A DNA stretch of 64,000 nucleotides, from assembly GCA_030123565.1 (NCBI GenBank), contig CP126122.1:4478800-4542799 (forward strand), in the 5' to 3' direction. The position numbers and the translations under genes are program-made. The notes under the pieces were generated by a model, which searched no databases, had not been told where the DNA came from, and was given only the letters and a program-made list of their open reading frames with translations. Of the stretch, positions 1 through 64,000 are shown one piece after another; positions within the stretch are counted from its first letter, which is position 1, and every line of letters begins with the position of its first letter. The stretch comes from Nitrospira sp. (GTDB lineage: Bacteria; Nitrospirota; Nitrospiria; Nitrospirales; Nitrospiraceae).

Positions 1-764
1 GCATCCAGCGAGCAATAAAGCACGGGTGCATGCGGCTCGTTCTAAGTTACTTGAATATTGAGGAGACTCTTTTCATCGTTTCATCACAGCCTAAACGAGC
101 GGATGCCCGAATAAGGTTAATCCTGGAGCTGGCTGATAAGCGCCTTTTTGTTCTAGGCCAAGAAATGATTATGAACAATGATATCCGAGCTTACGCGGGC
201 GCAACACAGGCTCCATCACCTTTTATGGCAATGCCTCCCTGGGTGGAAGTTGAGATCAGAAACCTGGCGAAAGCAGTTGGGCATTACTCACAAAAACTTG
301 AAAGTTTGATCGACGAGACTCGGCAAGACAAGAAGGTGTTCCAAGAGTTTCTGATTGAAGGCAGGGCGAAGTTGAAGCCAATGGCAGACTCTATAGGGGG
401 CAAGCAGTACCCTTTCGCGAACTATTGGGTAAGCAACTCTGGTTGGCTGGTAGAAGGTCTCGCACGGCGTGTTCGAGTATTGGGCAAAGTCAAAAAAAGA
501 GGGGTAGATGGGTTGCTGAAGGTCAAAAGTGTGGCGCTGGCCGTCGGAGCCAATTTGTCCCTGCTGTATTCGCATCACATGGAAAATTGCACTCCAGCCT
601 CGGGTGATTCGCGAGATATACTTCATGCAGTCCTGGCGAGTACCGCAGATGTTTTTGTGACCAACGATAAGAGGCTTGAAGCAGTTCTTGCTCGCGTACC
701 AGTTGACGGGTTTCGCGTTATGAGCTTGCGGAAATTCCTGAGCATTCTTCCTCAATGGGTGTGA
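1..764 (+). CDS. PIN-like domain protein, 5' end outside the window
   Basis: The frame is open from the left edge; the codons before the first ATG (position 30) read IQRAIKHGC and run smoothly into MRLVLSYLNIEE. This resembles the interior of a PIN-type nuclease domain (helix, then strand ending in S-x-x-x-x-E), so the true start and first catalytic Asp probably lie upstream. The C-terminal part has SGDSRDILHAVLAS followed by VFVTNDKRL, matching the D...h-hTxD pattern of late PIN motifs. PIN proteins are usually metal-dependent RNases, often toxins, but no antitoxin partner is visible. Family assignment is by pattern only; the function is unproven. Confidence 0.55.
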   Translation, partial: IQRAIKHGCMRLVLSYLNIEETLFIVSSQPKRADARIRLILELADKRLFVLGQEMIMNNDIRAYAGATQAPSPFMAMPPWVEVEIRNLAKAVGHYSQKLESLIDETRQDKKVFQEFLIEGRAKLKPMADSIGGKQYPFANYWVSNSGWLVEGLARRVRVLGKVKKRGVDGLLKVKSVALAVGANLSLLYSHHMENCTPASGDSRDILHAVLASTADVFVTNDKRLEAVLARVPVDGFRVMSLRKFLSILPQWV

Positions 765-834
765 CAAGATTGGATATAGTGAGCCTTAGGTTAATGAGCA
801 GCATGTATCTATCCTTGTTTGAATAGTCCACCTT

Positions 835-1734
835 ATGGGTTCATTTTTTCAGCTAGGTCCCGCTTCTGCTCCTTATGAAGCTGTCCGTGATTCGGGTCAT
901 CTAGCCAACGTTAAGACATTCATCGAACACCTCTGGGCTGAGTATCGACCCTCGTCTGATCCTCATTTCCTGGAAGATGCCAAAAAACATTTTCATCACC
1001 GTACCTGGGAATTGTATTTGTGGCACGTTTTGAAGCGGCACGGCTTTGACCCTCAGAAATCTGGTTCTGTTGGGCCTGACTTTTACTTCATGTCTGACGA
1101 AGAAAGGACTTGGGTTGAAGCTGTTGCGCCTGGCAGAGGAATCGGCCCGGACGCCGTTCCAAAACTACGCACCGTCAATGAGATGATTGAAGCTGGAGAG
1201 GAACCTATCGCGCAGGAAGTTCCAGAGGAGGCAATCATTCTTCGTTTCACTCAGGCGATGAGAGATAAGCTGATGAAATATGCTGAGTATCGATCGAAAG
1301 GGATTGTTCGTAGTAATGACAGGTTTATCATCGCCATAAATGGATGCGAGGCGACGGATTATCGTGGTGAACCCCATGTTCCATATGTCATCAAAGGCAC
1401 ACTTGCACTTGGGAACTTGCAAATCTCGTTCGACCCAAATGGTTTGGAGCCATCGGATAGTAGTTATCAACGGAGAGAACTAATAAGGAAGAAAAACCAG
1501 GAGTCGGTATCAACAGATCTTTTCCTGAAAGATGAATATTGTCCGGTGAGCGACGTTTTGTATTCGCCGAAGGATATCCTCAAGGTCCCTGAGCGAATAG
1601 GATCGGAGATGTATTACTTTCATAATCCGTTGGCCGCGAATCCTATTCCCCGTGGGGTCTTTCGATTCTGCCGAGAGTATTGGGCTGATCATGAGCGAGG
1701 GAGGCTAGACCACAGAGATTGGCATTTGGGGTGA
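835..1734 (+). CDS. Hypothetical protein, possible PD-(D/E)XK nuclease-like fold
   Basis: A 299-residue soluble protein without signal peptide or membrane segment. An N-terminal block reads RTWELYLWHVLKRHGF, then GPDFYF, then WVEAVAP (about residues 58-103). The spacing Glu / Gly-Pro-Asp / Val-Glu-Ala resembles the core of restriction-like nucleases, though the usual Lys after the Glu is not evident. The rest (about 110-299) is unfamiliar; it contains NDRFIIAING and ends in a Trp/His-rich tail. It lies 70 bases after the PIN-like gene on the same strand, and base composition is AT-richer than the core genes further right, so horizontal origin is plausible. No clear Shine-Dalgarno sequence precedes the ATG. 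Confidence 0.5.
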   Translation: MGSFFQLGPASAPYEAVRDSGHLANVKTFIEHLWAEYRPSSDPHFLEDAKKHFHHRTWELYLWHVLKRHGFDPQKSGSVGPDFYFMSDEERTWVEAVAPGRGIGPDAVPKLRTVNEMIEAGEEPIAQEVPEEAIILRFTQAMRDKLMKYAEYRSKGIVRSNDRFIIAINGCEATDYRGEPHVPYVIKGTLALGNLQISFDPNGLEPSDSSYQRRELIRKKNQESVSTDLFLKDEYCPVSDVLYSPKDILKVPERIGSEMYYFHNPLAANPIPRGVFRFCREYWADHERGRLDHRDWHLG

Positions 1735-2091
1735 GTTGAGACATGATGATGCCGCCGCTTCTTGATCATGGCTCGGAAAGCTATCCCGATTACAGCTTCA
1801 GAAGAAAGGCCATTATCGTTCCAACCTCGCTCGTTGTGGAGAGGCCATTTTTGTTCGTTCCTCATCGGTCGTCGAATGAGCACTGAAACATCAATGGCCC
1901 CGAGCTTACTTACTGTCTTTCCCCTTCGCGGGAGGTGTCAGGGGCCCTTCAATTGCGCGTGTCGAACGAGGTCCTTCTGAGGGCGCGCGTTCCACGAGCA
2001 CGAAGGGCTTCCTGATTCCTCCCGCCTCTTTCTTTTTTGTTAGGACACCACGCAAGTCGGCAACAAAACCGAGGTTTGGTATACGATTTTT
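1735..2091. other. Intergenic region without a supported gene
   Basis: Short open frames here lack family signatures and ribosome sites. The only structure I can support is the stem-bounded repeat at 1927-2025. Confidence 0.6.
1927..2025 (-). repeat. Stem-bounded intergenic repeat, copy 1 (inverted)
   Basis: The core CGAACGAGGTCCTTCTGAGG plus GCGCGCGTTCC is the reverse complement of the core of the copy at 5404-5500, with few mismatches. Imperfect inverted arms flank it: 1927-1950 (CGCGGGAGG...CCCTTC) pairs with 2002-2025 (GAAGGGC...CCTCCCG). It lies between a plus-strand gene and a minus-strand gene, so it could act as a convergent terminator or an mRNA-end structure; that role is inferred. 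Confidence 0.6.
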
Positions 2092-2411
2092 TTATAGACT
2101 GACTTGATGGACTTTACCTTTCGGTGCTGTCAGAAGAACTTGCTGGAGATTTGGTAGGAGTGGGCGAAGGTCTTTTAGGCGGTTGGTCGGCGCCAGTAGA
2201 ACGATGATTGAAATGGTGAACTGAGGGACGTTTTGTTGAAAGGCCAGGTTCCGATCAACGGTGACGAAGGCGTCGAATTGTGCTTGAGCCCTGGCCAATA
2301 ACTCACCATTCTTGATCCCGCCCATCCAGCTTGGGGGACAGTGACGGCTTCATGTCCCTCGATCTCTTTCGCGAAACGTCGGTCGATGCATTCGTCGAGG
2401 AGGATTCTCAC
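2092..2411 (-). pseudogene. DUF5615 PIN-like toxin, frameshifted
   Basis: Reading starts at a GTG overlapping the antitoxin stop (GTGA overlap) and gives VRILLDECIDRRFAKEIEGH then VTVPQAGWAG, the standard DUF5615 N-terminus. About base 2315-2322 the frame is lost. The next frame gives GIKNGELLARAQAQFDAFVT then VDRNLAFQQN, the standard second half. Inserting one base in the run read as GCGGGATC on the minus strand restores W-A-G-I-K-N-G-E. The joined product would be about 107 residues, normal for the family. The toxin of this type II pair is therefore inactive, or there is a one-base sequence error. Confidence 0.75.
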
Positions 2412-2632
2412 GAAGCCCTGGCGAGCATGCGGGTTTTGGCTTCTTCGAAAAAGGCGATGACTTGATCCCGGCTGACGGTCGGAAAGCCTTGAAGGAAGTC
2501 GTCGATCGTTTCGCCTCCTTCCAAGTATTCGATCAGCGTCTGAACCGGGACGCGGGTGCCCGCGAAGACGGGCGTGCCACCCAGCACATCCGGAGAGGAG
2601 GTGATGAGAGGTGCCGTGGTTGCCATGGTCAC
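2408..2632 (-). CDS. DUF433 family antitoxin
   Basis: A 74-residue protein with the DUF433 signature: SSPDVLGGTPVFAGTRVPVQ, then an E-G-G-E-T-I-D-D-F segment and FPTVSRDQVIAFF. DUF433 proteins carry a small helix-turn-helix-like fold and are usually the antitoxin encoded just before a DUF5615 PIN-like toxin, which is the arrangement here: the toxin GTG overlaps this stop codon. It would be expected to neutralise the toxin and repress the operon, but the toxin frame is broken, so this may be an orphan antitoxin. The gene is divergent from cstA. Confidence 0.8.
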   Translation of the reverse strand: MTMATTAPLITSSPDVLGGTPVFAGTRVPVQTLIEYLEGGETIDDFLQGFPTVSRDQVIAFFEEAKTRMLARAS

Positions 2633-2691
2633 AAGGATAACGAGGCCCAGCTTGATTTACAAGCGCTTGACGGATTGTTAGGATGCCGCGC

Positions 2692-4713
2692 ATGAAAGCG
2701 GCTGTTAATTTCCTCTGGGCGCTCCTTTCAATCCTGGGCGCGGTCGCACTTGCCCACGTGACAGGCACCATCAATTCCCATGAAAAGGTGAACGGTCTCT
2801 GGCTCGTCGTGGCGGCGGCCTGTTTCTATGTGCTGGCCTTTCGTTTCTATGGCCGGTGGATCGCTCGCCGGGTCGTGCAGCTGGACGACAAGCGCCTGAC
2901 CCCGGCCGTACGTCTGAACGACGGCGTGAACTTCCACCCCACCAACAAAGTCGTCCTCTTCGGCCACCATTTCGCAGCGATTGCCGGCGCCGGCCCCCTG
3001 CTTGGGCCTGTATTGGCGGCGCAGTTCGGATTTCTGCCGGGCTTTCTCTGGCTCGTCATCGGTGCGGTGCTGGCCGGCGCGGTGCAGGATTTCATCATCC
3101 TGGTCGCCTCGATGCGGAGGAACGGGCGTTCGTTGCCGGAAATCGCCCATGACGAACTCGGCACCATCACCGGGACTGCGACGGCGATCGCGGTGCTGTT
3201 TATCGTGGTGGTGGCGTTGGCCGGCTTGGGCTTCGCGGTCGTCAACGCGCTGTATCAGAACGCCTGGGGAACCTTCACGATCGTGATGACGATTCCCATC
3301 GGCTTCCTGATGGGGTTCTATCTGCAAAAGTTCCGTCCGAGACAGATTGCGGAAGTCTCGCTGTTGGGCGTCGCGCTCTTGGTTGCGGCGGTGTTGTTCG
3401 GTCGGGTCGTGGCGCAGTCGTCATTCGCGCCCTGGTTTGAGTTCGACCGTACGACCTTGGTCTGGCTCCTGGCCGGTTATGGTTTCCTGGCCTCCGTGTT
3501 GCCCGGCTGGATGTTGTTGGTGCCGCGCGGCTACCTCTCGACCTTCATGAAGTTGGGGGTAGTGTTGCTTCTCGGCGTCGGGGTGGTCCTCATGGCGCCG
3601 ACGATCGAGATGCCGCGAGTCACCTCCTTCGCGTCCGGCGGAGGGCCGATCATCCCCGGGACGCTCTTCCCCTTTCTCTTCATTACGATCGCCTGCGGCG
3701 CCGTGTCGGGGTTCCATTCGCTGGTGTCGTCCGGCACCACGCCGAAGATGATCGAGCAGGAGTCGCAGGCGGTGGTCGGCTATGCAGCGATGTTGCTGGA
3801 AAGTTTCGTGGGCGTGATGGCGTTGATCGCGGCATCGGTGTTGATCCCCGGCGATTATCTGGCGATCAATACGATGTTGCCGACCGATGCGCTTGCGGCG
3901 ATGGGATTTCCGACCTCACGGATTCAGGAGCTCTCGCAGCTCGTCGAGGTGGATGTGGCGGGGCGTCCGGGTGGAGCGGTGTCGCTGGCGGTGGGAATGG
4001 CCTCGATCTTTGCGGCCCTGCCGGGGATGTCGGGACTGATGGCCTACTGGTATCAATTTGCGCTGGTGTTCGAGGCGTTGTTCATTCTGACCACCATCGA
4101 CACGGGCACCCGCGTGGCGCGGTACCTGATCCAGGAGATGGCCGGGCGGATCCATGCGCCGTTTCGACAGATGAACTGGTGGCCCGCCGTGCTGTTGAGC
4201 AGCGGGTTCGTGGTGGGAGCCTGGGCCTATCTGATCGGCACGGGGAGTATCTCCACGATTTGGCCGATGTTCGGCGCGGCGAATCAGTTGCTGGGGACGT
4301 TGGCGCTCTGCATCGGGACGACGGTCTTGATCAAGATGTGGAAGTCGCAGTATCTCTGGGTGACAGCCGTGCCGATGTTGTTCGTGGGCGCGATCACGTT
4401 GGCCGGATCCTATGAGATGTTCGGGATGTTCATGAAGAAGGCCGCGACATCGGCGGCGAGTCAAGCCTTTGCCCTCTATTTGGATGCAGTCTTGGTGGCG
4501 GTGGTGGCGATTCTCGGTGTGGTCGTGCTGAGCGACAGTATGAAACAATGGTACGGGTATGTGGTGCTCAAGCGCCCGTTTACCAGCAGCGAGGTGATGG
4601 CCACCACCGGCGGGGGATCGGCTGGTCGCGCGCAGACGGCGATCCATCAAGCAGATGCCGAGCAGGAAAGTGCCAGGAGCTTTCACTTGCCGCAGGGCGG
4701 CGGTTGTTGCTGA
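2692..4713 (+). CDS. cstA: Carbon starvation protein CstA family transporter
   Basis: A multi-spanning inner-membrane protein of about 673 residues. CstA proteins take up pyruvate or peptides under carbon limitation. Family hallmarks visible are VNFHPTNKVVLFGHHFAAIA, GAGPLLGPVLAAQFG, GAVQDFIILVASMRRNGRSL near the N-terminus and FHSLVSSGTTPKMIEQES near the middle. I favour the ATG at 2692 because TTAGGA lies about 8 bases upstream; an ATG at 2683 would add three residues. The C-terminus is unusual, ending in a hydrophilic tail that finishes GGGCC. It is monocistronic, followed by a structured repeat rather than a simple terminator. Confidence 0.92.
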   Translation: MKAAVNFLWALLSILGAVALAHVTGTINSHEKVNGLWLVVAAACFYVLAFRFYGRWIARRVVQLDDKRLTPAVRLNDGVNFHPTNKVVLFGHHFAAIAGAGPLLGPVLAAQFGFLPGFLWLVIGAVLAGAVQDFIILVASMRRNGRSLPEIAHDELGTITGTATAIAVLFIVVVALAGLGFAVVNALYQNAWGTFTIVMTIPIGFLMGFYLQKFRPRQIAEVSLLGVALLVAAVLFGRVVAQSSFAPWFEFDRTTLVWLLAGYGFLASVLPGWMLLVPRGYLSTFMKLGVVLLLGVGVVLMAPTIEMPRVTSFASGGGPIIPGTLFPFLFITIACGAVSGFHSLVSSGTTPKMIEQESQAVVGYAAMLLESFVGVMALIAASVLIPGDYLAINTMLPTDALAAMGFPTSRIQELSQLVEVDVAGRPGGAVSLAVGMASIFAALPGMSGLMAYWYQFALVFEALFILTTIDTGTRVARYLIQEMAGRIHAPFRQMNWWPAVLLSSGFVVGAWAYLIGTGSISTIWPMFGAANQLLGTLALCIGTTVLIKMWKSQYLWVTAVPMLFVGAITLAGSYEMFGMFMKKAATSAASQAFALYLDAVLVAVVAILGVVVLSDSMKQWYGYVVLKRPFTSSEVMATTGGGSAGRAQTAIHQADAEQESARSFHLPQGGGCC

Positions 4714-4720
4714 GAAGTGG

Positions 4721-4833
4721 GGCGGTCTGATCGTGCTCCTGCTCGCGGAACGCGCACATCCGACCATGAGATCCGACCGATGGAGAACGATCTGCTCGTT
4801 CGACGCGTGCCGGTGAGGAGCAACCAGACCGCC
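4721..4833 (+). repeat. Stem-bounded intergenic repeat, copy 2
   Basis: Outer arms 4721-4739 (GGCGGTCTG...GCTCC) and 4817-4833 (GGAGCAACCAGACCGCC) are complementary. Inside is TGCTCGCGGAACGCGC, identical to the copy at 5404-5500, and later CGTTCGACGCGTGC, nearly the same as that copy's CGTTCAACGCGCGC. It occupies most of the cstA-yajQ gap. The arm sequence differs from the other copies while pairing is kept, which suggests that structure matters. Confidence 0.6.
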
Positions 4834-4885
4834 TCGTGAAGAGATAGCCGGCAGCAGAGGAATATCTGCAGATGAGGAGGTAGAG

Positions 4886-5383
4886 ATGGCTGACCAATCG
4901 TCATTTGATGTGGTGTCGGAAGTAAACATGCAGGAGATGAAGAATGTCGTCGATCAGGCGACCAAGGAGATCAAGCAGCGTTTCGATTTCAAGGATTCGA
5001 AGACCGAGCTGACGTTGAAGGAGAAGGAAAAGGAACTGGTGGTGCTCTCCGACGACGAGTACAAACTCAATGCGGTCATCGAAATCATCAAGGCGAAATG
5101 CGTGAAGCGCGGGGTTTCGCTGAAGGCGTTCGACTATGGCAAGATCGAGGAGGCGCTCGGGGCTACGGTTCGGCAGGTGATCAAGATTCAGAGCGGCATT
5201 TCGACGGAGAAGGCCAAGGAAATCACGAAAGCCGTGAAGGAGTCCAAATTGAAGGTGCAGGCGCAAATTCAGGGTGAACAGGTGCGGGTGACCGGCAAGA
5301 GCCGGGATGAGTTGCAGGCGACGATTGCGTTGTTGAAGGGGAAGGATTTCGGCATCGATCTACAATTCACCAACTACCGCTAG
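4886..5383 (+). CDS. yajQ: YajQ family nucleotide-binding protein
   Basis: A 165-residue cytoplasmic protein of the UPF0234/YajQ family, starting [20 protein letters not shown] and ending [14 protein letters not shown], both characteristic. Family members bind nucleotides, and in some species cyclic di-GMP, acting as effectors on transcription. [13 protein letters not shown] and the internal [15 protein letters not shown] segment fit the two RRM-like folds. GAGGAGG lies just upstream of the ATG, a strong ribosome site. It stands alone between two structured repeats, so no operon partner suggests a specific role here. Confidence 0.93.
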
Positions 5384-5403
5384 GCAGGATGCTGAAATCG
5401 AGG

Positions 5404-5500
5404 AGTATGGCACCCGTGACGGTCCCTTGCTCGCGGAACGCGCGCCCTCGGAAGGACCTCGTTCAACGCGCGCAGTCGGACCGATCACGGGTGCCATACT
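5404..5500 (+). repeat. Stem-bounded intergenic repeat, copy 3
   Basis: AGTATGGCACCCGTGA at 5404-5419 is the exact reverse complement of the end at 5485-5500, and pairing continues inward (CGGTCC/GGACCG). The core TTGCTCGCGGAACGCGCGCC is shared with copies 1 and 2. The length (97 bases), the position just after a stop codon and the long terminal stem fit a transcript-end structure. Confidence 0.7.
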
Positions 5501-5578
5501 GAGAAGTGAGAATAAGCAAGCTTGGAAGAATCATTCATAGCGCAGATACACCACAGACATGCACAGTTGGCCCCAGCC

Positions 5579-6640
5579 ATGCCGCCTGCCAGGGGGGAGC
5601 GGAAAAGTCACGGGTCTATTAGAACACTGACTTCGTGCTTTTTTCTCCTTTTGGCATTGTCCCTCGGCGGCTGCGGGGGCAGCGATCCGATCGTCGTCAT
5701 TCAATTGCATCCGACGAACCCCGACATCATCTATATCGCGACCAACGATTACATCTACAAGACGCGTGACGGGGGAAAGACCTGGACCAATCTCTCGAAA
5801 GGGATGAGCTACTCGCGCGTGATCGCGATGGCGGTCGATCCCGCCTATCCCGCAACGATCTATGCCGGCACGAAGGGCGACGCCGTCTACAAAAGTTACG
5901 ACGGCGGCCAGCGCTGGACCTCGATGCGGGCGGGGCTGGATGATGCCACGATCTCGTCGGTCGTGAATCAGTTTGTGTTCGATCCGGCCGACGACACCCA
6001 TCTGTTCCTGGCCACGACCATGGGCGTCTTCGAATCCAAGGACGCCGGTGAACACTGGGCTAAGCGCATGGAGGGGATGAAGGAAGTGCTGATGGTCGTG
6101 ACGTTGGGCATGGATCCCGTGCGACCGTCCGTTCTCTATGCCGGCACGAGCGGCGGAGTCTACAAGTCGATCGATCAAGGTGCGCATTGGGTGCAAGTGA
6201 ATAACGGGCTGGTGCCGGCGGATATGGTCAAGACCTCGCGCGCGTTGGGCGTCACGTCGGTGCAGGTCGATCCGTTTGCGCCGGAGACCGTCTATGCAGC
6301 GACGCTGGCCGGCCTCTACAAAACGACGGATGGCGCGGCCTCCTGGGTGCGGATCGGGGAATCGCTGCCGGATCAAATGATCGTCGTGATGGTGGTCGAT
6401 CATGCACGTGCAGGCGTCATCTACCTGGCCGGACGCGACGGCATCCATCGAAGCGAGGACGGCGGGAAGACTTGGGCGACGCTCAATGACGGGTTGGCCA
6501 CGACCAACGTGCGGGCGCTGGCACAGAGTGCGACTGATCCCAGGTTATTCTATGCAGGAACCAACGGCAGCGGCCTCTACCGCAGTGTGGATGGCGGCGC
6601 CCATTGGGAGGCGCTGCCTTCGGTGTTTCCGAAGGAATAG
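5579..6640 (+). CDS. Asp-box (BNR) repeat lipoprotein
   Basis: After a charged start and hydrophobic stretch (SCFFLLLALS) comes LGGC, a lipobox, so the mature protein should be a lipoprotein. The body carries seven Asp-box motifs of the form S/T-x-D-x-G-x-x-W: TRDGGKTW, SYDGGQRW, SKDAGEHW, SIDQGAHW, TTDGAASW, SEDGGKTW and SVDGGAHW. They are spaced about 45 residues apart, as in a beta-propeller like sialidases and YCF48-type proteins. No enzyme-specific residues are recognisable, so a binding or assembly role is as likely as catalysis. The ATG at 5579 places the signal peptide correctly; the frame is open upstream to a TTG at 5522. Confidence 0.8.
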   Translation: MPPARGERKSHGSIRTLTSCFFLLLALSLGGCGGSDPIVVIQLHPTNPDIIYIATNDYIYKTRDGGKTWTNLSKGMSYSRVIAMAVDPAYPATIYAGTKGDAVYKSYDGGQRWTSMRAGLDDATISSVVNQFVFDPADDTHLFLATTMGVFESKDAGEHWAKRMEGMKEVLMVVTLGMDPVRPSVLYAGTSGGVYKSIDQGAHWVQVNNGLVPADMVKTSRALGVTSVQVDPFAPETVYAATLAGLYKTTDGAASWVRIGESLPDQMIVVMVVDHARAGVIYLAGRDGIHRSEDGGKTWATLNDGLATTNVRALAQSATDPRLFYAGTNGSGLYRSVDGGAHWEALPSVFPKE

Positions 6641-6665
6641 GCGTGCGGGGCTGGCTGGTTTGAAG

Positions 6666-7757
6666 CTACCGGCGTGATTGGCTGTTCAGGGATGAGTCGC
6701 CGATCGTTGGGCCGACTCCTCGCATCTGCACGGAGGAGGAGCGGTCCGGGTTTTCAGCTCCGTTGATCTCAAACCCAAACGCATGAGGCAAGGTCGTGTC
6801 CTGTGTCTGCGGACCGATCCGATCCGGCAGGTTGCTTTCCTTGAGATCTTCTCCTCTTCGAGGGTGGAGCGATTCATTGACGGTGCTGTAGGGAGAGACC
6901 GTCGCTCCGATGTCGGCTCCGAAGCTCGGATTGAGGGAGCGGTTCAAGTTCGTGTTTTCGATGTCTCCGCCGATCCTTGTCGGGATCGTAGTGTCCTGAA
7001 TGTCCATGCCCGTCGGAGCCGAGGCTGGCGGCTTCCGGGGGCGAACCTCACGCGCGATGGCCTCGCGTTCTTCCTCGATGCGTCGTTCCTCCCTCGCGCG
7101 CTGTTCGTAGTCCAAGGAGTCGAGTTTTTCGAGTCGCTCACCGAGGCCCTTGAGGCGAGTCTTGATCTTCGTGAGGTCGTCCCGCGCGCCGGCGATGGTG
7201 CCGACGATTTCGCTGAGCGTCCACTGGCGCGCAAAGGTGCCGAGTTTGGGAGACTGACCGGGGCCGCCGCCCAGCCCGCTCGCTCCGCTTCCGACCCCGA
7301 AGCCGGCGCTATTGTAGATGCCTTTCTGCTGAACCGACATCAGAATGTGATTGGCCTGCTCCAAGAGTTCATCGATTCGTTCGAGCTGATCGAAGTCACC
7401 GGCGCAACAGCCGAGGAATTCTCTGTACTCTCTGGTGAACTTCGATGCTTCATTTTGAATGTCCACGATTTTCAGCGGCTCTTTTTGAGCCGAGTCCTCG
7501 CGGCCGGCCTGGTCGGGCTTGTCCGATTTTTTCGAGTCGCGTTCTGCATCGTAGAGGGCTGTGCAGCCTGCATCGGGGGTGGCGCTGATCTGTTTGTCGG
7601 CCGTCCGATTGGGGCACCAGTAGATTTTGCCGGGCTGGTTCAAGGGGTTGTCAGTCCTGAACTCTCCCGCCTGGACGGCGGGCGACAGGCTCAGCACGAG
7701 AAGGCCGATGAGGAGCGGTGCAACGGTGCGTGGAGGGTAGAAGGATGTCATCGGCAT
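6666..7757 (-). CDS. Periplasmic coiled-coil protein with C-terminal repeats, unknown function
   Basis: From the ATG at 7757 the protein has a signal peptide (LLIGLLVLSLSPAVQA, cleavage before GEF). A short Cys-containing segment follows (IYWCPNRTADKQISATPDAG with a second Cys), then a Cys pair in EFLGCCAGDF. Next are a Gly-rich linker, a charged coiled coil (about residues 185-240) and a tail of irregular repeats, for example RIGGDIENTNLN, SFGADIGATV, RRGEDLKESNLP and RIGPQTQDTTLP. I do not recognise the family. The N-terminal segment resembles DUF4124-type openings but this is uncertain. It converges with the lipoprotein gene and diverges from asnS. Confidence 0.6.
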   Translation of the reverse strand: MPMTSFYPPRTVAPLLIGLLVLSLSPAVQAGEFRTDNPLNQPGKIYWCPNRTADKQISATPDAGCTALYDAERDSKKSDKPDQAGREDSAQKEPLKIVDIQNEASKFTREYREFLGCCAGDFDQLERIDELLEQANHILMSVQQKGIYNSAGFGVGSGASGLGGGPGQSPKLGTFARQWTLSEIVGTIAGARDDLTKIKTRLKGLGERLEKLDSLDYEQRAREERRIEEEREAIAREVRPRKPPASAPTGMDIQDTTIPTRIGGDIENTNLNRSLNPSFGADIGATVSPYSTVNESLHPRRGEDLKESNLPDRIGPQTQDTTLPHAFGFEINGAENPDRSSSVQMRGVGPTIGDSSLNSQSRR

Positions 7758-7814
7758 CGTGGATTCGATGATGCACTCTGGGTGAAATTGTGTCAATCAA
7801 ACGGAGGAATTGTG

Positions 7815-7910
7815 ATGCGCTTGAAAAGCCCGCTGCCGTTCGCTACCCTCCCGGCCATGGGAAGATACGACCACGTTCACATCTGTAAGCGGGGCGACAC
7901 ATGCCTGTGA
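7815..7910 (+). CDS. Possible 31-residue leader ORF ahead of asnS
   Basis: GGAGG at 7803-7807 sits 7 bases before an ATG, better than the ribosome site of asnS itself. The frame [20 protein letters not shown] then [11 protein letters not shown] ends at TGA 7908-7910, overlapping the asnS start at 7901. This geometry would allow translational coupling. The peptide has no Asn codons, so classic attenuation is not supported, and expression is unproven. Confidence 0.3.
7821..7849 (+). promoter_or_regulatory. Candidate sigma70 promoter for asnS
   Basis: TTGAAA (7821-7826) and TACCCT (7844-7849) are separated by 17 bases. The -35 is good and the -10 weak. It lies inside the possible leader ORF, so the two proposals compete. 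Confidence 0.3.
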
Positions 7911-9193
7911 TCTATATCGATGAAGCGGCTGCCCATGTCGGGCAAGAGGTGACCATTCGCGGATGGCTCCGCAGCCGGCGCGACAAGGGGAAATTACACT
8001 TCCTGATTCTTCGGGACGGAACCGGAGACATTCAAGCCGTGGTCAGCAAGGGGACGGTGGGGGATGAGCAGTTTGCGCGCTCCGTCGAGCTTACGCAGGA
8101 ATCAAGTCTCGTAGTCAGTGGGACGCTGCGCCAGGATGCCAGGGCACCGGGCGGATACGAACTCGACGTGACGCGCCTTGATGTATTGCAGGTGGCGGAG
8201 CCCTTTCCTATTCAGCCCAAGGAGCATGGGACCGGTTTTCTCATGGAGCATCGTCATCTGTGGCTGCGTTCCAGCCGGCAGCATGCCGTGCTGCGCATTC
8301 GCCATGAGATTATTCGTGCCTGCCGGAACTTTTTCGACGACCGCGGCTTTACGCTGGTCGATGCGCCGATTTTTACGCCGAATGCCTGCGAGGGAACGAC
8401 GACCTTGTTCCAGACGCAGTATTTCGATGAGACGGCCTATTTGACCCAGAGCGGACAACTCTACAGCGAAGCAACGGCGGCGGCGTTCGGGAAAGTCTAC
8501 TGCTTCGGCCCGACCTTTCGCGCGGAGAAGTCCAAGACGCGCCGCCATTTGATGGAGTTTTGGATGGTCGAGCCGGAGGTTGCCTTTGCGCAATTGCCGG
8601 ATATGATGGAGTTGGCCGAACAGTTCCTGTCTCATATCGTAGCCGCCGTGTTGAAGGCCCGCCGCGCCGAACTCCAGATTCTTGAACGGAACTTGGCGAG
8701 ACTGGAGCGTGTGACGGCGCCGTTTCCGCGCATTACCTATGAAGAGGCCATCGAGATTCTGCAGCAGAAAGGAAATCCCACGAAGCGAGGAGAGGATTTT
8801 GGGGGCGATGAGGAAACGATTCTTTCGAATGAATTCGATCGGCCGGTGATTGTGCATCGGTACCCTGCAGCACTCAAAGCGTTTTATATGGAGACAGATT
8901 CTGAACGTCCTGATTTGGCGCTCTGCATGGATGTGCTGGCCCCCGAGGGCTATGGCGAAATCATCGGCGGAGGTCAACGGATCCATAGTCACGAAAAACT
9001 TCTGGCCCGCATCCAGGACCATCATCTGCCGGTCCAGGCATTTCAATGGTATCTCGATCTCCGGCGATATGGTTCTGTTCCCCATGCCGGCTTTGGGATG
9101 GGCATTGAGCGTGCCGTAGCTTGGATCTGCGGACTGGAGCATGTGCGAGAAACAATTCCCTTTCCGCGCATGTTGTACCGTCTCTATCCTTAG
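7901..9193 (+). CDS. asnS: Asparaginyl-tRNA synthetase
   Basis: A 430-residue class II aminoacyl-tRNA synthetase that charges tRNA-Asn. The N-terminal OB-fold (about 1-110) starts with [20 protein letters not shown]. The catalytic domain shows motif 2 as [20 protein letters not shown] and motif 3 as [29 protein letters not shown] and [11 protein letters not shown] are AsnRS features; the FRAEKS context and EFWMVEPE favour AsnRS over AspRS. The start codon has only a weak ribosome site, which fits coupling to the upstream small ORF. It is transcribed alone; the next gene begins about 300 bases on, behind its own promoter. Confidence 0.95.
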
Positions 9194-9345
9194 CAGTGGC
9201 TTATGCATCTCTGCTTCTCTTCGGCTGGCATTGATCGAATGAATACTTCCATTTCATCAGGCTGATTTCTCAAACGACCATCCGGACTCTCTAGCCAGAA
9301 TTCTGCTCAATATCTCATTCATTGGTGGGCATGTTTCCCACAGAT

Positions 9346-9365
9346 TTATCCACAAATGTGGATAA
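9346..9365. promoter_or_regulatory. Inverted pair of perfect DnaA boxes
   Basis: TTATCCACA (9346-9354) and its reverse complement TGTGGATAA (9357-9365) are separated by two bases. Both match the consensus 9-mer TTATNCACA exactly. They sit about 80 bases before the -35 of the division-cluster promoter. DnaA bound here could link replication status to dcw transcription, or titrate DnaA. Binding is inferred. Confidence 0.7.
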
Positions 9366-9440
9366 CTTCCTGTTGATTTCTCTCGCGAGTCGCGTCAGGA
9401 AAAATCGAACAATATTCTTGATAAATAGGGGTAAATTCTG

Positions 9441-9468
9441 TTGACAGCCATTTAGTTGGGTGTATACT
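9441..9468 (+). promoter_or_regulatory. Sigma70 promoter of the dcw cluster
   Basis: TTGACA (9441-9446), a 16-base spacer and TATACT (9463-9468). This is the strongest sigma70-type sequence I found. Transcription would begin near 9475, immediately before the MraZ repeats. Confidence 0.65.
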
Positions 9469-9480
9469 CCAGCCACAGAG

Positions 9481-9505
9481 TGGGTAAAAGTGGGTAAAAA
9501 TGGAT
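9481..9505 (+). promoter_or_regulatory. MraZ operator (three TGGGN repeats)
   Basis: TGGGT (9481), TGGGT (9491) and TGGAT (9501) recur at exact 10-base intervals with A-rich spacers. This is the published MraZ-box arrangement of TGGGN repeats with 5-base spacers. It overlaps the transcript start and the rsmH start region, so MraZ binding should repress. No mraZ gene is present in this window. Confidence 0.75.
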
Positions 9506-10431
9506 CTGATGATGACGCTTGCGATTCCCATGAGCCAGTTTTGGTCGAGGAAATCCTGTTCTGGCTGCAGTGTAAACCAGGTGGGGTCTACGTGGACTGC
9601 ACCCTCGGATATGCTGGGCTCGCTGTTCGTATTCTCGATCACAGCGCCCCGGACGGCATCCTTGTGGGAATCGATCGCGATATGACGGCACTCGCGGAAG
9701 CGCGAATGCGTTTGGGAGGCGCCATTGCTCGTGTGCATGTGCGGCATGGGAACTTTTGCGATCTCAAGACGCACGTCGCAGACAGTGGAGTACGACAGGT
9801 TGATGGTGTGATTTTCGATCTCGGCGTGTCATCACCTCAGCTCGATCGTGCCGAACGTGGCTTCAGTTTTCGAGAGGACGGTCCTTTGGATATGCGCATG
9901 GATCAGAGCGAGGGAAGTACGGCGGCAGATCTCATCCGTGATCTGCAGGAAGCAGAGTTGGCGGATTTGATCTATCACCTCGGGGAAGAGCGGTATGCAA
10001 GGAGAATTGCCCGTGCGATCGTCCAGGCAAGAACGCAAGGTGTGATCGGGACTACCGGGCAATTAGCCGCCGTGGTGAAACGAGCCGTGCCGGCTTCCTA
10101 TCGATATGGGCGGATTCATTGTGCGACGCGCACCTTTCAAGCGTTACGGATCGCAGTGAACCGTGAGTTGGAGGTGCTCGAGCCGGCGCTCAGGGATGCC
10201 GTCGATATTCTGGCGCCCGGGGGGCGGGTTTGTGTCGTCTCGTTTCATTCGCTCGAGGACAGGATCGTGAAGAACACCTTTCGGGCCATGGCGTCCGGCC
10301 CCCAGGCCTCGCTGAGGGTGCTCACCAAAAAGCCGGTTATCGCCTCGGAAATCGAACGTCGCCGAAACCCGCGATCGCGGAGCGCAAAGTTGCGCGTCGG
10401 AGAGCGGATTGCCAAGGAGTGTATACAATGA
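9490..10431 (+). CDS. rsmH: 16S rRNA m4C1402 methyltransferase RsmH (MraW)
   Basis: An S-adenosylmethionine-dependent methyltransferase that modifies 16S rRNA C1402. Conserved parts are HEPVLVEEILFWL, YVDCTLGYAG, GIDRDMTALA, FDLGVSSPQLDRAERGFSF, DGPLDMRMDQ, RIHCATRTFQALRIAVN and CVVSFHSLEDRIVKNTF. The start is uncertain: no in-frame ATG precedes HEPVL. A GTG at 9460 would lie before the likely transcript start, so I favour the GTG at 9490, which sits inside the MraZ operator. An ATG at 9500 is out of frame. The stop overlaps the ftsL start as ATGA. First gene of the dcw operon. Confidence 0.93.
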   Translation: MGKNGSDDDACDSHEPVLVEEILFWLQCKPGGVYVDCTLGYAGLAVRILDHSAPDGILVGIDRDMTALAEARMRLGGAIARVHVRHGNFCDLKTHVADSGVRQVDGVIFDLGVSSPQLDRAERGFSFREDGPLDMRMDQSEGSTAADLIRDLQEAELADLIYHLGEERYARRIARAIVQARTQGVIGTTGQLAAVVKRAVPASYRYGRIHCATRTFQALRIAVNRELEVLEPALRDAVDILAPGGRVCVVSFHSLEDRIVKNTFRAMASGPQASLRVLTKKPVIASEIERRRNPRSRSAKLRVGERIAKECIQ

Positions 10432-10760
10432 AAGCGGTGGCATTTGCTGCGGTCACGTCGCTGGTATTGCTCTTTGTGTGGGAGCGTGTAGATATCGTTC
10501 GCATCGGCTATCACATAGAAAGGCTGAAGGTGCAGAAAATCGCCCTTGAACGTGAACGCGACGAATTGCGCGTGAAGCTCTCGGCCTTGACGGCGCCCGA
10601 ACGGATTGCTCGTTTGGCCGGTGACAAGTTGGGGATGATGCAGCCGGAAAAAGGCCAGGTCGTCGTCGTCCATATCGAGCCGGAGGCGCCGATCACCCCA
10701 GTGGTCGCGGAAGGTGAGGTGCGGATCGCCAAGAACATCGCGCCGCGGAGAGGACGGTAG
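10428..10760 (+). CDS. ftsL: Cell division protein FtsL-like
   Basis: A 110-residue bitopic membrane protein: short cytoplasmic start, one membrane helix (VAFAAVTSLVLLFVW), then a periplasmic leucine-zipper-like coiled coil (IERLKVQKIALERERDEL) and TAPERIARLAGDKLGM, a pattern typical of FtsL/DivIC. FtsL bridges FtsQ, FtsB and the FtsWI synthase in the divisome. AAGGAGT at 10413-10419 is 8 bases before the ATG, which overlaps the rsmH stop. Position between rsmH and ftsI is the conserved one. The C-terminal tail after the coiled coil is somewhat longer than usual. Confidence 0.85.
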   Translation: MKAVAFAAVTSLVLLFVWERVDIVRIGYHIERLKVQKIALERERDELRVKLSALTAPERIARLAGDKLGMMQPEKGQVVVVHIEPEAPITPVVAEGEVRIAKNIAPRRGR

Positions 10761-12478
10761 TGGCTGCGTCTCCCTATCGTGGGCGCCGCATCGTGGTAGC
10801 CTGTGGGCTCGTGGTCGCGTTCATCCTGGTCATTATCCGTCTCGTGAATCTTCAAGTATTGCAAGCCGCGGAATTGACCGTGAAGGCCGATCGGCAGCAT
10901 CAAAAGAACGTTATGCTGGAAGGTGCGCGAGGAACGATTTACGATCGGAACAGCAAGGTGCTGGCGATGAACATGGATGTGCCGTCCGTGTTCGGAGTGC
11001 CGGCGTCGCTCGGCAACCCAGGTCAGACCGCGCGGAATCTCTCGCCGATTCTGCATGTGAAGGCGGCGGAGATCGAAAAGAAATTGAAGCAGGAAAAACA
11101 TTTCGTGTGGCTGGCGAGAAAGTTGGAGCCCGAACAGGGCCGACGGCTGGAGCGCCTGTCCTTGGACGGTGTGGGGGTCCTGATGGAGGGGCGCCGGTTT
11201 TATCCCAAGGGTCCCTTGCTTTCGCATGTGCTGGGGTTTGCCGGAATGGATGATCGTGGCTTGGAAGGGGTGGAACTGCGCTACGAGCAATATCTGCGCG
11301 GTGAGAAACGGGCCGTGGTGTTGCAGCGTGATGCGTTGGGGCGGGCCGTCTTTCCGAAGGGACTCAACGATGAAGGCGCCGCAGCCGGACACAGTCTGAC
11401 CCTCACAGTGGACGAAGTGATCCAGTACATCGCCGAAAAAGAGCTGGACGAGGCGGTGGGCCGGTCCAACGCCAAGTCCGGTACCGCCATTGTGATGGAT
11501 CCCAAGACCGGGGGCGTGCTGGCCATGGCCGTCAGCCCGCGCTTCGATCCTAACGCGGTCGCGGCGTTGGCTCCCGACCGATGGCGCAACCGTGCGTTGA
11601 CGGACACCTACGAACCTGGTTCGACGATGAAGACCGTCATCGCAGCAGCCGCGCTTGAGGAGAAAGTGATGACGCCGGGCAGTATGATCTATGGTGAAAA
11701 CGGCCAAATGTCGATCGCCAGCACGGTCATCCACGACCACGAAAAAACGGGCTGGATGTCCTTCGCGCAGATGATCCAGAAGTCGAGCAATATCGGTGCG
11801 GCGAAAGTCGGCATGGCGTTGGGTGAGTGGCGGGTCTTCGACTATCTCAAGGAATTCGGATTCGGCGACAGGACCGGCATCGATTTGCCCGGCGAAACGG
11901 CGGGATTGTTGCGGGGCCCGAAACAGTGGGGGAAGCGTTCTCTCGCTTCCATTTCGATGGGGCAGGAAATTGGGGTGACGCCGCTTCAGATGGTCACGGC
12001 CGTGTCGGCCATCGCCAACGGCGGCGTTCTGATGAAGCCCTATGTGGTCTCGGAGATCCGCAACGCCAAGGGGCGACTGGTCGCGCAGACCATGCCGCAA
12101 GCGAGACGGCGGGTGGTTTCCGCGGATACGGCCAGAACCTTGACGACGTTGCTGGAGGGAGTCGTGACGAGCGGGACGGGAGGGAAGGCGGCCATTCCCG
12201 GCTATCGTGTGGCCGGGAAGACAGGCACGGCACAAAAGGTCGATCCCCGTACCGGCGCCTATTCCTCCACGCTGCTCGTGGGTTCCTTTCTCGGCTATGT
12301 GCCGGCCGAGGACCCGCGGTTGGCGATGATCGTGGTGATCGACGAACCGCGCGGAGAGGGCTGGGGCGGGGTCGTCGCGGCGCCGGTGTTCCGCCGGATC
12401 GGAGAGCAGGTCCTCAATTATCTGGGTGTGGCGGTGGATGAGCCCGTCAAGCTGGCCATGGCCGGTCTTGAATCCTGA
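10760..12478 (+). CDS. ftsI: Penicillin-binding protein FtsI (PBP3), septal transpeptidase
   Basis: A 572-residue class B PBP with one N-terminal membrane anchor (VVACGLVVAFILVIIRLVNL), a PBP dimerisation domain (about 55-205) and a transpeptidase domain. Catalytic motifs are S288-T-M-K, S342-S-N and K487-T-G-T. It cross-links septal peptidoglycan and pairs with FtsW. No PASTA domains follow, as expected for a Gram-negative-type FtsI. The GTG start overlaps the last base of the ftsL stop. The next gene, murE, begins two bases after its stop. Confidence 0.95.
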   Translation: MAASPYRGRRIVVACGLVVAFILVIIRLVNLQVLQAAELTVKADRQHQKNVMLEGARGTIYDRNSKVLAMNMDVPSVFGVPASLGNPGQTARNLSPILHVKAAEIEKKLKQEKHFVWLARKLEPEQGRRLERLSLDGVGVLMEGRRFYPKGPLLSHVLGFAGMDDRGLEGVELRYEQYLRGEKRAVVLQRDALGRAVFPKGLNDEGAAAGHSLTLTVDEVIQYIAEKELDEAVGRSNAKSGTAIVMDPKTGGVLAMAVSPRFDPNAVAALAPDRWRNRALTDTYEPGSTMKTVIAAAALEEKVMTPGSMIYGENGQMSIASTVIHDHEKTGWMSFAQMIQKSSNIGAAKVGMALGEWRVFDYLKEFGFGDRTGIDLPGETAGLLRGPKQWGKRSLASISMGQEIGVTPLQMVTAVSAIANGGVLMKPYVVSEIRNAKGRLVAQTMPQARRRVVSADTARTLTTLLEGVVTSGTGGKAAIPGYRVAGKTGTAQKVDPRTGAYSSTLLVGSFLGYVPAEDPRLAMIVVIDEPRGEGWGGVVAAPVFRRIGEQVLNYLGVAVDEPVKLAMAGLES

Positions 12479-12479
12479 C

Positions 12480-13988
12480 ATGACGCTCGACGAACTGATC
12501 GGTCCCATTCAGGGGCGCCTTGGGGTGTTGGAACGGAGCGGGGATCAGCGGGTGACGATTACCGGTCTGACCGACGATTCCAGGAAGGTAGAGCCGGGCT
12601 CTCTCTTCGTGGCCGTGAAGGGTGAGCGGGTCGATGGGCATGAGTTTCTGGATCACGTCCTGAACGCGGGAGCGGCCGCGGTGGTCGTGGACAGAGGTAC
12701 AGCAGTCGGATCGATCCCCACCGTTCGCGTGCAGGACTCGCGTGCGGCCTTGGGGATCATCGGCAGCCGGTTCTATCACGATCCTTCGATCGCGCTGCGG
12801 ATGATCGGGGTGACGGGTACGAACGGAAAAACGACGACGACCTACGTCGTGAAGGCCATGCTCGAAGCGGCGAGCAGGCAGGTCGGGCTCATCGGCACGG
12901 TCGCCTATCTCGTCGGGAAAGAATGGCTTCCGGCTTCGCACACGACGCCGGGGGCCCTGGAACTGCAGCGGTTGTTTGCGCGGATGGTCGAGGCCCGGTT
13001 GGATACGGTGGTGATGGAGGTGTCGTCCCACGCGCTCGCGCTGGATCGGACTGCCGGCGCCGAATTTGACGTCGCGGTGTTTACCAACCTGACGCAGGAC
13101 CATCTCGACTTTCACCTCGACATGGAGCGGTATTTCCAGGCGAAGCGCGCACTCTTCGCCGAACTCGGGCAAGCAGGGAGCCGCAAGGAGCGGAAGCGGG
13201 CGATCGTCAACGTCGATGATCCCTGGGGCGAGAAGATTCGTGATGCCTGTAGGGTTCCGGTTTGGACCTATGGCTTGCATCGGCAGGCGGACCTCCATGC
13301 GGAGGACCTGATGCTGTCGGCATCCGGCACCAGGTTTACGCTGCGTAGCCCCCTTGGGACCTGTGCCATTCAGAGTCGATTGGTGGGGGAGCACAACGTC
13401 TATAATCTCTTGGCCGCCATCGGTGTGGTCATGCACGAGGGATTGACGCTTGAACAGGTCTGTGCCGCCGTAGGGGCGGTATCCAACGTGCCGGGGCGAT
13501 TCGAACGCGTCGAGGCAGGCCAGGATTTTACCGTCGTGGTGGACTATGCACATACCGAAGACGCGTTGGTCCGATTGCTGACCGCGGCCCAGGCGCTCCG
13601 CACAGGGCGTATCATCACCGTCTTCGGGTGCGGCGGCGATCGCGACCGGACCAAGCGCCCCAAGATGGGGCGCGCGGCCGTGCAGTATAGTGATGTGGTG
13701 GTGTTGACGTCGGACAACCCCCGCACCGAGGATCCGGCCGCAATCCTGAACGAAGTCGAAATCGGGGTGAAGGAGGCGCTTGTGGCGAAACCCCACGTTC
13801 GCTATCGCATGATTGCCGATCGCCGGGTTGCGATCGAGGCTGCGATTCAGGAGGCCAAGGCGGGCGATATGGTCTTGATCGCGGGGAAGGGCCACGAGGA
13901 TTATCAGATCATAGGGACCGTGAAACATCACTTCGACGATCGCGAAGTAGCGCGTGAAGCGATCGGTAAACTTCGGACGGGTGCCTGA
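12480..13988 (+). CDS. murE: UDP-MurNAc-L-Ala-D-Glu:meso-DAP ligase MurE
   Basis: A 502-residue cytoplasmic Mur ligase that adds the third stem-peptide residue. The ATP loop is VTGTNGKTTTT, then EVSSHALALDRT and a C-terminal domain with VVDYAHTEDALVRLL. D412-N-P-R followed by TEDP is the signature of enzymes selecting meso-diaminopimelate rather than lysine, which tells the cell-wall type of this organism. The ATG lies right after the ftsI stop with little room for a ribosome site, so translational coupling is likely. Confidence 0.96.
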   Translation: MTLDELIGPIQGRLGVLERSGDQRVTITGLTDDSRKVEPGSLFVAVKGERVDGHEFLDHVLNAGAAAVVVDRGTAVGSIPTVRVQDSRAALGIIGSRFYHDPSIALRMIGVTGTNGKTTTTYVVKAMLEAASRQVGLIGTVAYLVGKEWLPASHTTPGALELQRLFARMVEARLDTVVMEVSSHALALDRTAGAEFDVAVFTNLTQDHLDFHLDMERYFQAKRALFAELGQAGSRKERKRAIVNVDDPWGEKIRDACRVPVWTYGLHRQADLHAEDLMLSASGTRFTLRSPLGTCAIQSRLVGEHNVYNLLAAIGVVMHEGLTLEQVCAAVGAVSNVPGRFERVEAGQDFTVVVDYAHTEDALVRLLTAAQALRTGRIITVFGCGGDRDRTKRPKMGRAAVQYSDVVVLTSDNPRTEDPAAILNEVEIGVKEALVAKPHVRYRMIADRRVAIEAAIQEAKAGDMVLIAGKGHEDYQIIGTVKHHFDDREVAREAIGKLRTGA

Positions 13989-14000
13989 GCGAGGGAGCGC

Positions 14001-15464
14001 ATGCGCGACCATGGAAGCCGCGGGGGGATGGCGCTGTTTACGGTCGAAGAAATTTGCGAGGTCTTGAGTGCCAAATCGCCGACGGCGCTGACGCCGCAGC
14101 AGTTGAAACAACGGATCCGGCGTGTGGTCACCGATTCGCGCCTGGTGCGGAAGGGCGATCTCTTCATCGCCTTTGCAGGTGATCGGTTCGACGGCCATGC
14201 GTTCGTGGCGAAGGCCTTGGCACAAGGGGCCGTGTGTGCCGTCGTACGGGATGGGCATCCTCTGCCACCGTTGCCGAAACGTGCGGAGCCGCCGTTGTTG
14301 CTCGGGGTGCGGGATACCCTGGAAGCCTATCAACGGTTGGCCACGCACTATCGGAGCCGCTTCTCGATTCCGGTGATCGCGATTACCGGGAGCAACGGCA
14401 AGACGACCACCAAGGACATGGTGGCCCAGGTGGTCGCACAGCGATGGAAGACGCTCAAGACCGAAGGGAATCTCAATAATCGTATCGGCGTCCCGCAGAC
14501 CCTGTTTCAACTCACGCCGCGTCACCAGGCCGCCGTCATCGAAATGGGTGTAGACCAGCAGGGACAAACGACGAGGTTGTGCGAAATCGCGAAGCCGACG
14601 ATCGGGGTCATTACCAACATCGGTCCGGACCATTTGGAATTTTTCGGCAGCATGGAGGGGTCCGCGCAGGCCAAGGCCGAGTTGCTCGATCACCTGCCTC
14701 AAGACGGCGCCGTGGTGTTGAACGCCGACGATGACTATTTCGATTACCTTGCGGCGCGGGCGCAATGCCGGGTTGTGGCATTCGGCCGTTCGCCGAAGGC
14801 GGATATTCGCGCCGTCAACATTCGGCCTGATGAGAAGGGCGGCACGGTCTTCGGTCTCGTGTTGCCGGGCAAGAGCCGGCAGCCGGAGATTCACATCCGC
14901 ACGCAGGGTTTGCACAACGTGGGCAATGCCCTCGCGGCCGCCGCAGTGGGCTCTGTGTTGGGGTTGTCGGGATCAGCCGTCGCGGAGGGTTTGGCGAAGT
15001 TCCGTCCGGCCGCCATGCGATCACAGATCAGCACGACGCACGGCGTGCAAGTGATCAACGATTGTTACAATGCCAATCCGGCTTCCATGAAGGCGGCCCT
15101 TCAACTTCTGGCAGAACTCGGCCATGGCAAACGTTCGATCGCGGTGCTGGGCGACATGTTGGAGTTGGGTGTGGACAGCAAGCGGATGCATCGAGAGGTG
15201 GGGGCGTTCCTCGCCGGCCAAGGGATCGGACAGTTGCTGGCCTGCGGCGTTTTAGGACGAGAACTTGCCGAAGGCGCTCGTCAGGCCGGAATGGCGTCCG
15301 AGAGAATTCTCGAACTGCCGGACGCCGCGGCGGCCGGAATTGCGCTGACTTCGATGGTGAGGCAGGGCGACGTGGTGCTGGTGAAGGCATCACGGGGCAT
15401 GCGGATGGAACAGGTCGTGGACACCTTGGCCGGGATGCGGCGGGTCGCAAAGAAGGCCTGCTAG
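14001..15464 (+). CDS. murF: UDP-MurNAc-tripeptide:D-Ala-D-Ala ligase MurF
   Basis: A 487-residue Mur ligase that joins D-Ala-D-Ala (made by the Ddl encoded downstream) to the tripeptide. It shows VIAITGSNGKTTTKDM, KTEGNLNNRIGVPQTL, EMGVDQQGQT, NIGPDHLEFFGS and VINDCYNANPASMKAAL, all MurF features. GAGGGAG lies 6 bases before the ATG at 14001; a second ATG at 14028 (MALFTVEE) fits homologues equally well, so the first nine residues are uncertain. It begins 12 bases after murE. Confidence 0.95.
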   Translation: MRDHGSRGGMALFTVEEICEVLSAKSPTALTPQQLKQRIRRVVTDSRLVRKGDLFIAFAGDRFDGHAFVAKALAQGAVCAVVRDGHPLPPLPKRAEPPLLLGVRDTLEAYQRLATHYRSRFSIPVIAITGSNGKTTTKDMVAQVVAQRWKTLKTEGNLNNRIGVPQTLFQLTPRHQAAVIEMGVDQQGQTTRLCEIAKPTIGVITNIGPDHLEFFGSMEGSAQAKAELLDHLPQDGAVVLNADDDYFDYLAARAQCRVVAFGRSPKADIRAVNIRPDEKGGTVFGLVLPGKSRQPEIHIRTQGLHNVGNALAAAAVGSVLGLSGSAVAEGLAKFRPAAMRSQISTTHGVQVINDCYNANPASMKAALQLLAELGHGKRSIAVLGDMLELGVDSKRMHREVGAFLAGQGIGQLLACGVLGRELAEGARQAGMASERILELPDAAAAGIALTSMVRQGDVVLVKASRGMRMEQVVDTLAGMRRVAKKAC

Positions 15465-15528
15465 CCGGCAGGAACGGACAGGGGACTTTTAGCGCCCGCC
15501 GGCCGACGGCGGGTAAAGATGCCGTAGG

Positions 15529-16605
15529 ATGCTGTACAACTGGCTCTATCCGCTGCACACACAGTTTTCTTTCCTGAACGTCTTTCGGTATCAGAGTTTT
15601 CGGATCATCTATGCGGCGGTCACGGCGTTTCTGATCGCGTTTGTGATGGCTCCCTGGCTCATCAGAAAGTTGCAGGAGATCAAGCTCGGCCAGCAGATTC
15701 GAGACGACGGGCCGAAGCGGCATTTGGCGAAAAGCGGAACGCCGACCATGGGCGGGATCCTCATCATCTTCGCCGTCGTCTTGACCACCCTCCTGTGGGC
15801 CGACATGACCAATCGCTACGTATGGCTGGTGGTGGTGGCGACGGTGGGATTCGGAGCGGTGGGGTTCGTCGACGACTATCTCAAATTCATCAAGCGGCAA
15901 TCGAAGGGGCTGTCGGCGGCGCAAAAGTTCACCTGCCAAATTCTCGTGGCGCTGACCATCGGCGTCTTTCTCTATACGTTGCCCAGCTATACCACGAAAC
16001 TCAGCGTGCCGTTCTTCAAATACTTCACACCGGATCTGGGGTGGTTCTACATCGTCTTCGTCATTCTCGTCATCGTCGGCAGCTCCAACGCCGTCAATCT
16101 GACGGACGGGCTCGACGGGTTGGCCATCGGGCCGGTCATGATCGCGGCGCTGGCCTATACGATCGTGGCCTATGTGACCGGGAACCGGGTGATGGCGGAA
16201 TACTTGCTCATTCCCTACATCGAAGGCGCCGGAGAAATCGCGATCTTCACCGGAGCCGTGTTGGGGGCGAGCTTGGGGTTCCTCTGGTTCAACACCTATC
16301 CGGCATCCGTCTTCATGGGCGATGTGGGATCGCTTCCGTTGGGGGCGGCACTGGGGACCGTGGCGGTGATCAGCAAGCACGAACTCCTGTTGCTCTTGGT
16401 GGGGGGCGTATTCGTCATCGAGGCCTTGTCGGTGATCTTACAGGTCGGATCCTACAAGCTGCGCGGGAAACGAATCTTCAATATGGCTCCCATCCATCAT
16501 CATTTTGAAATGAAAGGATGGGACGAGCCGAAGGTCGTGGTCCGCCTCTGGATCATTGCGATTTTGCTGGCGCTGCTCAGCCTGAGTACGTTGAAACTTC
16601 GATAG
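15529..16605 (+). CDS. mraY: Phospho-MurNAc-pentapeptide transferase MraY
   Basis: A 358-residue inner-membrane enzyme that makes lipid I from UDP-MurNAc-pentapeptide and undecaprenyl phosphate. It has about ten hydrophobic segments. Signatures are [13 protein letters not shown] near residue 65, [30 protein letters not shown] and, near the C-terminus, [12 protein letters not shown], covering the catalytic Asp residues and the His motif. The N-terminus [20 protein letters not shown] is standard. Its stop is 7 bases before murD. Confidence 0.97.
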
Positions 16606-16612
16606 CCATGCC

Positions 16613-18001
16613 ATGAACGTCAAGGATCAACAGGTCACGGTCGTCGGGTTGGCGCGCAGCGGCGTGGCGGCCGCGCGGTTGCTGCATCACCTTGGCGCAC
16701 GGGTCACCGTGGCCGATCGGAAGGAGCCGCAGGAGTTGGGCCCCGTCCTGTCGCAACTGGACCGAGCGAACATTGCGGTGAACGTGGGCGCCGGGTATGA
16801 ATCGGCGCTCGATCGGGCCGATCTCGTGGTCATCAGCCCCGGCGTGCCGACGCAGCTGGAGGCCTTCAATCCTGTACGCGCGCGCGGAGTTCGCGTGATC
16901 GGGGAATTGGAACTGGCCGCTCGATTCCTGACGGCACCGGTCGTGGCCGTGACCGGGACGAACGGTAAGAGCACCACCGTGACGCTGATCGGCAAGTTTT
17001 TGCAGGAGAGCGGAAAGAAGGCCTTCGTCGGAGGTAATTTGGGAACGGCCGCCAGTGAAGCCGCACTCGCCTCTGTCCAGACCGCGGCAGGCGGTGCCGC
17101 GCCCTACGACTACGTGGTGCTGGAGGTGTCGAGTTTCCAGCTGGAAACGATCGAGCAGTTCCATCCCTGGATCGCGGCGGTGCTGAACGTGACGCTGGAC
17201 CATATGGATCGTTATGCCTCGGTGGATGACTATGTGGCGGCGAAGGCCAGGATCTTCGAAAACCAAACGGCCGGTGACTATTCCCTGTTCAACCTTGATG
17301 ATGCCAGAGTCGCGGCCCTGCGCGCGCGGACCAAGGGCGCGGTCCTGGGATTCAGCCGCAGCGGCGCCGTACAGCCGGACGTGGCGGGAACCACGGTGCT
17401 GGACGGTGACCTGATCGTCACGACGGTCAGGGGGCGGCGGGAAGAAATCTGTCGACGGAGCGACATGCGATTGATCGGGCTCCACAACGTGGAGAATGTG
17501 ATGGCGGCGGTGACGTATGGGTTGCTCTGCGGTTGTTCGATCGAGGCCATTCGTACGGTGCTCCGATCCTTCCCCGGGTTGGAACATGCGCTTGAGATCG
17601 TCCGCGAGCGTCGCGGCGTCCGGTTCGTCAACGATTCGAAGGGCACGAATGTGGATGCCGTGATGAAGGCCTTGGAAGGGATCGAACAACCGATCTGGTT
17701 GATCGCCGGCGGGCGCGACAAGGGGGGAGATTTTTCGCGGTTGGAGAAGCTGATACGAGAGAAGGTGAAGGGGCTCATCTTGATCGGTGAGGCGGCCGGC
17801 CGCATCCAGGCCGCCATGGGGGATTTCGACCGCTGTCGTCATGCAGCGACCCTCCGCGCCGCCGTGGAGCTCGCTGCGCGGGAGGCGCAGCCCGGTGAGG
17901 TGGTCTTACTCTCACCGGCCTGCGCCAGTTTCGACATGTTTGCGGACTATCAAGACCGGGGTCGGCAATTCAAGGCTCTGGTGCAGGCGTTGCCGGCCTG
18001 A
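16613..18001 (+). CDS. murD: UDP-MurNAc-L-Ala:D-Glu ligase MurD
   Basis: A 462-residue Mur ligase adding D-glutamate. The N-terminal Rossmann region reads [20 protein letters not shown]; the ATP site is [20 protein letters not shown]; then [25 protein letters not shown] and [10 protein letters not shown] follow. The C-terminal domain has [18 protein letters not shown] and [15 protein letters not shown], and ends with [20 protein letters not shown]. Length and motif order are normal for MurD. Confidence 0.96.
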
Positions 18002-18030
18002 GGCGAAACGGGAGGGACGACAACTGAACG

Positions 18031-19239
18031 ATGGGACAGAAAGCGCTCGGGACACTGACGTTGCCCTGGCCGGCTTCGACGCAGCGGACGCCCAAGCGTG
18101 TGCCGGTCGATCCCGTGCTGCTGGCGATCACGCTGATTCTTGCGCTGGTGGGGGTGGTGATGGTGTTCAGCGCCAGTGCGGTCGTGGCGGGCAACCGGTT
18201 TCACGATCCCTGGTATTTTCTCAAACGTCAATTGGCCTGGTTGGGGGCCGGACTGCTGCTGATGCATGTCGTGTCGAGGATCGACTACGGCATCTGGAAG
18301 AAACTGGCGATTCCGTTGCTGCTTCTGACCACGGTGCTGTTGGTGCTGGTGCTCGTACCGTCGCTCGGCAGCGCGGCCAAGGGGGCGAGACGATGGTTGC
18401 ACGTCGGCCCGATCAACATTCAACCGGCCGAGCTGACCAAATTCGTGGTCGTCATGTATCTGGCGGCCTATGTGAGCAAGAAGCAGGATCAGCTCACCGA
18501 GTTTGCGCGCGGGTTGTTGCCGCCCTTGATTATTCTCGCCTCACTGAGCGGATTGGTGCTGCTGGAGCCGGATCTGGGGACGGTCGTGGTGATGGGGCTC
18601 GTTGCGGTGACGCTGTTGTTTCTCGCGGGCGCGCGCATCAAACACCTCGCGCTCCTGTCCCTGTGCGCCTTGCCGGCGGTGGCGGCGTTGATTTTCGGGT
18701 CGAGTTACCGGCGGCAGCGGTTGATGACGTTTCTATCTCCCTGGAAGGATGCGTCCGATGCCGGCTTTCAGATTACGCAGTCGTTTTTAGCCTTCGGCAG
18801 TGGGGGGCCGTTCGGGGTGGGTCTGGGCGAAGGAAAACAGAAACTGTTTTTTCTTCCCGAAGCGCACACGGATTTCGTGTTGGCCTTGATCGGCGAGGAG
18901 TTGGGGCTGGTCGGCAGTGTGACGATCGTGTTGCTGTTCGGTCTGTTCGTGCTCAAGGGCTTTCAGATCGCGGGCCGGGCCCGCAACCAGTTCGGGCGTC
19001 ATCTGGCGATGGGCATCACGATGCTGATCGGTATGCAGGCGTTGGTCAACGCCGGAGTGGTCACAGGACTCCTGCCCACCAAGGGCTTGACCCTGCCCTT
19101 CGTCAGTTACGGCGGGTCGTCGTTGGTGGCCAATTTGCTCGGCGTCGGGATCCTGTTGAGCATCTCGCGCGACCGGCAGGGCGGGAGGGAAAGCGGTGGG
19201 CAGCGAAGGGTGCAGAAGCGCGGGGTGATCACCGAGTGA
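18031..19239 (+). CDS. ftsW: Lipid II polymerase FtsW
   Basis: A 402-residue SEDS-family membrane protein, the septal glycosyltransferase partner of FtsI. About ten membrane segments are visible. Key blocks are MVFSASAVVAGNRFHDPWYF, GPINIQPAELTKFVVVMYLA, LVLLEPDLGTVVVMGLVAVT and the C-terminal GLLPTKGLTLPFVSYGGSSL. The Glu-Pro-Asp-Leu-Gly motif holds the catalytic Asp region of SEDS enzymes. The position after murD and before murG is canonical. Its TGA overlaps the murG GTG. Confidence 0.95.
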   Translation: MGQKALGTLTLPWPASTQRTPKRVPVDPVLLAITLILALVGVVMVFSASAVVAGNRFHDPWYFLKRQLAWLGAGLLLMHVVSRIDYGIWKKLAIPLLLLTTVLLVLVLVPSLGSAAKGARRWLHVGPINIQPAELTKFVVVMYLAAYVSKKQDQLTEFARGLLPPLIILASLSGLVLLEPDLGTVVVMGLVAVTLLFLAGARIKHLALLSLCALPAVAALIFGSSYRRQRLMTFLSPWKDASDAGFQITQSFLAFGSGGPFGVGLGEGKQKLFFLPEAHTDFVLALIGEELGLVGSVTIVLLFGLFVLKGFQIAGRARNQFGRHLAMGITMLIGMQALVNAGVVTGLLPTKGLTLPFVSYGGSSLVANLLGVGILLSISRDRQGGRESGGQRRVQKRGVITE

Positions 19240-20357
19240 ACATCGTGATCGCGGCGGGAGGAACGGGCGGGCATCTCTATCCGGCCATTGCCGTGGCGCG
19301 GGAGTTTCTGCGACGGGATCCGGCCGCGCGGATCCTGTTCGTCGGTACAACGCGCGGCATCGAACGCAAGGTGTTGGAGCATGAAGGGTTCCCCTTGCAG
19401 TTCATCGGTGCGAAGCCCCTGATGGGCAAAAGTCCCGTTGAAATCGTGAAGGCGCTGGTCACCTTGCCGGTGAGCCTGTGGCAATCGCTCAAGATCCTCA
19501 AGAGGCAGCGGGCCGATCTCGTGTTCGGGGTGGGCGGCTATACCAGCCCGGCGATGCTGGCGGCGGCGTTTCTTCGGAGGATTCCCGGCGTGATTCTCGA
19601 GCCGAATGCCTATCCCGGCATGGCCAACAAGGCGGTCGCGCCGCTCGTGCAGCGGATTTTTCTGGCCTTCGAATCGACCGGACAATTCTTCGATCGACGC
19701 AAGACCAGCGTGGTCGGGACACCGGTTCGACGGGCCTTTCTGGAGGTGCCGGGACCGGATGCGGGAGAAGTCGGAGCACGTCCAACACGGCATCTGTTGA
19801 TTTTCGGCGGCAGCCAAGGCGCAAGGGCCATCAACTCGGCGGTCATTGAGGCATTGCCGTCGCTCTCCGCCATGAAGGGACAGGTGACCATCACGCACCA
19901 AACCGGTGAGGCCGACCATGGTCGCGTCGTCGCCGCGTACGAGCAAGCAGGGCTCGTTGCGCAGGTCGTGCCCTTCTTGTACGACATGCCGGTAGTGCTG
20001 CGGACCGCCGACCTTGTGGTCTCGCGGGCAGGGGCCATGACGATTGCCGAGTTGACGGTCTGTGGAAAACCGGCGATTCTGATCCCCCTCCCCACGGCCA
20101 TCTATAACCATCAACTGCGGAACGCAGAGGTGATGGCCCGGGCCGGAGGAGCGGTGTTGTTGCCTCAAGCGGAATTGAGCGGTGAAGCATTGGCCAGAAC
20201 CATCACCGGCATTCTGCGCGACCCTCAGCGGCTTCAGACCATGAGTCGGCGGAGTTGGAGCATGCGACGCAGTGATGCGGCAGAGACCATCGTTCGTGAG
20301 TGCGGCGAGATCATAAGGAGGCGCCATGAGACCAGCGGGAGCGCTCGCGCCCTATGA
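19236..20357 (+). CDS. murG: UDP-GlcNAc:lipid I GlcNAc transferase MurG
   Basis: A 373-residue GT-B glycosyltransferase on the inner face of the membrane that converts lipid I to lipid II. It opens with [20 protein letters not shown], with [16 protein letters not shown] in the N-domain and [16 protein letters not shown] starting the C-domain. [10 protein letters not shown] and [17 protein letters not shown] form the UDP-GlcNAc site. The start is GTG 19236, overlapping the ftsW stop as GTGA. The same frame is open far upstream in the shadow of ftsW, but homology begins here. Confidence 0.96.
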
Positions 20358-20439
20358 GCAACGAGAACGGGAGGGACAGCGGCATGACAGGCACGGCGTA
20401 CAGAAACCGGTTCGGGGACAGGGACTAGGGCGGACGGCG

Positions 20440-21828
20440 ATGTTCAGGAAGACACAACATATTCATCTGGTGGGGATCGGCGGCTCCGGGATGAGCGGGA
20501 TCGCCGAAGTCTTGCTGACGTTGGGATACAAGGTCAGCGGTTCGGACCTGAGCCAGTCGGAGACGACGCGCCGGCTGGAGGAGTTGGGAGGGCGCATCGC
20601 GATCGGCCATCAGGAGTCCAATATCGGCGAAGCGCAGGTGGTGGTGATCTCTTCGGCGGTGGCCGCCACCAATCCCGAGGTGGTGGCGGCGAAGGCCCGG
20701 CAGATTCCCGTCATTCCACGCGCCGAAATGCTGGCGGAGTTGATGCGGTTGAAGTTCGGAGTCGCGATCGCCGGTGCCCACGGCAAAACGACGACGACGT
20801 CGATGGTCGCGAACGTCCTCGCCCAGGGTGGGCTGGACCCCACCATGGTGATCGGCGGCAAAGTGAATGCGCTCGGGAGCCATGCGCGATTGGGACGGGG
20901 CGATCTCCTGATTGCGGAAGCCGATGAGAGCGACGGCTCGTTCCTCCGCTTGGCGCCGACGATCGTGGCAGTGACCAACATCGATCGGGAGCATCTCGAC
21001 CACTACGGGACGATGGAACGCCTCAACGACAGCTTTTTGGAATTCATCAACAAGGTGCCGTTCTACGGCCTGGCCGTCCTCTGTGCCGACGATGAACGGT
21101 TGCGGAACCTGCTTCCCCGTGTCGTCAAACGCTACCAAACCTACGGTCTTCAGGACCAGCCTGGTCATGTGCCGGACTTCCGCGCGACCGACATCAGCCT
21201 ACGTCAGTGGGGCTCGGAGTTTCGCGCCTTCTTCCGCGGACGCAATCTCGGCCCGTTCCGGCTGGCCATTCCGGGCATCCACAATGTGTCCAATGCGCTG
21301 ATTGCGATCGCGATCGGGTTGGAGTTGGACATCCCCGTCGATTTGGTCAGGAAGGGTCTTGCGGCCTTCACCGGTGTGGAGCGGCGGTTCCATCTGCGCG
21401 GGGAGAAGGCGGGCATCATGGTAGTGGATGACTATGGGCACCATCCGACCGAGGTGCGGGCCACGATCGCGGCGGCGAAGCAAGGATGGGATCGGCGCGT
21501 CGTCGTCCTGTTCCAGCCGCATCGCTACAGCCGTTCACGCGACCTGATGCAGGAGTTCGCCCATGCGTTCGATCAAGCCGACGCGTTGTTCATGACGGAG
21601 ATCTACGCGGCAGGCGAGCAACCGATCCCCGGCGTGTCCGGAGAGAAACTGGTGGAGGCCGTGCGGGGGGGCGGGCATCCTTCGGCCACCTTCGTCGAGC
21701 GCAAAGAGCACTTGGCGGACCAGGTCCTCCCGACCCTGAAGGCCGGCGACCTCGTCATCACCCTCGGCGCGGGGGACATCTGGAAAACTGGTCTGGCGAT
21801 CCTTGAGCGGTTGCCGGCTTCAGCGTGA
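20440..21828 (+). CDS. murC: UDP-MurNAc:L-alanine ligase MurC
   Basis: A 462-residue Mur ligase adding the first stem-peptide residue. Visible are [65 protein letters not shown] and [16 protein letters not shown], then [15 protein letters not shown] place the start at ATG 20440 because homologues begin [12 protein letters not shown]. An in-frame ATG at 20326, overlapping murG, has a perfect AAGGAGG ahead of it and would add 38 low-complexity basic residues. The real start may therefore be earlier than homology suggests. Confidence 0.94.
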
Positions 21829-21832
21829 TGCG

Positions 21833-22777
21833 ATGCGCGGACGGGGGGCAAGGGCGGAGCGTCAGGATCGATCAACGAGGAGCAGGAAAGACTGGAATCG
21901 CATTCTTGAGGGCATCAGGGGGACGGTGAAGTTCGATGCGTCGTTGCAACCCTATACGTCATTCCGTATCGGTGGGCCGGCGGAGGTCCTGGTCGAACCG
22001 GCCGATCTGGACGATCTGTGCCGATTGGTGGCGCAGGCCCGTGCGGACAGGGTTCCGCTCTTCGTGGTCGGCGGAACGAATCTGCTCGTGCGCGACGGCG
22101 GCATCCGTGGCATCGTGGTCAGCCTGGTCAAGTTCAAAGGGATCCGCCAGGAGCCGGACTATGTGCTCTATGCGGAGGGGGGCGTGGGCATGCCGACTCT
22201 GATCGGGTACGCCGTCCGTCGCTCGCTGGCAGGACTGGAGTGGAGCGCCGGGATTCCGGGCACCGTCGCAGGCTGCGTCGTGATGAATGCCGGGACCAGG
22301 TTGGGAGAAATGAAGGATGCGGTCAAGGCGGTCCGCATGGTCGATCCGCGCGGGATGGTGCTGGACATCCCTGCTGCCGACATCCCGTTCAGCTATCGAC
22401 GCGCGCACTTGCCGCGCGGCATCGTGGCGGGAGTCTGGCTGCAACTGAAGCCCGGCGACCATGACCGGATCGAAAAGACGGTAAAGGACTATCTGCAGTA
22501 TCGCAAGGACACCCAGCCCTTGACCCTGCCGAGCGCCGGCTGCGTATTCAAAAATCCACCGCAGGATTCGGCCGGACGCCTGGTCGAAGCGGCCGGGCTC
22601 AAGGGTGCCCGTATCGGCGACGTCCAGGTGTCGGAGAAACATGCGAACTTCATGGTGAACGTGGGCCATGCGCGGGCGGAAGATGTCTTGGCCTTGATCA
22701 GGAAAGTCCGTGCGGTGGTGAAGAAGACATCGGGTGTGGCGCTGGAGTTGGAACTGAAGGTCGTCGGACAGGCCTGA
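21833..22777 (+). CDS. murB: UDP-N-acetylenolpyruvoylglucosamine reductase MurB
   Basis: A flavoenzyme reducing UDP-GlcNAc-enolpyruvate to UDP-MurNAc. It shows YTSFRIGGPAEVLVEPADLD, VVGGTNLLVRDGGIRGIV, GLEWSAGIPGTVAGCVVMNA, PFSYRRAHLPRGIV and PLTLPSAGCVFKNPP, then GDVQVSEKHANFMVNVGHAR. The short type II-like arrangement of about 300 residues fits. The ATG at 21833 is 4 bases after the murC stop and gives a basic N-terminal extension of about 24 residues; no strong ribosome site is seen, so the start is approximate. Confidence 0.94.
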   Translation: MRGRGARAERQDRSTRSRKDWNRILEGIRGTVKFDASLQPYTSFRIGGPAEVLVEPADLDDLCRLVAQARADRVPLFVVGGTNLLVRDGGIRGIVVSLVKFKGIRQEPDYVLYAEGGVGMPTLIGYAVRRSLAGLEWSAGIPGTVAGCVVMNAGTRLGEMKDAVKAVRMVDPRGMVLDIPAADIPFSYRRAHLPRGIVAGVWLQLKPGDHDRIEKTVKDYLQYRKDTQPLTLPSAGCVFKNPPQDSAGRLVEAAGLKGARIGDVQVSEKHANFMVNVGHARAEDVLALIRKVRAVVKKTSGVALELELKVVGQA

Positions 22778-22795
22778 CGAGGATCGAGGAAGGTC

Positions 22796-23785
22796 ATGGA
22801 TGTGACGGAACGGAAGCCGCTGACCAGCTCAAAGATCGGGGTCTTGATGGGGGGGCAGTCTTCGGAACGGGAAGTGTCCCTCAAGACCGGCGAGGCCGTA
22901 TATCGCTCCCTGGTGCGAAGCGGCTATGACGCGGTGGCCATCGACGTCGGACCGGAGCTGCACCAGACTCTGCGGGAACAGTCGGTAGAGGTGGCGTTTC
23001 TGGCGCTGCACGGACCGGGTGGTGAGGACGGTGCGATACAAGGATTTTTGGAGACCTTGGGCATTCCCTATACGGGGTCCGGCGTGAGGGCCAGTGCCGT
23101 CGGTATGCACAAGGTCGTCACCAAGACACAGTTGGCCGCCCAGGGGATTCCGGTTCCGCGGGGAACAGTGGTGCTGCGGGGAACCTTTCCGAGCTTGGGA
23201 CGCCTGCTCGCCACATGCAAGTTGAAGTTGCCCGTGGTCGTCAAGCCGGCGAGCCAAGGCTCCACGATCGGTGTGACCATCCTCCGCAAGCCCTCGCAAT
23301 GGAAAGAGGCCCTGCGGCTGGCCCACCGGTACGACGAAGAGGCGATGGTCGAGGCCTTTATCCCCGGGCATGAAGTCACGTTGTCGCTGTTGGGCGGACC
23401 GGATGGAGCCGTGACCGGCCTACCAGCCGTCGAGATCGTCGCCCCGGACGGGTTCTACGACTTCTCCGCCAAATACGAAAAGGGTCGGACGCAGTACCTC
23501 TGCCCGGCGCCCCTGTCCGCCGCCGTGAGTCGGCAGATCCGAGAACTGGCGATCAAGACCTATCGAGTGTTGGGGTGCAATGGGGCCGCACGGGTGGATT
23601 TTCGTATCACGCCGAAGGGAAAGCCCTATGTGCTGGAAATCAACACCCTGCCGGGAATGACGGAGACGAGTCTGCTGCCGATGGCGGCGGACCAGGCCGG
23701 TCTTTCGTACGACGCATTGACCGAACGGATTCTTCAGTCCGCACTCCAGCGGGCCGGAGTCGGCTCGTTTCGAGCGGTGAGGTAG
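22796..23785 (+). CDS. ddl: D-alanine-D-alanine ligase
   Basis: A 329-residue ATP-grasp enzyme making the D-Ala-D-Ala that MurF attaches. It shows KIGVLMGGQSSEREVSLKTG, LALHGPGGEDGAIQGFLETL, YTGSGVRASAVGMHK, PVVVKPASQGSTIGVTI and ARVDFRITPKGKPYVLEINT then LPGMTETSLLP. The usual E-N-T-x-P near the end reads E-I-N-T-L-P-G-M-T, which is normal. GAGGAAGG precedes the ATG. The position between murB and ftsQ is the classic dcw location. Confidence 0.96.
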   Translation: MDVTERKPLTSSKIGVLMGGQSSEREVSLKTGEAVYRSLVRSGYDAVAIDVGPELHQTLREQSVEVAFLALHGPGGEDGAIQGFLETLGIPYTGSGVRASAVGMHKVVTKTQLAAQGIPVPRGTVVLRGTFPSLGRLLATCKLKLPVVVKPASQGSTIGVTILRKPSQWKEALRLAHRYDEEAMVEAFIPGHEVTLSLLGGPDGAVTGLPAVEIVAPDGFYDFSAKYEKGRTQYLCPAPLSAAVSRQIRELAIKTYRVLGCNGAARVDFRITPKGKPYVLEINTLPGMTETSLLPMAADQAGLSYDALTERILQSALQRAGVGSFRAVR

Positions 23786-23790
23786 AAACG

Positions 23791-24663
23791 ATGTCCCTGC
23801 GGTGGCGCCGCACCACACGTGCAGAAAAAGTGAATCCGCGGGCCAACGCGCGGCTGGAGGCTTCCTTCAACGGCCGCGGGGGAACCGAGAGAGGTGGCTA
23901 CTGGGCGAGGTTAGGGCGTGGGCTGATGATCTCCCTCAGGGTGATCGCCACGGTGACCGTCTTGGTCGGCGGTTGTTCCGGGCTCTTCGTGTTGGCCCGC
24001 GAGTTGGGACCGCTCACGCGAGAATGGTTTCTGGTGCGCTCCGTGTCCGTGACCGGCTTGCATCAGGTCACCAGGAAAGAAGTGCTCAGCCGGTTGGCGT
24101 TGAAGCCCGATACCGCGCTCTATTCCGTCAACCCCTCGTGGTTGGCGGAACGGCTCAGGACCCATCCCTGGATCAAGGACGCCACGGTGACGTTGCAGCC
24201 GCTGCATGAAATTCATATCGAGGTGGTGGAGCGGGTACCGGCGGTCGTGGTCCGTACCCTGGCGGAAAATCTCCTGACCGATGCGGAGGGGGTCTTGCTG
24301 GCGCATCTCGGATCGGCGGACGATCCGACCTTGCCGATATTATCCGGCGTCGAAGGGAAGCGGCTGCTGGAGGGGAGGCCGGGGGACCGTCGCGCGGTCC
24401 AAGTCGGCGCGGCCTTGGGCCGCATGGTCGGACAGACCACCGGGGGGCGCCCGGACATCGATGTGGGAAACCTCAACAATCTGGTGGTGGTGGTGCAGGG
24501 CGTGACGTTCCAGTTCAGCGAGGCATCGATGGATCAACAGTGGTCTCGATTTCTGAAAATGCGGTCCGCCCTGCGGGATGTGGCTTTTGACGGCGAGGGC
24601 GCCAGGGCGAATGAAATCGATCTTCGCTTTGCCGACCGCGTCATCGTTCGGGGAAGGGGGTGA
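23791..24663 (+). CDS. ftsQ: Cell division protein FtsQ
   Basis: A 290-residue bitopic membrane protein with a basic cytoplasmic N-terminus, one membrane helix (ISLRVIATVTVLVGGCSGLF) and a periplasmic POTRA domain (VRSVSVTGLHQVTRKEVLSR then HPWIKDATVTLQPLHEIHIE). A C-terminal beta domain follows. FtsQ recruits FtsL/FtsB to the division site. It starts 5 bases after ddl and its stop overlaps the ftsA GTG. Confidence 0.92.
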   Translation: MSLRWRRTTRAEKVNPRANARLEASFNGRGGTERGGYWARLGRGLMISLRVIATVTVLVGGCSGLFVLARELGPLTREWFLVRSVSVTGLHQVTRKEVLSRLALKPDTALYSVNPSWLAERLRTHPWIKDATVTLQPLHEIHIEVVERVPAVVVRTLAENLLTDAEGVLLAHLGSADDPTLPILSGVEGKRLLEGRPGDRRAVQVGAALGRMVGQTTGGRPDIDVGNLNNLVVVVQGVTFQFSEASMDQQWSRFLKMRSALRDVAFDGEGARANEIDLRFADRVIVRGRG

Positions 24664-25904
24664 GCCGAGTGTCGAAGCGGGACCATATCCTGGTGGGGCT
24701 GGACATCGGAACCACCAAGATTTGTGCGATCGTCGCCGAGGTGCCGGAGGAGGGACCGCTGAACATCATCGGTGTCGGCTCCTGCCCGTCGCGCGGCCTT
24801 CGCAAGGGTGTGGTGGTCAATATCGAGAGCACGGTGGAGTCGATCAAGAAGGCGGTGGAAGAGGCGGAGTTGATGGCGGCAGTACAAATCAATTCCGTCT
24901 ATACGGGCATCGCCGGCAGCCACATCTCCGGGGAGAATCTCAAGGGTGTGGTGGCCCTCAAGAAACAGGAAGTCACCAGGGATGACATCAGCCGGGCCGT
25001 GGAAAGCGCACGGACCCTGGCGGTGATCCCTCACGAGCGGCGGATTCTGCACGTGTTGCCGCGCGAATTCATGGTCGATGACCAGGAAGGTGTCCGTGAG
25101 CCGTTGGGCATGTCCGGCAACCGGCTCGAAGTGAACGTCCATGTGATCACCGGGGCCGTGACTTCGGCGCAGAACATCATCAAGAGCGTCAACCGAGCGG
25201 GACTCGACGTGGTGGACATCATCTTACAGCCGCTCGCCTCGAGTGAAGCAGTGCTGAGCGCGGAAGAGCGGGAACTGGGCGTCGCCATGGTCGATCTGGG
25301 CGGCGGGACGACCGACTTGGCGATCTTTCTCGACGGCAGCATCCGCCATACGGCGGTGCTCCCGATCGGCGGACAGAATCTGACCAAGGACCTGGCGATC
25401 GGTCTGCTGACCTCGCAAACCGACGCGGAAAAAATCAAGGTGCAACATGGCATAGCCCGCACCGACCTGGTGCACGGCCACCAGACCGTGGAAGTACCCT
25501 CGGTGGGCGACCGTCCGCCGCGGCAGTTCACGCGCCGGGATATCGCGGAAATCCTCGAACCACGTGTCGAGGAGATGTTCGATCTGGTGAAACGGGAGAT
25601 CGTCCGGGCCGGATATGAAGGCATGCTCGGCGCCGGCGTCGTCATCACCGGCGGCACCTCGTTGTTGGAAGGGATGCCCGATGCGGCGGAGAAGGGGTTG
25701 AACCTGCCGGCCAGGCGAGGCATGCCGACCGGCATCGGCGGGCTCCGCGATATCGTGAGCAATCCGATGCATGCGACCGGCGTCGGGTTGCTCCTGCATG
25801 CGCGCCAGCATGCAGATAATCTGGAGGCAGCCGGCATCCGTCACGGCCGGGGGTTGGGAAAAGTATTCGATCGCATGCGGTCGTGGATGTTCGAGTTTTT
25901 CTAA
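24660..25904 (+). CDS. ftsA: Cell division protein FtsA
   Basis: A 414-residue actin-like ATPase that anchors FtsZ to the membrane. It shows ILVGLDIGTTKICAIVAEV (phosphate 1), the 1C domain including IAGSHISGEN, MVDLGGGTTDLAIFLDG (phosphate 2), VVITGGTSLLEGM (adenosine site) and a C-terminal amphipathic tail (KVFDRMRSWMFEFF) matching the FtsA membrane-targeting sequence. The GTG start overlaps the ftsQ stop. The helix-rich tail ends directly at the stop codon, as is typical. Confidence 0.96.
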   Translation: MSRVSKRDHILVGLDIGTTKICAIVAEVPEEGPLNIIGVGSCPSRGLRKGVVVNIESTVESIKKAVEEAELMAAVQINSVYTGIAGSHISGENLKGVVALKKQEVTRDDISRAVESARTLAVIPHERRILHVLPREFMVDDQEGVREPLGMSGNRLEVNVHVITGAVTSAQNIIKSVNRAGLDVVDIILQPLASSEAVLSAEERELGVAMVDLGGGTTDLAIFLDGSIRHTAVLPIGGQNLTKDLAIGLLTSQTDAEKIKVQHGIARTDLVHGHQTVEVPSVGDRPPRQFTRRDIAEILEPRVEEMFDLVKREIVRAGYEGMLGAGVVITGGTSLLEGMPDAAEKGLNLPARRGMPTGIGGLRDIVSNPMHATGVGLLLHARQHADNLEAAGIRHGRGLGKVFDRMRSWMFEFF

Positions 25905-25958
25905 CGTTCGCGGGCGGCATGACGCCGCGTCCGCGCCATCGTCAAGGGAGGTGTCACG

Positions 25959-27158
25959 ATGTTTTCATTCCAGGAGGAACCCCAATCACCCGTCCGCATC
26001 AAGGTGATCGGTGTCGGAGGGGCCGGGTGCAATGCCGTCAATACCATGATCACCGGCGGGCTGTGCCGGGTGGATTTCGTGGCGGCCAATACGGATGTGC
26101 AGGCGCTCGAACGGTCTCAGGCCTCCTATAAGATTCAGATCGGTCCGGAACGGACCCGCGGACTCGGGGCCGGCGCCAAACCGGAAGTCGGGCGCGATGC
26201 GGCGCTGGAGAGCAAGGATGAAATTCGCGACAGTCTCGTCGGCGCCGACATGGTGTTCGTTACGGCCGGCATGGGCGGCGGGACCGGCACCGGCGCCGCT
26301 CCGATCGTGGCCAGTATCGCGCGCGAGTTGGGAATTCTGACGGTGGCGGTCGTGACGAAGCCGTTTCAATACGAAGGCCATCGCCGGATGAGTCATGCGG
26401 AAGAAGGCATTCGAGATCTCGGACGGCATGTCGATACGTTGCTGATCATCCCGAATCAGCGATTGCTCGGCATCGTGGATAAGGCCACTCCCTTGCTGGA
26501 TGCGTTCAAGGTGGCGGACGATGTCTTGCGTCAGGCCATTCAAGGCATCGCCGACGTGATCACGACCACCGGCCTGGTCAACGTCGACTTCGCCGATGTG
26601 CGGACCATCATGGCCCATACGGGTCGAGCGGTCATGGGCATGGGAATCGGGCGCGGGTCGAACCGGGCGCAGGAAGCGGCGCAGAAGGCGATTTGCAGTC
26701 CCTTGCTCGAAGAGGGCAGTGTCGAGGGCGCACGCGGGGTGTTGTTGAATATCACCGGCGGCCCGAACATGTCGCTGCATGAAGTGGAAGAAGCGGCCTC
26801 GATCGTGCAACATGCGGCGGATGCCGAAGCGAACATCATCGTCGGACAGGTGATCAACCCGGAAATCGGCGACGATCTGATCGTCACCGTCATTGCGACG
26901 GGATTCGAACGGGAGGAGCCATCGGCCGTGCGGCCGGCGAATCCGGAACGTCAGGCGACCAGGCCAGCCAATGGACGCCCCGCGCAGCAGGTCTTGACCG
27001 GCGTACATGGTTCGGCATCGGATCGGCCCCATAAAGATCTGGACCGTCCGACGTTCCTGCGGCGCATGGGCGAGCAGCGGGAAGCGGGAGAGCGGGTGGC
27101 GGTGGTCGGCGACGATGAGTGGGATGTGCCGACCTTCCTGCGGAAGCAGGCCGACTGA
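25959..27158 (+). CDS. ftsZ: Cell division GTPase FtsZ
   Basis: A 399-residue tubulin-like GTPase forming the Z ring. It shows [31 protein letters not shown], the tubulin signature [12 protein letters not shown] (about 104-115) and a T7 loop region [16 protein letters not shown]. The C-terminal linker is short and ends with the conserved peptide [12 protein letters not shown] second, similar peptide, [12 protein letters not shown], lies about 25 residues earlier. AAGGGAGGTG precedes the ATG. Confidence 0.97.
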
Positions 27159-27170
27159 CGATCAGTCTTT
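27153..27170 (+). terminator. Weak hairpin overlapping the ftsZ stop
   Basis: GACTGA (27153-27158), loop CGA, TCAGTC (27162-27167), then TTTGTT. The stem is only six pairs, so it may attenuate rather than stop transcription into pgeF. Confidence 0.3.
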
Positions 27171-27197
27171 GTTGTCACGCGTGAGGCGCAGAACGTG

Positions 27198-27929
27198 ATG
27201 GCTCCGGTGATTACCGTTCCTTCGTTTGCCACCAACGAGGATGGGGTGGAACATTTTTTCGGGACCCGGTTGTCGGACCTAGCGGTGACGCCGGGTCGTT
27301 CCTCCGAACCTCGGTCCAGGCGTGGAGGTGCGGCTGCGGTCATCGTGTCGGTCACACAGGTGCATGGGACGGACGCCCTGGTCGTGGACCGGCCGGTTCG
27401 ACAGGGAGACTGTTTCGCGGGAGGCTGGGATGCGCTGGTGACCAATCAGCCCGGTGTGATGGTGACCGTGCGGACGGCGGACTGTGTCCCGGTGCTCTTG
27501 CACGATCCCACGCAACGGGTGGTGGCGGCGGTGCATGCCGGTTGGCGCGGCGCGGTGGCCGGGATCGTGCCGAAGACCGTGGCCTTGCTCGTCGATCGAT
27601 TCGGAGCCGCCGTCGAGCGGCTGCGGATGGCGATCGGCCCGTCTGCCGGTTCCTGTTGTTATGAGGTGGATGAGCCGGTATTGACGAGACTGCGGGAGGT
27701 CTTTCCCGAGTGGCGCTCCGTCGTGCAGCCGGTGGGAACCTGCAAGGCGCATCTCGATCTGCGTGCGTTCGTGCGCCGGCAGGCGCTTGCGGAAGGCCTG
27801 CAGGCGGAACGGATTGCGACGGTCAATGCCTGTACGATCTGCCACCCCGATCTCTTCTTCAGCTACCGCCGCGAGGGTGTGGTGAAGGCCACGATGGTCA
27901 GCGGGATTGCGCTCAGGTCTCACCGGTAA
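27198..27929 (+). CDS. pgeF: Laccase-domain purine nucleoside phosphorylase-like protein (YfiH/PgeF)
   Basis: A 243-residue protein of the multicopper polyphenol oxidase/YfiH family, now linked to purine nucleoside phosphorylase activity and peptidoglycan editing. The metal-site residues are visible: QVHGTDALVVD, RTADCVPVLLHD, VAAVHAGWRGAVAGIV, GPSAGSCCYEV and NACTICHPDLFFSYRREG. It sits directly after ftsZ, a placement common in many phyla and consistent with an envelope-linked role. The ATG at 27198 is preferred over the adjacent GTG at 27195. Confidence 0.9.
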   Translation: MAPVITVPSFATNEDGVEHFFGTRLSDLAVTPGRSSEPRSRRGGAAAVIVSVTQVHGTDALVVDRPVRQGDCFAGGWDALVTNQPGVMVTVRTADCVPVLLHDPTQRVVAAVHAGWRGAVAGIVPKTVALLVDRFGAAVERLRMAIGPSAGSCCYEVDEPVLTRLREVFPEWRSVVQPVGTCKAHLDLRAFVRRQALAEGLQAERIATVNACTICHPDLFFSYRREGVVKATMVSGIALRSHR

Positions 27930-28035
27930 CCGCCGATCCACACCTGCTTCCAATGACCGTGGCCGGCCGAGATGATGGAAGGCTCGGCGTCCGGCAACGC
28001 CGAACAGACATGCTGCGTTCCATAGGGGTGGCGGA

Positions 28036-28743
28036 ATGGACACAGAAGCGGAAACGATCGCCGCTCGGGTTCGTGCGGTGTTCGATGGGATCCATCGTGC
28101 GGCGGTCCGTGCGGGGCGTGCACCGGAAACGGTCCGCCTGGTGGCGGTTTCCAAGACCGTGTCCGTCGAACGGCTGCGCGAGGCGGTGGATGCCGGTGTT
28201 CGGCATGTCGGAGAAAACCGTCTCCAGGAGGCGTTGCCGAAAATTGAGACCTTGGACCGAGACGGTGTAGTCTGGCATTTCATCGGGACCCTGCAGCGAC
28301 GCAAGGTCAAGTCGGTCGTCGGTCGATTTGAGACGATCCATTCCGTCGACAGCCTGGCACTGGCTCAAGAGATCGATCGCCGTGCGCAGGAAGCGGGTCT
28401 CCGTCAACGGGTCTTGCTGGAAGTGAATCTCGGGGGAGAGAGCAGCAAGGGAGGATTCGAGCCGACGGCGCTGCTGGGGGCGCTGCCGGCGCTGAACCGG
28501 TTCGAATATCTGGACATTCGTGGTCTCATGGCCATCCCGCCGGCCGTCCCTGTCGCGGAAGACGCACGTCCGTACTTCCGACGGCTCAGAGAATTATCCC
28601 GGTCATTGACAGCGCTGGGCTTCCCGAACATTAATATGCAGGAATTGTCGATGGGCATGTCCCATGATTATCCGGTGGCCGTCGAAGAGGGCGCCACCTA
28701 CGTGCGGGTCGGGACGGCCATTTTTGGAGCGCGACGTGACTAA
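28036..28743 (+). CDS. yggS: Pyridoxal phosphate homeostasis protein YggS
   Basis: A 235-residue PLP-binding protein with an alanine-racemase-like barrel. It contains VRLVAVSKTVSVERLREAVD (the PLP lysine is in VSK), HVGENRLQEALPKIE, WHFIGTLQRRKVKSVVGRFE, HSVDSLALAQEIDRRA and LSMGMSHDYPVAVEEGATYV then RVGTAIFG. It buffers PLP and amino-acid pools rather than catalysing racemisation. It is followed by proC with overlap, the classic yggS-proC-yggT order. Confidence 0.94.
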   Translation: MDTEAETIAARVRAVFDGIHRAAVRAGRAPETVRLVAVSKTVSVERLREAVDAGVRHVGENRLQEALPKIETLDRDGVVWHFIGTLQRRKVKSVVGRFETIHSVDSLALAQEIDRRAQEAGLRQRVLLEVNLGGESSKGGFEPTALLGALPALNRFEYLDIRGLMAIPPAVPVAEDARPYFRRLRELSRSLTALGFPNINMQELSMGMSHDYPVAVEEGATYVRVGTAIFGARRD

Positions 28744-29554
28744 CTCGAGGGTGAAGGGACCGATCGCATTTCTCGGCGGTGGGCAGATGGCGGCGGCCTT
28801 GATCGGCGGCCTGTTGGCGGCGCAGGCCGGAGAGGCCGCCTTGATCTATGCCACGGATCCGCTTGCCGCGCGTCGTAACCTGTTGAAGTCGCGTTTCGGC
28901 ATTCAGGTCGGATCGGACAATAGAGATGCCGTTCGTGAGGCCGACCTGGTGGTCCTGGCGGTGAAGCCGCAGGCGATGCAGGCGGTGCTCGACGATGTGG
29001 GGAAGGCGTTGGCTGGAAAGTTGGTCCTGTCCATTGCGGCCGGCGTGACGACCGCCTGGATAGGCGAGCGGATCGTGACGCCGCGAGGCATCGTGCGGGC
29101 GATGCCCAACACACCGGCGCTGGTGCGCGAAGGGGTGACGGCGCTGGCCTATCAGGCGGACCTCGCAGCCGGCGACCTGGCGGCGGTGCGGGCCCTGTTC
29201 GAAGCGGTCGGGTCGGTGGTCTCGGTCGAGGAGCGATTCATGGATGCGGTGACCGGATTGAGCGGGAGCGGGCCGGCCTACGTCTTCGTGGCCATCGAGG
29301 CGCTGGCCGACGGCGGGGTGAAGATGGGATTGCCGCGGGCGACCGCTGAACTGCTGGCCGCGCAAACGGTGTTGGGTGCTGCTCGGTTGGTGCTGGAATC
29401 GGGTGAGCATCCGGCGCGGCTGAAGGATCAGGTCGCGTCGCCGGGAGGCACCACCATCGCGGGGTTGCACCAATTGGAAATGGGAGGCATGAGGAGCTGT
29501 CTGATGGCGGCCGTCGAGGCGGCTACGAACCGATCACAGGAGTTGGGACGCTGA
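28736..29554 (+). CDS. proC: Pyrroline-5-carboxylate reductase
   Basis: A 272-residue NAD(P)H-dependent enzyme that makes proline. The Rossmann motif is IAFLGGGQMAAALIGGLL, then LVVLAVKPQAMQAVLDDVGK, RAMPNTPALVREGVTAL, VTGLSGSGPAYVFVAIEALA and a C-terminal DQVASPGGTTIAGLHQLE, all standard. The GTG start at 28736 overlaps the end of yggS by 8 bases and has GGAG about 8 bases upstream. Confidence 0.94.
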   Translation: MTNSRVKGPIAFLGGGQMAAALIGGLLAAQAGEAALIYATDPLAARRNLLKSRFGIQVGSDNRDAVREADLVVLAVKPQAMQAVLDDVGKALAGKLVLSIAAGVTTAWIGERIVTPRGIVRAMPNTPALVREGVTALAYQADLAAGDLAAVRALFEAVGSVVSVEERFMDAVTGLSGSGPAYVFVAIEALADGGVKMGLPRATAELLAAQTVLGAARLVLESGEHPARLKDQVASPGGTTIAGLHQLEMGGMRSCLMAAVEAATNRSQELGR

Positions 29555-29850
29555 TGTTTGTGATGAGCAACGTGCTGCAGGGGCTGGCGACGATCTTGGA
29601 TACGGTGCTGTGGCTTTATATGTGGGTCATCATCGCCCGCGCATTGATTTCGTGGGTCAATCCGGACCCCTGGAATCCCATCGTACAATTTCTTGAACGT
29701 GTGACGGAGCCTGTGCTCACGCCGATCCGTCGTCTGGTCGGGTGGCGCATGGGCATCGACCTGTCGCCGATGATTGCGATCCTGATCCTTGTGTTTCTAC
29801 AATATGCCGTGGTTCAATCGTTGCGGGATATCGCCGTGCGGATGCATTAA
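29554..29850 (+). CDS. yggT: YggT family membrane protein
   Basis: A 98-residue protein with two hydrophobic helices (about 8-30 and 68-90) joined by SWVNPDPWNPIVQFLERVTE and PVLTPIRRLVG, the YggT signature. Relatives are implicated in osmotic tolerance and envelope or thylakoid organisation. The ATG overlaps the proC stop as TGATG, so it is translationally coupled. Located between proC and divIVA as in many Gram-positive bacteria and cyanobacteria. Confidence 0.9.
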   Translation: MFVMSNVLQGLATILDTVLWLYMWVIIARALISWVNPDPWNPIVQFLERVTEPVLTPIRRLVGWRMGIDLSPMIAILILVFLQYAVVQSLRDIAVRMH

Positions 29851-29871
29851 CCCTCGGGCAAGAGGTGGCGC

Positions 29872-30384
29872 ATGAAAATCACTCCCATCGACATCCAGCA
29901 GATGGCCTTTCCGGTCAAGTTTCGAGGTTACGACCGAGAGGAGGTCAACCGCTTTCTCGAAGAGCTGGCCCTGACGGTCGAGAATTTGAATCGGGAAAAC
30001 AACGCGCTTCGCGACAAGCTTGCCACCACCGAACAGCAGGTCGCAGATCTGCGGCGTACGGAGGCCACCCTCTCCAGCACGCTGGTGTCGGCGCAATCGT
30101 TGGCCGAGGATGTGAAGCGGTCCGCACAGCGGGAATCCGAGTTGATCGTCAAGGAAGCAGAATTGAAGGCGAGCGAAATCATCCGGCAGGCGCGGGTGAG
30201 TCTGTCCGACATGCAGCGCGGCCTCGCGGACCTGCAGAAGCAGCGGTTGATGATGGTGGAGCGGTTCCGTGCGACCCTGCGCTCGTTCGAGCGGATGTTG
30301 GAGGTCGAAGAAAGCGAAGCCTATCAACCGGATCCCCCATCGATCGAGGGGAAGCTGGCCGGTGAATCAAGCTCGGCTCGTTGA
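29872..30384 (+). CDS. divIVA: DivIVA domain protein
   Basis: A 170-residue cytoplasmic coiled-coil protein. The N-terminal DivIVA membrane-binding motif is ITPIDIQQMAFPVKFRGYDR then EEVNRFLEELA. A long coiled coil follows (about 40-140) and a disordered Pro/Ser tail. DivIVA proteins sense membrane curvature at poles and septa and recruit partners. Its place at the end of the pgeF-yggS-proC-yggT run next to ftsZ suggests a division or polar role. Confidence 0.9.
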   Translation: MKITPIDIQQMAFPVKFRGYDREEVNRFLEELALTVENLNRENNALRDKLATTEQQVADLRRTEATLSSTLVSAQSLAEDVKRSAQRESELIVKEAELKASEIIRQARVSLSDMQRGLADLQKQRLMMVERFRATLRSFERMLEVEESEAYQPDPPSIEGKLAGESSSAR

Positions 30385-30497
30385 GACTCCTGCGCCTTGT
30401 CGGAATCCTCCCCTTGCCTGCGACCTGCTCCAGCCGGCGGGGCCTGGTGTAGGGTTCTGCTCCACTCACCCTGTGGGCGAAACCTGGGCTCCCATTC

Positions 30498-31628
30498 ATG
30501 ACGGCATCGGATCCAATTCAGTCGGCGCTGCGGGCAGCCGTCGCTGACGGCACCTTTCCCGGCGCCGTCCTGGCGGTCCGGTTACGCGGGGCGTCGGTCT
30601 ATGAATGGGCCGTCGGGCGCCTGTCTCTCCAGCCTTCGAGCGAGGAGGTGACGGTCGAGACCTCTTATGACCTCGCCTCCCTGACCAAGGTTCTCGCGAC
30701 GACGACGGCGTTGCTGCTTCTGATCCAACGTGAATTGGCCTCCCTGGATGATCGGATCGACCACATTCTTGCGGAACTCAGGGGAAGGCCGGTCGGAAGT
30801 GCGACGGTGCGGCACTTGTTGATGCATAGTTCCGGCCTTCCCGGTTGGCGCCCCTATTATGAACGGATCGCCGCGACGGAGGCGGTTCAGCCGGGGATTT
30901 TTGGGAGCATCGCCGCGCGACAGGCGATGCTGAACTCTATTGCGACGGAAGACCTGCTGTACGAGAAGGGCTCGCGCAGCCTCTACAGTGATCTCGGCTT
31001 CATGTTGCTGGGGTTCGCGGTAGAACGGCTGTCGGGCGAGTCGCTCGATCAGTTGTGTCGGGATCGAATCTATCGCCCGCTCGATGCCTGCCCGCTTCAC
31101 TATCTGCCGTGCGGGCCGCTCTCGATGTCTGTCCCACCGTCCGGATCGACACTCACGATCGCCCCCACGGAAGAAGATCCCTGGCGTGGACGAACGTTGC
31201 GCGGCGAGGTCCACGACGAAAATGCCTTTGCGCTGGGCGGGGTGGCGGGCCATGCAGGGTTGTTCGGCACCGCACGAGCGGTGCTCGCGGTCGCGCAGGC
31301 CTGGATGAATGGCCGTCGGGGAAAGGCGGGACTGTTGGAACCGGAATTCGTCCGATGTTTCACGGCGCGGCAGCACACGGTCCCGAATTCCAGCTGGGCC
31401 TTGGGATGGGATACGCCGTCGGCGCCGTCTTCGTCCGGGACGTTATTTTCTCCAGAGTCGTTCGGCCATCTCGGATATACCGGCACGTCGTTGTGGATCG
31501 ACCCGGTCAAGGAACTGGAGGTGGTGCTGCTCTCGAATCGTGTACATCCCACGAGACGGAACGAGCGCATCCGCGCCTTCCGCCCGCTGATCCATGATCT
31601 CGTGTATCGGGAATTCCTGGGAGGCTAG
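30498..31628 (+). CDS. Serine beta-lactamase-like hydrolase (class C/PBP-like)
   Basis: A 376-residue protein of the beta-lactamase/transpeptidase-like fold. The nucleophile motif is S61-L-T-K, followed by HSSGLPGW, a Y-S-D triad in place of Y-x-N and, near the end, HLGYTGTSLWIDP, corresponding to the K/H-T-G strand. No clear signal peptide is present, so it may be cytoplasmic. Such proteins include esterases, peptidases and cell-wall editing enzymes; resistance cannot be inferred. The role near dcw genes may be wall-related. Confidence 0.8.
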   Translation: MTASDPIQSALRAAVADGTFPGAVLAVRLRGASVYEWAVGRLSLQPSSEEVTVETSYDLASLTKVLATTTALLLLIQRELASLDDRIDHILAELRGRPVGSATVRHLLMHSSGLPGWRPYYERIAATEAVQPGIFGSIAARQAMLNSIATEDLLYEKGSRSLYSDLGFMLLGFAVERLSGESLDQLCRDRIYRPLDACPLHYLPCGPLSMSVPPSGSTLTIAPTEEDPWRGRTLRGEVHDENAFALGGVAGHAGLFGTARAVLAVAQAWMNGRRGKAGLLEPEFVRCFTARQHTVPNSSWALGWDTPSAPSSSGTLFSPESFGHLGYTGTSLWIDPVKELEVVLLSNRVHPTRRNERIRAFRPLIHDLVYREFLGG

Positions 31629-31945
31629 GAGGGCAGGTCCGGATAGTCGGTCCAGGTTTCTTTCTCGGCCAGGTAGCGATTGCCTTTGAAGTTCAGGCGC
31701 GTGCGCAACCGGGTAAATCCCAGGCTCTGCAGCTTCTCGACCACGGCTTTGACGGCGGCAGTGGTGGTGGGATGGGCGGTGCCTTCGATGGCGAGGGCCT
31801 CATAAGTGACTTTTCCCGCATAACCGGCAGCCACACGATTGACGAGGACCGACCTGTTGAAATAACGATCACTGGGATCGATCCCTTCGACTTGATGTCG
31901 TTCGATCAAACCCTCTTTTTTGAAGAGGAGGGGCAGCGCACTCAT
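31625..31945 (-). CDS. Conserved-looking hypothetical protein, 106 residues
   Basis: A small soluble protein starting MSALPLLFKKEGLIERHQVE and ending TDYPDLPS. It has a mixed alpha/beta pattern with VNRVAAGYAGKVTYEALAIE and FTRLRTRLNFKGNRYLAEKE. I do not recognise a family. It converges with the hydrolase gene and the two stop codons overlap by a few bases. Codon use is like its neighbours, and the charged, regular sequence supports a real gene rather than a shadow. Confidence 0.6.
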   Translation of the reverse strand: MSALPLLFKKEGLIERHQVEGIDPSDRYFNRSVLVNRVAAGYAGKVTYEALAIEGTAHPTTTAAVKAVVEKLQSLGFTRLRTRLNFKGNRYLAEKETWTDYPDLPS

Positions 31946-32120
31946 ACGAACCTCCGTCGATCAATCAGCCGTTGGGATCGCGTCAAGGGTCCCGATTATA
32001 GGGAGCCGCCGGTCGGAGTGCAACCGTCGTTGACAAGGTTCTGCAGGGCTTTCTATGATGCGCCTTCCTTGCGGCATCGTCCGGCGTCCTCGGCGACGAT
32101 TCTCGACGTCAGCCATTTCG

Positions 32121-32663
32121 ATGAACATGAATGTTCCCAACAGCCTGACGATCCTGCGCATCCTGTTGATTCCGGTGTACGTAGGGTTGCTGAACTATGA
32201 GCAATTCGACTATGCCCTCGCCACGCTCTTCATCGCCGGGCTGACGGACGCCCTCGACGGCACGATCGCCCGGGTCGCCAACCAGCGAACCAGGCTCGGG
32301 GAAGTGTTGGATCCCTTGGCGGACAAGCTGATGCTCACGACCGGCTTCATTACGCTGTCCGTCATGCATCTGGTGCCGCTCTGGGCCACGATTCTGGTCG
32401 CCAGCCGCGACCTCATGCTGATGTTGGGGGCGGCGGTCGCCCATTTCACCGATGCGCAAGTCGATATTTCGCCGACGGTGTTGGGGAAGGGAACCACCTT
32501 GATTCAGCTGACGACCCTGGTGGCCGTCGTGTTTTTCGCATCGCGGCGGCTCGACCTCGCCATGCTCGATCCGCTCCTCTATCTCATGGGGGGAGTCACG
32601 CTGCTGTCCGGACTGCACTATCTCTCGCGCGGCTACAGCCGCATCACCTCCGGCCATGCCTGA
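32121..32663 (+). CDS. pgsA: CDP-diacylglycerol-glycerol-3-phosphate 3-phosphatidyltransferase
   Basis: A 180-residue inner-membrane enzyme making phosphatidylglycerol phosphate. It begins NVPNSLTILRILLIPVYVGL and carries the CDP-alcohol phosphotransferase motif DALDGTIARVANQRTRLG then EVLDPLADK, i.e. D-x2-D-G-x2-A-R-x8-G-x3-D-x3-D. Four or five membrane helices follow. The ATG at 32121 (MNMNVPNS) fits homologues; the frame is open further upstream to 32055 but that part is not conserved in character. Confidence 0.92.
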   Translation: MNMNVPNSLTILRILLIPVYVGLLNYEQFDYALATLFIAGLTDALDGTIARVANQRTRLGEVLDPLADKLMLTTGFITLSVMHLVPLWATILVASRDLMLMLGAAVAHFTDAQVDISPTVLGKGTTLIQLTTLVAVVFFASRRLDLAMLDPLLYLMGGVTLLSGLHYLSRGYSRITSGHA

Positions 32664-32726
32664 CGGACGACTGCTTCGTCGAGTCCGCGAATCCACATCG
32701 CCGCTTGCCGCTTTGTTTCCATTCGT

Positions 32727-32755
32727 TTGACAGTTTTTCGGTCGTCTTATAGACT
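32727..32755 (+). promoter_or_regulatory. Candidate sigma70 promoter for pilC
   Basis: TTGACA (32727-32732), a 17-base spacer and TAGACT (32750-32755). It lies about 70 bases before the pilC ATG. No sigma54 -24/-12 element was seen here, so PilR control of pilC is not supported by this region. Confidence 0.45.
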
Positions 32756-32822
32756 TCGATCATAGTTTCCCGCTGCATACGTATGTGTCCTCCCCGGCGA
32801 CCAGAGGAGTGGAAACAGATTT

Positions 32823-34040
32823 ATGGGTACATTCGCCTACGTCGGACGGAACCGCCAGGGTGCCGTGAAGAAGGGGGAGTTGACCGCCAAGACGAGAGAT
32901 GAGGCGGTCGACCAGCTGCGTAAACAGCAGGTCGTGGTGACCAGCCTGGAGGAGAAATCCGGCAAGGGCGGGAAGCTGAACTTCAGCATCGGGAGCGGTC
33001 TCACCGATAAGGACTTGGTGGTGTTCACCCGCCAGTTCGGCACGATGATCAATGCGGGACTGCCGCTGATTCAATGCCTCGACATCCTCTCCACCCAATC
33101 CGAAAACAAAGTCCTGCGGGAAACGGTCGGTGACGTGAAGAACAGCGTGGAGGCGGGGTCCACCTTTTCCGACGCCCTGAAGAAGCATCCGAAAGTGTTC
33201 GACGACCTCTATGTGAACATGATCCATGCCGGTGAGGTCGGCGGTCTGCTCGATACGATTCTGACCCGTTTGGCGAAGCACATCGAGAAGGCGATGAAGC
33301 TGAAGGGGCAGATCAAGTCGGCCATGGTCTATCCTTCCGCCATCGTCGGCGTCGCCGTCATCGTCATCAGCGTCCTGATGGTCTGGGTGATCCCGATTTT
33401 CGCCAAGATGTTCGCCGAAATGTCGGGCGGGAAAATCGGGTTGCCCGGTCCGACCCAGCTGGTCATCGACATCAGTAATTTCTTCCAGAGCTACTGGTAT
33501 TTCATGGGCGGGGCCTTGATCGGCACGATCTACGCGATCAAGCGGTACTATGGAACGGTCAACGGCCGGGTCGTCATCGACCGGCTGCTCTTGAAGATTC
33601 CCGTCGTCGGGGATCTGATCAGAAAGGCGTCCGTCGCGAAATTCACCCGCACGTTGGGGACGTTGATCACCAGCGGTGTGCCGTTGTTGGAAGGCCTGAG
33701 TATCTGCGCCAAAACGTCCGGCAACAAGGTGATCGAAGAAGCGTTGATGAACGCGCGGGTCAGCATCAGCGGCGGGAAAACGATTTCCGAGCCGCTGGCC
33801 AAGGGCAATGTGTTTCCCAAGATGGTCACCCACATGATCGCGGTCGGTGAGTCCACCGGCGCGCTCGATGCCATGCTGGGCAAGATCGCCGATTTCTACG
33901 AAGACGAAGTCGATCAGGCGGTGGCAGCCCTGACCTCGCTCCTCGAACCGATCATGATGGTGGTGTTGGGGACGATCATCGGGTTCATCGTCATCGCGAT
34001 GTATCTTCCGATCTTCACGATGGCGCAGGCCATCCAATAA
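32823..34040 (+). CDS. pilC: Type IV pilus inner-membrane platform protein PilC
   Basis: A 405-residue protein of the GspF/PilC family, the inner-membrane platform on which the PilB/PilT motors act. Two T2SS-F domains are seen: the first with FTRQFGTMINAGLPLIQCLD and MIHAGEVGGLLDTILTRLA, the second with FTRTLGTLITSGVPLLEGLS and MIAVGESTGALDAMLGKIA. Three membrane helices are placed as usual, the last at the C-terminus. The N-terminus GTFAYVGRNRQGAVKKGEL is standard. Other pilus genes are not in the window, but pilS and pilR follow. Confidence 0.94.
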   Translation: MGTFAYVGRNRQGAVKKGELTAKTRDEAVDQLRKQQVVVTSLEEKSGKGGKLNFSIGSGLTDKDLVVFTRQFGTMINAGLPLIQCLDILSTQSENKVLRETVGDVKNSVEAGSTFSDALKKHPKVFDDLYVNMIHAGEVGGLLDTILTRLAKHIEKAMKLKGQIKSAMVYPSAIVGVAVIVISVLMVWVIPIFAKMFAEMSGGKIGLPGPTQLVIDISNFFQSYWYFMGGALIGTIYAIKRYYGTVNGRVVIDRLLLKIPVVGDLIRKASVAKFTRTLGTLITSGVPLLEGLSICAKTSGNKVIEEALMNARVSISGGKTISEPLAKGNVFPKMVTHMIAVGESTGALDAMLGKIADFYEDEVDQAVAALTSLLEPIMMVVLGTIIGFIVIAMYLPIFTMAQAIQ

Positions 34041-34235
34041 CGGTACGGTCACGCCTGGGCACCGGTGCGGGGCCGACCGTGCGAGAGGGCCCCGCGCGCA
34101 GATCCATCAGGGCATCGCGCCCGCCATGCTCTCCCTGATCAATCCGATACGAATCGTCGAAAACCAGCCTTCCTCAATCACAGGCCGCCCGCGCATGCAG
34201 CGGAAGGACGATGCGCGCCGACCATCGGGCGGTCC

Positions 34236-35930
34236 ATGCTGCAGCTGAAAACCAGACTCCATTGGTTGATGGGCCTGCGCGTCGTGGTGGTGACGCTGTT
34301 GCTGGGGCTGTCGCTGGCCTTTCAGGCGACGCGCGGCGAACATGTGCCGATCTTCTCCGCCCTGATCGTCTTCACCTACACGGTCACCCTTGTCTATGCC
34401 GTCTTCCTTCGTTATCTGAGCACCCACGAAGCATTGACCGTCTTCACGTGGGTGCAGGTCGCGATGGATTTTGTGCTGGAGACGGTCCTCGTTGCGAGCA
34501 CCGGGGGCATCGAAAGTCCGTTCGCCGTGCTCTATGTCATTACGGTCACGGTGGCGAGTCTCGTCCCGCGCAGGCGCGTGGGGTTGGTGACCGGATCCGC
34601 CTGTACGTTGTTGTTCGGATTCATCACGGCGGTGCAGTATTCGGGGCTGCTGCAGCCCTCTGGTTGGGTCGCTTCCAGCAAATTGGCCGGCGCCGAAGCT
34701 CTGCAGACCTTCGGGGTCTACGGCCTCGCGTTTCTGTTCGTCGGATTTTTGAGCGGGGTGCTCGCCGACCAGCTCCGCCATGCCGACCAATCGTTGCGCG
34801 AGAAGGAGCAGGGACTCACGCGGCTCCAAGTGTTCCACGAGAATATCGTGCGCAGCATCAGCAGCGGGGTGTTCACCACCGATGAAGCGGGCCGCATCAC
34901 CTCATTCAATCCGGCTGCGCATGAAGTGACGGGTTATACCTTCCAGGAAGTTCAGGGGCGTTCCTGGAGAGAAGTGTTCAATTGGCACCCGAGCGGGCCG
35001 TCCGAGGAACAGGAGCAGACGACGTCGACGTCGGCAAGGTTTGAGGTGGAATGCCAGCACGCGGACGGCAGCCGGCTTGTGCTGGGCATGACCGTGTCTC
35101 CCTTGCATGAGCAGGGCGCGCAACGCGGGCTGGTCGGCGTGTTCAAGGACTTGACGCAAATTCGATATTTGGAAGAGGAAATGCGCCGGCGGGAATGGCT
35201 CGCCAATCTGGGCGAGATGTCGGCCGGGATGGCCCATGAAATCCGCAATCCGCTCGGCGCCCTGGCCGGAGCGATGCAAATGTTGCGGCAGGATGTCGGG
35301 TCGGACGAAACCAGCCAACGCCTGATGGATATTGCGATTCGAGAGGCGAAACGGCTCGACAATATCATCACCGAGTTTCTGCAATACGCCCGCCCGCCCG
35401 CGTTGAACCTGCGCGAGCATGATTTGAACAAAGTCCTTGCCGATACGTTGGATCTGATTCAACATGAAGCGCGATCCCGAAAAGGCATGTCCATCGTTCC
35501 CAAGATGGCCGCCGGGGCGTTGACGGCGCAGGTCGATCAAGACCAGCTGAAACAGGTGTTCTGGAATCTGGCCGTGAACGCCTTCGATGCCATGGCTGAC
35601 GGCGGCGTCTTGACGATCGCCACGGGATCGCGGCGGGTCGAAGTGGAGGGGCGTCGTACCGACGTGATCGAAATTGCGTTTCAGGACAAGGGCGAAGGCA
35701 TCCCCAAGCAGAATTTCGACAAAATCTTTCTTCCGTTTTTCACCACGAAAAAAGAAGGCTCCGGGTTGGGTCTGGCTCAGGTCCATCGCATCGTGGAGTT
35801 GCACGGCGGGTGGATCAAGGTCGAGAGCGATGTCGGGAACGGGGCGCGGTTTGTCGTGTGTCTCCCGCAGTCGGCGGAGACCGGCGTGCGCTTGCGGCAT
35901 GAAGGAAGGGAACCGTGGAAAAGATTCTAG
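34236..35930 (+). CDS. pilS: PilS-type sensor histidine kinase
   Basis: A 564-residue membrane kinase. About six N-terminal helices (residues 10-180) are followed by a PAS domain (FHENIVRSISSGVFTTDEAG), a dimerisation domain with phosphoacceptor H334 in GEMSAGMAHEIRNPLG and an ATPase domain ending GSGLGLAQVHRIVELHGG. Architecture and the following NtrC-type regulator match PilS, which senses pilin levels in the membrane. The start ATG at 34236 has a weak ribosome site; the frame is open to 34065. The end overlaps pilR by 16 bases. Confidence 0.88.
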   Translation: MLQLKTRLHWLMGLRVVVVTLLLGLSLAFQATRGEHVPIFSALIVFTYTVTLVYAVFLRYLSTHEALTVFTWVQVAMDFVLETVLVASTGGIESPFAVLYVITVTVASLVPRRRVGLVTGSACTLLFGFITAVQYSGLLQPSGWVASSKLAGAEALQTFGVYGLAFLFVGFLSGVLADQLRHADQSLREKEQGLTRLQVFHENIVRSISSGVFTTDEAGRITSFNPAAHEVTGYTFQEVQGRSWREVFNWHPSGPSEEQEQTTSTSARFEVECQHADGSRLVLGMTVSPLHEQGAQRGLVGVFKDLTQIRYLEEEMRRREWLANLGEMSAGMAHEIRNPLGALAGAMQMLRQDVGSDETSQRLMDIAIREAKRLDNIITEFLQYARPPALNLREHDLNKVLADTLDLIQHEARSRKGMSIVPKMAAGALTAQVDQDQLKQVFWNLAVNAFDAMADGGVLTIATGSRRVEVEGRRTDVIEIAFQDKGEGIPKQNFDKIFLPFFTTKKEGSGLGLAQVHRIVELHGGWIKVESDVGNGARFVVCLPQSAETGVRLRHEGREPWKRF

Positions 35931-37294
35931 TCGTCGATGACGAGCAAAGCCTGCGCGATGTCCTGAGCATCATGTTGAAGCGGGCCGGGTATGCCGTGAC
36001 CTCGGCCTCGGACGGTGAGGAGGCAATCGCGCATCTTCAGAAGGACATCTTCGATCTGGTGATCACGGACCTCAAGATGCCGAGAGCGGGCGGCCTCGAG
36101 GTGTTGAAAGCCGTCAAGGCCGCATCGCCGGACACCGTCGTGCTGATGATCACGGCGTTCGCCTCGGCCGAGTCCGCGGTCGAGGCGATGAAGCACGGCG
36201 CCTACGACTACCTCACCAAGCCGTTCCAGGTCGATGAGGTGCAGCTGATCATCCGCAACGCGATCGAGCGGCGGCGGCTCTCCACGGAAAACATGCTCCT
36301 CAAGCGGGAGATGGCGAGTCATGCGTCGTTTTCTCAAATCGTCGGCCAGAGCGAAGCGATGCAGCGGGTCTACGACGTCATCAAAAAGGTGGCCGATTCC
36401 AAGAGCAACGTGCTGATCGGCGGCGAAAGCGGCACCGGCAAGGAGTTGGTGGCGCGGGCCATTCACTACAACAGCGCACGCGCGCCGATGCCGTTCGTCA
36501 CGGTCAACTGCAGCGCGGTGCCGGAAACATTGCTGGAAAGCGAGCTGTTCGGCCACATGAAGGGCTCGTTCACCGGGGCGATCTCCAACAAGGCCGGCCT
36601 GTTCGAAGTGGCCGACGGCGGCACGATCTTTCTCGACGAGATCGGCGATACGACGCCCGCCATTCAGGTGAAGCTGCTGCGCGTGATTCAGGAGCGCGAG
36701 TTCAGGCGGGTGGGCGGCACGCAGGACATGAAGGTCGATGTGCGCATCGTTGCGGCGACCAATCGTGATCTGGAAAAGGCGGTGGCGGAAGGCGCCTTTC
36801 GAGAAGACCTCTACTACCGGTTGGACGTGATTCCGATCAAGCTTCCGCCGCTGCGGATGCGAACCGGGGACATTCCGTTGCTGACCCAACATTTCCTGCA
36901 GAAATTTTCTAAGGAAAGTGGTAAACCAGTGCCGACGATGAGCCAGGAGGCCATGCGCGTGCTGTTGGCGCATGAATGGCGAGGCAACGTTCGTGAATTG
37001 GAGAACGTGATCGAGCGTGTCGTGGCCTTCACGACGGGATCGTCGGTGACGGATGCTGATATTCGCGGCTGGCTCCACAAGCCGGTGAGCAACCAACAGG
37101 CTCTGCCGTCCGAATTGCCGGAGGACGGCTTGGACCTGGAACGACTCATCGACTCGATCGAGAAAGACCTGCTTCTGAAAGCGCTCGAACGGAGTCAATG
37201 GGTCAAGAAGCGGGCCGCGCGATTGTTGCGGTTGAATACCCGGTCGTTCCGGTACCGTCTCGAAAAATATGAAATCAAAGGAGGTCGGGATTAG
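35915..37294 (+). CDS. pilR: PilR-type sigma54-dependent response regulator
   Basis: A 459-residue NtrC-family regulator. The receiver domain has D52 in [11 protein letters not shown]; the AAA+ domain has Walker [10 protein letters not shown], the sigma54 loop GSFTGA and Walker [12 protein letters not shown]; the C-terminal Fis-type helix-turn-helix is [20 protein letters not shown]. It should activate sigma54 promoters, classically pilA, which is not in this window. The GTG start overlaps pilS, so the pair is co-translated. Confidence 0.92.
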
Positions 37295-37315
37295 CGCCGC
37301 CCCAGTGATCTGCGA

Positions 37316-38215
37316 GTGAACTCTCCCAACCTGCGTGTCCTGACCCCCGCTAAGGTCAACCTTATCCTCCGGGTGCTCGAACGGCGGCCTGACGGCTTTC
37401 ACGCCATTTGGTCGTTGATGCAGACCGTCGGGCTCGAAGACGAACTGACCTTCACGATCCGATCAGGTGGAAGTCATCGCATCGATCTGCGCTGCGACCA
37501 TGCCCTGCTGGCGGCGGATCAGAGCAATCTGGTCTATCGGGCCGCGCAGCTGGTGCTGGAACGGGCCGATCGAGCGGTGAATCTGTCGATCACCCTCACC
37601 AAGCGCATCCCGCTCGGAGCCGGCCTGGGCGGAGGCAGCAGCGATGCGGCCGCCACCATTCTCGGGCTGACGAGACTCTTGGGATTGGACTGGTCGGTTG
37701 CGCAGATGGCCGAGGTGGGGCAACGGTTGGGGAGCGACGTGCCGTTCTTTTTCTTGGCGCCCGCCGCCTGTGTGACAGGCCGTGGCGAGCAGGTACGGCC
37801 GGTGCAGGTGAAAGGAACCAGGTGGATCACACTCGTGAATCCCGGATTTCCCGTCGAAACGAAATGGGCCTACCGACAGCTCTCCGCCGGTAGGACGTCG
37901 GTTCGTCCCTTGTCTCAAGCCCTGCAGCAATTGGGTGGTCGGTCGGCGTTGGATTGGTCGGAGATTATTCCATTGGTGGAAAACGATTTTGAAGGTCCGG
38001 TTTTTGCCCAACATCCGGTGCTGGCTGAGATCAAGCGACGACTGTTGAGCCTGGGGGCTGACGTCGCCCTCTTATCCGGAAGCGGGGCGACGATGTTCGG
38101 CATCTTCCTTGATCAGGCCGGAGCGGAACAGGCCGCAGCGTCGTTTGCCTGCGAGCCGAACATGAAGGCCTATGCCGTGCCGACCGCCGGCGCCCCGACC
38201 ATCATTAAGGCTTGA
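37316..38215 (+). CDS. ispE: 4-diphosphocytidyl-2-C-methyl-D-erythritol kinase
   Basis: A 299-residue GHMP kinase of the non-mevalonate isoprenoid pathway. It shows LTPAKVNLILRVLERRPDGF at the N-terminus, the GHMP ATP loop PLGAGLGGGSSDAAATI and ALLSGSGATMFGIF in the C-domain. The GTG start lies 21 bases after pilR. The downstream prs gene is a frequent neighbour. It feeds the undecaprenyl carrier used by MraY and MurG. Confidence 0.95.
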   Translation: MNSPNLRVLTPAKVNLILRVLERRPDGFHAIWSLMQTVGLEDELTFTIRSGGSHRIDLRCDHALLAADQSNLVYRAAQLVLERADRAVNLSITLTKRIPLGAGLGGGSSDAAATILGLTRLLGLDWSVAQMAEVGQRLGSDVPFFFLAPAACVTGRGEQVRPVQVKGTRWITLVNPGFPVETKWAYRQLSAGRTSVRPLSQALQQLGGRSALDWSEIIPLVENDFEGPVFAQHPVLAEIKRRLLSLGADVALLSGSGATMFGIFLDQAGAEQAAASFACEPNMKAYAVPTAGAPTIIKA

Positions 38216-38264
38216 ACGGCGCAGAGGCACGTTCCTGCGTCGCGCCACCGTTGCCCGGAGTCGG

Positions 38265-38294
38265 TTGACATCTTCCCGCCGTTTTCGCTATGGT
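38265..38294 (+). promoter_or_regulatory. Candidate promoter for prs
   Basis: TTGACA (38265-38270), an 18-base spacer and TATGGT (38289-38294). It would give a leader of about 140 bases before prs; I see no recognisable riboswitch in it. Confidence 0.4.
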
Positions 38295-38442
38295 GCTGTG
38301 CTTCGGTAGGCGTCCTCTTGTTCCGACAGTGTACGAGGTCAGCGGGATCCTGTGCGGGTCCTGTCCGTGCCCACCGTTTTACACGAACTCGATAAGAATC
38401 GTATCGCACCGGCATCGCCACGTACCGTATCGAAGGGGTGGA

Positions 38443-39384
38443 ATGAACAGGGAACTCAAGCTCTTTTCGGGCAGCGCCAATCCTGCGCTTGCGCGGGCGA
38501 TCTGTGCCTATCTCGACCTGCCGCTCGGCGCGGCGACCGTGTCCTCGTTCAGCGACGGCGAAATCCGGATGCGTGTCGAAGAAAATGTCCGGGGGGCGGA
38601 CGTGTTCGTCGTCCAGTCCTGCTGTCCTCCGGTGAACGACTCGATCATGGAAATGCTCATCATGATCGATGCCTTGAAACGCTCATCGGCCAACCGCATC
38701 ACGGCGGTGATTCCCTATTTCGGCTATGCCCGGCAGGACCGCAAGGATCAGCCGCGCGTGCCGATCTCGGCAAAGCTGGTCGCCGACATCATCACGACCG
38801 CCGGCGCAGACCGGGTCCTCACGATGGACCTCCATGCGAGTCAGATTCAGGGCTTCTTTAATATTCCGGTGGACCACCTCTACGCCCTGCCGGTCCTGAT
38901 GGACTACATTACGAAACGGAAAATTTCTGATTTAGTCGTCGTGTCTCCGGACGCCGGAGGAGTGGAGCGGGCTCGAGCGTTCGCGAAACGGCTGCAGGCC
39001 AACCTCGCCATCATCGACAAGCGCCGTGAAGGGCCGAACCAGGCGCAGGTGATGAACATCATCGGCGACGTCCAGGGAAAAAGCGCCTTGCTGCTCGACG
39101 ACATGATCGATACGGCCGGCACGATCGTGCAAGGAGCCCAGGCCTGTTTCGAAAAAGGAGCCCGCGAGGTGTGGGCCGGTTGTACGCATGGGGTCTTGTC
39201 GGGACCGGCGCTTGAACGGCTCCAGCAGTCCTGTCTGACGGAAGTCCTCGTGACCGATTCGATTCCGTTGCGCGGGAAAGAGCAAAAGTGTCCGAAATTG
39301 AAAGTGTTGTCGGTGGCTCCCCTGCTGGGGGAAGCCATTCGTCGCATTCATGAAGATGAATCGGTGAGTTCCCTATTCGTGTAG
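38443..39384 (+). CDS. prs: Ribose-phosphate pyrophosphokinase
   Basis: A 313-residue enzyme making PRPP from ribose 5-phosphate and ATP. It shows [80 protein letters not shown] and the PRPP loop [22 protein letters not shown] precedes the ATG. The frame is open upstream but homologues start here. Order ispE-prs-rplY-pth-ychF is conserved in many bacteria. Confidence 0.96.
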
Positions 39385-39421
39385 GCCGTCCGCATCGAGC
39401 GACCGGCCGAGGAGGAGTACG

Positions 39422-40186
39422 ATGAAATTCGAGTTGACCGTTGAGAGCAGAGTGGGTGGAGGCAAGGGGCCGGCGCGGCAGTTGCGTCGCGCAGGGAAGG
39501 TTCCGGCCGTACTGTATGGACAGGGGGAATGTCTTCTGCTCTCGGTCAATCCCGACGAGCTGGTGAAAATTCTGCGGTCCCAGGCCGGGTCCACCGCACT
39601 CATTTCCATTACCATCAATGGCGCGAAGACCAACGCGAAGCGCACGGCGCTGCTCCGGGACTACCAGGTCGACCCGGTCGCGGGGAACGTGCTGCATGCC
39701 GATTTTTTTGAAATCCTGATGGATAAGCCGATTCGCGTCAAGGTCCCCGTCCATTTGACCGGTGGACAGCCGCTGGGACTGAAAGAAGGCGGCGTGCTGC
39801 ACCATGTGCTGCGCGAATTGCACGTCGAATGTCTTCCCTCCCTCCTGCCGGACTTCATCGACGTCGATGCCTCGCAGTTGCAGATCAATCAAGGCATCCA
39901 CCTCAAGGACATTCGGAAGGCGGAAGGCTTGCGGTTCCTGGATGATCCCGACCACATGGTCGTGAGCATCGCCGCGCCGATCACCGATGCCAAGCTGGAA
40001 GCGTTGCTCACCACCGGAGCGCCCGGCGCCGAAGGGGCCAAGGAGCCGGAGGTGGTGGCCAAGGGCAAGGCGGCGGCAGAAGGTGCGGCCGGTGCGGAAG
40101 CCGCGGGTAAGGCGGGCGAAGCCAAGGCCGGGGCGCCGGCTGCCGCAGCCAAGACCGAGAAGAAGGAACCGGAAAAGAAGAAGTAG
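39422..40186 (+). CDS. rplY: 50S ribosomal protein L25/general stress protein Ctc
   Basis: A 254-residue protein of the long (TL5/CTC) form. The N-terminal 5S rRNA-binding domain has GKGPARQLRRAGKVPAVLYG; the C-terminal beta domain runs to about residue 190. The last 60 residues are an Ala/Gly/Lys/Glu low-complexity tail. GAGGAGGAG precedes the ATG. The tail is longer than in most L25 proteins and likely disordered. Confidence 0.94.
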   Translation: MKFELTVESRVGGGKGPARQLRRAGKVPAVLYGQGECLLLSVNPDELVKILRSQAGSTALISITINGAKTNAKRTALLRDYQVDPVAGNVLHADFFEILMDKPIRVKVPVHLTGGQPLGLKEGGVLHHVLRELHVECLPSLLPDFIDVDASQLQINQGIHLKDIRKAEGLRFLDDPDHMVVSIAAPITDAKLEALLTTGAPGAEGAKEPEVVAKGKAAAEGAAGAEAAGKAGEAKAGAPAAAAKTEKKEPEKKK

Positions 40187-40191
40187 CCGCG

Positions 40192-40773
40192 TTGCGTCTC
40201 ATCGTTGGTTTAGGCAATCCCGGCGCCGACTATGCCGAGACCAGACACAATATCGGCTGTTGGGTGATCCAACGGGCAGCCGCGCGGTGGTCGTTTCGTC
40301 TCACCAGGAAGGGCGTGGTCCAGCGAGGCTCTGGTCGCGCCGGTTCCAGGCTGGTCGAGCTCGCCGGTCCGCTCGACTGGATGAACCTCAGTGGTCCCCC
40401 CCTCAAGGGTCTCCTCCGCGAGCTCGGCCTGACTCCAGATGATCTGGTGGTCGTCCACGACGACCTTGACATGGAGCCGGGACGTCTGCGGATCAGGCAA
40501 GGCGGCGGAAGCGGAGGCCACAACGGCATCAAGTCCGTGATCGAGGCGTTGGGAACGCCGCAGTTCGTACGGTTGAAGATCGGCATCGGCCGCCCCGCGC
40601 CGCGACAAGATTCGGCGGACTATGTGCTGGAGCGCGTCACCCCCGAAGAGATGGCGGTCTACGAACCCTGTCTCGAGCGAGCCGTCGATGCGCTCGAATT
40701 GCTGCTGAACCGCGATGTCGCCACGGCGATGAATCAGTTCAATGTGCGGGAGCGGGACGCTGACGAGTTATAA
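40192..40773 (+). CDS. pth: Peptidyl-tRNA hydrolase
   Basis: A 193-residue enzyme freeing tRNA from stalled peptidyl-tRNA. It begins LIVGLGNPGADYAETRHNIG, carrying the catalytic His in RHN, and continues with MNLSGPPLKGLLRE, VVHDDLDMEPGRLRIRQGGG and SGGHNGIKSVIEALGTPQFV. The start is TTG at 40192, 5 bases after rplY; no better start exists in frame, so coupling to rplY is likely. Confidence 0.93.
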   Translation: MRLIVGLGNPGADYAETRHNIGCWVIQRAAARWSFRLTRKGVVQRGSGRAGSRLVELAGPLDWMNLSGPPLKGLLRELGLTPDDLVVVHDDLDMEPGRLRIRQGGGSGGHNGIKSVIEALGTPQFVRLKIGIGRPAPRQDSADYVLERVTPEEMAVYEPCLERAVDALELLLNRDVATAMNQFNVRERDADEL

Positions 40774-40860
40774 GTTTTGAGTGTTGAGTACTGAGTTGTC
40801 GGCCGCTGTGTGTGGATCGGTCACTCAGAACTCATAATTCGGAACTCAACATTGGGTAAC
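40774..40860. repeat. Short intergenic repeat of TGAGT/ACTCA units
   Basis: TTTTGAGTGTTGAGTACTGA is followed about 35 bases later by ACTCAGAACTCA and GGAACTCAACATT, an imperfect inverted arrangement made of TGAGT-type units. It fills the pth-ychF gap. Simple unit repeats of this type may form a hairpin at the pth mRNA end. Confidence 0.4.
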
Positions 40861-40864
40861 GCAC

Positions 40865-41956
40865 ATGGGTTTATGTTGCGGCATGATCGGGTTGCCGAAC
40901 GTCGGGAAGACGACGGTCTATAACGCCTTGACCGGCGGTGGGGCGCTTGCGGCCAACTATCCGTTCGCGACCGTCGATCCGAACACCGGCATCGCGTTGG
41001 TGCCGGACCCGCGCCTTGCCGTGCTGACCGATATCTTCAAGTCGAAGAAAACCACCTACAGCACGCTGGAAGTCCGCGACATCGCCGGTCTCGTCGAAGG
41101 TGCGAGCAAGGGCGAAGGGCTGGGTAACCAGTTCCTGGGGCACATCCGCGAAGTCGATGCGCTGTTACACGTTGTGCGTTGTTTCCAGGGCACGGATGTG
41201 GTGCATGTGAGCGGCGGCGTGGACCCCATCCGCGACATCGGGACGATCGAAACCGAGTTGATGTTGGCCGATCTCGACACACTCGACCGCCGCAAGCAAA
41301 AGACCGAAAAGAAAGTGCGGGCCGGGGACAAGAAAGCGGCCGCCGAACTCGCCTTCGTCCAGAAGCTGATGGGCCTCCTCGACAAGGGGGAATGGCTGAG
41401 CAATCTTGAGTACACAGCGGAGGAGCGTGTCATGCTGGCGGAATTCCAGTTGCTCGCCGCCAAGCCGGTGCTCTTCGTGGCGAACGTGTCGGAGAATGCC
41501 GGGGCGGACGAGGCCATGGTCGCGAGGGTCCGCGAGTTCGCCGACCAACGCCGCGCGCGGGTGGTCACCATCTGCGGCCAGTTTGAGGCCGAACTCTCGT
41601 CCCTCTCCGATGCCGAACGGGCCGACTTTCTCAAAGAAATGGGGCTTACGGAATCCGGACTGGTCCGGCTCACCCGCGAAGCCTATCAGCTCCTCAAGAT
41701 CGTCACCTTTTTCACGGCCGGTGAAGTCGAATCCCGTGCCTGGCCGATCCCTGAAGGCACCAAAGCGCCGCAGGCAGCCGGGAAGATCCACACCGACATG
41801 GAGCGAGGCTTCATCCGCGCCGAGGTCTATCACTACAACGATTTGCTGGCTTGCGGGAGTGAGGCCAAGGTAAAGGAAAAGGGTCTGTTCCGCCTCGAAG
41901 GCAAAGACTACGTCATCAAAGAAGCCGACATCGTCTACTTCCGCTTCAACGTCTAG
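40865..41956 (+). CDS. ychF: Obg-family ATPase YchF
   Basis: A 363-residue P-loop protein that hydrolyses ATP rather than GTP and associates with ribosomes and stress responses. It shows GMIGLPNVGKTTVYNALTGG, YPFATVDPNTGIALVPDPRL, VRDIAGLVEGASKGEGLGNQ then FLGHIREVDALLHVVRCF, and a C-terminal TGS domain with AAGKIHTDMERGFIRAEVYH then KDYVIKEADIVYFRFNV. Last gene of the ispE-prs-rplY-pth-ychF group and last clear core gene before an AT-richer island. Confidence 0.95.
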   Translation: MGLCCGMIGLPNVGKTTVYNALTGGGALAANYPFATVDPNTGIALVPDPRLAVLTDIFKSKKTTYSTLEVRDIAGLVEGASKGEGLGNQFLGHIREVDALLHVVRCFQGTDVVHVSGGVDPIRDIGTIETELMLADLDTLDRRKQKTEKKVRAGDKKAAAELAFVQKLMGLLDKGEWLSNLEYTAEERVMLAEFQLLAAKPVLFVANVSENAGADEAMVARVREFADQRRARVVTICGQFEAELSSLSDAERADFLKEMGLTESGLVRLTREAYQLLKIVTFFTAGEVESRAWPIPEGTKAPQAAGKIHTDMERGFIRAEVYHYNDLLACGSEAKVKEKGLFRLEGKDYVIKEADIVYFRFNV

Positions 41957-42918
41957 CAGCGCCTCTGCACAATCCAGAAACCACCGGGCTGCGTAGCTGC
42001 TGCTCAAGGCCAGAGCCGCTTTGGTTTGCCGTAAGCCTCCTCTCCGCTTGGCTGCGGAACTCGTTCCGTTCTGAGCGTCGCCCAAACGGAACTTCAAACA
42101 GTCCTCGCCACCCGCAATGCGGGCCGCTCCAACTCGGCAACGGTCACACACAAAACGGCTCTGACGCCCGCGACAGCTACCAGCCCGGTGGTTTTGGTCA
42201 AATGGGAGCGCAGAAGGAACAGCACACAACGTGACGGGCTGTGTGTATTTTTCTTCGCGCCTTCTCAAGGCGCGGTCGGGCAGGAATTCCGGCGCAAGAC
42301 CACTCAGGGGCACCCAACTATGCCTTGCACGCTCGAATCCTGTAAACTCGGTCGCGGCGACCTCAAACAGTACAGGATTCGCCCTTGCCATTAAGGAGCA
42401 AGGGGTGCTTGCTGCGGCAAGTTGTGTCCGCCTCTTCCGGTGATGTGCGGCCAGAGCTTCTGCCAGACCGCTCGAAACCGATTTTGTCTTTCATTAGGAG
42501 TAGAGTTGATGCGGGCTTGTCAGGAAACTCATCACATCAGTGCTTCGGGAAATGCCTAACTAAGCCGTACGCGTTCGAGGTCTACAAACTCATAGGCTTG
42601 TACGATGTGCGCCTCGCCGTTACAACTCGAGGACTACGGTCAACTCCTGCGATAGGTTGTGTTCCACCCTTTCCGACGATCGATGGCATGTCTTCCTGCC
42701 AATTTTTCAATACAAGTAGGAATACATGGTCGGCAAAGCGCGGAATAAAACATGAATCTGATCTTAGCATCAGTAGGTGGCCATGCGTCTCTGAAGTTGA
42801 CCACCATGAAAGTCCGTTGGCGCCCTTCTCAGTCCGGGTGAGATGATAGTTCATCACGTGTGTTATTCTATAAAACAATCTTTGTAATAAACCGCTACGG
42901 TGCATTACGACCCAGTAG
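41957..42918. other. Gene-poor region, no supported coding sequence
   Basis: Short frames on both strands overlap one another and lack ribosome sites or recognisable motifs. The left part is GC-rich with several short palindromes, for example CGGAACTCGTTCCG near 42055 and the nested hairpin at 42334-42381. The right part (from about 42480) turns AT-richer. It may be remnants of inserted DNA. Confidence 0.5.
42334..42381. repeat. Nested hairpin element
   Basis: CGAATCCTGTA (42334-42344) pairs perfectly with TACAGGATTCG (42371-42381). Inside, GGTCG CGG CGACC (42350-42362) forms a second stem. No T-run follows, so a terminator role is doubtful. Confidence 0.5.
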
Positions 42919-43871
42919 ATGATGCGCGAGATTGAAAATCGTTGCGAGACAGCCTGCATCCGTTCTGGATTCTTGGCTATTGTCTTGTCTGGTCTAGGCA
43001 TGTGGTTGTTAGCGCCGTTAGATACCATGATTCCTGTAAGCGCTTTTGGAAAATACGTTACCCTGCGAGCAAGCTTGGAGTACAACATTGAGTTTTTGAG
43101 GAAGGATCCTTGTTACCTGCAGCTAGCCGCGGAGGGAAAAGATCCAGAAAGAATGCCCATTGGTAACCTCATGACTTATTAATGCCATGGGACTTTCCCT
43201 GTACAGGGAAAGCCAGGCCAAGGGGATGTACGAGATTACAAACTGCAGGATCTTTATCCTATATACGATGACATGCACGAACTAGCCAACGAAAAGTTGC
43301 GAGATACAGCCAGACACGTTGTGAGTGATTTGGAATGGCAACTAGTCAAGTGGCATATGTCCTGGTTCAGCATGTGGAGACAAGGGAAGGTTGATACGCT
43401 AGAAAAAATTTCTCGATTATCCGCTTTTCAGCCCCCAGATTTGTCTAGGATTGTTGAATTGTTAAAGCCAGGCCTCGTATTGCAGACGCCATGGAGCCCA
43501 ATTTCATTTACCGCTAATCGAGCCGCGTCCTTCCTCGAAATTGGTCTATTTGTTGTCCTCGGCTACTTTTTGCTCTTTCTACGCGAGGCAGTAATTTTGG
43601 AGACTTTCCAACTTCTGGATCCCTGTTCGCCGCATTGGTTCGGTCAAAGTTTTCATATGGATTTTTCTTGGCATTGCTCAGTATGCCTGCAATCTCAGCG
43701 GTATTGGTCGCATACCATTCCGTTCTCGCGCAGCTTTATTTATCCGAGATTCATAGCTCATACTCGTCCTGGGTCTATCCAGTTTCGAATGTAGTCTTTG
43801 CCGTGGTTGTGGTTTTGCTATCCATCTCCGCTCGACTGACTTTTGCAACCATTAAGATTGCACCAAAGTAG
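42919..43871 (+). pseudogene. Decayed membrane-protein gene
   Basis: Three blocks read as one protein. Block 1 (42919-43179) starts MMREIENRCETACIRSGFLA with a membrane helix. A TAA at 43180-43182 interrupts it, but the same frame continues as KLQDLYPIYDDMHELANEKL and DTARHVVSDLEWQLVKWHMS to a second helix (IGLFVVLGYFLLFL). Around 43595-43605 the sense passes to another frame, giving DFPTSGSLFAALVRSKFSYG, two more hydrophobic segments and KIAPK before TAG 43869-43871. One nonsense change and one frameshift thus break a protein of about 315 residues with four membrane segments. The family is unknown; composition is AT-richer than flanking genes. Confidence 0.6.
43193..43212. repeat. Perfect 20-base palindrome
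   Basis: CTTTCCCTGTACAGGGAAAG equals its own reverse complement. It lies about ten bases after the premature stop of the decayed gene and could be an operator-like site, a hairpin or an insertion scar. Confidence 0.6.
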
Positions 43872-44302
43872 TACACGTCACTATCAAAGATGAGAAAGCG
43901 AAGTTGTTCGCCTTGAAAACGTCGGTCAAGTGACAAAGAGTAGCTCCTCACGCCGCTGCCTGATTGCACGATCAAGCCTCGTTCTCCCCGAACTTTTTAG
44001 GTGAATGCTTACGAACAATCGCTTTACCAACGTAATGCGTATTTTCTCAATCCTGTTATCCCCTCCAGGTCGAGTAGCCTATTCCCTAACAACTTTCCAT
44101 AGTGGTTCCTTGCATTGATTGCGTCGATCGGAAAATAGATTGTTGCGACGGCAGGAGAAAAAATGGTGTCAGGAATGGCGTTGGTGAATAGCGCAAACCT
44201 CCCTCCCCCGGCCTGGGGATTCCGGGCAGCAATGGCAACTGTTGGGCGAAGGACGAGTCCTGGAGGATGAGCAGCCAGTCTCTGTCGGCAGGATCATGGT
44301 AC
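43872..44302. other. Intergenic, nothing recognised
   Basis: AT-rich at first, becoming GC-rich towards the hairpin at 44303. No frame with a family signature and no tRNA-like fold was seen. Confidence 0.5.
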
Positions 44303-44332
44303 GGTGGCCCCTGTCTGCTTGCAGGGGCCACC
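44303..44332 (-). terminator. Strong hairpin downstream of the secreted-protein gene
   Basis: GGTGGCCCCTG (44303-44313) pairs with CAGGGGCCACC (44322-44332) across an 8-base loop, an 11-pair GC-rich stem. It lies about 50 bases past the stop of the minus-strand gene at 44381. A T-run is lacking, so it may be a 3'-end stabiliser or factor-dependent terminator. Confidence 0.45.
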
Positions 44333-44380
44333 GCTTTGTGGCGAGAAGCGGCCGAGGCCGCTTGGGATCGGGCCCGCCTG

Positions 44381-44890
44381 TTAGGAGGCGCCTGGGTCAA
44401 AGATATCGTTGGCCCAATAGTCACAGCCTCCTGCTCCGCAGAGTGGTCCCCCTTCATAGGGTGTGTTCACCGAGTAGTCCGGAACGCTGATGGGACGTTC
44501 ACTGTTGGTTCCCAACTCGGTGGGTGCACTCAACGCCGTCGAGTCATTCGATTCGTTCGGCCTGACGCTCACGACGAAGTTGTAGATCTCGTCCGCCGCC
44601 ACGTCATTGATGCCGTGTTTTCGATCCAGCAACATCTTAAGGAGGCGGTCGGTTTCCGTCTTGGCGATATGCTGATCTCCGCGCTCCAGGCCTGCCTTGA
44701 TTCTGTCGAGTTTCTGGAAGTAGGGGGCAAAGTCTGAACCCGGATAGCTGGCCTTTTCGAAGGTGACCATGTTCCAGACTTCGTCGATCCAGGAGTCGGC
44801 GGCCAGGGCCGTTCCGCCGCAGAGTAAGACCACTGCGCAACTCGCTGCCAGCACCAGCCGCATGGTGAGTGGTATGGGTTTCCCGTTCAT
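44381..44890 (-). CDS. Secreted protein of unknown function, 169 residues
   Basis: A signal peptide (LVLAASCAVVLLCGGTALA, cleavage before ADSW) precedes a helical charged domain (DEVWNMVTFEKASYPGSDFA, then FQKLDRIKAGLERGDQHIAK). A linker with several Ser/Thr follows, and the end is GGPLCGAGGCDYWANDIFDP with a Cys pair that may form a disulfide. I do not recognise a family. Export to the periplasm is well supported. The gene stands alone, transcribed away from the dioxygenase gene, and ends at a strong hairpin. Confidence 0.7.
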   Translation of the reverse strand: MNGKPIPLTMRLVLAASCAVVLLCGGTALAADSWIDEVWNMVTFEKASYPGSDFAPYFQKLDRIKAGLERGDQHIAKTETDRLLKMLLDRKHGINDVAADEIYNFVVSVRPNESNDSTALSAPTELGTNSERPISVPDYSVNTPYEGGPLCGAGGCDYWANDIFDPGAS

Positions 44891-45291
44891 AGTTCTACTC
44901 CTTTCGGAGCTTGTCGTTCGACCGGAACTCTTCCTGCCGGATCATTCGCTGTCTCTTTCTCGACCGGTAGGAAGCGAAACGTTCGCTTCTGTGTTGCAAA
45001 TAGGCTCGGAGGGGATCTGGCTTGGAAACGGTCTGGGTGAACCATGGTGGGTGCTCTCTGAACGGGTGGCTGGGACGAACTGATTGTACTGGGGAGGAAG
45101 AGGTGCGCACCATTCCCGCTGAGAGTGATTTTCCCTACACCGTTTGGGCGATGATGAATGGACGGATTCTTTGGGGTGACTGTGCGGATTCGCGCGAGTC
45201 AGATCTGCCGATGTGTTCGGCAGTGAGTAGGATCACTGTGGTACAGTAAAAAATATCTGTATGGCCATGAAGTCGATGAATCGGAGGTGCC
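44891..45291. other. Divergent intergenic region with a small inverted repeat
   Basis: This separates two divergent genes. CAGTGA (45221-45226) and TCACTG (45233-45238) form a spaced palindrome about 54 bases before the dioxygenase start, a possible operator. A 75-residue open frame at 45022-45249 lacks any signature and I do not count it. Confidence 0.45.
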
Positions 45292-46497
45292 ATGACGACG
45301 TCCGGTCACCAGCCCCTTTCTCTTGCCCTGTTCGACATGTCGGCCGAACGCGGATTCCTCCCGACGACGGATCCGCTGGAGCAGCTTCCCGATGAGCCGG
45401 TTCTGAACCAGCTCGGTGCGGAGCTTCCGAAGTTCCTCACCGCACGACAGGTCAGACACTTCGTTCAAGACCGCCAGGAGGTCATGGGGGCGGTGGCCGA
45501 CGACTGGGGACTCGATGCCTACCGTTGCGCGATGCGCACCCTGTCCTTTGCCGGTCATGCCTATGTCTGGGAAGACCCAGACCATCCCGCTTCCCGCCTG
45601 CCGGCTGGTCTGGCGCTGCCCTGGTACGGTGTCGCGCAGCAGCTCGGCCGCCCGCCGGTCCTTTCCTATGCGTCCTATGCGCTGCAGAACTGGCGTCGCC
45701 TCGACCCGCAGAAGCCCATCGAACTGGGCAACATCGTGCTCCTGCAGAATTTTCTCGGCGGCCTGGACGAAGAATGGTTCGTCCTCGTCCATATTGAAAT
45801 CGAAGCGGAGGCAGGGCCGGGGTTGCAGGGGTTGGTGCAGGCGCAGAATGCCGCGCAGGAGCAGAGGGAGGAAGAGGTGCTGCAGGGACTCCGCACCCTG
45901 GCTGCGGCGCAGGAGGCGATGCGCGAAACCCTCCTCAGGATGCCGGAGCGCTGTGATCCCTATATCTATTACAGCCGGGTACGGCCCTACATTCACGGCT
46001 GGAAGAACAGCCCGGCCCTGCCGGAAGGGTTACTCTACGAAGGTGTGGCGGCCTATGGGGACCGGCCGCAACAGTTTCGAGGCGAAACCGGGTCACAAAG
46101 TTCGATCGTGCCCACCCTCGACGCAGGCCTCGGTGTGTGCCATGCGGATGATCCGTTGACTCAATATTTGACAGAGATGCGCGACTACATGCCGCCGCGC
46201 CACCGCGCGTTTGTCGCAGCGCTGGAACAACGAATGGATGCGCAACGGCGTCCCCTGCTGTACGGCTATGTTCGCGATCGCAAAACGGCGCACCCTGAAC
46301 TGTGGAAGGCCTTCTGTGTCTGCGTGGATCTGCTCGCGCAATTCCGTGAAATTCACATCGGCTACGCCGAACGGTATATCTTTCGACAACATCAATCGCA
46401 TGCGAGCAATCCGACCGCCGTAGGCACGGGCGGGACGCCCTTCATGCCCTACCTGAACAAGCACCTCGAAGAGACGAAGCGCTTCATTCAGGACTGA
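45292..46497 (+). CDS. Indoleamine 2,3-dioxygenase family heme enzyme
   Basis: A 401-residue protein that follows the IDO pattern end to end: PPVLSYASYALQNWRRL, LGGLDEEWFVLVHIEIEAEA, RVRPYIHGWKNSPALPEGLL then YEG, TGSQSSIVPTLDAGLGVCHA, MRDYMPPRHRAFVAALE and the GTGGTPFMPYLNKHLEET loop. H355 in FREIHIGYAERYIF aligns with the proximal heme ligand (human H346), and the Arg in VRPYI aligns with the substrate-carboxylate Arg (human R231). IDO opens the indole ring of tryptophan to N-formylkynurenine. No kynurenine-pathway gene lies nearby, so the substrate is uncertain; bacterial members often have low tryptophan affinity. GGAGGT precedes the ATG. Cytoplasmic, no signal peptide. Confidence 0.85.
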   Translation: MTTSGHQPLSLALFDMSAERGFLPTTDPLEQLPDEPVLNQLGAELPKFLTARQVRHFVQDRQEVMGAVADDWGLDAYRCAMRTLSFAGHAYVWEDPDHPASRLPAGLALPWYGVAQQLGRPPVLSYASYALQNWRRLDPQKPIELGNIVLLQNFLGGLDEEWFVLVHIEIEAEAGPGLQGLVQAQNAAQEQREEEVLQGLRTLAAAQEAMRETLLRMPERCDPYIYYSRVRPYIHGWKNSPALPEGLLYEGVAAYGDRPQQFRGETGSQSSIVPTLDAGLGVCHADDPLTQYLTEMRDYMPPRHRAFVAALEQRMDAQRRPLLYGYVRDRKTAHPELWKAFCVCVDLLAQFREIHIGYAERYIFRQHQSHASNPTAVGTGGTPFMPYLNKHLEETKRFIQD

Positions 46498-46512
46498 CAG
46501 GCCGACTGACCG

Positions 46513-46725
46513 ATGAGGAAACCCGGCGAGCCTATTTATCAATGGATTCATCTGATCGCGCTGCTGCTGGTCGTTTTGGCCACGGTGGTGTTGCCGCGCG
46601 TGGTCGAACTTATCCTCGGCCCGTTGAGTTTCGGCACCCGCGCCCTCGCGGGATTGTTCATCGCCGTCGCCGGTGGAATCGGGCTGTATCGGCTCTACAA
46701 TTCCTCCGCCCGCAACGAGCCCTAG
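46513..46725 (+). CDS. Small two-helix membrane protein
   Basis: A 70-residue protein with two hydrophobic helices (HLIALLLVVLATVVLP and ALAGLFIAVAGGIGLYRLY). It begins 15 bases after the dioxygenase stop and probably shares its transcript. No family is recognised. Its stop codon TAG coincides with the first base of a mobile-type repeat, so the original C-terminus may have been changed by that insertion. Confidence 0.55.
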   Translation: MRKPGEPIYQWIHLIALLLVVLATVVLPRVVELILGPLSFGTRALAGLFIAVAGGIGLYRLYNSSARNEP

Positions 46726-46930
46726 CAGGATGCGGAAAAAGTCCGCCAGCGGCGTTCTCGCATCACTCAGACGCTCAACGTACGGCAGAGAGTACGATTC
46801 GCCTCTTCGCTCGCTGCGGCCTTGCTGGACGGCCTTTTTGCGCATCCTGCGGGCGATTCTGACACCGAGACGGCACGTGAGCTGATCGCGGCGTATTACG
46901 CAACAATCGAGTTTTTCCGCAGCGTGCTAG
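46725..46930. repeat. Inverted-repeat element (REP/MITE-like), nested
   Basis: GCAGGATGCGGAAAAAGTCC (from 46725) is an imperfect inverted match of the end at 46823-46850 (TGCTGGACGGCCTTTTTGCG then CATCCTGC). Between them lies a segment with CTCAACGTACGGCAGAGAGT. I recall similar elements scattered in Nitrospira genomes. A second right arm, TTTTTCCGCAGCGTGCTAG (ending 46930), also mirrors the left end (CTAGCAGGATGCGGAAAAA), so the unit may be composite. No transposase is encoded; mobilisation would need one supplied elsewhere. Confidence 0.65.
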
Positions 46931-47063
46931 ACATGTGACCGCCCGGCCGCGTGACCCCGAAAACGCATTCGACATCCCCCATCCATACGCGGAGAAATTA
47001 TCCAACCCACTGCCGCCGTCGCCTGATATGATGAAGGTAGGCCTCGCCCATGGAGCAAGCACC

Positions 47064-47705
47064 ATGGCGTATCGCAGGTCTGTGTTCATCCCGTTGATCG
47101 CGGGGTTGCTGTCCTGGTCGCTCCTCATCCTTTCTCCTTCACCGGCCCGAGCTGAATGGTACGTGGCCGGCCAGTTGGGATGGAATTTCGCCGACCCCCT
47201 TCGAAACGTGCGGGGGACCGGCACACTCGCCGGCTTGGATGCGCCCAACTTCAATTTGAAAACCAGCCCGGCCTTCGGCGGCAAGGTGGGAGTCTATCCC
47301 GGCCACGGGCTGTTGGGGTTGGAACTGGATGTGACGCATAGTAACCCGCACATCAAGAACCTCGACGATGTGCCGGGCATCCATCTCACGGTCACGAACA
47401 TCGGGGCCAATGTGCTGTTACGCTACCCGGGCGTGACCTGGCAACCCTACCTTGGCGGCGGCCCGGCATTGCTCGTGGCCCATCTGGGCCGATCCGCCAC
47501 CACGGAGAGCGATACGCAACTGTCGTTCGGGGGAAATGTGGTGGCGGGCATTCGCGCCTTCGTGACGCCGAAGACGGCGTTGTTCACCGAATACAAATAC
47601 ACCGACTCCACGTTTCGCTTCGGCGGCGCGTTCGGGCCGGTGGGGGGATTCGACGCCACCTATCGCGCCCATCAATTATTCTTCGGGGTGTCCTATCATT
47701 TCTAG
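47064..47705 (+). CDS. Outer-membrane beta-barrel protein (OmpA/OmpW-like)
   Basis: A signal peptide (IPLIAGLLSWSLLILS, cleavage after SPARA) leads into EWYVAGQLGWNFADPL. The mature part of about 185 residues alternates hydrophobic and polar residues in roughly eight strands and ends VSYHF with a terminal Phe, the classical outer-membrane insertion signal. Blocks WQPYLGGGPALLVAHLG and TALFTEYKYTDSTFRFGG resemble OmpA-like porin-family barrels. The ATG at 47064 has GGAG upstream; the frame is open further up. Ligand unknown. Confidence 0.8.
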   Translation: MAYRRSVFIPLIAGLLSWSLLILSPSPARAEWYVAGQLGWNFADPLRNVRGTGTLAGLDAPNFNLKTSPAFGGKVGVYPGHGLLGLELDVTHSNPHIKNLDDVPGIHLTVTNIGANVLLRYPGVTWQPYLGGGPALLVAHLGRSATTESDTQLSFGGNVVAGIRAFVTPKTALFTEYKYTDSTFRFGGAFGPVGGFDATYRAHQLFFGVSYHF

Positions 47706-47717
47706 GAGGGTTCGGCC

Positions 47718-48080
47718 ATGACCAGATTCGCGCGTTGCCTCATGGCACTCTGCGCCATGCTGCTGATGACGGCCTGTGCCGAGTCGATCCATCAAACGGA
47801 GCGGCTGACAAGGGGTGAGTTTGCGGTCGACCCCCGTTATGCGGGCGCTCCCTTCTACTCTTACTGGCCCGGTCCAGGATATGGGTATGGGCTGGGATAC
47901 GGAGCCGGGTATTGGTGGGGGAATCCGCTCGGCTATTATGGCTATCCTTACGGGCCGCTCGGCTATGGGTGGTACGGGGGCTATCGAGGTTTCGGAGGTT
48001 TTCACGGACCGTCCGGTTCCCCTGGGCCAAGGCCCATGCCACCGGCCAATGCGCCGCCGCAATTCAGGAAAAAATACTGA
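47718..48080 (+). CDS. Gly/Tyr-rich lipoprotein
   Basis: A 120-residue protein with signal MALCAMLLMTAC, a lipobox ending in Cys, then about 30 ordinary residues and a low-complexity region of Gly-Tyr-Pro-Trp (for example GPGYGYGLGYGAGYWWG) and a Pro-rich end. Such tails are found in small envelope proteins of Proteobacteria and Nitrospirota; function is unknown. It follows the barrel gene by 12 bases, so they are probably co-transcribed and may act together in the outer membrane. Confidence 0.7.
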   Translation: MTRFARCLMALCAMLLMTACAESIHQTERLTRGEFAVDPRYAGAPFYSYWPGPGYGYGLGYGAGYWWGNPLGYYGYPYGPLGYGWYGGYRGFGGFHGPSGSPGPRPMPPANAPPQFRKKY

Positions 48081-48289
48081 TCATCCCGGTCTGGCGTCTG
48101 CGATGGCTGTGAGGGCCGCCGGTTCATCCGAATCGGGCCGAACGGCCCTGTCTGTGCTCGGAAAAGCTTTCGACTTGTTTGACAGGTTCTTTGAGGCTGT
48201 GATAGGTTTCCCCGCTCATGCCGGTTTGTCCGGCGTGCCTACACCTCGCTCCCATCCGTGAATGGGGGCTTTGCCCAGGAGGAAGCTGC

Positions 48290-48643
48290 ATGGAGCTCTA
48301 CGAGTCTCTGTTCATTATTCGTCCGTCGTTAAGCGACGAAGAGACATCCGCACTGATCGAAAAGATGAAAGGCGTCGTCACCAAGAACGGCGCGTCCCTC
48401 GTGAGGGCCGAGAATTGGGGCCGCAAGAAGCTCGCGTACGAGATCAAGCGTGAGCGAAAGGGAACGTACGTCTATTTTTATTTCCAGGGGCCGGGGACGG
48501 TGGTCGGCGAACTGGAACGTTCCTATCGGCTCGAAGACTCGATCATCAAGTTCCTCACCGTGAAATTAGATCAGGAGCCTGCTCCGCCGCGAGGTGCGGC
48601 TGTGGCAGCGCCGCAAGGAGCGACCGTTGGCGGGGTTCAATAA
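48290..48643 (+). CDS. rpsF: 30S ribosomal protein S6
   Basis: A 117-residue S6 starting MELYESLFIIRPSLSDEETS and with VRAENWGRKKLAYEIKRERK then GTYVYFYFQGP, the S18-contact region. The tail after LTVKLDQ is Ala/Pro-rich. AGGAGGA at 48277-48283 precedes the ATG. Its 3' end overlaps ssb. S6 binds S18, encoded two genes on, in the central domain of the small subunit. Confidence 0.96.
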   Translation: MELYESLFIIRPSLSDEETSALIEKMKGVVTKNGASLVRAENWGRKKLAYEIKRERKGTYVYFYFQGPGTVVGELERSYRLEDSIIKFLTVKLDQEPAPPRGAAVAAPQGATVGGVQ

Positions 48644-49016
48644 GGTCATTCTGGTCGGGAATCTGACCCGCAATCCCGAATTGCGCTATACGCCGAGCGG
48701 GACACCGGTGGCCAGCTTCGGTTTGGCGACGAGCCGGCGGTTCAAGCAGGCGGATGAACTCAAGGAAGAAGTCTGCTTCATCGACATCGTCGTGTTCGGC
48801 AAGCAAGCGGAACATTGCGGACAGTACCTGAGCAAGGGCAACGGGGTGATCGTCGATGGCCGGCTCCAGCAGCGTCGTTGGGAGACGGAAGACGGTCAGA
48901 AACGCAGCAAGCACGAAGTCGTGGCGCAGGGTGTCACCTTTCTGCCGAAACGGGGTGAGGCCGGCGGCGACGGCGGTACACATGAAGAACCCTCATACGA
49001 AGACGAACAGTTCTAG
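48627..49016 (+). CDS. ssb: Single-stranded DNA-binding protein
   Basis: A 129-residue OB-fold protein: MAGFNKVILVGNLTRNPELR then YTPSGTPVASFGLATSRR, and CFIDIVVFGKQAEHCGQYLS. The acidic C-terminal tip SYEDEQF corresponds to the protein-interaction tail of SSB. The start is a TTG at 48627, which has AAGGAG 6 bases upstream, inside the end of rpsF (17-base overlap). rpsF-ssb-rpsR is a conserved operon. Confidence 0.94.
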   Translation: MAGFNKVILVGNLTRNPELRYTPSGTPVASFGLATSRRFKQADELKEEVCFIDIVVFGKQAEHCGQYLSKGNGVIVDGRLQQRRWETEDGQKRSKHEVVAQGVTFLPKRGEAGGDGGTHEEPSYEDEQF

Positions 49017-49031
49017 CAGACGGAGGCGAGT

Positions 49032-49292
49032 ATGGAACGGACAGAACGGGGCGCCGGTGGCGGCGGAGGAGGCGGTCGGTTTTTCCAGCGCCGCAAACCC
49101 TGCCGATTTTGCGTGGACAAGGCACCGATCGACTTCAAGGATATCGGTCTGTTGCGGAACTTTCTGACGGAGCGCGGGCGGATCGTGCCGCGCCGCATTT
49201 CCGGAAACTGCCTGCAGCACCAGCGGGTGCTGACGGTGGCGGTCAAACGGGCGCGCCATATCGCGCTGGTCAGTTTCGCCGAAGAACGATAG
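49032..49292 (+). CDS. rpsR: 30S ribosomal protein S18
   Basis: An 86-residue S18 with [40 protein letters not shown] then [11 protein letters not shown]. Several Cys residues (CRFC and a later NC) suggest the zinc-binding, C+ form. A run of seven glycines follows the first eight residues, unusual for S18. The usual fourth gene, rplI (L9), is absent after it; the operon runs into yceD instead. Confidence 0.95.
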
Positions 49293-49316
49293 GGCGAGGA
49301 GTAGGAATGCGGTGGG

Positions 49317-49916
49317 ATGCCCATGGATACGCTCAGTCCCGCGATCATCGACATCACACCGGAGGGTCTTTCGGTCTCCTGCAGGGTGACGGGGCCGCAG
49401 CTCGGTCTGCAGGAGCCGGAGGAAAAGTTTCAAGGACCGCTGACGATCGGTCTGGAGCTGACCCAGCTGGAGGGGACGATTACGGCGACCGGAACCTTGG
49501 AGGGGACAGCGCTGCGGCAATGTGTGCGTTGTCTCACGGAGTATCCTGATCCGCTCTTCGTGTCTGTCTATGCGGAATTCGTCCGGCAACCGGGGCAGGC
49601 AACCAAGCCGACCGGGGCGGAGCAGGGCCGGAGAAGTCCGAAGCGTGCGGGTCAACCGGTCGAGCCTGTCGAAGAGACGGAAGAGGAAGACGAACTGTAT
49701 CTGTACCAGGGCGATCATCTCGATCTGGCGTCGATGTTGCGCGAGCAGGTGATCCTGGCAGCCCCGATGCAGCCGCTGTGTCGCGAGGATTGTCGTGGGC
49801 TCTGTCCTCAATGCGGGCAAAATCTCAATGAGCGGCGTTGCGCCTGTCCTCCAGAGCAGAGGCCGAGTCCGTTTCGTGTGGTACAGGGGCGCCGGTCGAA
49901 TGGTGGAAAGGCATAG
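49317..49916 (+). CDS. yceD: DUF177/YceD family protein
   Basis: A 199-residue protein of the YceD (DUF177) family, linked with 23S rRNA or ribosome assembly and nearly always next to rpmF. It shows a beta-rich N-domain, LRQCVRCLTEYPDPL with a Cys pair, an acidic linker (EETEEEDELYLY) and PLCREDCRGLCPQCGQNLNE, a probable zinc site of four Cys. The insert between about residues 95 and 125 (Gln/Arg/Pro-rich) is longer than I expect. It precedes rpmF as usual. Confidence 0.88.
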   Translation: MPMDTLSPAIIDITPEGLSVSCRVTGPQLGLQEPEEKFQGPLTIGLELTQLEGTITATGTLEGTALRQCVRCLTEYPDPLFVSVYAEFVRQPGQATKPTGAEQGRRSPKRAGQPVEPVEETEEEDELYLYQGDHLDLASMLREQVILAAPMQPLCREDCRGLCPQCGQNLNERRCACPPEQRPSPFRVVQGRRSNGGKA

Positions 49917-49957
49917 TCTCATAACCGGGTCACGGGCCCGTTGGTGAAGGAGTCGTC

Positions 49958-50143
49958 ATGGCAAATCCAAAACATAAACATTCACGGGCCCGGCGGGACA
50001 AGCGGCGGACGGCCAAGACGAGGCTGGTTCCTCCCGGCTTTTCGGTCTGTCCGCAGTGCCACGAATTGAAGCTGCCGCACTATACCTGCATGAATTGCGG
50101 GACCTATAAGGGGAAGGCGGTCATCGCCGTCGAGGAATCCTAA
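49958..50143 (+). CDS. rpmF: 50S ribosomal protein L32
   Basis: A 61-residue L32: MANPKHKHSRARRDKRRTAK then SVCPQCHELKLPHYTCMNCG, with four Cys forming the zinc site (CxxC...CxxC). The start has GAAGGAG upstream. It links the ribosomal block to the fatty-acid genes: rpmF-plsX-fabH-fabD-fabG-acpP is a classic order. Confidence 0.95.
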   Translation: MANPKHKHSRARRDKRRTAKTRLVPPGFSVCPQCHELKLPHYTCMNCGTYKGKAVIAVEES

Positions 50144-50294
50144 CCGCCGGTTCTTTTCCAGGCGTGATTCGGGTACAATCGCCCACCGTGATCACGATCC
50201 GACGCGATGTCACGCGTGAGGCCGTTCAGGCCCTACCCGGCAGGGCGTCTCTGCACGATTCTTCACCTCTCTATCCCTGGATCACTGACCGCAC

Positions 50295-51326
50295 ATGAAG
50301 ATTGCCGTCGATGCGATGGGCGGAGACCATGGGCCGGCCCCGGTCATTGAGGGGGCGATGCAGGCTGCGCAGGAGTTGGGCGTCGGCGTCATCCTGGTCG
50401 GGAAGGAAGACGAACTGGCCGCCGCTTGCCGGAAACTCCATTGCACCGATCAACGCATTACGATCCACCACGCGCCGCAGGTGGTGGAGATGCACGAATC
50501 GCCGGCGGCGGTGGCGCGAAAGAAGCGGGATTCATCGATCTGGGTGGCAACCGAGCTCGTGAAGTCCGGTCAAGCCGATGCAGTGGTGAGTCCGGGGAAT
50601 ACCGGGGCCAGCATGGTGGCGGCGTTTTTCGTCCTGGGCCTCACCAAGGGGGTGGAGCGTCCGGCAATCGCCACGATGTTGCCCACCTTGACGGGGAGCG
50701 CCGTGATGCTCGATGTCGGCGCCAATGTCGATTGCACCGCCCGGCACCTGGAACAATTCGCCTTGATGGGGAATGAATTCGCGAAGCATCTCTACGCCAA
50801 ACCGAATCCGCGCGTGGGGTTGTTGAGCATCGGAGAAGAAGACACCAAGGGTAATGAAGTCACCAAGGAAGCCTTCAAACTGTTGAAGGCCAGTCCCTTG
50901 AATTTTATCGGCAACATCGAGGGGCGGGAAGTCTACAGCGGCAGTGCGGATGTGGTGGTCTGTGACGGGTTTATCGGCAACGTGGCCCTGAAAATCTCCG
51001 AAGGCGTCGCGGAGGTCATCAAGAAGCTGCTCATGAAGGAAATTTCCGGTTCCTGGCTCGGGCGGTTGGCCTACCCCTTGATTGCATCGCCCTTGCTGAA
51101 CCTGAAACGCAAGATCGACTATGCCGAGTTCGGCGGCGCCCCGCTACTTGGCGTAAACGGCACGACCATGATCTGCCACGGCCGTTCGTCGGCCAAGGCC
51201 ATCAAGAATGCCATTCGCCGGGCCAAGGGGTTGGCCGAGAGCCGATTGGATGAATTGATCCAACGCGATATCGAGGAGAGCCTCGCGCGGCATCAGGACG
51301 AGCGACCGGAAGGAAAGCAGGCGTGA
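50295..51326 (+). CDS. plsX: Phosphate acyltransferase PlsX
   Basis: A 343-residue peripheral membrane enzyme making acyl-phosphate from acyl-ACP for phospholipid synthesis. It shows MKIAVDAMGGDHGPAPVIEG, SPGNTGASMVAAFFVLGLTK, MLDVGANVDCTARHLEQFAL, VGLLSIGEEDTKGNE, VVVCDGFIGNVALKISEGVA and AEFGGAPLLGVNGTTMICHG. Its TGA overlaps the fabH start. A 150-base gap precedes it, so it may have its own promoter. Confidence 0.96.
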   Translation: MKIAVDAMGGDHGPAPVIEGAMQAAQELGVGVILVGKEDELAAACRKLHCTDQRITIHHAPQVVEMHESPAAVARKKRDSSIWVATELVKSGQADAVVSPGNTGASMVAAFFVLGLTKGVERPAIATMLPTLTGSAVMLDVGANVDCTARHLEQFALMGNEFAKHLYAKPNPRVGLLSIGEEDTKGNEVTKEAFKLLKASPLNFIGNIEGREVYSGSADVVVCDGFIGNVALKISEGVAEVIKKLLMKEISGSWLGRLAYPLIASPLLNLKRKIDYAEFGGAPLLGVNGTTMICHGRSSAKAIKNAIRRAKGLAESRLDELIQRDIEESLARHQDERPEGKQA

Positions 51327-52300
51327 TACGAGCGCGAATCATCGGCACCGGGTCCTATGCGCCGGAACGGGTGATGACCAATGCCGACCTGGAACAGCTG
51401 GTGGCGACGTCCGACGACTGGATCAGGGAACGGACGGGTATTCGCGAGCGGCGCATCGCGGCAGAAGGACAGGCCTGCTCAGACCTTGGATTGATTGCGG
51501 CGGAGCGGGCCTTGAAGGCGGCTGGTCTCTCGGCCGGCGAACTCGACATGATTCTCCTGGCGACCTGCACAGGAGATATGCCGTTGCCTTCGACCGCCTG
51601 CCTTCTTCAGCACCGGCTGGGGGCGACCCGTGCTGCGGCCTGCGATATCTCCGCCGCCTGCTGTGGGTTTGTCTATGCGCTCGGCCTGGCCGATGCCTAT
51701 GTCCGAACCGGCATGCGACATGTCCTCGTCGTGGGATCGGAAGTGATGTCCGCGATCACCGATTGGACGGATCGCAATACCTGCATCCTGTTCGGGGACG
51801 GTGCCGGCGCAGTGGTCGTGAGTGCCTTCGAGGGGGAGCGCGGCGTCCTGTCCACCCAACTGCACTCGGATGGAAGTCTCTGTGATTTGATCGTCGTGCC
51901 GGGCGGCGGGACGAGGATCCCTCCCTCGGAACAGATGTTGGCCGAACGGTCGCAGTACATCAAGATGAAGGGCAATGAAACGTTCAAGGCGGCGGTGCGG
52001 ACCCTTGAGGAGGTTGCGCGCGAGACCTTGGCGGCCCATCACCTGTCCATCGACGACCTCGATCTGTATGTCCCCCACCAGGCCAATTTGCGCATCATCA
52101 AGGCAGTTGCCGACCGTCTCGGACTTCCGCTGGATAAAGTGGTTTTGAACTTGGATCGATACGGCAACACCTCCGCAGCCTCGATTCCCATTGCGCTGGA
52201 CGAGGCGGTGCGGGAAGGACGGGTGAGGGACGGACAGTTGGTGATGTTGGGAGCCTTCGGGGCCGGCTTGACCTGGGCATCGGCCTTGATTCGCTGGTAA
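51323..52300 (+). CDS. fabH: Beta-ketoacyl-ACP synthase III
   Basis: A 325-residue enzyme condensing acetyl-CoA with malonyl-ACP to start fatty-acid synthesis. The catalytic triad is visible: Cys in DISAACCGFVYALGL, His in YVPHQANLRIIKAVADRLGL and Asn in NLDRYGNTSAASIPIALDEA. The N-terminus ARIIGTGSYAPERVMTNADL is standard. The GTG start overlaps plsX. Confidence 0.96.
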   Translation: MIRARIIGTGSYAPERVMTNADLEQLVATSDDWIRERTGIRERRIAAEGQACSDLGLIAAERALKAAGLSAGELDMILLATCTGDMPLPSTACLLQHRLGATRAAACDISAACCGFVYALGLADAYVRTGMRHVLVVGSEVMSAITDWTDRNTCILFGDGAGAVVVSAFEGERGVLSTQLHSDGSLCDLIVVPGGGTRIPPSEQMLAERSQYIKMKGNETFKAAVRTLEEVARETLAAHHLSIDDLDLYVPHQANLRIIKAVADRLGLPLDKVVLNLDRYGNTSAASIPIALDEAVREGRVRDGQLVMLGAFGAGLTWASALIRW

Positions 52301-52393
52301 GTCTTAGGTTGTCGGCAATCAGCGGTCGGCTCTCAGCTCGCTCCGCTTTTTCCGTTGACTTTGAGCGTGGTTTCTACGATACCTTACGCGGTT

Positions 52394-53347
52394 ATGACGG
52401 CTTCAGGAATTGGATTGTTGTTCCCCGGACAGGGGTCGCAGTCCGTCGGGATGGGGCGTGGGTTGTATGACGCGTTCCCGACGGTGAAGCCGGTCTACAA
52501 TGAGGCTTCCTCCATCCTTGGCTACGATGTCGCGCAGCTCTGTTTCGAAGGTCCGGCGGAACGGCTGAATCTGACGGAATATACTCAGCCGGCGTTGTTG
52601 GTCAGCAGCGCGGCCGCCCTCAAGGCATTGGAACCGGCCGGACTGACTCCGATAGCCGTTGCTGGCCATAGCCTCGGCGAATATTCGGCGGTCTATGCGG
52701 CAGGCGGGTTGTCGTTTCGCGATGCCGTGGCGCTGGTGCAGAAGCGGGGCCGATATATGGCCGAAGCCGTGGCGCCGGGGACCGGGTTGGTCGCCGCGTT
52801 GTTGGGACTCTCCGCCGATGCCGTCAAGGCTGCTTGTCAGGAAGCCTCCTCCGCAGGCGTCGTGGGTGCCGCGAACTTCAATTCTCCCGGCCAGGTCGTC
52901 ATCGCCGGAGAGAAAGGCGCCGTCGAACGGGCGATCGAAATCGCCAAGACAAAGGGCTGTAAAAAAGCGATTCCGTTGCCGGTGAGCGTGCCGGTCCACA
53001 CGCCCCTGATGCAGAAAGCGGCGGACCGGTTGGCGGCGGAGTTCGATGGGGTGACTTGGCGGGACTTGGCGATGCCGCTGGTGAACAATGCGGAAGCGGC
53101 AGCCCTGCAGCGCTCTGACGCTATTCGAGCTTCGCTGGTACGGCAGCTGCCCTCATCGGTGCGGTGGGAAGAGTCGGTGCAGATGATGGCGAGACTGGGT
53201 GTGACGACATTCATAGAGGTCGGCCCGGGAACGGTCCTGACCGGGTTGGTGAAGCGGATCCTTCCGACTGCCGCCACCTTGAATGTCCATGATCCGAAAT
53301 CGTTGGATGCCACGCTGACGGTGTTAGGCGGGAAGACCATGGCGTAA
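52394..53347 (+). CDS. fabD: Malonyl-CoA:ACP transacylase
   Basis: A 317-residue enzyme loading malonate onto ACP. It shows GLLFPGQGSQSVGMGRGLYD, the nucleophile elbow VAGHSLGEYSAVYAAG and NFNSPGQVVIAGEKGAVERA, with the catalytic His in PVSVPVHTPLMQKA. The ATG at 52394 has a poor ribosome site and the frame extends to 52355, so the N-terminus is approximate. A gap of about 90 bases separates it from fabH. Confidence 0.95.
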   Translation: MTASGIGLLFPGQGSQSVGMGRGLYDAFPTVKPVYNEASSILGYDVAQLCFEGPAERLNLTEYTQPALLVSSAAALKALEPAGLTPIAVAGHSLGEYSAVYAAGGLSFRDAVALVQKRGRYMAEAVAPGTGLVAALLGLSADAVKAACQEASSAGVVGAANFNSPGQVVIAGEKGAVERAIEIAKTKGCKKAIPLPVSVPVHTPLMQKAADRLAAEFDGVTWRDLAMPLVNNAEAAALQRSDAIRASLVRQLPSSVRWEESVQMMARLGVTTFIEVGPGTVLTGLVKRILPTAATLNVHDPKSLDATLTVLGGKTMA

Positions 53348-53376
53348 GGGCCGAAGGGATTGCAGGGAGCAGACTG

Positions 53377-54120
53377 ATGTCATTACAGGGAAAAGTCGCG
53401 ATCGTCACCGGCGGGGCGCAGGGGATCGGACGGGCGATCGCGGAGGGCTTGGCGGAGGACGGTGCGGACATTGTTGTCGCGGACCTCGATCCGGGACGTT
53501 CGCAGGAAGCCGTGGCGGCGATTCAGAAAATCGGCCGGAAAGCGATGAACGTCAAGGTGAACGTGGCCGATTTCAACGACACCAAGGCCATGGCTGATCA
53601 GGTGATCAAGGAATGGGGGAAGATCGACATTCTGGTCAACAACGCCGGCATCACCCGTGACGGCCTGTTGCTCAGAATGAAAGAAGAAGATTGGAATCTG
53701 GTGCTGCAGGTCAACTTGAACGGAACCTTCCATTGCACGAAGGCCGTCCTGCCACCGATGACCAAGCAACGTTACGGGCGAATCGTCAACATCGCCTCGA
53801 TCGTGGGGGCGATGGGCAACGTGGGGCAGGCCAATTACGCCGCATCGAAGGCGGCGGTAATCGGGTTTACCAAAACGGTGGCGCGTGAGTATGCGAGCCG
53901 CGCGGTGACGGTGAACGCGGTGGCGCCGGGCTTTATCGACACGGCCATGACGCAGGGCTTGCCGGCTGAAGTGAAAGAAGCTTTGCAAAAGCAGATCCCG
54001 CTGGGACGGCTGGGCCTTCCGTCCGATATTGCCGCGGCGGTTCGTTTCCTGGTATCGGACGCAGCGTCGTATATCACGGGGCAGGTCTTGCACGTGAACG
54101 GCGGCATGCTCATGGTGTAA
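53377..54120 (+). CDS. fabG: 3-oxoacyl-ACP reductase
   Basis: A 247-residue short-chain dehydrogenase using NADPH. It shows [20 protein letters not shown] (cofactor loop), [40 protein letters not shown] followed by K (catalytic Ser, Tyr and Lys), [13 protein letters not shown] and [14 protein letters not shown]. Located between fabD and acpP as usual. Length is normal. Confidence 0.96.
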
Positions 54121-54212
54121 GCGAGTCAGGTGGGCGGATCGGCCCTGATCGATCCGAAGTGCCCCGGTGGGAAATAGAGGAGGCTACGATGGGGAAGGAG
54201 GTGGGCAAGGCA

Positions 54213-54446
54213 ATGGCAACAGTAGATGAACGGGTGAAGAAAATTATCGCCGAGCAGCTGGGGGTGGAAGAAGAGGAAGTGACGCCGGAGGCGCATTTCG
54301 TCGAGGATCTGGGAGCCGATTCGCTCGACACGGTCGAATTGGTGATGGCCCTGGAAGAAGAATTCGAAATCGAGATTCCCGATGAGGATGCCGAGAAGAT
54401 TCTCACGGTCGGGAAGGCGCTCGAATATATCAAAGAGAAGGTCTAG
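54213..54446 (+). CDS. acpP: Acyl carrier protein
   Basis: A 77-residue acidic carrier. The phosphopantetheine attachment Ser37 is in [20 protein letters not shown], followed by [20 protein letters not shown]. The start at 54213 (MATVDERV) gives the normal length and has AAGGAGGT about 10 bases upstream. An alternative ATG at 54189 has GAGGAGG at ideal spacing and would add MGKEVGKA; both are credible. It is followed within 14 bases by fabF. Confidence 0.95.
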
Positions 54447-54460
54447 CCGGAATCGCTGAG

Positions 54461-55711
54461 ATGCAGGATCGACCTACCAGACGTGTCGTGGTGACCGGTC
54501 TCGGACTGGTGACTCCCCTGGGAACCGGGGTGGAGAAGACGTGGAAGGCTCTTTGCGCCGGGGAATCGGGCATCGGCCGCATCACGCGCTTCGATCCGGC
54601 CGGTTACGACGCGCAGATTGCCGGAGAGGTCAAGGACTTCGACCCGGCTCAGTTCATCGAGAAAAAAGAAATCAAGAAGATGGACACCTTCATCCACTAT
54701 GCGGTGGGGGCCAGCCAACTCGCGGTGGACGATGCAAGGCTCAAGGTGGTACCGGAAGAAGCCACGCGGGTGGGAGTCTATATCGGCTCCGGCATCGGCG
54801 GACTGGGGTCCATCGAGCACTATCACGATGTGCTCAAGGAAAAGGGTCCTGGACGAGTCTCTCCGTTTTTCATTCCCATGACGATCATCAACCTGGCTTC
54901 CGGCCAGGTGGCCATTCGTATCGGCGCCAAGGGACCGAATTCCTGTGCGGTCACGGCCTGCGCGACAGGCAATCACTGCATCGGCGATGCCTATCGGATC
55001 ATTCAGCGGAGCGACGCGGACGTGATGATCGCCGGCGGTGCCGAGGCTGCCATCACACCCTTGGGAGTGGCAGGGTTCGCGTCGGCTAAAGCCCTCTCGT
55101 TCAGGAACGACGAACCGACGAAAGCCAGCCGTCCGTTCGACAAGGATCGAGACGGGTTTGTGTTGGGCGAAGGGGCCGGCGTGGTGGTGCTCGAAGAACT
55201 CGAACATGCCCGGACGCGCGGCGTACGGATCTATGCTGAAGTCATCGGCTACGCGATGAACAGCGATGCCTACCATATTACCGCTCCGCCTGAAGAGGGA
55301 GAGGGGGCGGTTCGTTGTATGGAATTGGCGTTGAAGGATGCAGCGGTCGCCAAATCGGACATCGGCTATATCAACGCCCACGGCACGTCCACCATGGCGG
55401 ATGCCATCGAGACCAAGGCGATCAAGCAGGTATTCGGTGAGCAGGCCTACCGGATTCCCGTCAGCTCGACGAAATCCATGACCGGGCATCTGTTGGGTGC
55501 GGCCGGTGGAATCGAGGCGGTGTTCAGCATTTTGGCGCTGTACCATGGTATGTTGCCGCCGACGATCAATCTTGATCATCCTGATCCCGCCTGCGACCTC
55601 GACTATGTTCCCAACAAGGCACGCCCGACCCGACTCAATGTGGTCCTCTCCAATTCGTTCGGCTTCGGCGGGGTCAATGCCTGTCTGCTCTTTCGCAGGT
55701 GTGATCCGTAA
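54461..55711 (+). CDS. fabF: Beta-ketoacyl-ACP synthase II
   Basis: A 416-residue elongating condensing enzyme. It shows [20 protein letters not shown], the catalytic Cys in [20 protein letters not shown], the first His in [20 protein letters not shown] and the second in [39 protein letters not shown] and [15 protein letters not shown] close the fold. Directly after acpP, as in most bacteria. Confidence 0.96.
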
Positions 55712-55738
55712 TTCCCTTCCGGTCACGAGTCAGGCCCT

Positions 55739-56446
55739 ATGACGCCGGCATCGTCAATCGAAGCGGTCCAGCGCTTCTTGGGGTACCGCTTCCGTCGGTC
55801 TCGCTTGCTGGAAGAGGCCTTGACTCACAAGTCCTACTCCAACGAGCGGCGCGGCAAAGACCGAACACAGAACGAACGGCTGGAATTTCTCGGTGATGCC
55901 GTGTTGTCGCTCGTCATCAGCGAGTACCTCGCCGTCGAATTTCCCGACAGCAGCGAAGGGTCGCTCTCGAAGCTCAAAGCGCACCTCGTCAGCGAGGCCT
56001 CGCTCGCCAAAGCCGCCCGGCGCATGAAACTCGGCCGCCTGTTGCGGCTGGGGAAAGGCGAAGAACTCTCCAAGGGGCGGGAGAAACATTCGCTGTTGGC
56101 GGATGCGCTCGAGGCCTTGATCGCGGCCGTCTATTTGGACGGCGGGCTCGAAGCGAGCCGGGCCTTTATCTTGCGTGTGTTGGAGGAGGAGTTGTCGGCG
56201 ACCCGCGCACACCAGGCGCGGCCGGGGATGGATGATTACAAGACGCAACTGCAGGAAGTCTGTCAGAAACGTTTCGAAACCCTGCCGCATTATGCAATCG
56301 TACGGGAATCTGGTCCCGACCATGAAAAAATCTTCGAGGTGGAGCTGACGATTCAAGGTACGATGCGAGGAGTCGGACGCGGACACAGCAAGAAAGAGGC
56401 CGAGCAGATGGCAGCCAAGGAAGCGCTGGCGCAGCTGGCGGTGTGA
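55739..56446 (+). CDS. rnc: Ribonuclease III
   Basis: A 235-residue double-strand-specific RNase that processes rRNA precursors. The catalytic signature is NERLEFLGDAVLSLVISEYL, with the second metal site in LLADALEALIAAVYLDGG. A C-terminal dsRNA-binding domain reads DDYKTQLQEVCQKRFETLPH to AEQMAAKEALAQLAV. It ends the fatty-acid block, where rnc often lies. Confidence 0.96.
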   Translation: MTPASSIEAVQRFLGYRFRRSRLLEEALTHKSYSNERRGKDRTQNERLEFLGDAVLSLVISEYLAVEFPDSSEGSLSKLKAHLVSEASLAKAARRMKLGRLLRLGKGEELSKGREKHSLLADALEALIAAVYLDGGLEASRAFILRVLEEELSATRAHQARPGMDDYKTQLQEVCQKRFETLPHYAIVRESGPDHEKIFEVELTIQGTMRGVGRGHSKKEAEQMAAKEALAQLAV

Positions 56447-56471
56447 GGCGGTGGATCAGCAAGGAGGAGGC

Positions 56472-57125
56472 ATGATGGCACAGGCTCAATGGAACAGGCT
56501 GTTGGGAATCGTCGTGACAGTGGGTATGTTGGCGGGAAGCGGCATGGCCGGGGTCGGGCTGGCGGCAGATGCCGGACCGGCCGGTACCGAATCGGTGAAC
56601 GTGAAGAATGTGCGGGCCGTCATCAAGACCAAGTTCGGGGATATGGAAATTAAGTTTCTCCCAGACGTGGCTCCGAAGCATGTAGAAAATTTCATTTCGC
56701 TCGCCAAATCCGGCTTCTACAACGGCACGATTTTCCACCGGGTGATCCCCGGATTCATGATTCAGGGCGGCGACCCGAACACCAAAGATTCCCTGAAGAA
56801 GGGCGCCTATGGCCAGGGCGGGCCGGGACATAATGTGAAGGGCGAGTTCAGCGACCTGCCGCACAAGCGCGGCATGGTGTCGATGGCGCGGGCGCAAGAC
56901 CCCGACAGCGCCGGCTCGCAATTTTTCGTCGTCGTCGAAGACTCGCGTTTCCTGGATCGGAAATATACGATCTTCGGCGAAGTGGTCAAGGGGATCGGTG
57001 TGGCGGATAAGATTGTCGCCGTACCGAGGGTCATGTGCCAAACGGGGGCTCCCAACCCTCCCGACAAGGGGCCCTGCGACAATCCGATCGATCGAGTCGA
57101 AATGACCGTGACGATTGTGGAATAG
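56472..57125 (+). CDS. Exported cyclophilin-type peptidyl-prolyl isomerase
   Basis: A 217-residue protein with a signal peptide (LLGIVVTVGMLAGSGMAGVG, ending LAADA) and a cyclophilin domain: FGDMEIKFLPDVAPKHVENF, FHRVIPGFMIQGGDPNTKDS, MARAQDPDSAGSQFFVVVED and a final DRVEMTVTIVE. It should assist folding in the periplasm. AAGGAGG at 56461-56467 precedes two ATGs (56472, 56475). It is 25 bases after rnc but functionally unrelated. A short GGGCA/TGCCC hairpin at about 57133-57145 follows its stop. Confidence 0.93.
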   Translation: MMAQAQWNRLLGIVVTVGMLAGSGMAGVGLAADAGPAGTESVNVKNVRAVIKTKFGDMEIKFLPDVAPKHVENFISLAKSGFYNGTIFHRVIPGFMIQGGDPNTKDSLKKGAYGQGGPGHNVKGEFSDLPHKRGMVSMARAQDPDSAGSQFFVVVEDSRFLDRKYTIFGEVVKGIGVADKIVAVPRVMCQTGAPNPPDKGPCDNPIDRVEMTVTIVE

Positions 57126-57187
57126 AGAAATAAGGGCAAGGTGCCCTGCCTTCATTCGAACGGCCGGTCAGGTGCCGTCGAAGTCTG

Positions 57188-57763
57188 TCAGAAAGGCTGG
57201 GTGTTTTGTTGCGCGCGGACAAGCGTCAACAGGTGGGAAAAGGCTTTGGTCACCCGTTCCGCATGGGACGCGGCACGAAACAACAAGGTGTCCTCTGAAA
57301 ACTGGGATTCAAGTTCCGTAACGGCTCCGGTGCAGAAACTGGTTTTCCTGACACAAGGGCCGCTGCTTTTGCAGGTGAAACGCACTCCGTACAGGACCAA
57401 GTTGTTCTCGCGGGTGTCTTGCCCGTGGTAGTCGATCGTCTCGATGTCGTGCAGGTCGAAATGGGTAAAGCCGGTATTGATTTCGTCGTGGCCGTGGTTG
57501 AGCTCGATCGCCCCGAGTTTGGTTCCGGTGGGGATCACGCTGTAGATTTCAGTGACTTTGGTCGGTTTCCCGGCTTTGGGATTTCGGCAGCTGAGGCTAC
57601 GGACAAATCCGTGGGTATTGACCATCTCGCTGATGAATTGAACCGTGTCCTCGACGGTTTGACTGAAGGCCGCGGTTGGTAAGAGTAGAATCAACGCCAA
57701 TGACCAGGTGATGCCGGTCGTATGGGGTGATGGGTGCTGCAGGTGTCTCTTCCCGTCTTGCAT
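57188..57763 (-). CDS. Secreted protein of unknown function, 191 residues
   Basis: From the ATG at 57763 (GGAG 7 bases upstream on the minus strand) a signal peptide (WSLALILLLPTAAFS, cleavage before QTVED) precedes a compact domain with Cys residues in LSCRNPKAGKPTKV, RFTCKSSGPCVRKTSFCTGA, suggesting disulfides. HDEINTGFTHFDLHDIETID is strikingly acidic with several His. I do not recognise a family. It converges with the cyclophilin gene. Good hydrophobic pattern and start make it a real gene. Confidence 0.65.
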   Translation of the reverse strand: MQDGKRHLQHPSPHTTGITWSLALILLLPTAAFSQTVEDTVQFISEMVNTHGFVRSLSCRNPKAGKPTKVTEIYSVIPTGTKLGAIELNHGHDEINTGFTHFDLHDIETIDYHGQDTRENNLVLYGVRFTCKSSGPCVRKTSFCTGAVTELESQFSEDTLLFRAASHAERVTKAFSHLLTLVRAQQNTQPF

Positions 57764-57919
57764 CGTGATTCTCCGTGAAATGCGCCCTCCGGCCGAATTC
57801 GGATGGTCCCTACCGTACTCAAACCGCCCGTTCACTGCAATCCCTCCCGTGACGGCCATGAAAGCGGAAGCTGTTTCTCGGGACAGCCGGAGGTTCTGCA
57901 GGGTCGATTTCGGGATCGT

Positions 57920-58807
57920 TCACACAACGTCTTGGGCAATTTCGGCGGGGAGGATCGTCGGGTCGAGCGGCATGATCGGGGAGAAGTCGAGCTGCTCCGA
58001 GAGCGGGGCAAAGCGGAAGGTGTCCAGCAGGGCGGAAAGTCGGAATTCCATCTTTCCCAGGTTCAGATAGTGGAACAGTCGAGAGAAAAACGGTCCTTCC
58101 ATGCGTGGTTGCTGAGGATCGAGCTCCCATGGGTGAAAATACATGACCAGAGGCCGGCCTTGTCGTTCGATACGCTTCAATAGCCGGCGGATGGTCGGAA
58201 ACGGCAGCAGACGGAAATAGCTGCCTCCGGCGATCGGGAGCCGCACTCCCCCGAGGTTTACGGTGGAAGGGGGAACTTCCCACATCGGGCCTGCAGAAGT
58301 CTGTCGCAGATGGGGCCAGGGATCGGCGTCGGGAAGGCCGCAGTGGTCATGCCGGATCGGGACCACACTGGAGTCGTAGGTATGTCCCTCTTCCACCAAA
58401 ATCGGCAGGGCCCAGAGGGTCTCGCGCGTCACCGTGAATCCCGGTGCGCGATAGCCTTGAACCGGAGCACCCGTGAGATCTTCGAGAATCCGTTTCGCCT
58501 TTCTGACGTCCGCGCGAAACAATTCGGGCGTTTGTGCCGTGACCAACTCATGGCCATACCCATGGGATGCGATCTCATGTCCGCAGTCGGCGATTTGTTT
58601 GATGAGTCCGGGATGACGTTCTGCCACCCAGGCCAACACGAAAAAGGTGGCCCTGGTATGGTGACGAGCGAGGAGCTCCATCAACCGGCAGGTATTCGAA
58701 GCCACCCGACTCTCAAACGACCCCCAGTGCCGTCGGCGAATCGGAGAATCGAATCGTGAAACTTGAAAGTGTTCTTCCAGGTCGAATGTCAGGCAATGCA
58801 CGGACAT
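57920..58807 (-). CDS. Polysaccharide deacetylase with DUF3473 (exosortase-system type)
   Basis: A 295-residue NodB-fold protein. It begins VHCLTFDLEEHFQVSRFDSP, carrying the first metal Asp, then TRATFFVLAWVAERHPGLIK, HEIASHGYGHELV with the metal His pair, and APVQGYRAPGFTVTRETLWA. The C-terminal portion with LPIAGGSYFRLLPF and LVMYFHPWELDPQQPR is the DUF3473 extension found in the XrtA/PEP-CTERM associated deacetylases. Such genes usually sit in exopolysaccharide clusters, but here it is alone. The ATG at 58807 has GAGGGGAAAG upstream. Likely cytoplasmic or periplasmic-facing; no signal peptide. Confidence 0.88.
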   Translation of the reverse strand: MSVHCLTFDLEEHFQVSRFDSPIRRRHWGSFESRVASNTCRLMELLARHHTRATFFVLAWVAERHPGLIKQIADCGHEIASHGYGHELVTAQTPELFRADVRKAKRILEDLTGAPVQGYRAPGFTVTRETLWALPILVEEGHTYDSSVVPIRHDHCGLPDADPWPHLRQTSAGPMWEVPPSTVNLGGVRLPIAGGSYFRLLPFPTIRRLLKRIERQGRPLVMYFHPWELDPQQPRMEGPFFSRLFHYLNLGKMEFRLSALLDTFRFAPLSEQLDFSPIMPLDPTILPAEIAQDVV

Positions 58808-59117
58808 GTTCTTTCCCCTCTGTAGGGGTTTGCATACAGGGTGAGGTATTGCAGGGGTGCCTTGTGGGTCACTGGATAGGAAGTTCAAGATAACGTCCTT
58901 GCAACGCGCCCTTGTATACTATGTGTGCCCCACGAAGTAAAGCAAAGTTTGAACCGCCGGAGTTCACAATGATTTTCAATGTGATAATCGCAGTGGGCTA
59001 GAGAGAAGTCGATGGAATGTATCCAAGATGTTCCCGAATTGTATCTAAAAAGATACTCTCGTTAGGCAACTAAAGAGGCTTAGGTGGGAGAAGAAGGTAT
59101 CGCGAAGGGTTCCCCTG
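58808..59117. other. Intergenic region upstream of the deacetylase
   Basis: No gene is supported. It holds the deacetylase promoter (58913-58941) and a small palindrome GTATCT-AAAA-AGATAC near 59040, possibly part of an end structure for the kinase operon arriving from the right. Confidence 0.5.
58913..58941 (-). promoter_or_regulatory. Candidate sigma70 promoter for the deacetylase
   Basis: On the minus strand TTTACT (58936-58941), a 17-base spacer and TATACA (58913-58918). Transcription would begin near 58906, giving a leader of about 100 bases. Confidence 0.5.
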
Positions 59118-60365
59118 TTAGGCTGCTTCGCGGTCGGTTTCCACCTTCGGGAATTGTCGCTGAACTGGAATTGTGACCCTGAAGGTGGAGCCGTTTCCCG
59201 GTTCACTTTCCGCCTCTATCTGCCCTCCCATCAACTCCGCCAACTGCTTGCAGATGGCAAGTCCCAAGCCGGTTCCTCCATATTTCCGAGTGGTGGACCC
59301 ATCGGCCTGTACGAAGGGTTGGAACAGTTTGGAAAAGGCGCCGGGGGGAATGCCGATCCCGTTATCGGACACGGAGAATCGGATATAGGCCACTCGGTCG
59401 AGGTGCGCGGATGCGTCGTCAGATCCGACGGCGTGAAACTCGAGACGCTGGTCCGGTTGCCGTTGCGCGAGATCCACGTGGATGGAGACGGTGCCGTGAT
59501 CGCTGAACTTGACGGCGTTCGCCAGCAAATTGCTCAGGATCTGTTGAAGCCTCGTCGGGTCCCCGTGCAAGGTAGACGGCACCCCCTCGGCAATCCATGA
59601 GGTCAATACCAGGCCCTTCCGCCTTGCACGTTCCGTAAACAACGCCAGGACCCGATCCAGGAAGTCGGACAGCTCGAAGTCCAACAGTTCGAGCGACAAT
59701 TTGCCGGATTCGATTTTGGAGAAATCCAGAATATCGTTGATGATGACCAGCAAGGCATCACCCGAAGAGCGGATGGTCTCGGCACAGTCCCGCTGTTCGG
59801 CGGTGAGTTCGGTGTCGAGCAGCCAATCCGTCATGCCCAGCACGCCGTTCATCGGCGTCCTGATTTCGTGACTCATGGTGGCGAGGAATTCGGACTTGAG
59901 CCTGGTCCCTTCGATCGCCGCATCACGGGCCTGCGTCAAGGTGGCCTGGCTGGCTCGAAGTTCCTGCAGTACCTGGTTGGCCCGAACCATGTAACGAATA
60001 CGATTGGTCAGCAGGATCGCATTCAGCGGCTTGACGATGAAATCCGTCGCGCCCGCATCGTAGGCCTTGGTGATGGAGTCGAAGTCGTCCAGCCCTGTCA
60101 TGATGAGAATGGGCGTATGTTCGCCGGCCGGCAACCTCCGTAATGCCGCGCAGGTGCCGAACCCGTCCATCCCAGGCATCATAACGTCGAGGAGCACCAC
60201 GTCAGGCGGCCGGCGCTGGAAGGCGACATAGGCTTCCCGCCCGTTTTCCGCCTCCTCAACGGCCCAGCCTGCTTGCTCTAGGGCCTCGCGGGCGAACATG
60301 CGGATAATGACGTCGTCATCCGCTATCAGCGCAAGCGGAGTCCGGTCTGATCGCAACTGCGTCAT
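59118..60365 (-). CDS. Response regulator-histidine kinase hybrid
   Basis: A 415-residue soluble protein. A receiver domain comes first (D60 in [17 protein letters not shown]), then a helical linker, a HisKA domain with H166 in [18 protein letters not shown], and an ATPase domain with [20 protein letters not shown] and [15 protein letters not shown]. No membrane helix is present. The order receiver-kinase suggests it is itself switched by phosphorylation, most likely from the large hybrid kinase encoded just upstream; the two overlap by four bases (ATGA). Output target unknown. Confidence 0.9.
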
Positions 60366-63300
60366 GGCTGTTCTCCCTTGGCAATTTCGCTGCGGAAGAC
60401 CGCGCAGGCGGCAAGATAGTCGGTTTGCAACTGAGCCAGGACACGGTCGGCATCGATCAAATTTTTCCGGGCCCCCATCGTTTCCAACTCGTTGCATCGC
60501 CCGGCCAGGGCCATCGCACCGAGTTGCGCGCTGCTCGATTTGAGCCGATGGGCGATCGCTTGAAGCGCAGCGGCATCGTTCGACCGGATGGCATCCCGCA
60601 GGGCGTCCACGCTGTCCCGGGAGTTATCCAGATATTTGCGCAGGACCGAGGCCAGTATGTCCGGCCGGTTGGGCCGCTGTAACGCGCGGATGCCGTCCAG
60701 GGCCTTCAGGTCCATGTCGGAAGGGACCAAGACGGTATTCGCCATCGGCTGAACCGTCTGCGGGGATGAATCAGGGGGGAACGTTGAATCGGGCAAGGAC
60801 GTGCTGGTGGCTGAAGACGCATGCGTCGAAGGGACCTTCTTCATCATCAATTTGAGTAGGATTTCCCGCAACTGCATCTGGGTAAAGGGTTTGGTCAGGT
60901 AATCATCCATGCCGGCTGCGAGACATCGCTCACGGTCCCCCTGCATGGCATGGGCCGTGAGCGCGACGATTGGGACGCGATGCGTTCGACGTATCTCGTC
61001 GTTCGGATCTCGTCGTTCATCGGACGCTTCACGTTTCACGAGCGATGATTCATGTGCTCTGATGAGGCGCGTGGCTTCGAGCCCGTCCATTTCAGGCATC
61101 TGACAATCCATCAGGATCATGTCCACCTTCCCTCGATCGGCGGCCATCACGGCTTCCCGACCATTGTCCGCCACCTCGACCTCGTATCCGAGTAACTCCA
61201 ACATCCCGACGGCGACCTCACGGTTGACGGGGTTGTCTTCGGCCAGCAGGATTCGACCCGCGGGGTTTGCGGTCGGTGCCTCGGGCGGAACCGGTGATGG
61301 GGCGGCGGGATGGGGCTCCATGTGCTGCCCCGGTAGGGGGTATCCATCAGGAAATTTCATGGGACTCGTCAATCCCTTGGGAAGAGGAGTGCCGGGAATC
61401 GGGCGACCGAGACGGACCGTAAAGGCGAAGGTCGAACCGACCCCTGGCGTACTCTCTGCCGTGATGGTTCCATCCATGAGCCCGACCAGCCGCTTGGCGA
61501 TCGACAGGCCGAGACCGGTCCCACCGTAACGTCTGGTCGTCGAGCCGTCCGCCTGTGAAAAAGCTTCGAAGATGCGTGTCTTGGCCGCCGGCGCGATACC
61601 GATGCCGCTGTCTGTCACGGAGAGCCGCAACCGCACATCGGTCTCCGTTTCAGACAGCAACTCCGTGGTCAGAGAGACTCCTCCCCTCTCGGTGAATTTA
61701 ATCGCATTACTCAGGAGATTCATGACGATTTGACGCAGCCGGACGGGATCGCCTGTAAGATAGAGGGGGACTTCTTCGCCCATCTGCTGGACCAGAAGAA
61801 TATTTTTCCGCTGGGCCGCTTCACGAAACAACTCCATCGATTCCGACAGGATGTGCGACAGGTCGAAATCGACGGTTTCCAATTCGAGTTTTCCCGCTTC
61901 GATTTTTGAAAAGTCGAGAATGTCGTTGATGATCGCCAGCAGGGTTCGGCCCGAGCGGTGGACGATCGAGGCGAGGTGCCGTTGCTTGTCCGACAGCTCG
62001 CTGTGGAGGAGCAATTCGGTCGTGCCCAGGACGCCGTTCATCGGGGTGCGAATCTCATGGCTCATATTCGCCAGAAACTCGCTCTTGGCCTTGTTCGCGG
62101 CCTCAGCGGCCTCCTTGGCCGCACGGAGTTCCTCCTCGACGCGTTTCCGGTCTGTGGTGTCGATGTGTATTCCGACCATGCGGATCGTCACACCGTAGAC
62201 GTCTCGAATGACACTGCCTCGGGACAAGATCCAACGGTAGGAACCGTCTCGATGCCGAAGGCGATGTTCGAACTCGAACTGGTGGATCGTGCCGTCGAGG
62301 CAGGCCCGGACGGTTTCAAGGGTCCGTTGCAGATCGTCCTCGTGGATCCGTGACCGCCATGTTTCGAAATCGCTGCCCAGGGCGGAATCGTCATATCCGA
62401 GATGATGTTTCCATTGTGGCGAAAGGTAAACCGCATTCGTCGTGAGGTTCCAGTCCCAAATGCCGATGTGCGAGCTTTCCACGGTCATCGCCAAACGCTC
62501 TTCGCTCGTCCGCAGGGCTTCTTCCGCCCGTTTCCGTTCCGTAATGTCCACCACGAAGGCCGTGAAGGTGTAGGCATTTTCAAGGCGGAGCGGGGTGATG
62601 GCCAACTCGATTGGAAATTCCGTGCCGTCGCGCCGCACCGCCGTGATTTCGATCCGTTTGTTCAAGACCGAGCCTTCACCGGTTCGGAGGAACCGCTCAA
62701 GTCCGTGCTGGTGGGCCTCACGGTAAGCGGCTGGAATGATCGTGTCGATCATCGCACGGCCGATCGCTTCATGGCGTTTCCATCCGAATATCTGTTCGGC
62801 CTGCGCATTCCAATCGATGATATTTCCCTTGTCGTCCATGCCGATGACCGCACCCAGCGCGGTGTCGATGATCAGTCTGGTCCGGCCCTCGCTTTTGCGC
62901 AGGGCCTGCTCCGCCTGGAGGCGCTCGGCTGCTTCCAGGGCAAGGGAGACCACGGACGCGATCGCATGGCCGAACTGCTGCTCTTCCAACCTCCAATGGC
63001 GAGGGGATCCGATATGTTCATGGCAGAGCATGCCGACGAGTTTCCCCTTGAAGCGAACCGGAATATCCAGCATGGCGCGGATGTCGAGGGGGAGAAGGTA
63101 GGGGGCGGCGAATTCGGACGTGCGGGGGTCGGTGACGGCGTCGGCGGCATCGATGATGCGCTCGGAGAGAAGCTCCCGGAAATAGGCCGGAAACGCGGTT
63201 GCCTGTAATTCCATCCCAGAGGAGTGGGTGCCGGTGGAGGTTTCGTAGAGGTCCTTGCATTGTATGGTGCGGCGGTCTTCGGTCAACAACCAGACGCTGG

Positions 63301-64000
63301 CTCGGTTCACGCCCAGGGTCATGGTAATGGTGCGCGTAATTTCTTTCAGCGCCGGCTCCAACAAACCGCTTTGGATGACCGTGCTGCTTGCCAGGTTGAG
63401 GAGCGCGGTTTGTTGCAGCCGCAACAGGTCCTCGGTGTGCCGGCGGAAGTCCTCTGCCTGTTTGCGGTCGGTGATGTCGCGAAAGACCAGCACGGCACCG
63501 GCGACATGATCCTCCCGAACGATCGGGGCCAGCACATAGGAGACCGGGAACGAACGCCCGGTCGCCAGGGTCAGCAGTCCGTCATCGGTCCGGATCGTAT
63601 CCCCCCTTGCGGTTTCCTCCAACAGGATTTGGGTGAAGATGGGTTCCGTGAGGTCCTTGCGGGAGGACAAGGACACCACCTCATACAGCGACCGGCCGAT
63701 GACCTCGTGTTCGGCATGGCCCCAGAGACGCTGGCCCTCCGGATTGAGCAGCTGGATGTTCCAGTGCTGATCGACCACGCAGAGTCCGTCGCCGATGGAA
63801 CGGAGGACCGTCTGCAGTTTGTCGCGTTCCTCGGTGAGCCGACTCTCGGACGAGCGGCGTACCTGTTCGTTCAGGTCCTGCATCTCCTTCGAGGAGAGGG
63901 CGATCGAGCGTTCCAGGAGTTCGCGCCCCTGGTCGGCCTCGATATAACTTCGGTTCACCCGCTCCAACAGCTTCTGCCACGCGTCGGGGGATTGGGGAAC
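60362..64000 (-). CDS. Multi-PAS/GAF hybrid histidine kinase, N-terminus outside the window
   Basis: The frame is open to the right edge ([20 protein letters not shown]), so the start is missing. In residues counted from the TTG at 63967 I see a coiled coil (1-50), PAS (48-160), GAF (about 165-355), two more PAS domains (365-485, 490-615), HisKA with H637 in [11 protein letters not shown], ATPase (750-865), receiver with D954 in [13 protein letters not shown] and a C-terminal Hpt with H1140 in [13 protein letters not shown]. It is a complete phosphorelay in one protein. The receiver carries an unusual insertion (see findings). No membrane helix is visible, so sensing is probably cytoplasmic; the GAF domain may bind a small ligand. 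Confidence 0.9.

Follow-up and report, generated by a model that had tools for sequence, protein, structure and literature searches.

Indoleamine 2,3-dioxygenases (IDOs) fall into three branches in the account given in PMC4217691 (citing Yuasa 2011), in which only one branch is described as degrading tryptophan effectively, and the enzymes of Erythrobacter litoralis and Neptuniibacter caesariensis are described as very slow. Because very slow kinetics have been reported for some of them, the role of the bacterial IDOs outside the tryptophan-degrading branch is an open question. Bacterial IDO and tryptophan 2,3-dioxygenase (TDO) have been described as mutually exclusive (PMC4191572). Human IDO also carries out monooxygenation (PMC12921851), which makes alternative outcomes chemically plausible. 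MarE, PrnB and other heme-dependent aromatic oxygenases (PMC12921851, PMC11904535 and PMC11791213) are likewise His-ligated, act on indole amino acids and give outcomes besides N-formylkynurenine; they serve biosynthetic pathways, whereas no such gene cluster was seen around the Nitrospira IDO described here. A literature search pairing Nitrospira with IDO or kynurenine returned, at the level of titles, nothing on a Nitrospira IDO gene.

IDO-fold protein in Nitrospira

The window, a DNA stretch of 64,000 nucleotides, belongs to a complete genome of 4.62 Mb whose closest named relatives are Nitrospira genomes, within the genus of Ca. N. defluvii; the host had been taken for a probable chemolithotroph, and this was borne out. 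The open reading frame runs from ATG to stop over 401 codons with a GGAGG motif just 5′ of it, and its coordinates, strand and frame proved exact (Table 1). Its product (P0001) matched the IDO family PF01231 with 285 bits against a cut-off of 26 (E=1.1e-84), covering profile positions 2-411 of 412. IDO was the only Pfam family matched, and no output domain was found in the same scan. All sequence relatives of P0001 in the PDB were IDO2 and IDO1. An AlphaFold model built from 28 aligned sequences (mean pLDDT 87.6, low at residues 372-381) aligned with IDO2 at a Z of 49.7 (rmsd 1.9 over 382 residues) and with IDO1 at a Z of 47.3 (rmsd 1.6 over 364 residues). P0001 is therefore a full-length IDO-fold protein, which agrees with mammalian IDO1 and IDO2 in fold from end to end (Z 46-50) and in the proximal His, Arg231 and the GTGGT loop, at 27-35% identity in the structural alignment.

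Table 1. Features of the IDO gene, in positions of the window
Feature	Position	Strand	Basis
IDO-family heme protein P0001 (putative heme binding), 401 aa	45292..46497	+	PF01231, AlphaFold model, dN/dS
Ribosome-binding site GGAGG	45284..45288	+	direct reading, 5′ of the IDO ATG
His167 codon, distal pocket, equivalent to human IDO1 Ser167	45790..45792	+	alignment
Arg231 codon, carboxylate-binding Arg	45982..45984	+	alignment
RGETG loop, residues 263-267, equivalent to human 260-264 AGGSA	46078..46092	+	alignment
His355 codon, proximal heme ligand	46354..46356	+	alignment
GTGGT loop, residues 378-382	46423..46437	+	alignment

The claim that all IDO landmarks are present needs qualifying with regard to the distal pocket. 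Tyr126, Phe163, Arg231, the proximal His355 and the GTGGT loop of P0001 are the same as in mammalian IDO by alignment; Arg231 was invariant in 88 of 88 aligned sequences, and His355, Arg231 and GTGGT were invariant across Nitrospirota. The distal pocket, in contrast, is not of the mammalian type (Ser/Thr167, Phe226 and a GGS loop): Ser167 of human IDO1 (Thr in IDO2) is His167 in P0001, Phe226 is Tyr226, Ser235 is His235, and the AGGSA or SGGSA loop of the mammalian enzymes is RGETG. These changes are invariant or almost so among 63 Nitrospirota sequences, and His167 is fully invariant. The mammalian-type pocket is not strictly required, as haloarchaeal IDOs linked to kynureninase genes (kynU) carry His167 too, and His167 was accordingly ruled out as a sign of new function. 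In TDO, which belongs to a different Pfam family (PF03301), the places matching His167, Tyr227 and Arg231 would be taken by a distal His and by a Tyr-x3-Arg clamp for the carboxylate. The S167H mutant of human IDO1 has been crystallised (PDB 6CXU), which makes the Nitrospira enzyme a natural carrier of the same change.

Distribution, selection and gene neighbourhood

The IDO gene occurs once in its own genome and is single-copy in nearly all genomes of the genus, being present in 28 of 29 and in all 24 of good quality; the sole genome lacking it is an 88% complete draft of about 1030 contigs. Of 295 genomes sampled from the phylum, 66 gave an IDO match. Most of these fall in three large genera belonging to the family, and most members of these genera carry the gene; two come from another family, while several other genera of the family had none. 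The Nitrospirota IDOs form one clade in the tree (support 100/100), pointing to vertical inheritance within the phylum and not recent acquisition, and the dN/dS values against relatives of the genus were 0.04-0.10 by two methods; the gene is under strong purifying selection. Core presence, the single clade and the low dN/dS together rule out a passenger gene or a recent transfer. In another Nitrospira genus, the copies of G070, G096, G285 and G140 are fragmented or partial, suggesting repeated loss.

The IDO gene appears to be monocistronic, as it is separated by about 400 bp from an upstream ORF of opposite orientation and by 437 bp from the outer-membrane protein gene that follows, and no recognised regulator adjoins it. 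The divergent ORF (44381-44890, minus strand) encodes 169 aa with a signal-peptide-like start, is conserved (78-82%) solely among three near relatives and had no NCBIfam match. The downstream gene (46935-47705, plus strand) encodes an outer-membrane beta-barrel protein (PF13505) with homologues at 11 loci of the genus. Farther on, the SSB gene and the 49317-49916 gene are faced on the minus strand by a long ORF (48993-49922), which has the look of an antisense shadow ORF and not of a gene. No conserved operon partner of IDO was found, the neighbours varying by genus (metK-ahcY, pth, MeaB, and an E2 acyltransferase in Bacteroidia). In three Bacteroidia loci (L121, L122 and L123), an E2 gene of the 2-oxoacid dehydrogenase type, recognised as such in L121 and assigned in the other two by membership of the same cluster, lies 2-6 bp 3′ of IDO, which suggests an operon.

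Kynurenine pathway genes in Nitrospira

The observation that neither kynureninase nor formamidase is adjacent was correct for the scanned neighbours, and for kynureninase it extends to the whole genome: the TIGR01814 profile had no match in the IDO-bearing genome (G000), although the same search was positive in control genomes, and none of the 78 family genomes had a kynureninase over the cut-off. TDO (PF03301) was likewise without a match anywhere in this genome and in most Nitrospira tested. The genome setting thus differs from that of mammalian IDO1 and IDO2, and the proposed lack of pathway partners is confirmed genome-wide for kynureninase and TDO. A nadB gene was found over the cut-off (541 bits), so that NAD can be made from aspartate; together with the absence of kynureninase, this rules out a kynurenine route to NAD.

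The remaining part of the genome check put forward in the original prediction, that for formamidase, yielded one PF04199 cyclase, unlinked to IDO (G000:C1:1286567). Other Nitrospira genera have, in many of their genomes, a PF04199 cyclase gene close to IDO. One such IDO-adjacent homologue from another genus scored 115 bits against isatin hydrolase and 58 bits against kynurenine formamidase, and its 80 bits fell below the arylformamidase cut-off of 223. PF04199 is also missing from several IDO-bearing genomes and present in several IDO-free ones, among them IDO-free genera. On these grounds, and because the cyclase is far from IDO in the genus itself, a formamidase linkage was rejected.

Loop type and pathway genes across genomes

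The IDOs examined from bacteria and archaea mostly have either an RG[GA]SG or an RGETG-type loop. The former, found in haloarchaea and some Chloroflexota, belong to the same family as P0001 and also have the distal His167, but they carry Gly/Ala-Ser where P0001 has Glu-Thr, and their position 235 is not His. They differ further in being beside or together with kynureninase: three haloarchaeal ones, on plasmids, are beside or next but one to the kynureninase gene, and four Chloroflexota genomes with RG[GA]SG IDOs have kynureninase and no TDO, a combination seen in two Ardenticatenia genomes and in G386 and G395, all with RGGSG. The outcome for Chloroflexota was predicted before G386, G395 and the RGETG genomes of that phylum named below were checked, and it was borne out. 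G594, whose divergent RGGSG sequence accompanies a kynureninase match only below the cut-off, was excluded from the scoring of 30 genomes.

Genomes with RGETG IDOs mostly lack kynureninase, as do the Chloroflexota genomes G563, G507, G595, G587 and G625 (none over the cut-off). Where kynureninase is present in the scored set, TDO is nearly always present as well (7 of 8 genomes). Both genes accompany an RGETG IDO in the Chloroflexota G501, G421 and G687, three Bacteroidia, Nitrospirales NPIRA02 and the family member G262 (genus g11). In the last two (G335:C3:55378-57304, L106, for NPIRA02; G262:C1:347857-349856), TDO directly adjoins a kynureninase-like gene that is below the cut-off and was scored as present because of this adjacency, and IDO is unlinked to the pair; TDO lies near kynU in several of the genomes in which TDO and IDO coexist. 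Such genomes are exceptions to the reported mutual exclusivity and fit the idea that RGETG IDOs have another role. The one genome breaking the pattern is a Fimbriimonadia MAG (G342), with an RGETG loop, kynureninase, one IDO and no TDO. Loop type was associated with pathway genes by Fisher's exact test (p = 0.0002), a value that comes from 30 related genomes. Since the loop difference sits on few branches of the tree and the independent-pairs test gave a single pair, the link is a clade-level correlation, and proof that the motif sets function was not reached.

The RGETG clade also occurs in Fimbriimonadales, Bacteroidia and Melainabacteria, lineages not known for nitrification. A Sphingomonadales relative, from Sphingobium, is 45% identical to P0001 and groups with the RGETG clade (90/92, not starred). 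The Nitrospira protein may share a branch with the slow enzymes of E. litoralis and N. caesariensis, judging by the Sphingobium relative. On two plasmids of the methanotroph Methylocystis (L144 and L148), RGETG IDOs with Arg at position 235 form a long branch outside the main RGETG clade, and no kynureninase was found on these plasmids.

Proposed function and alternatives

We propose, with a probability of roughly 0.5, that P0001 is a heme oxygenase which acts on an indole-type substrate and stands apart from the kynurenine/NAD route. As a member of the bacterial RGETG clade with the IDO fold, it would be a His-ligated heme oxygenase whose ferrous heme on His355 would bind O2. Arg231, Tyr227 and conserved threonines would hold the substrate, either an amino acid of the indole type or a compound close to tryptophan; His167 would sit next to its indole NH, as in TDO, and one or two oxygen atoms may be inserted into the indole ring. 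The product would stay out of the kynurenine/NAD route, because most Nitrospira lack this route and the relatives possessing it use a separate TDO. With no kynureninase and with NAD made in another way, P0001 therefore probably does an unrecognised oxygen-using job. The suggested role outside tryptophan catabolism is supported, short of proof, by the comparison across genomes, and the best match among the options originally raised is the oxidation of a different indole, since none of the residues expected to hold an indole amino acid (Arg231, Tyr227, His167 and the GTGGT Thr) has been lost. It is more tentative that the RGETG clade as a whole may be a separate enzyme, one that uses an indole substrate of its own or works as a monooxygenase; its O2-dependent reaction would then be core to nitrifying Nitrospira, previously unremarked and without relation to tryptophan catabolism.

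A rather unlikely alternative, though the strongest of them, is that P0001 is an ordinary tryptophan dioxygenase, making N-formylkynurenine that an unlinked hydrolase deformylates, with kynurenine exported, transaminated or used as a signal. The carboxylate-binding residues are all kept, and His167, Tyr227 and Arg231, through which the distal pocket resembles that of TDO, would suit L-tryptophan itself, which counts against our reading, as does the Fimbriimonadia MAG that has kynureninase and an RGETG IDO but no TDO; the PF04199 cyclases near IDO in other genera, and the one in this genome, could be read as the missing hydrolase. Yet this genome has no kynureninase, the IDO-adjacent cyclase of another genus resembles isatin hydrolase more than kynurenine formamidase and scores below the arylformamidase cut-off, the presence of PF04199 is out of step with that of IDO across genomes, and relatives having the pathway retain TDO as a separate enzyme for it.

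That the protein has lost catalysis and binds or senses O2 or NO, or handles NO or nitrite, seems improbable. The abalone IDO-like myoglobins are a precedent within the IDO fold (PMC4191572), Nitrospira lives on nitrite, and metabolic partners linked to the gene are lacking; however, the substrate-pocket residues are invariant in 63 sequences, more than gas binding should need, and the clade extends to lineages not known for nitrification. The heme-based gas sensing raised in the original prediction found no positive evidence, there being neither an output domain nor a recognised regulator next door. A few genomes from another genus with fragmented or partial copies could hint at a relic or neutral passenger, but the dN/dS of 0.04-0.10 and the presence in 28 of 29 genomes already contradict this, and we consider it hardly credible.

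Branches of IDO with very low activity on tryptophan have already been published, so the Nitrospira IDO is a widespread addition to a known, functionally open group. Because it is a core, single-copy gene there without kynureninase and TDO, the question of what such enzymes do becomes directly testable in Nitrospira. The distinction between IDOs that replace TDO and those that coexist with it is also a warning to annotators that a bacterial 'IDO' need not mean kynurenine.
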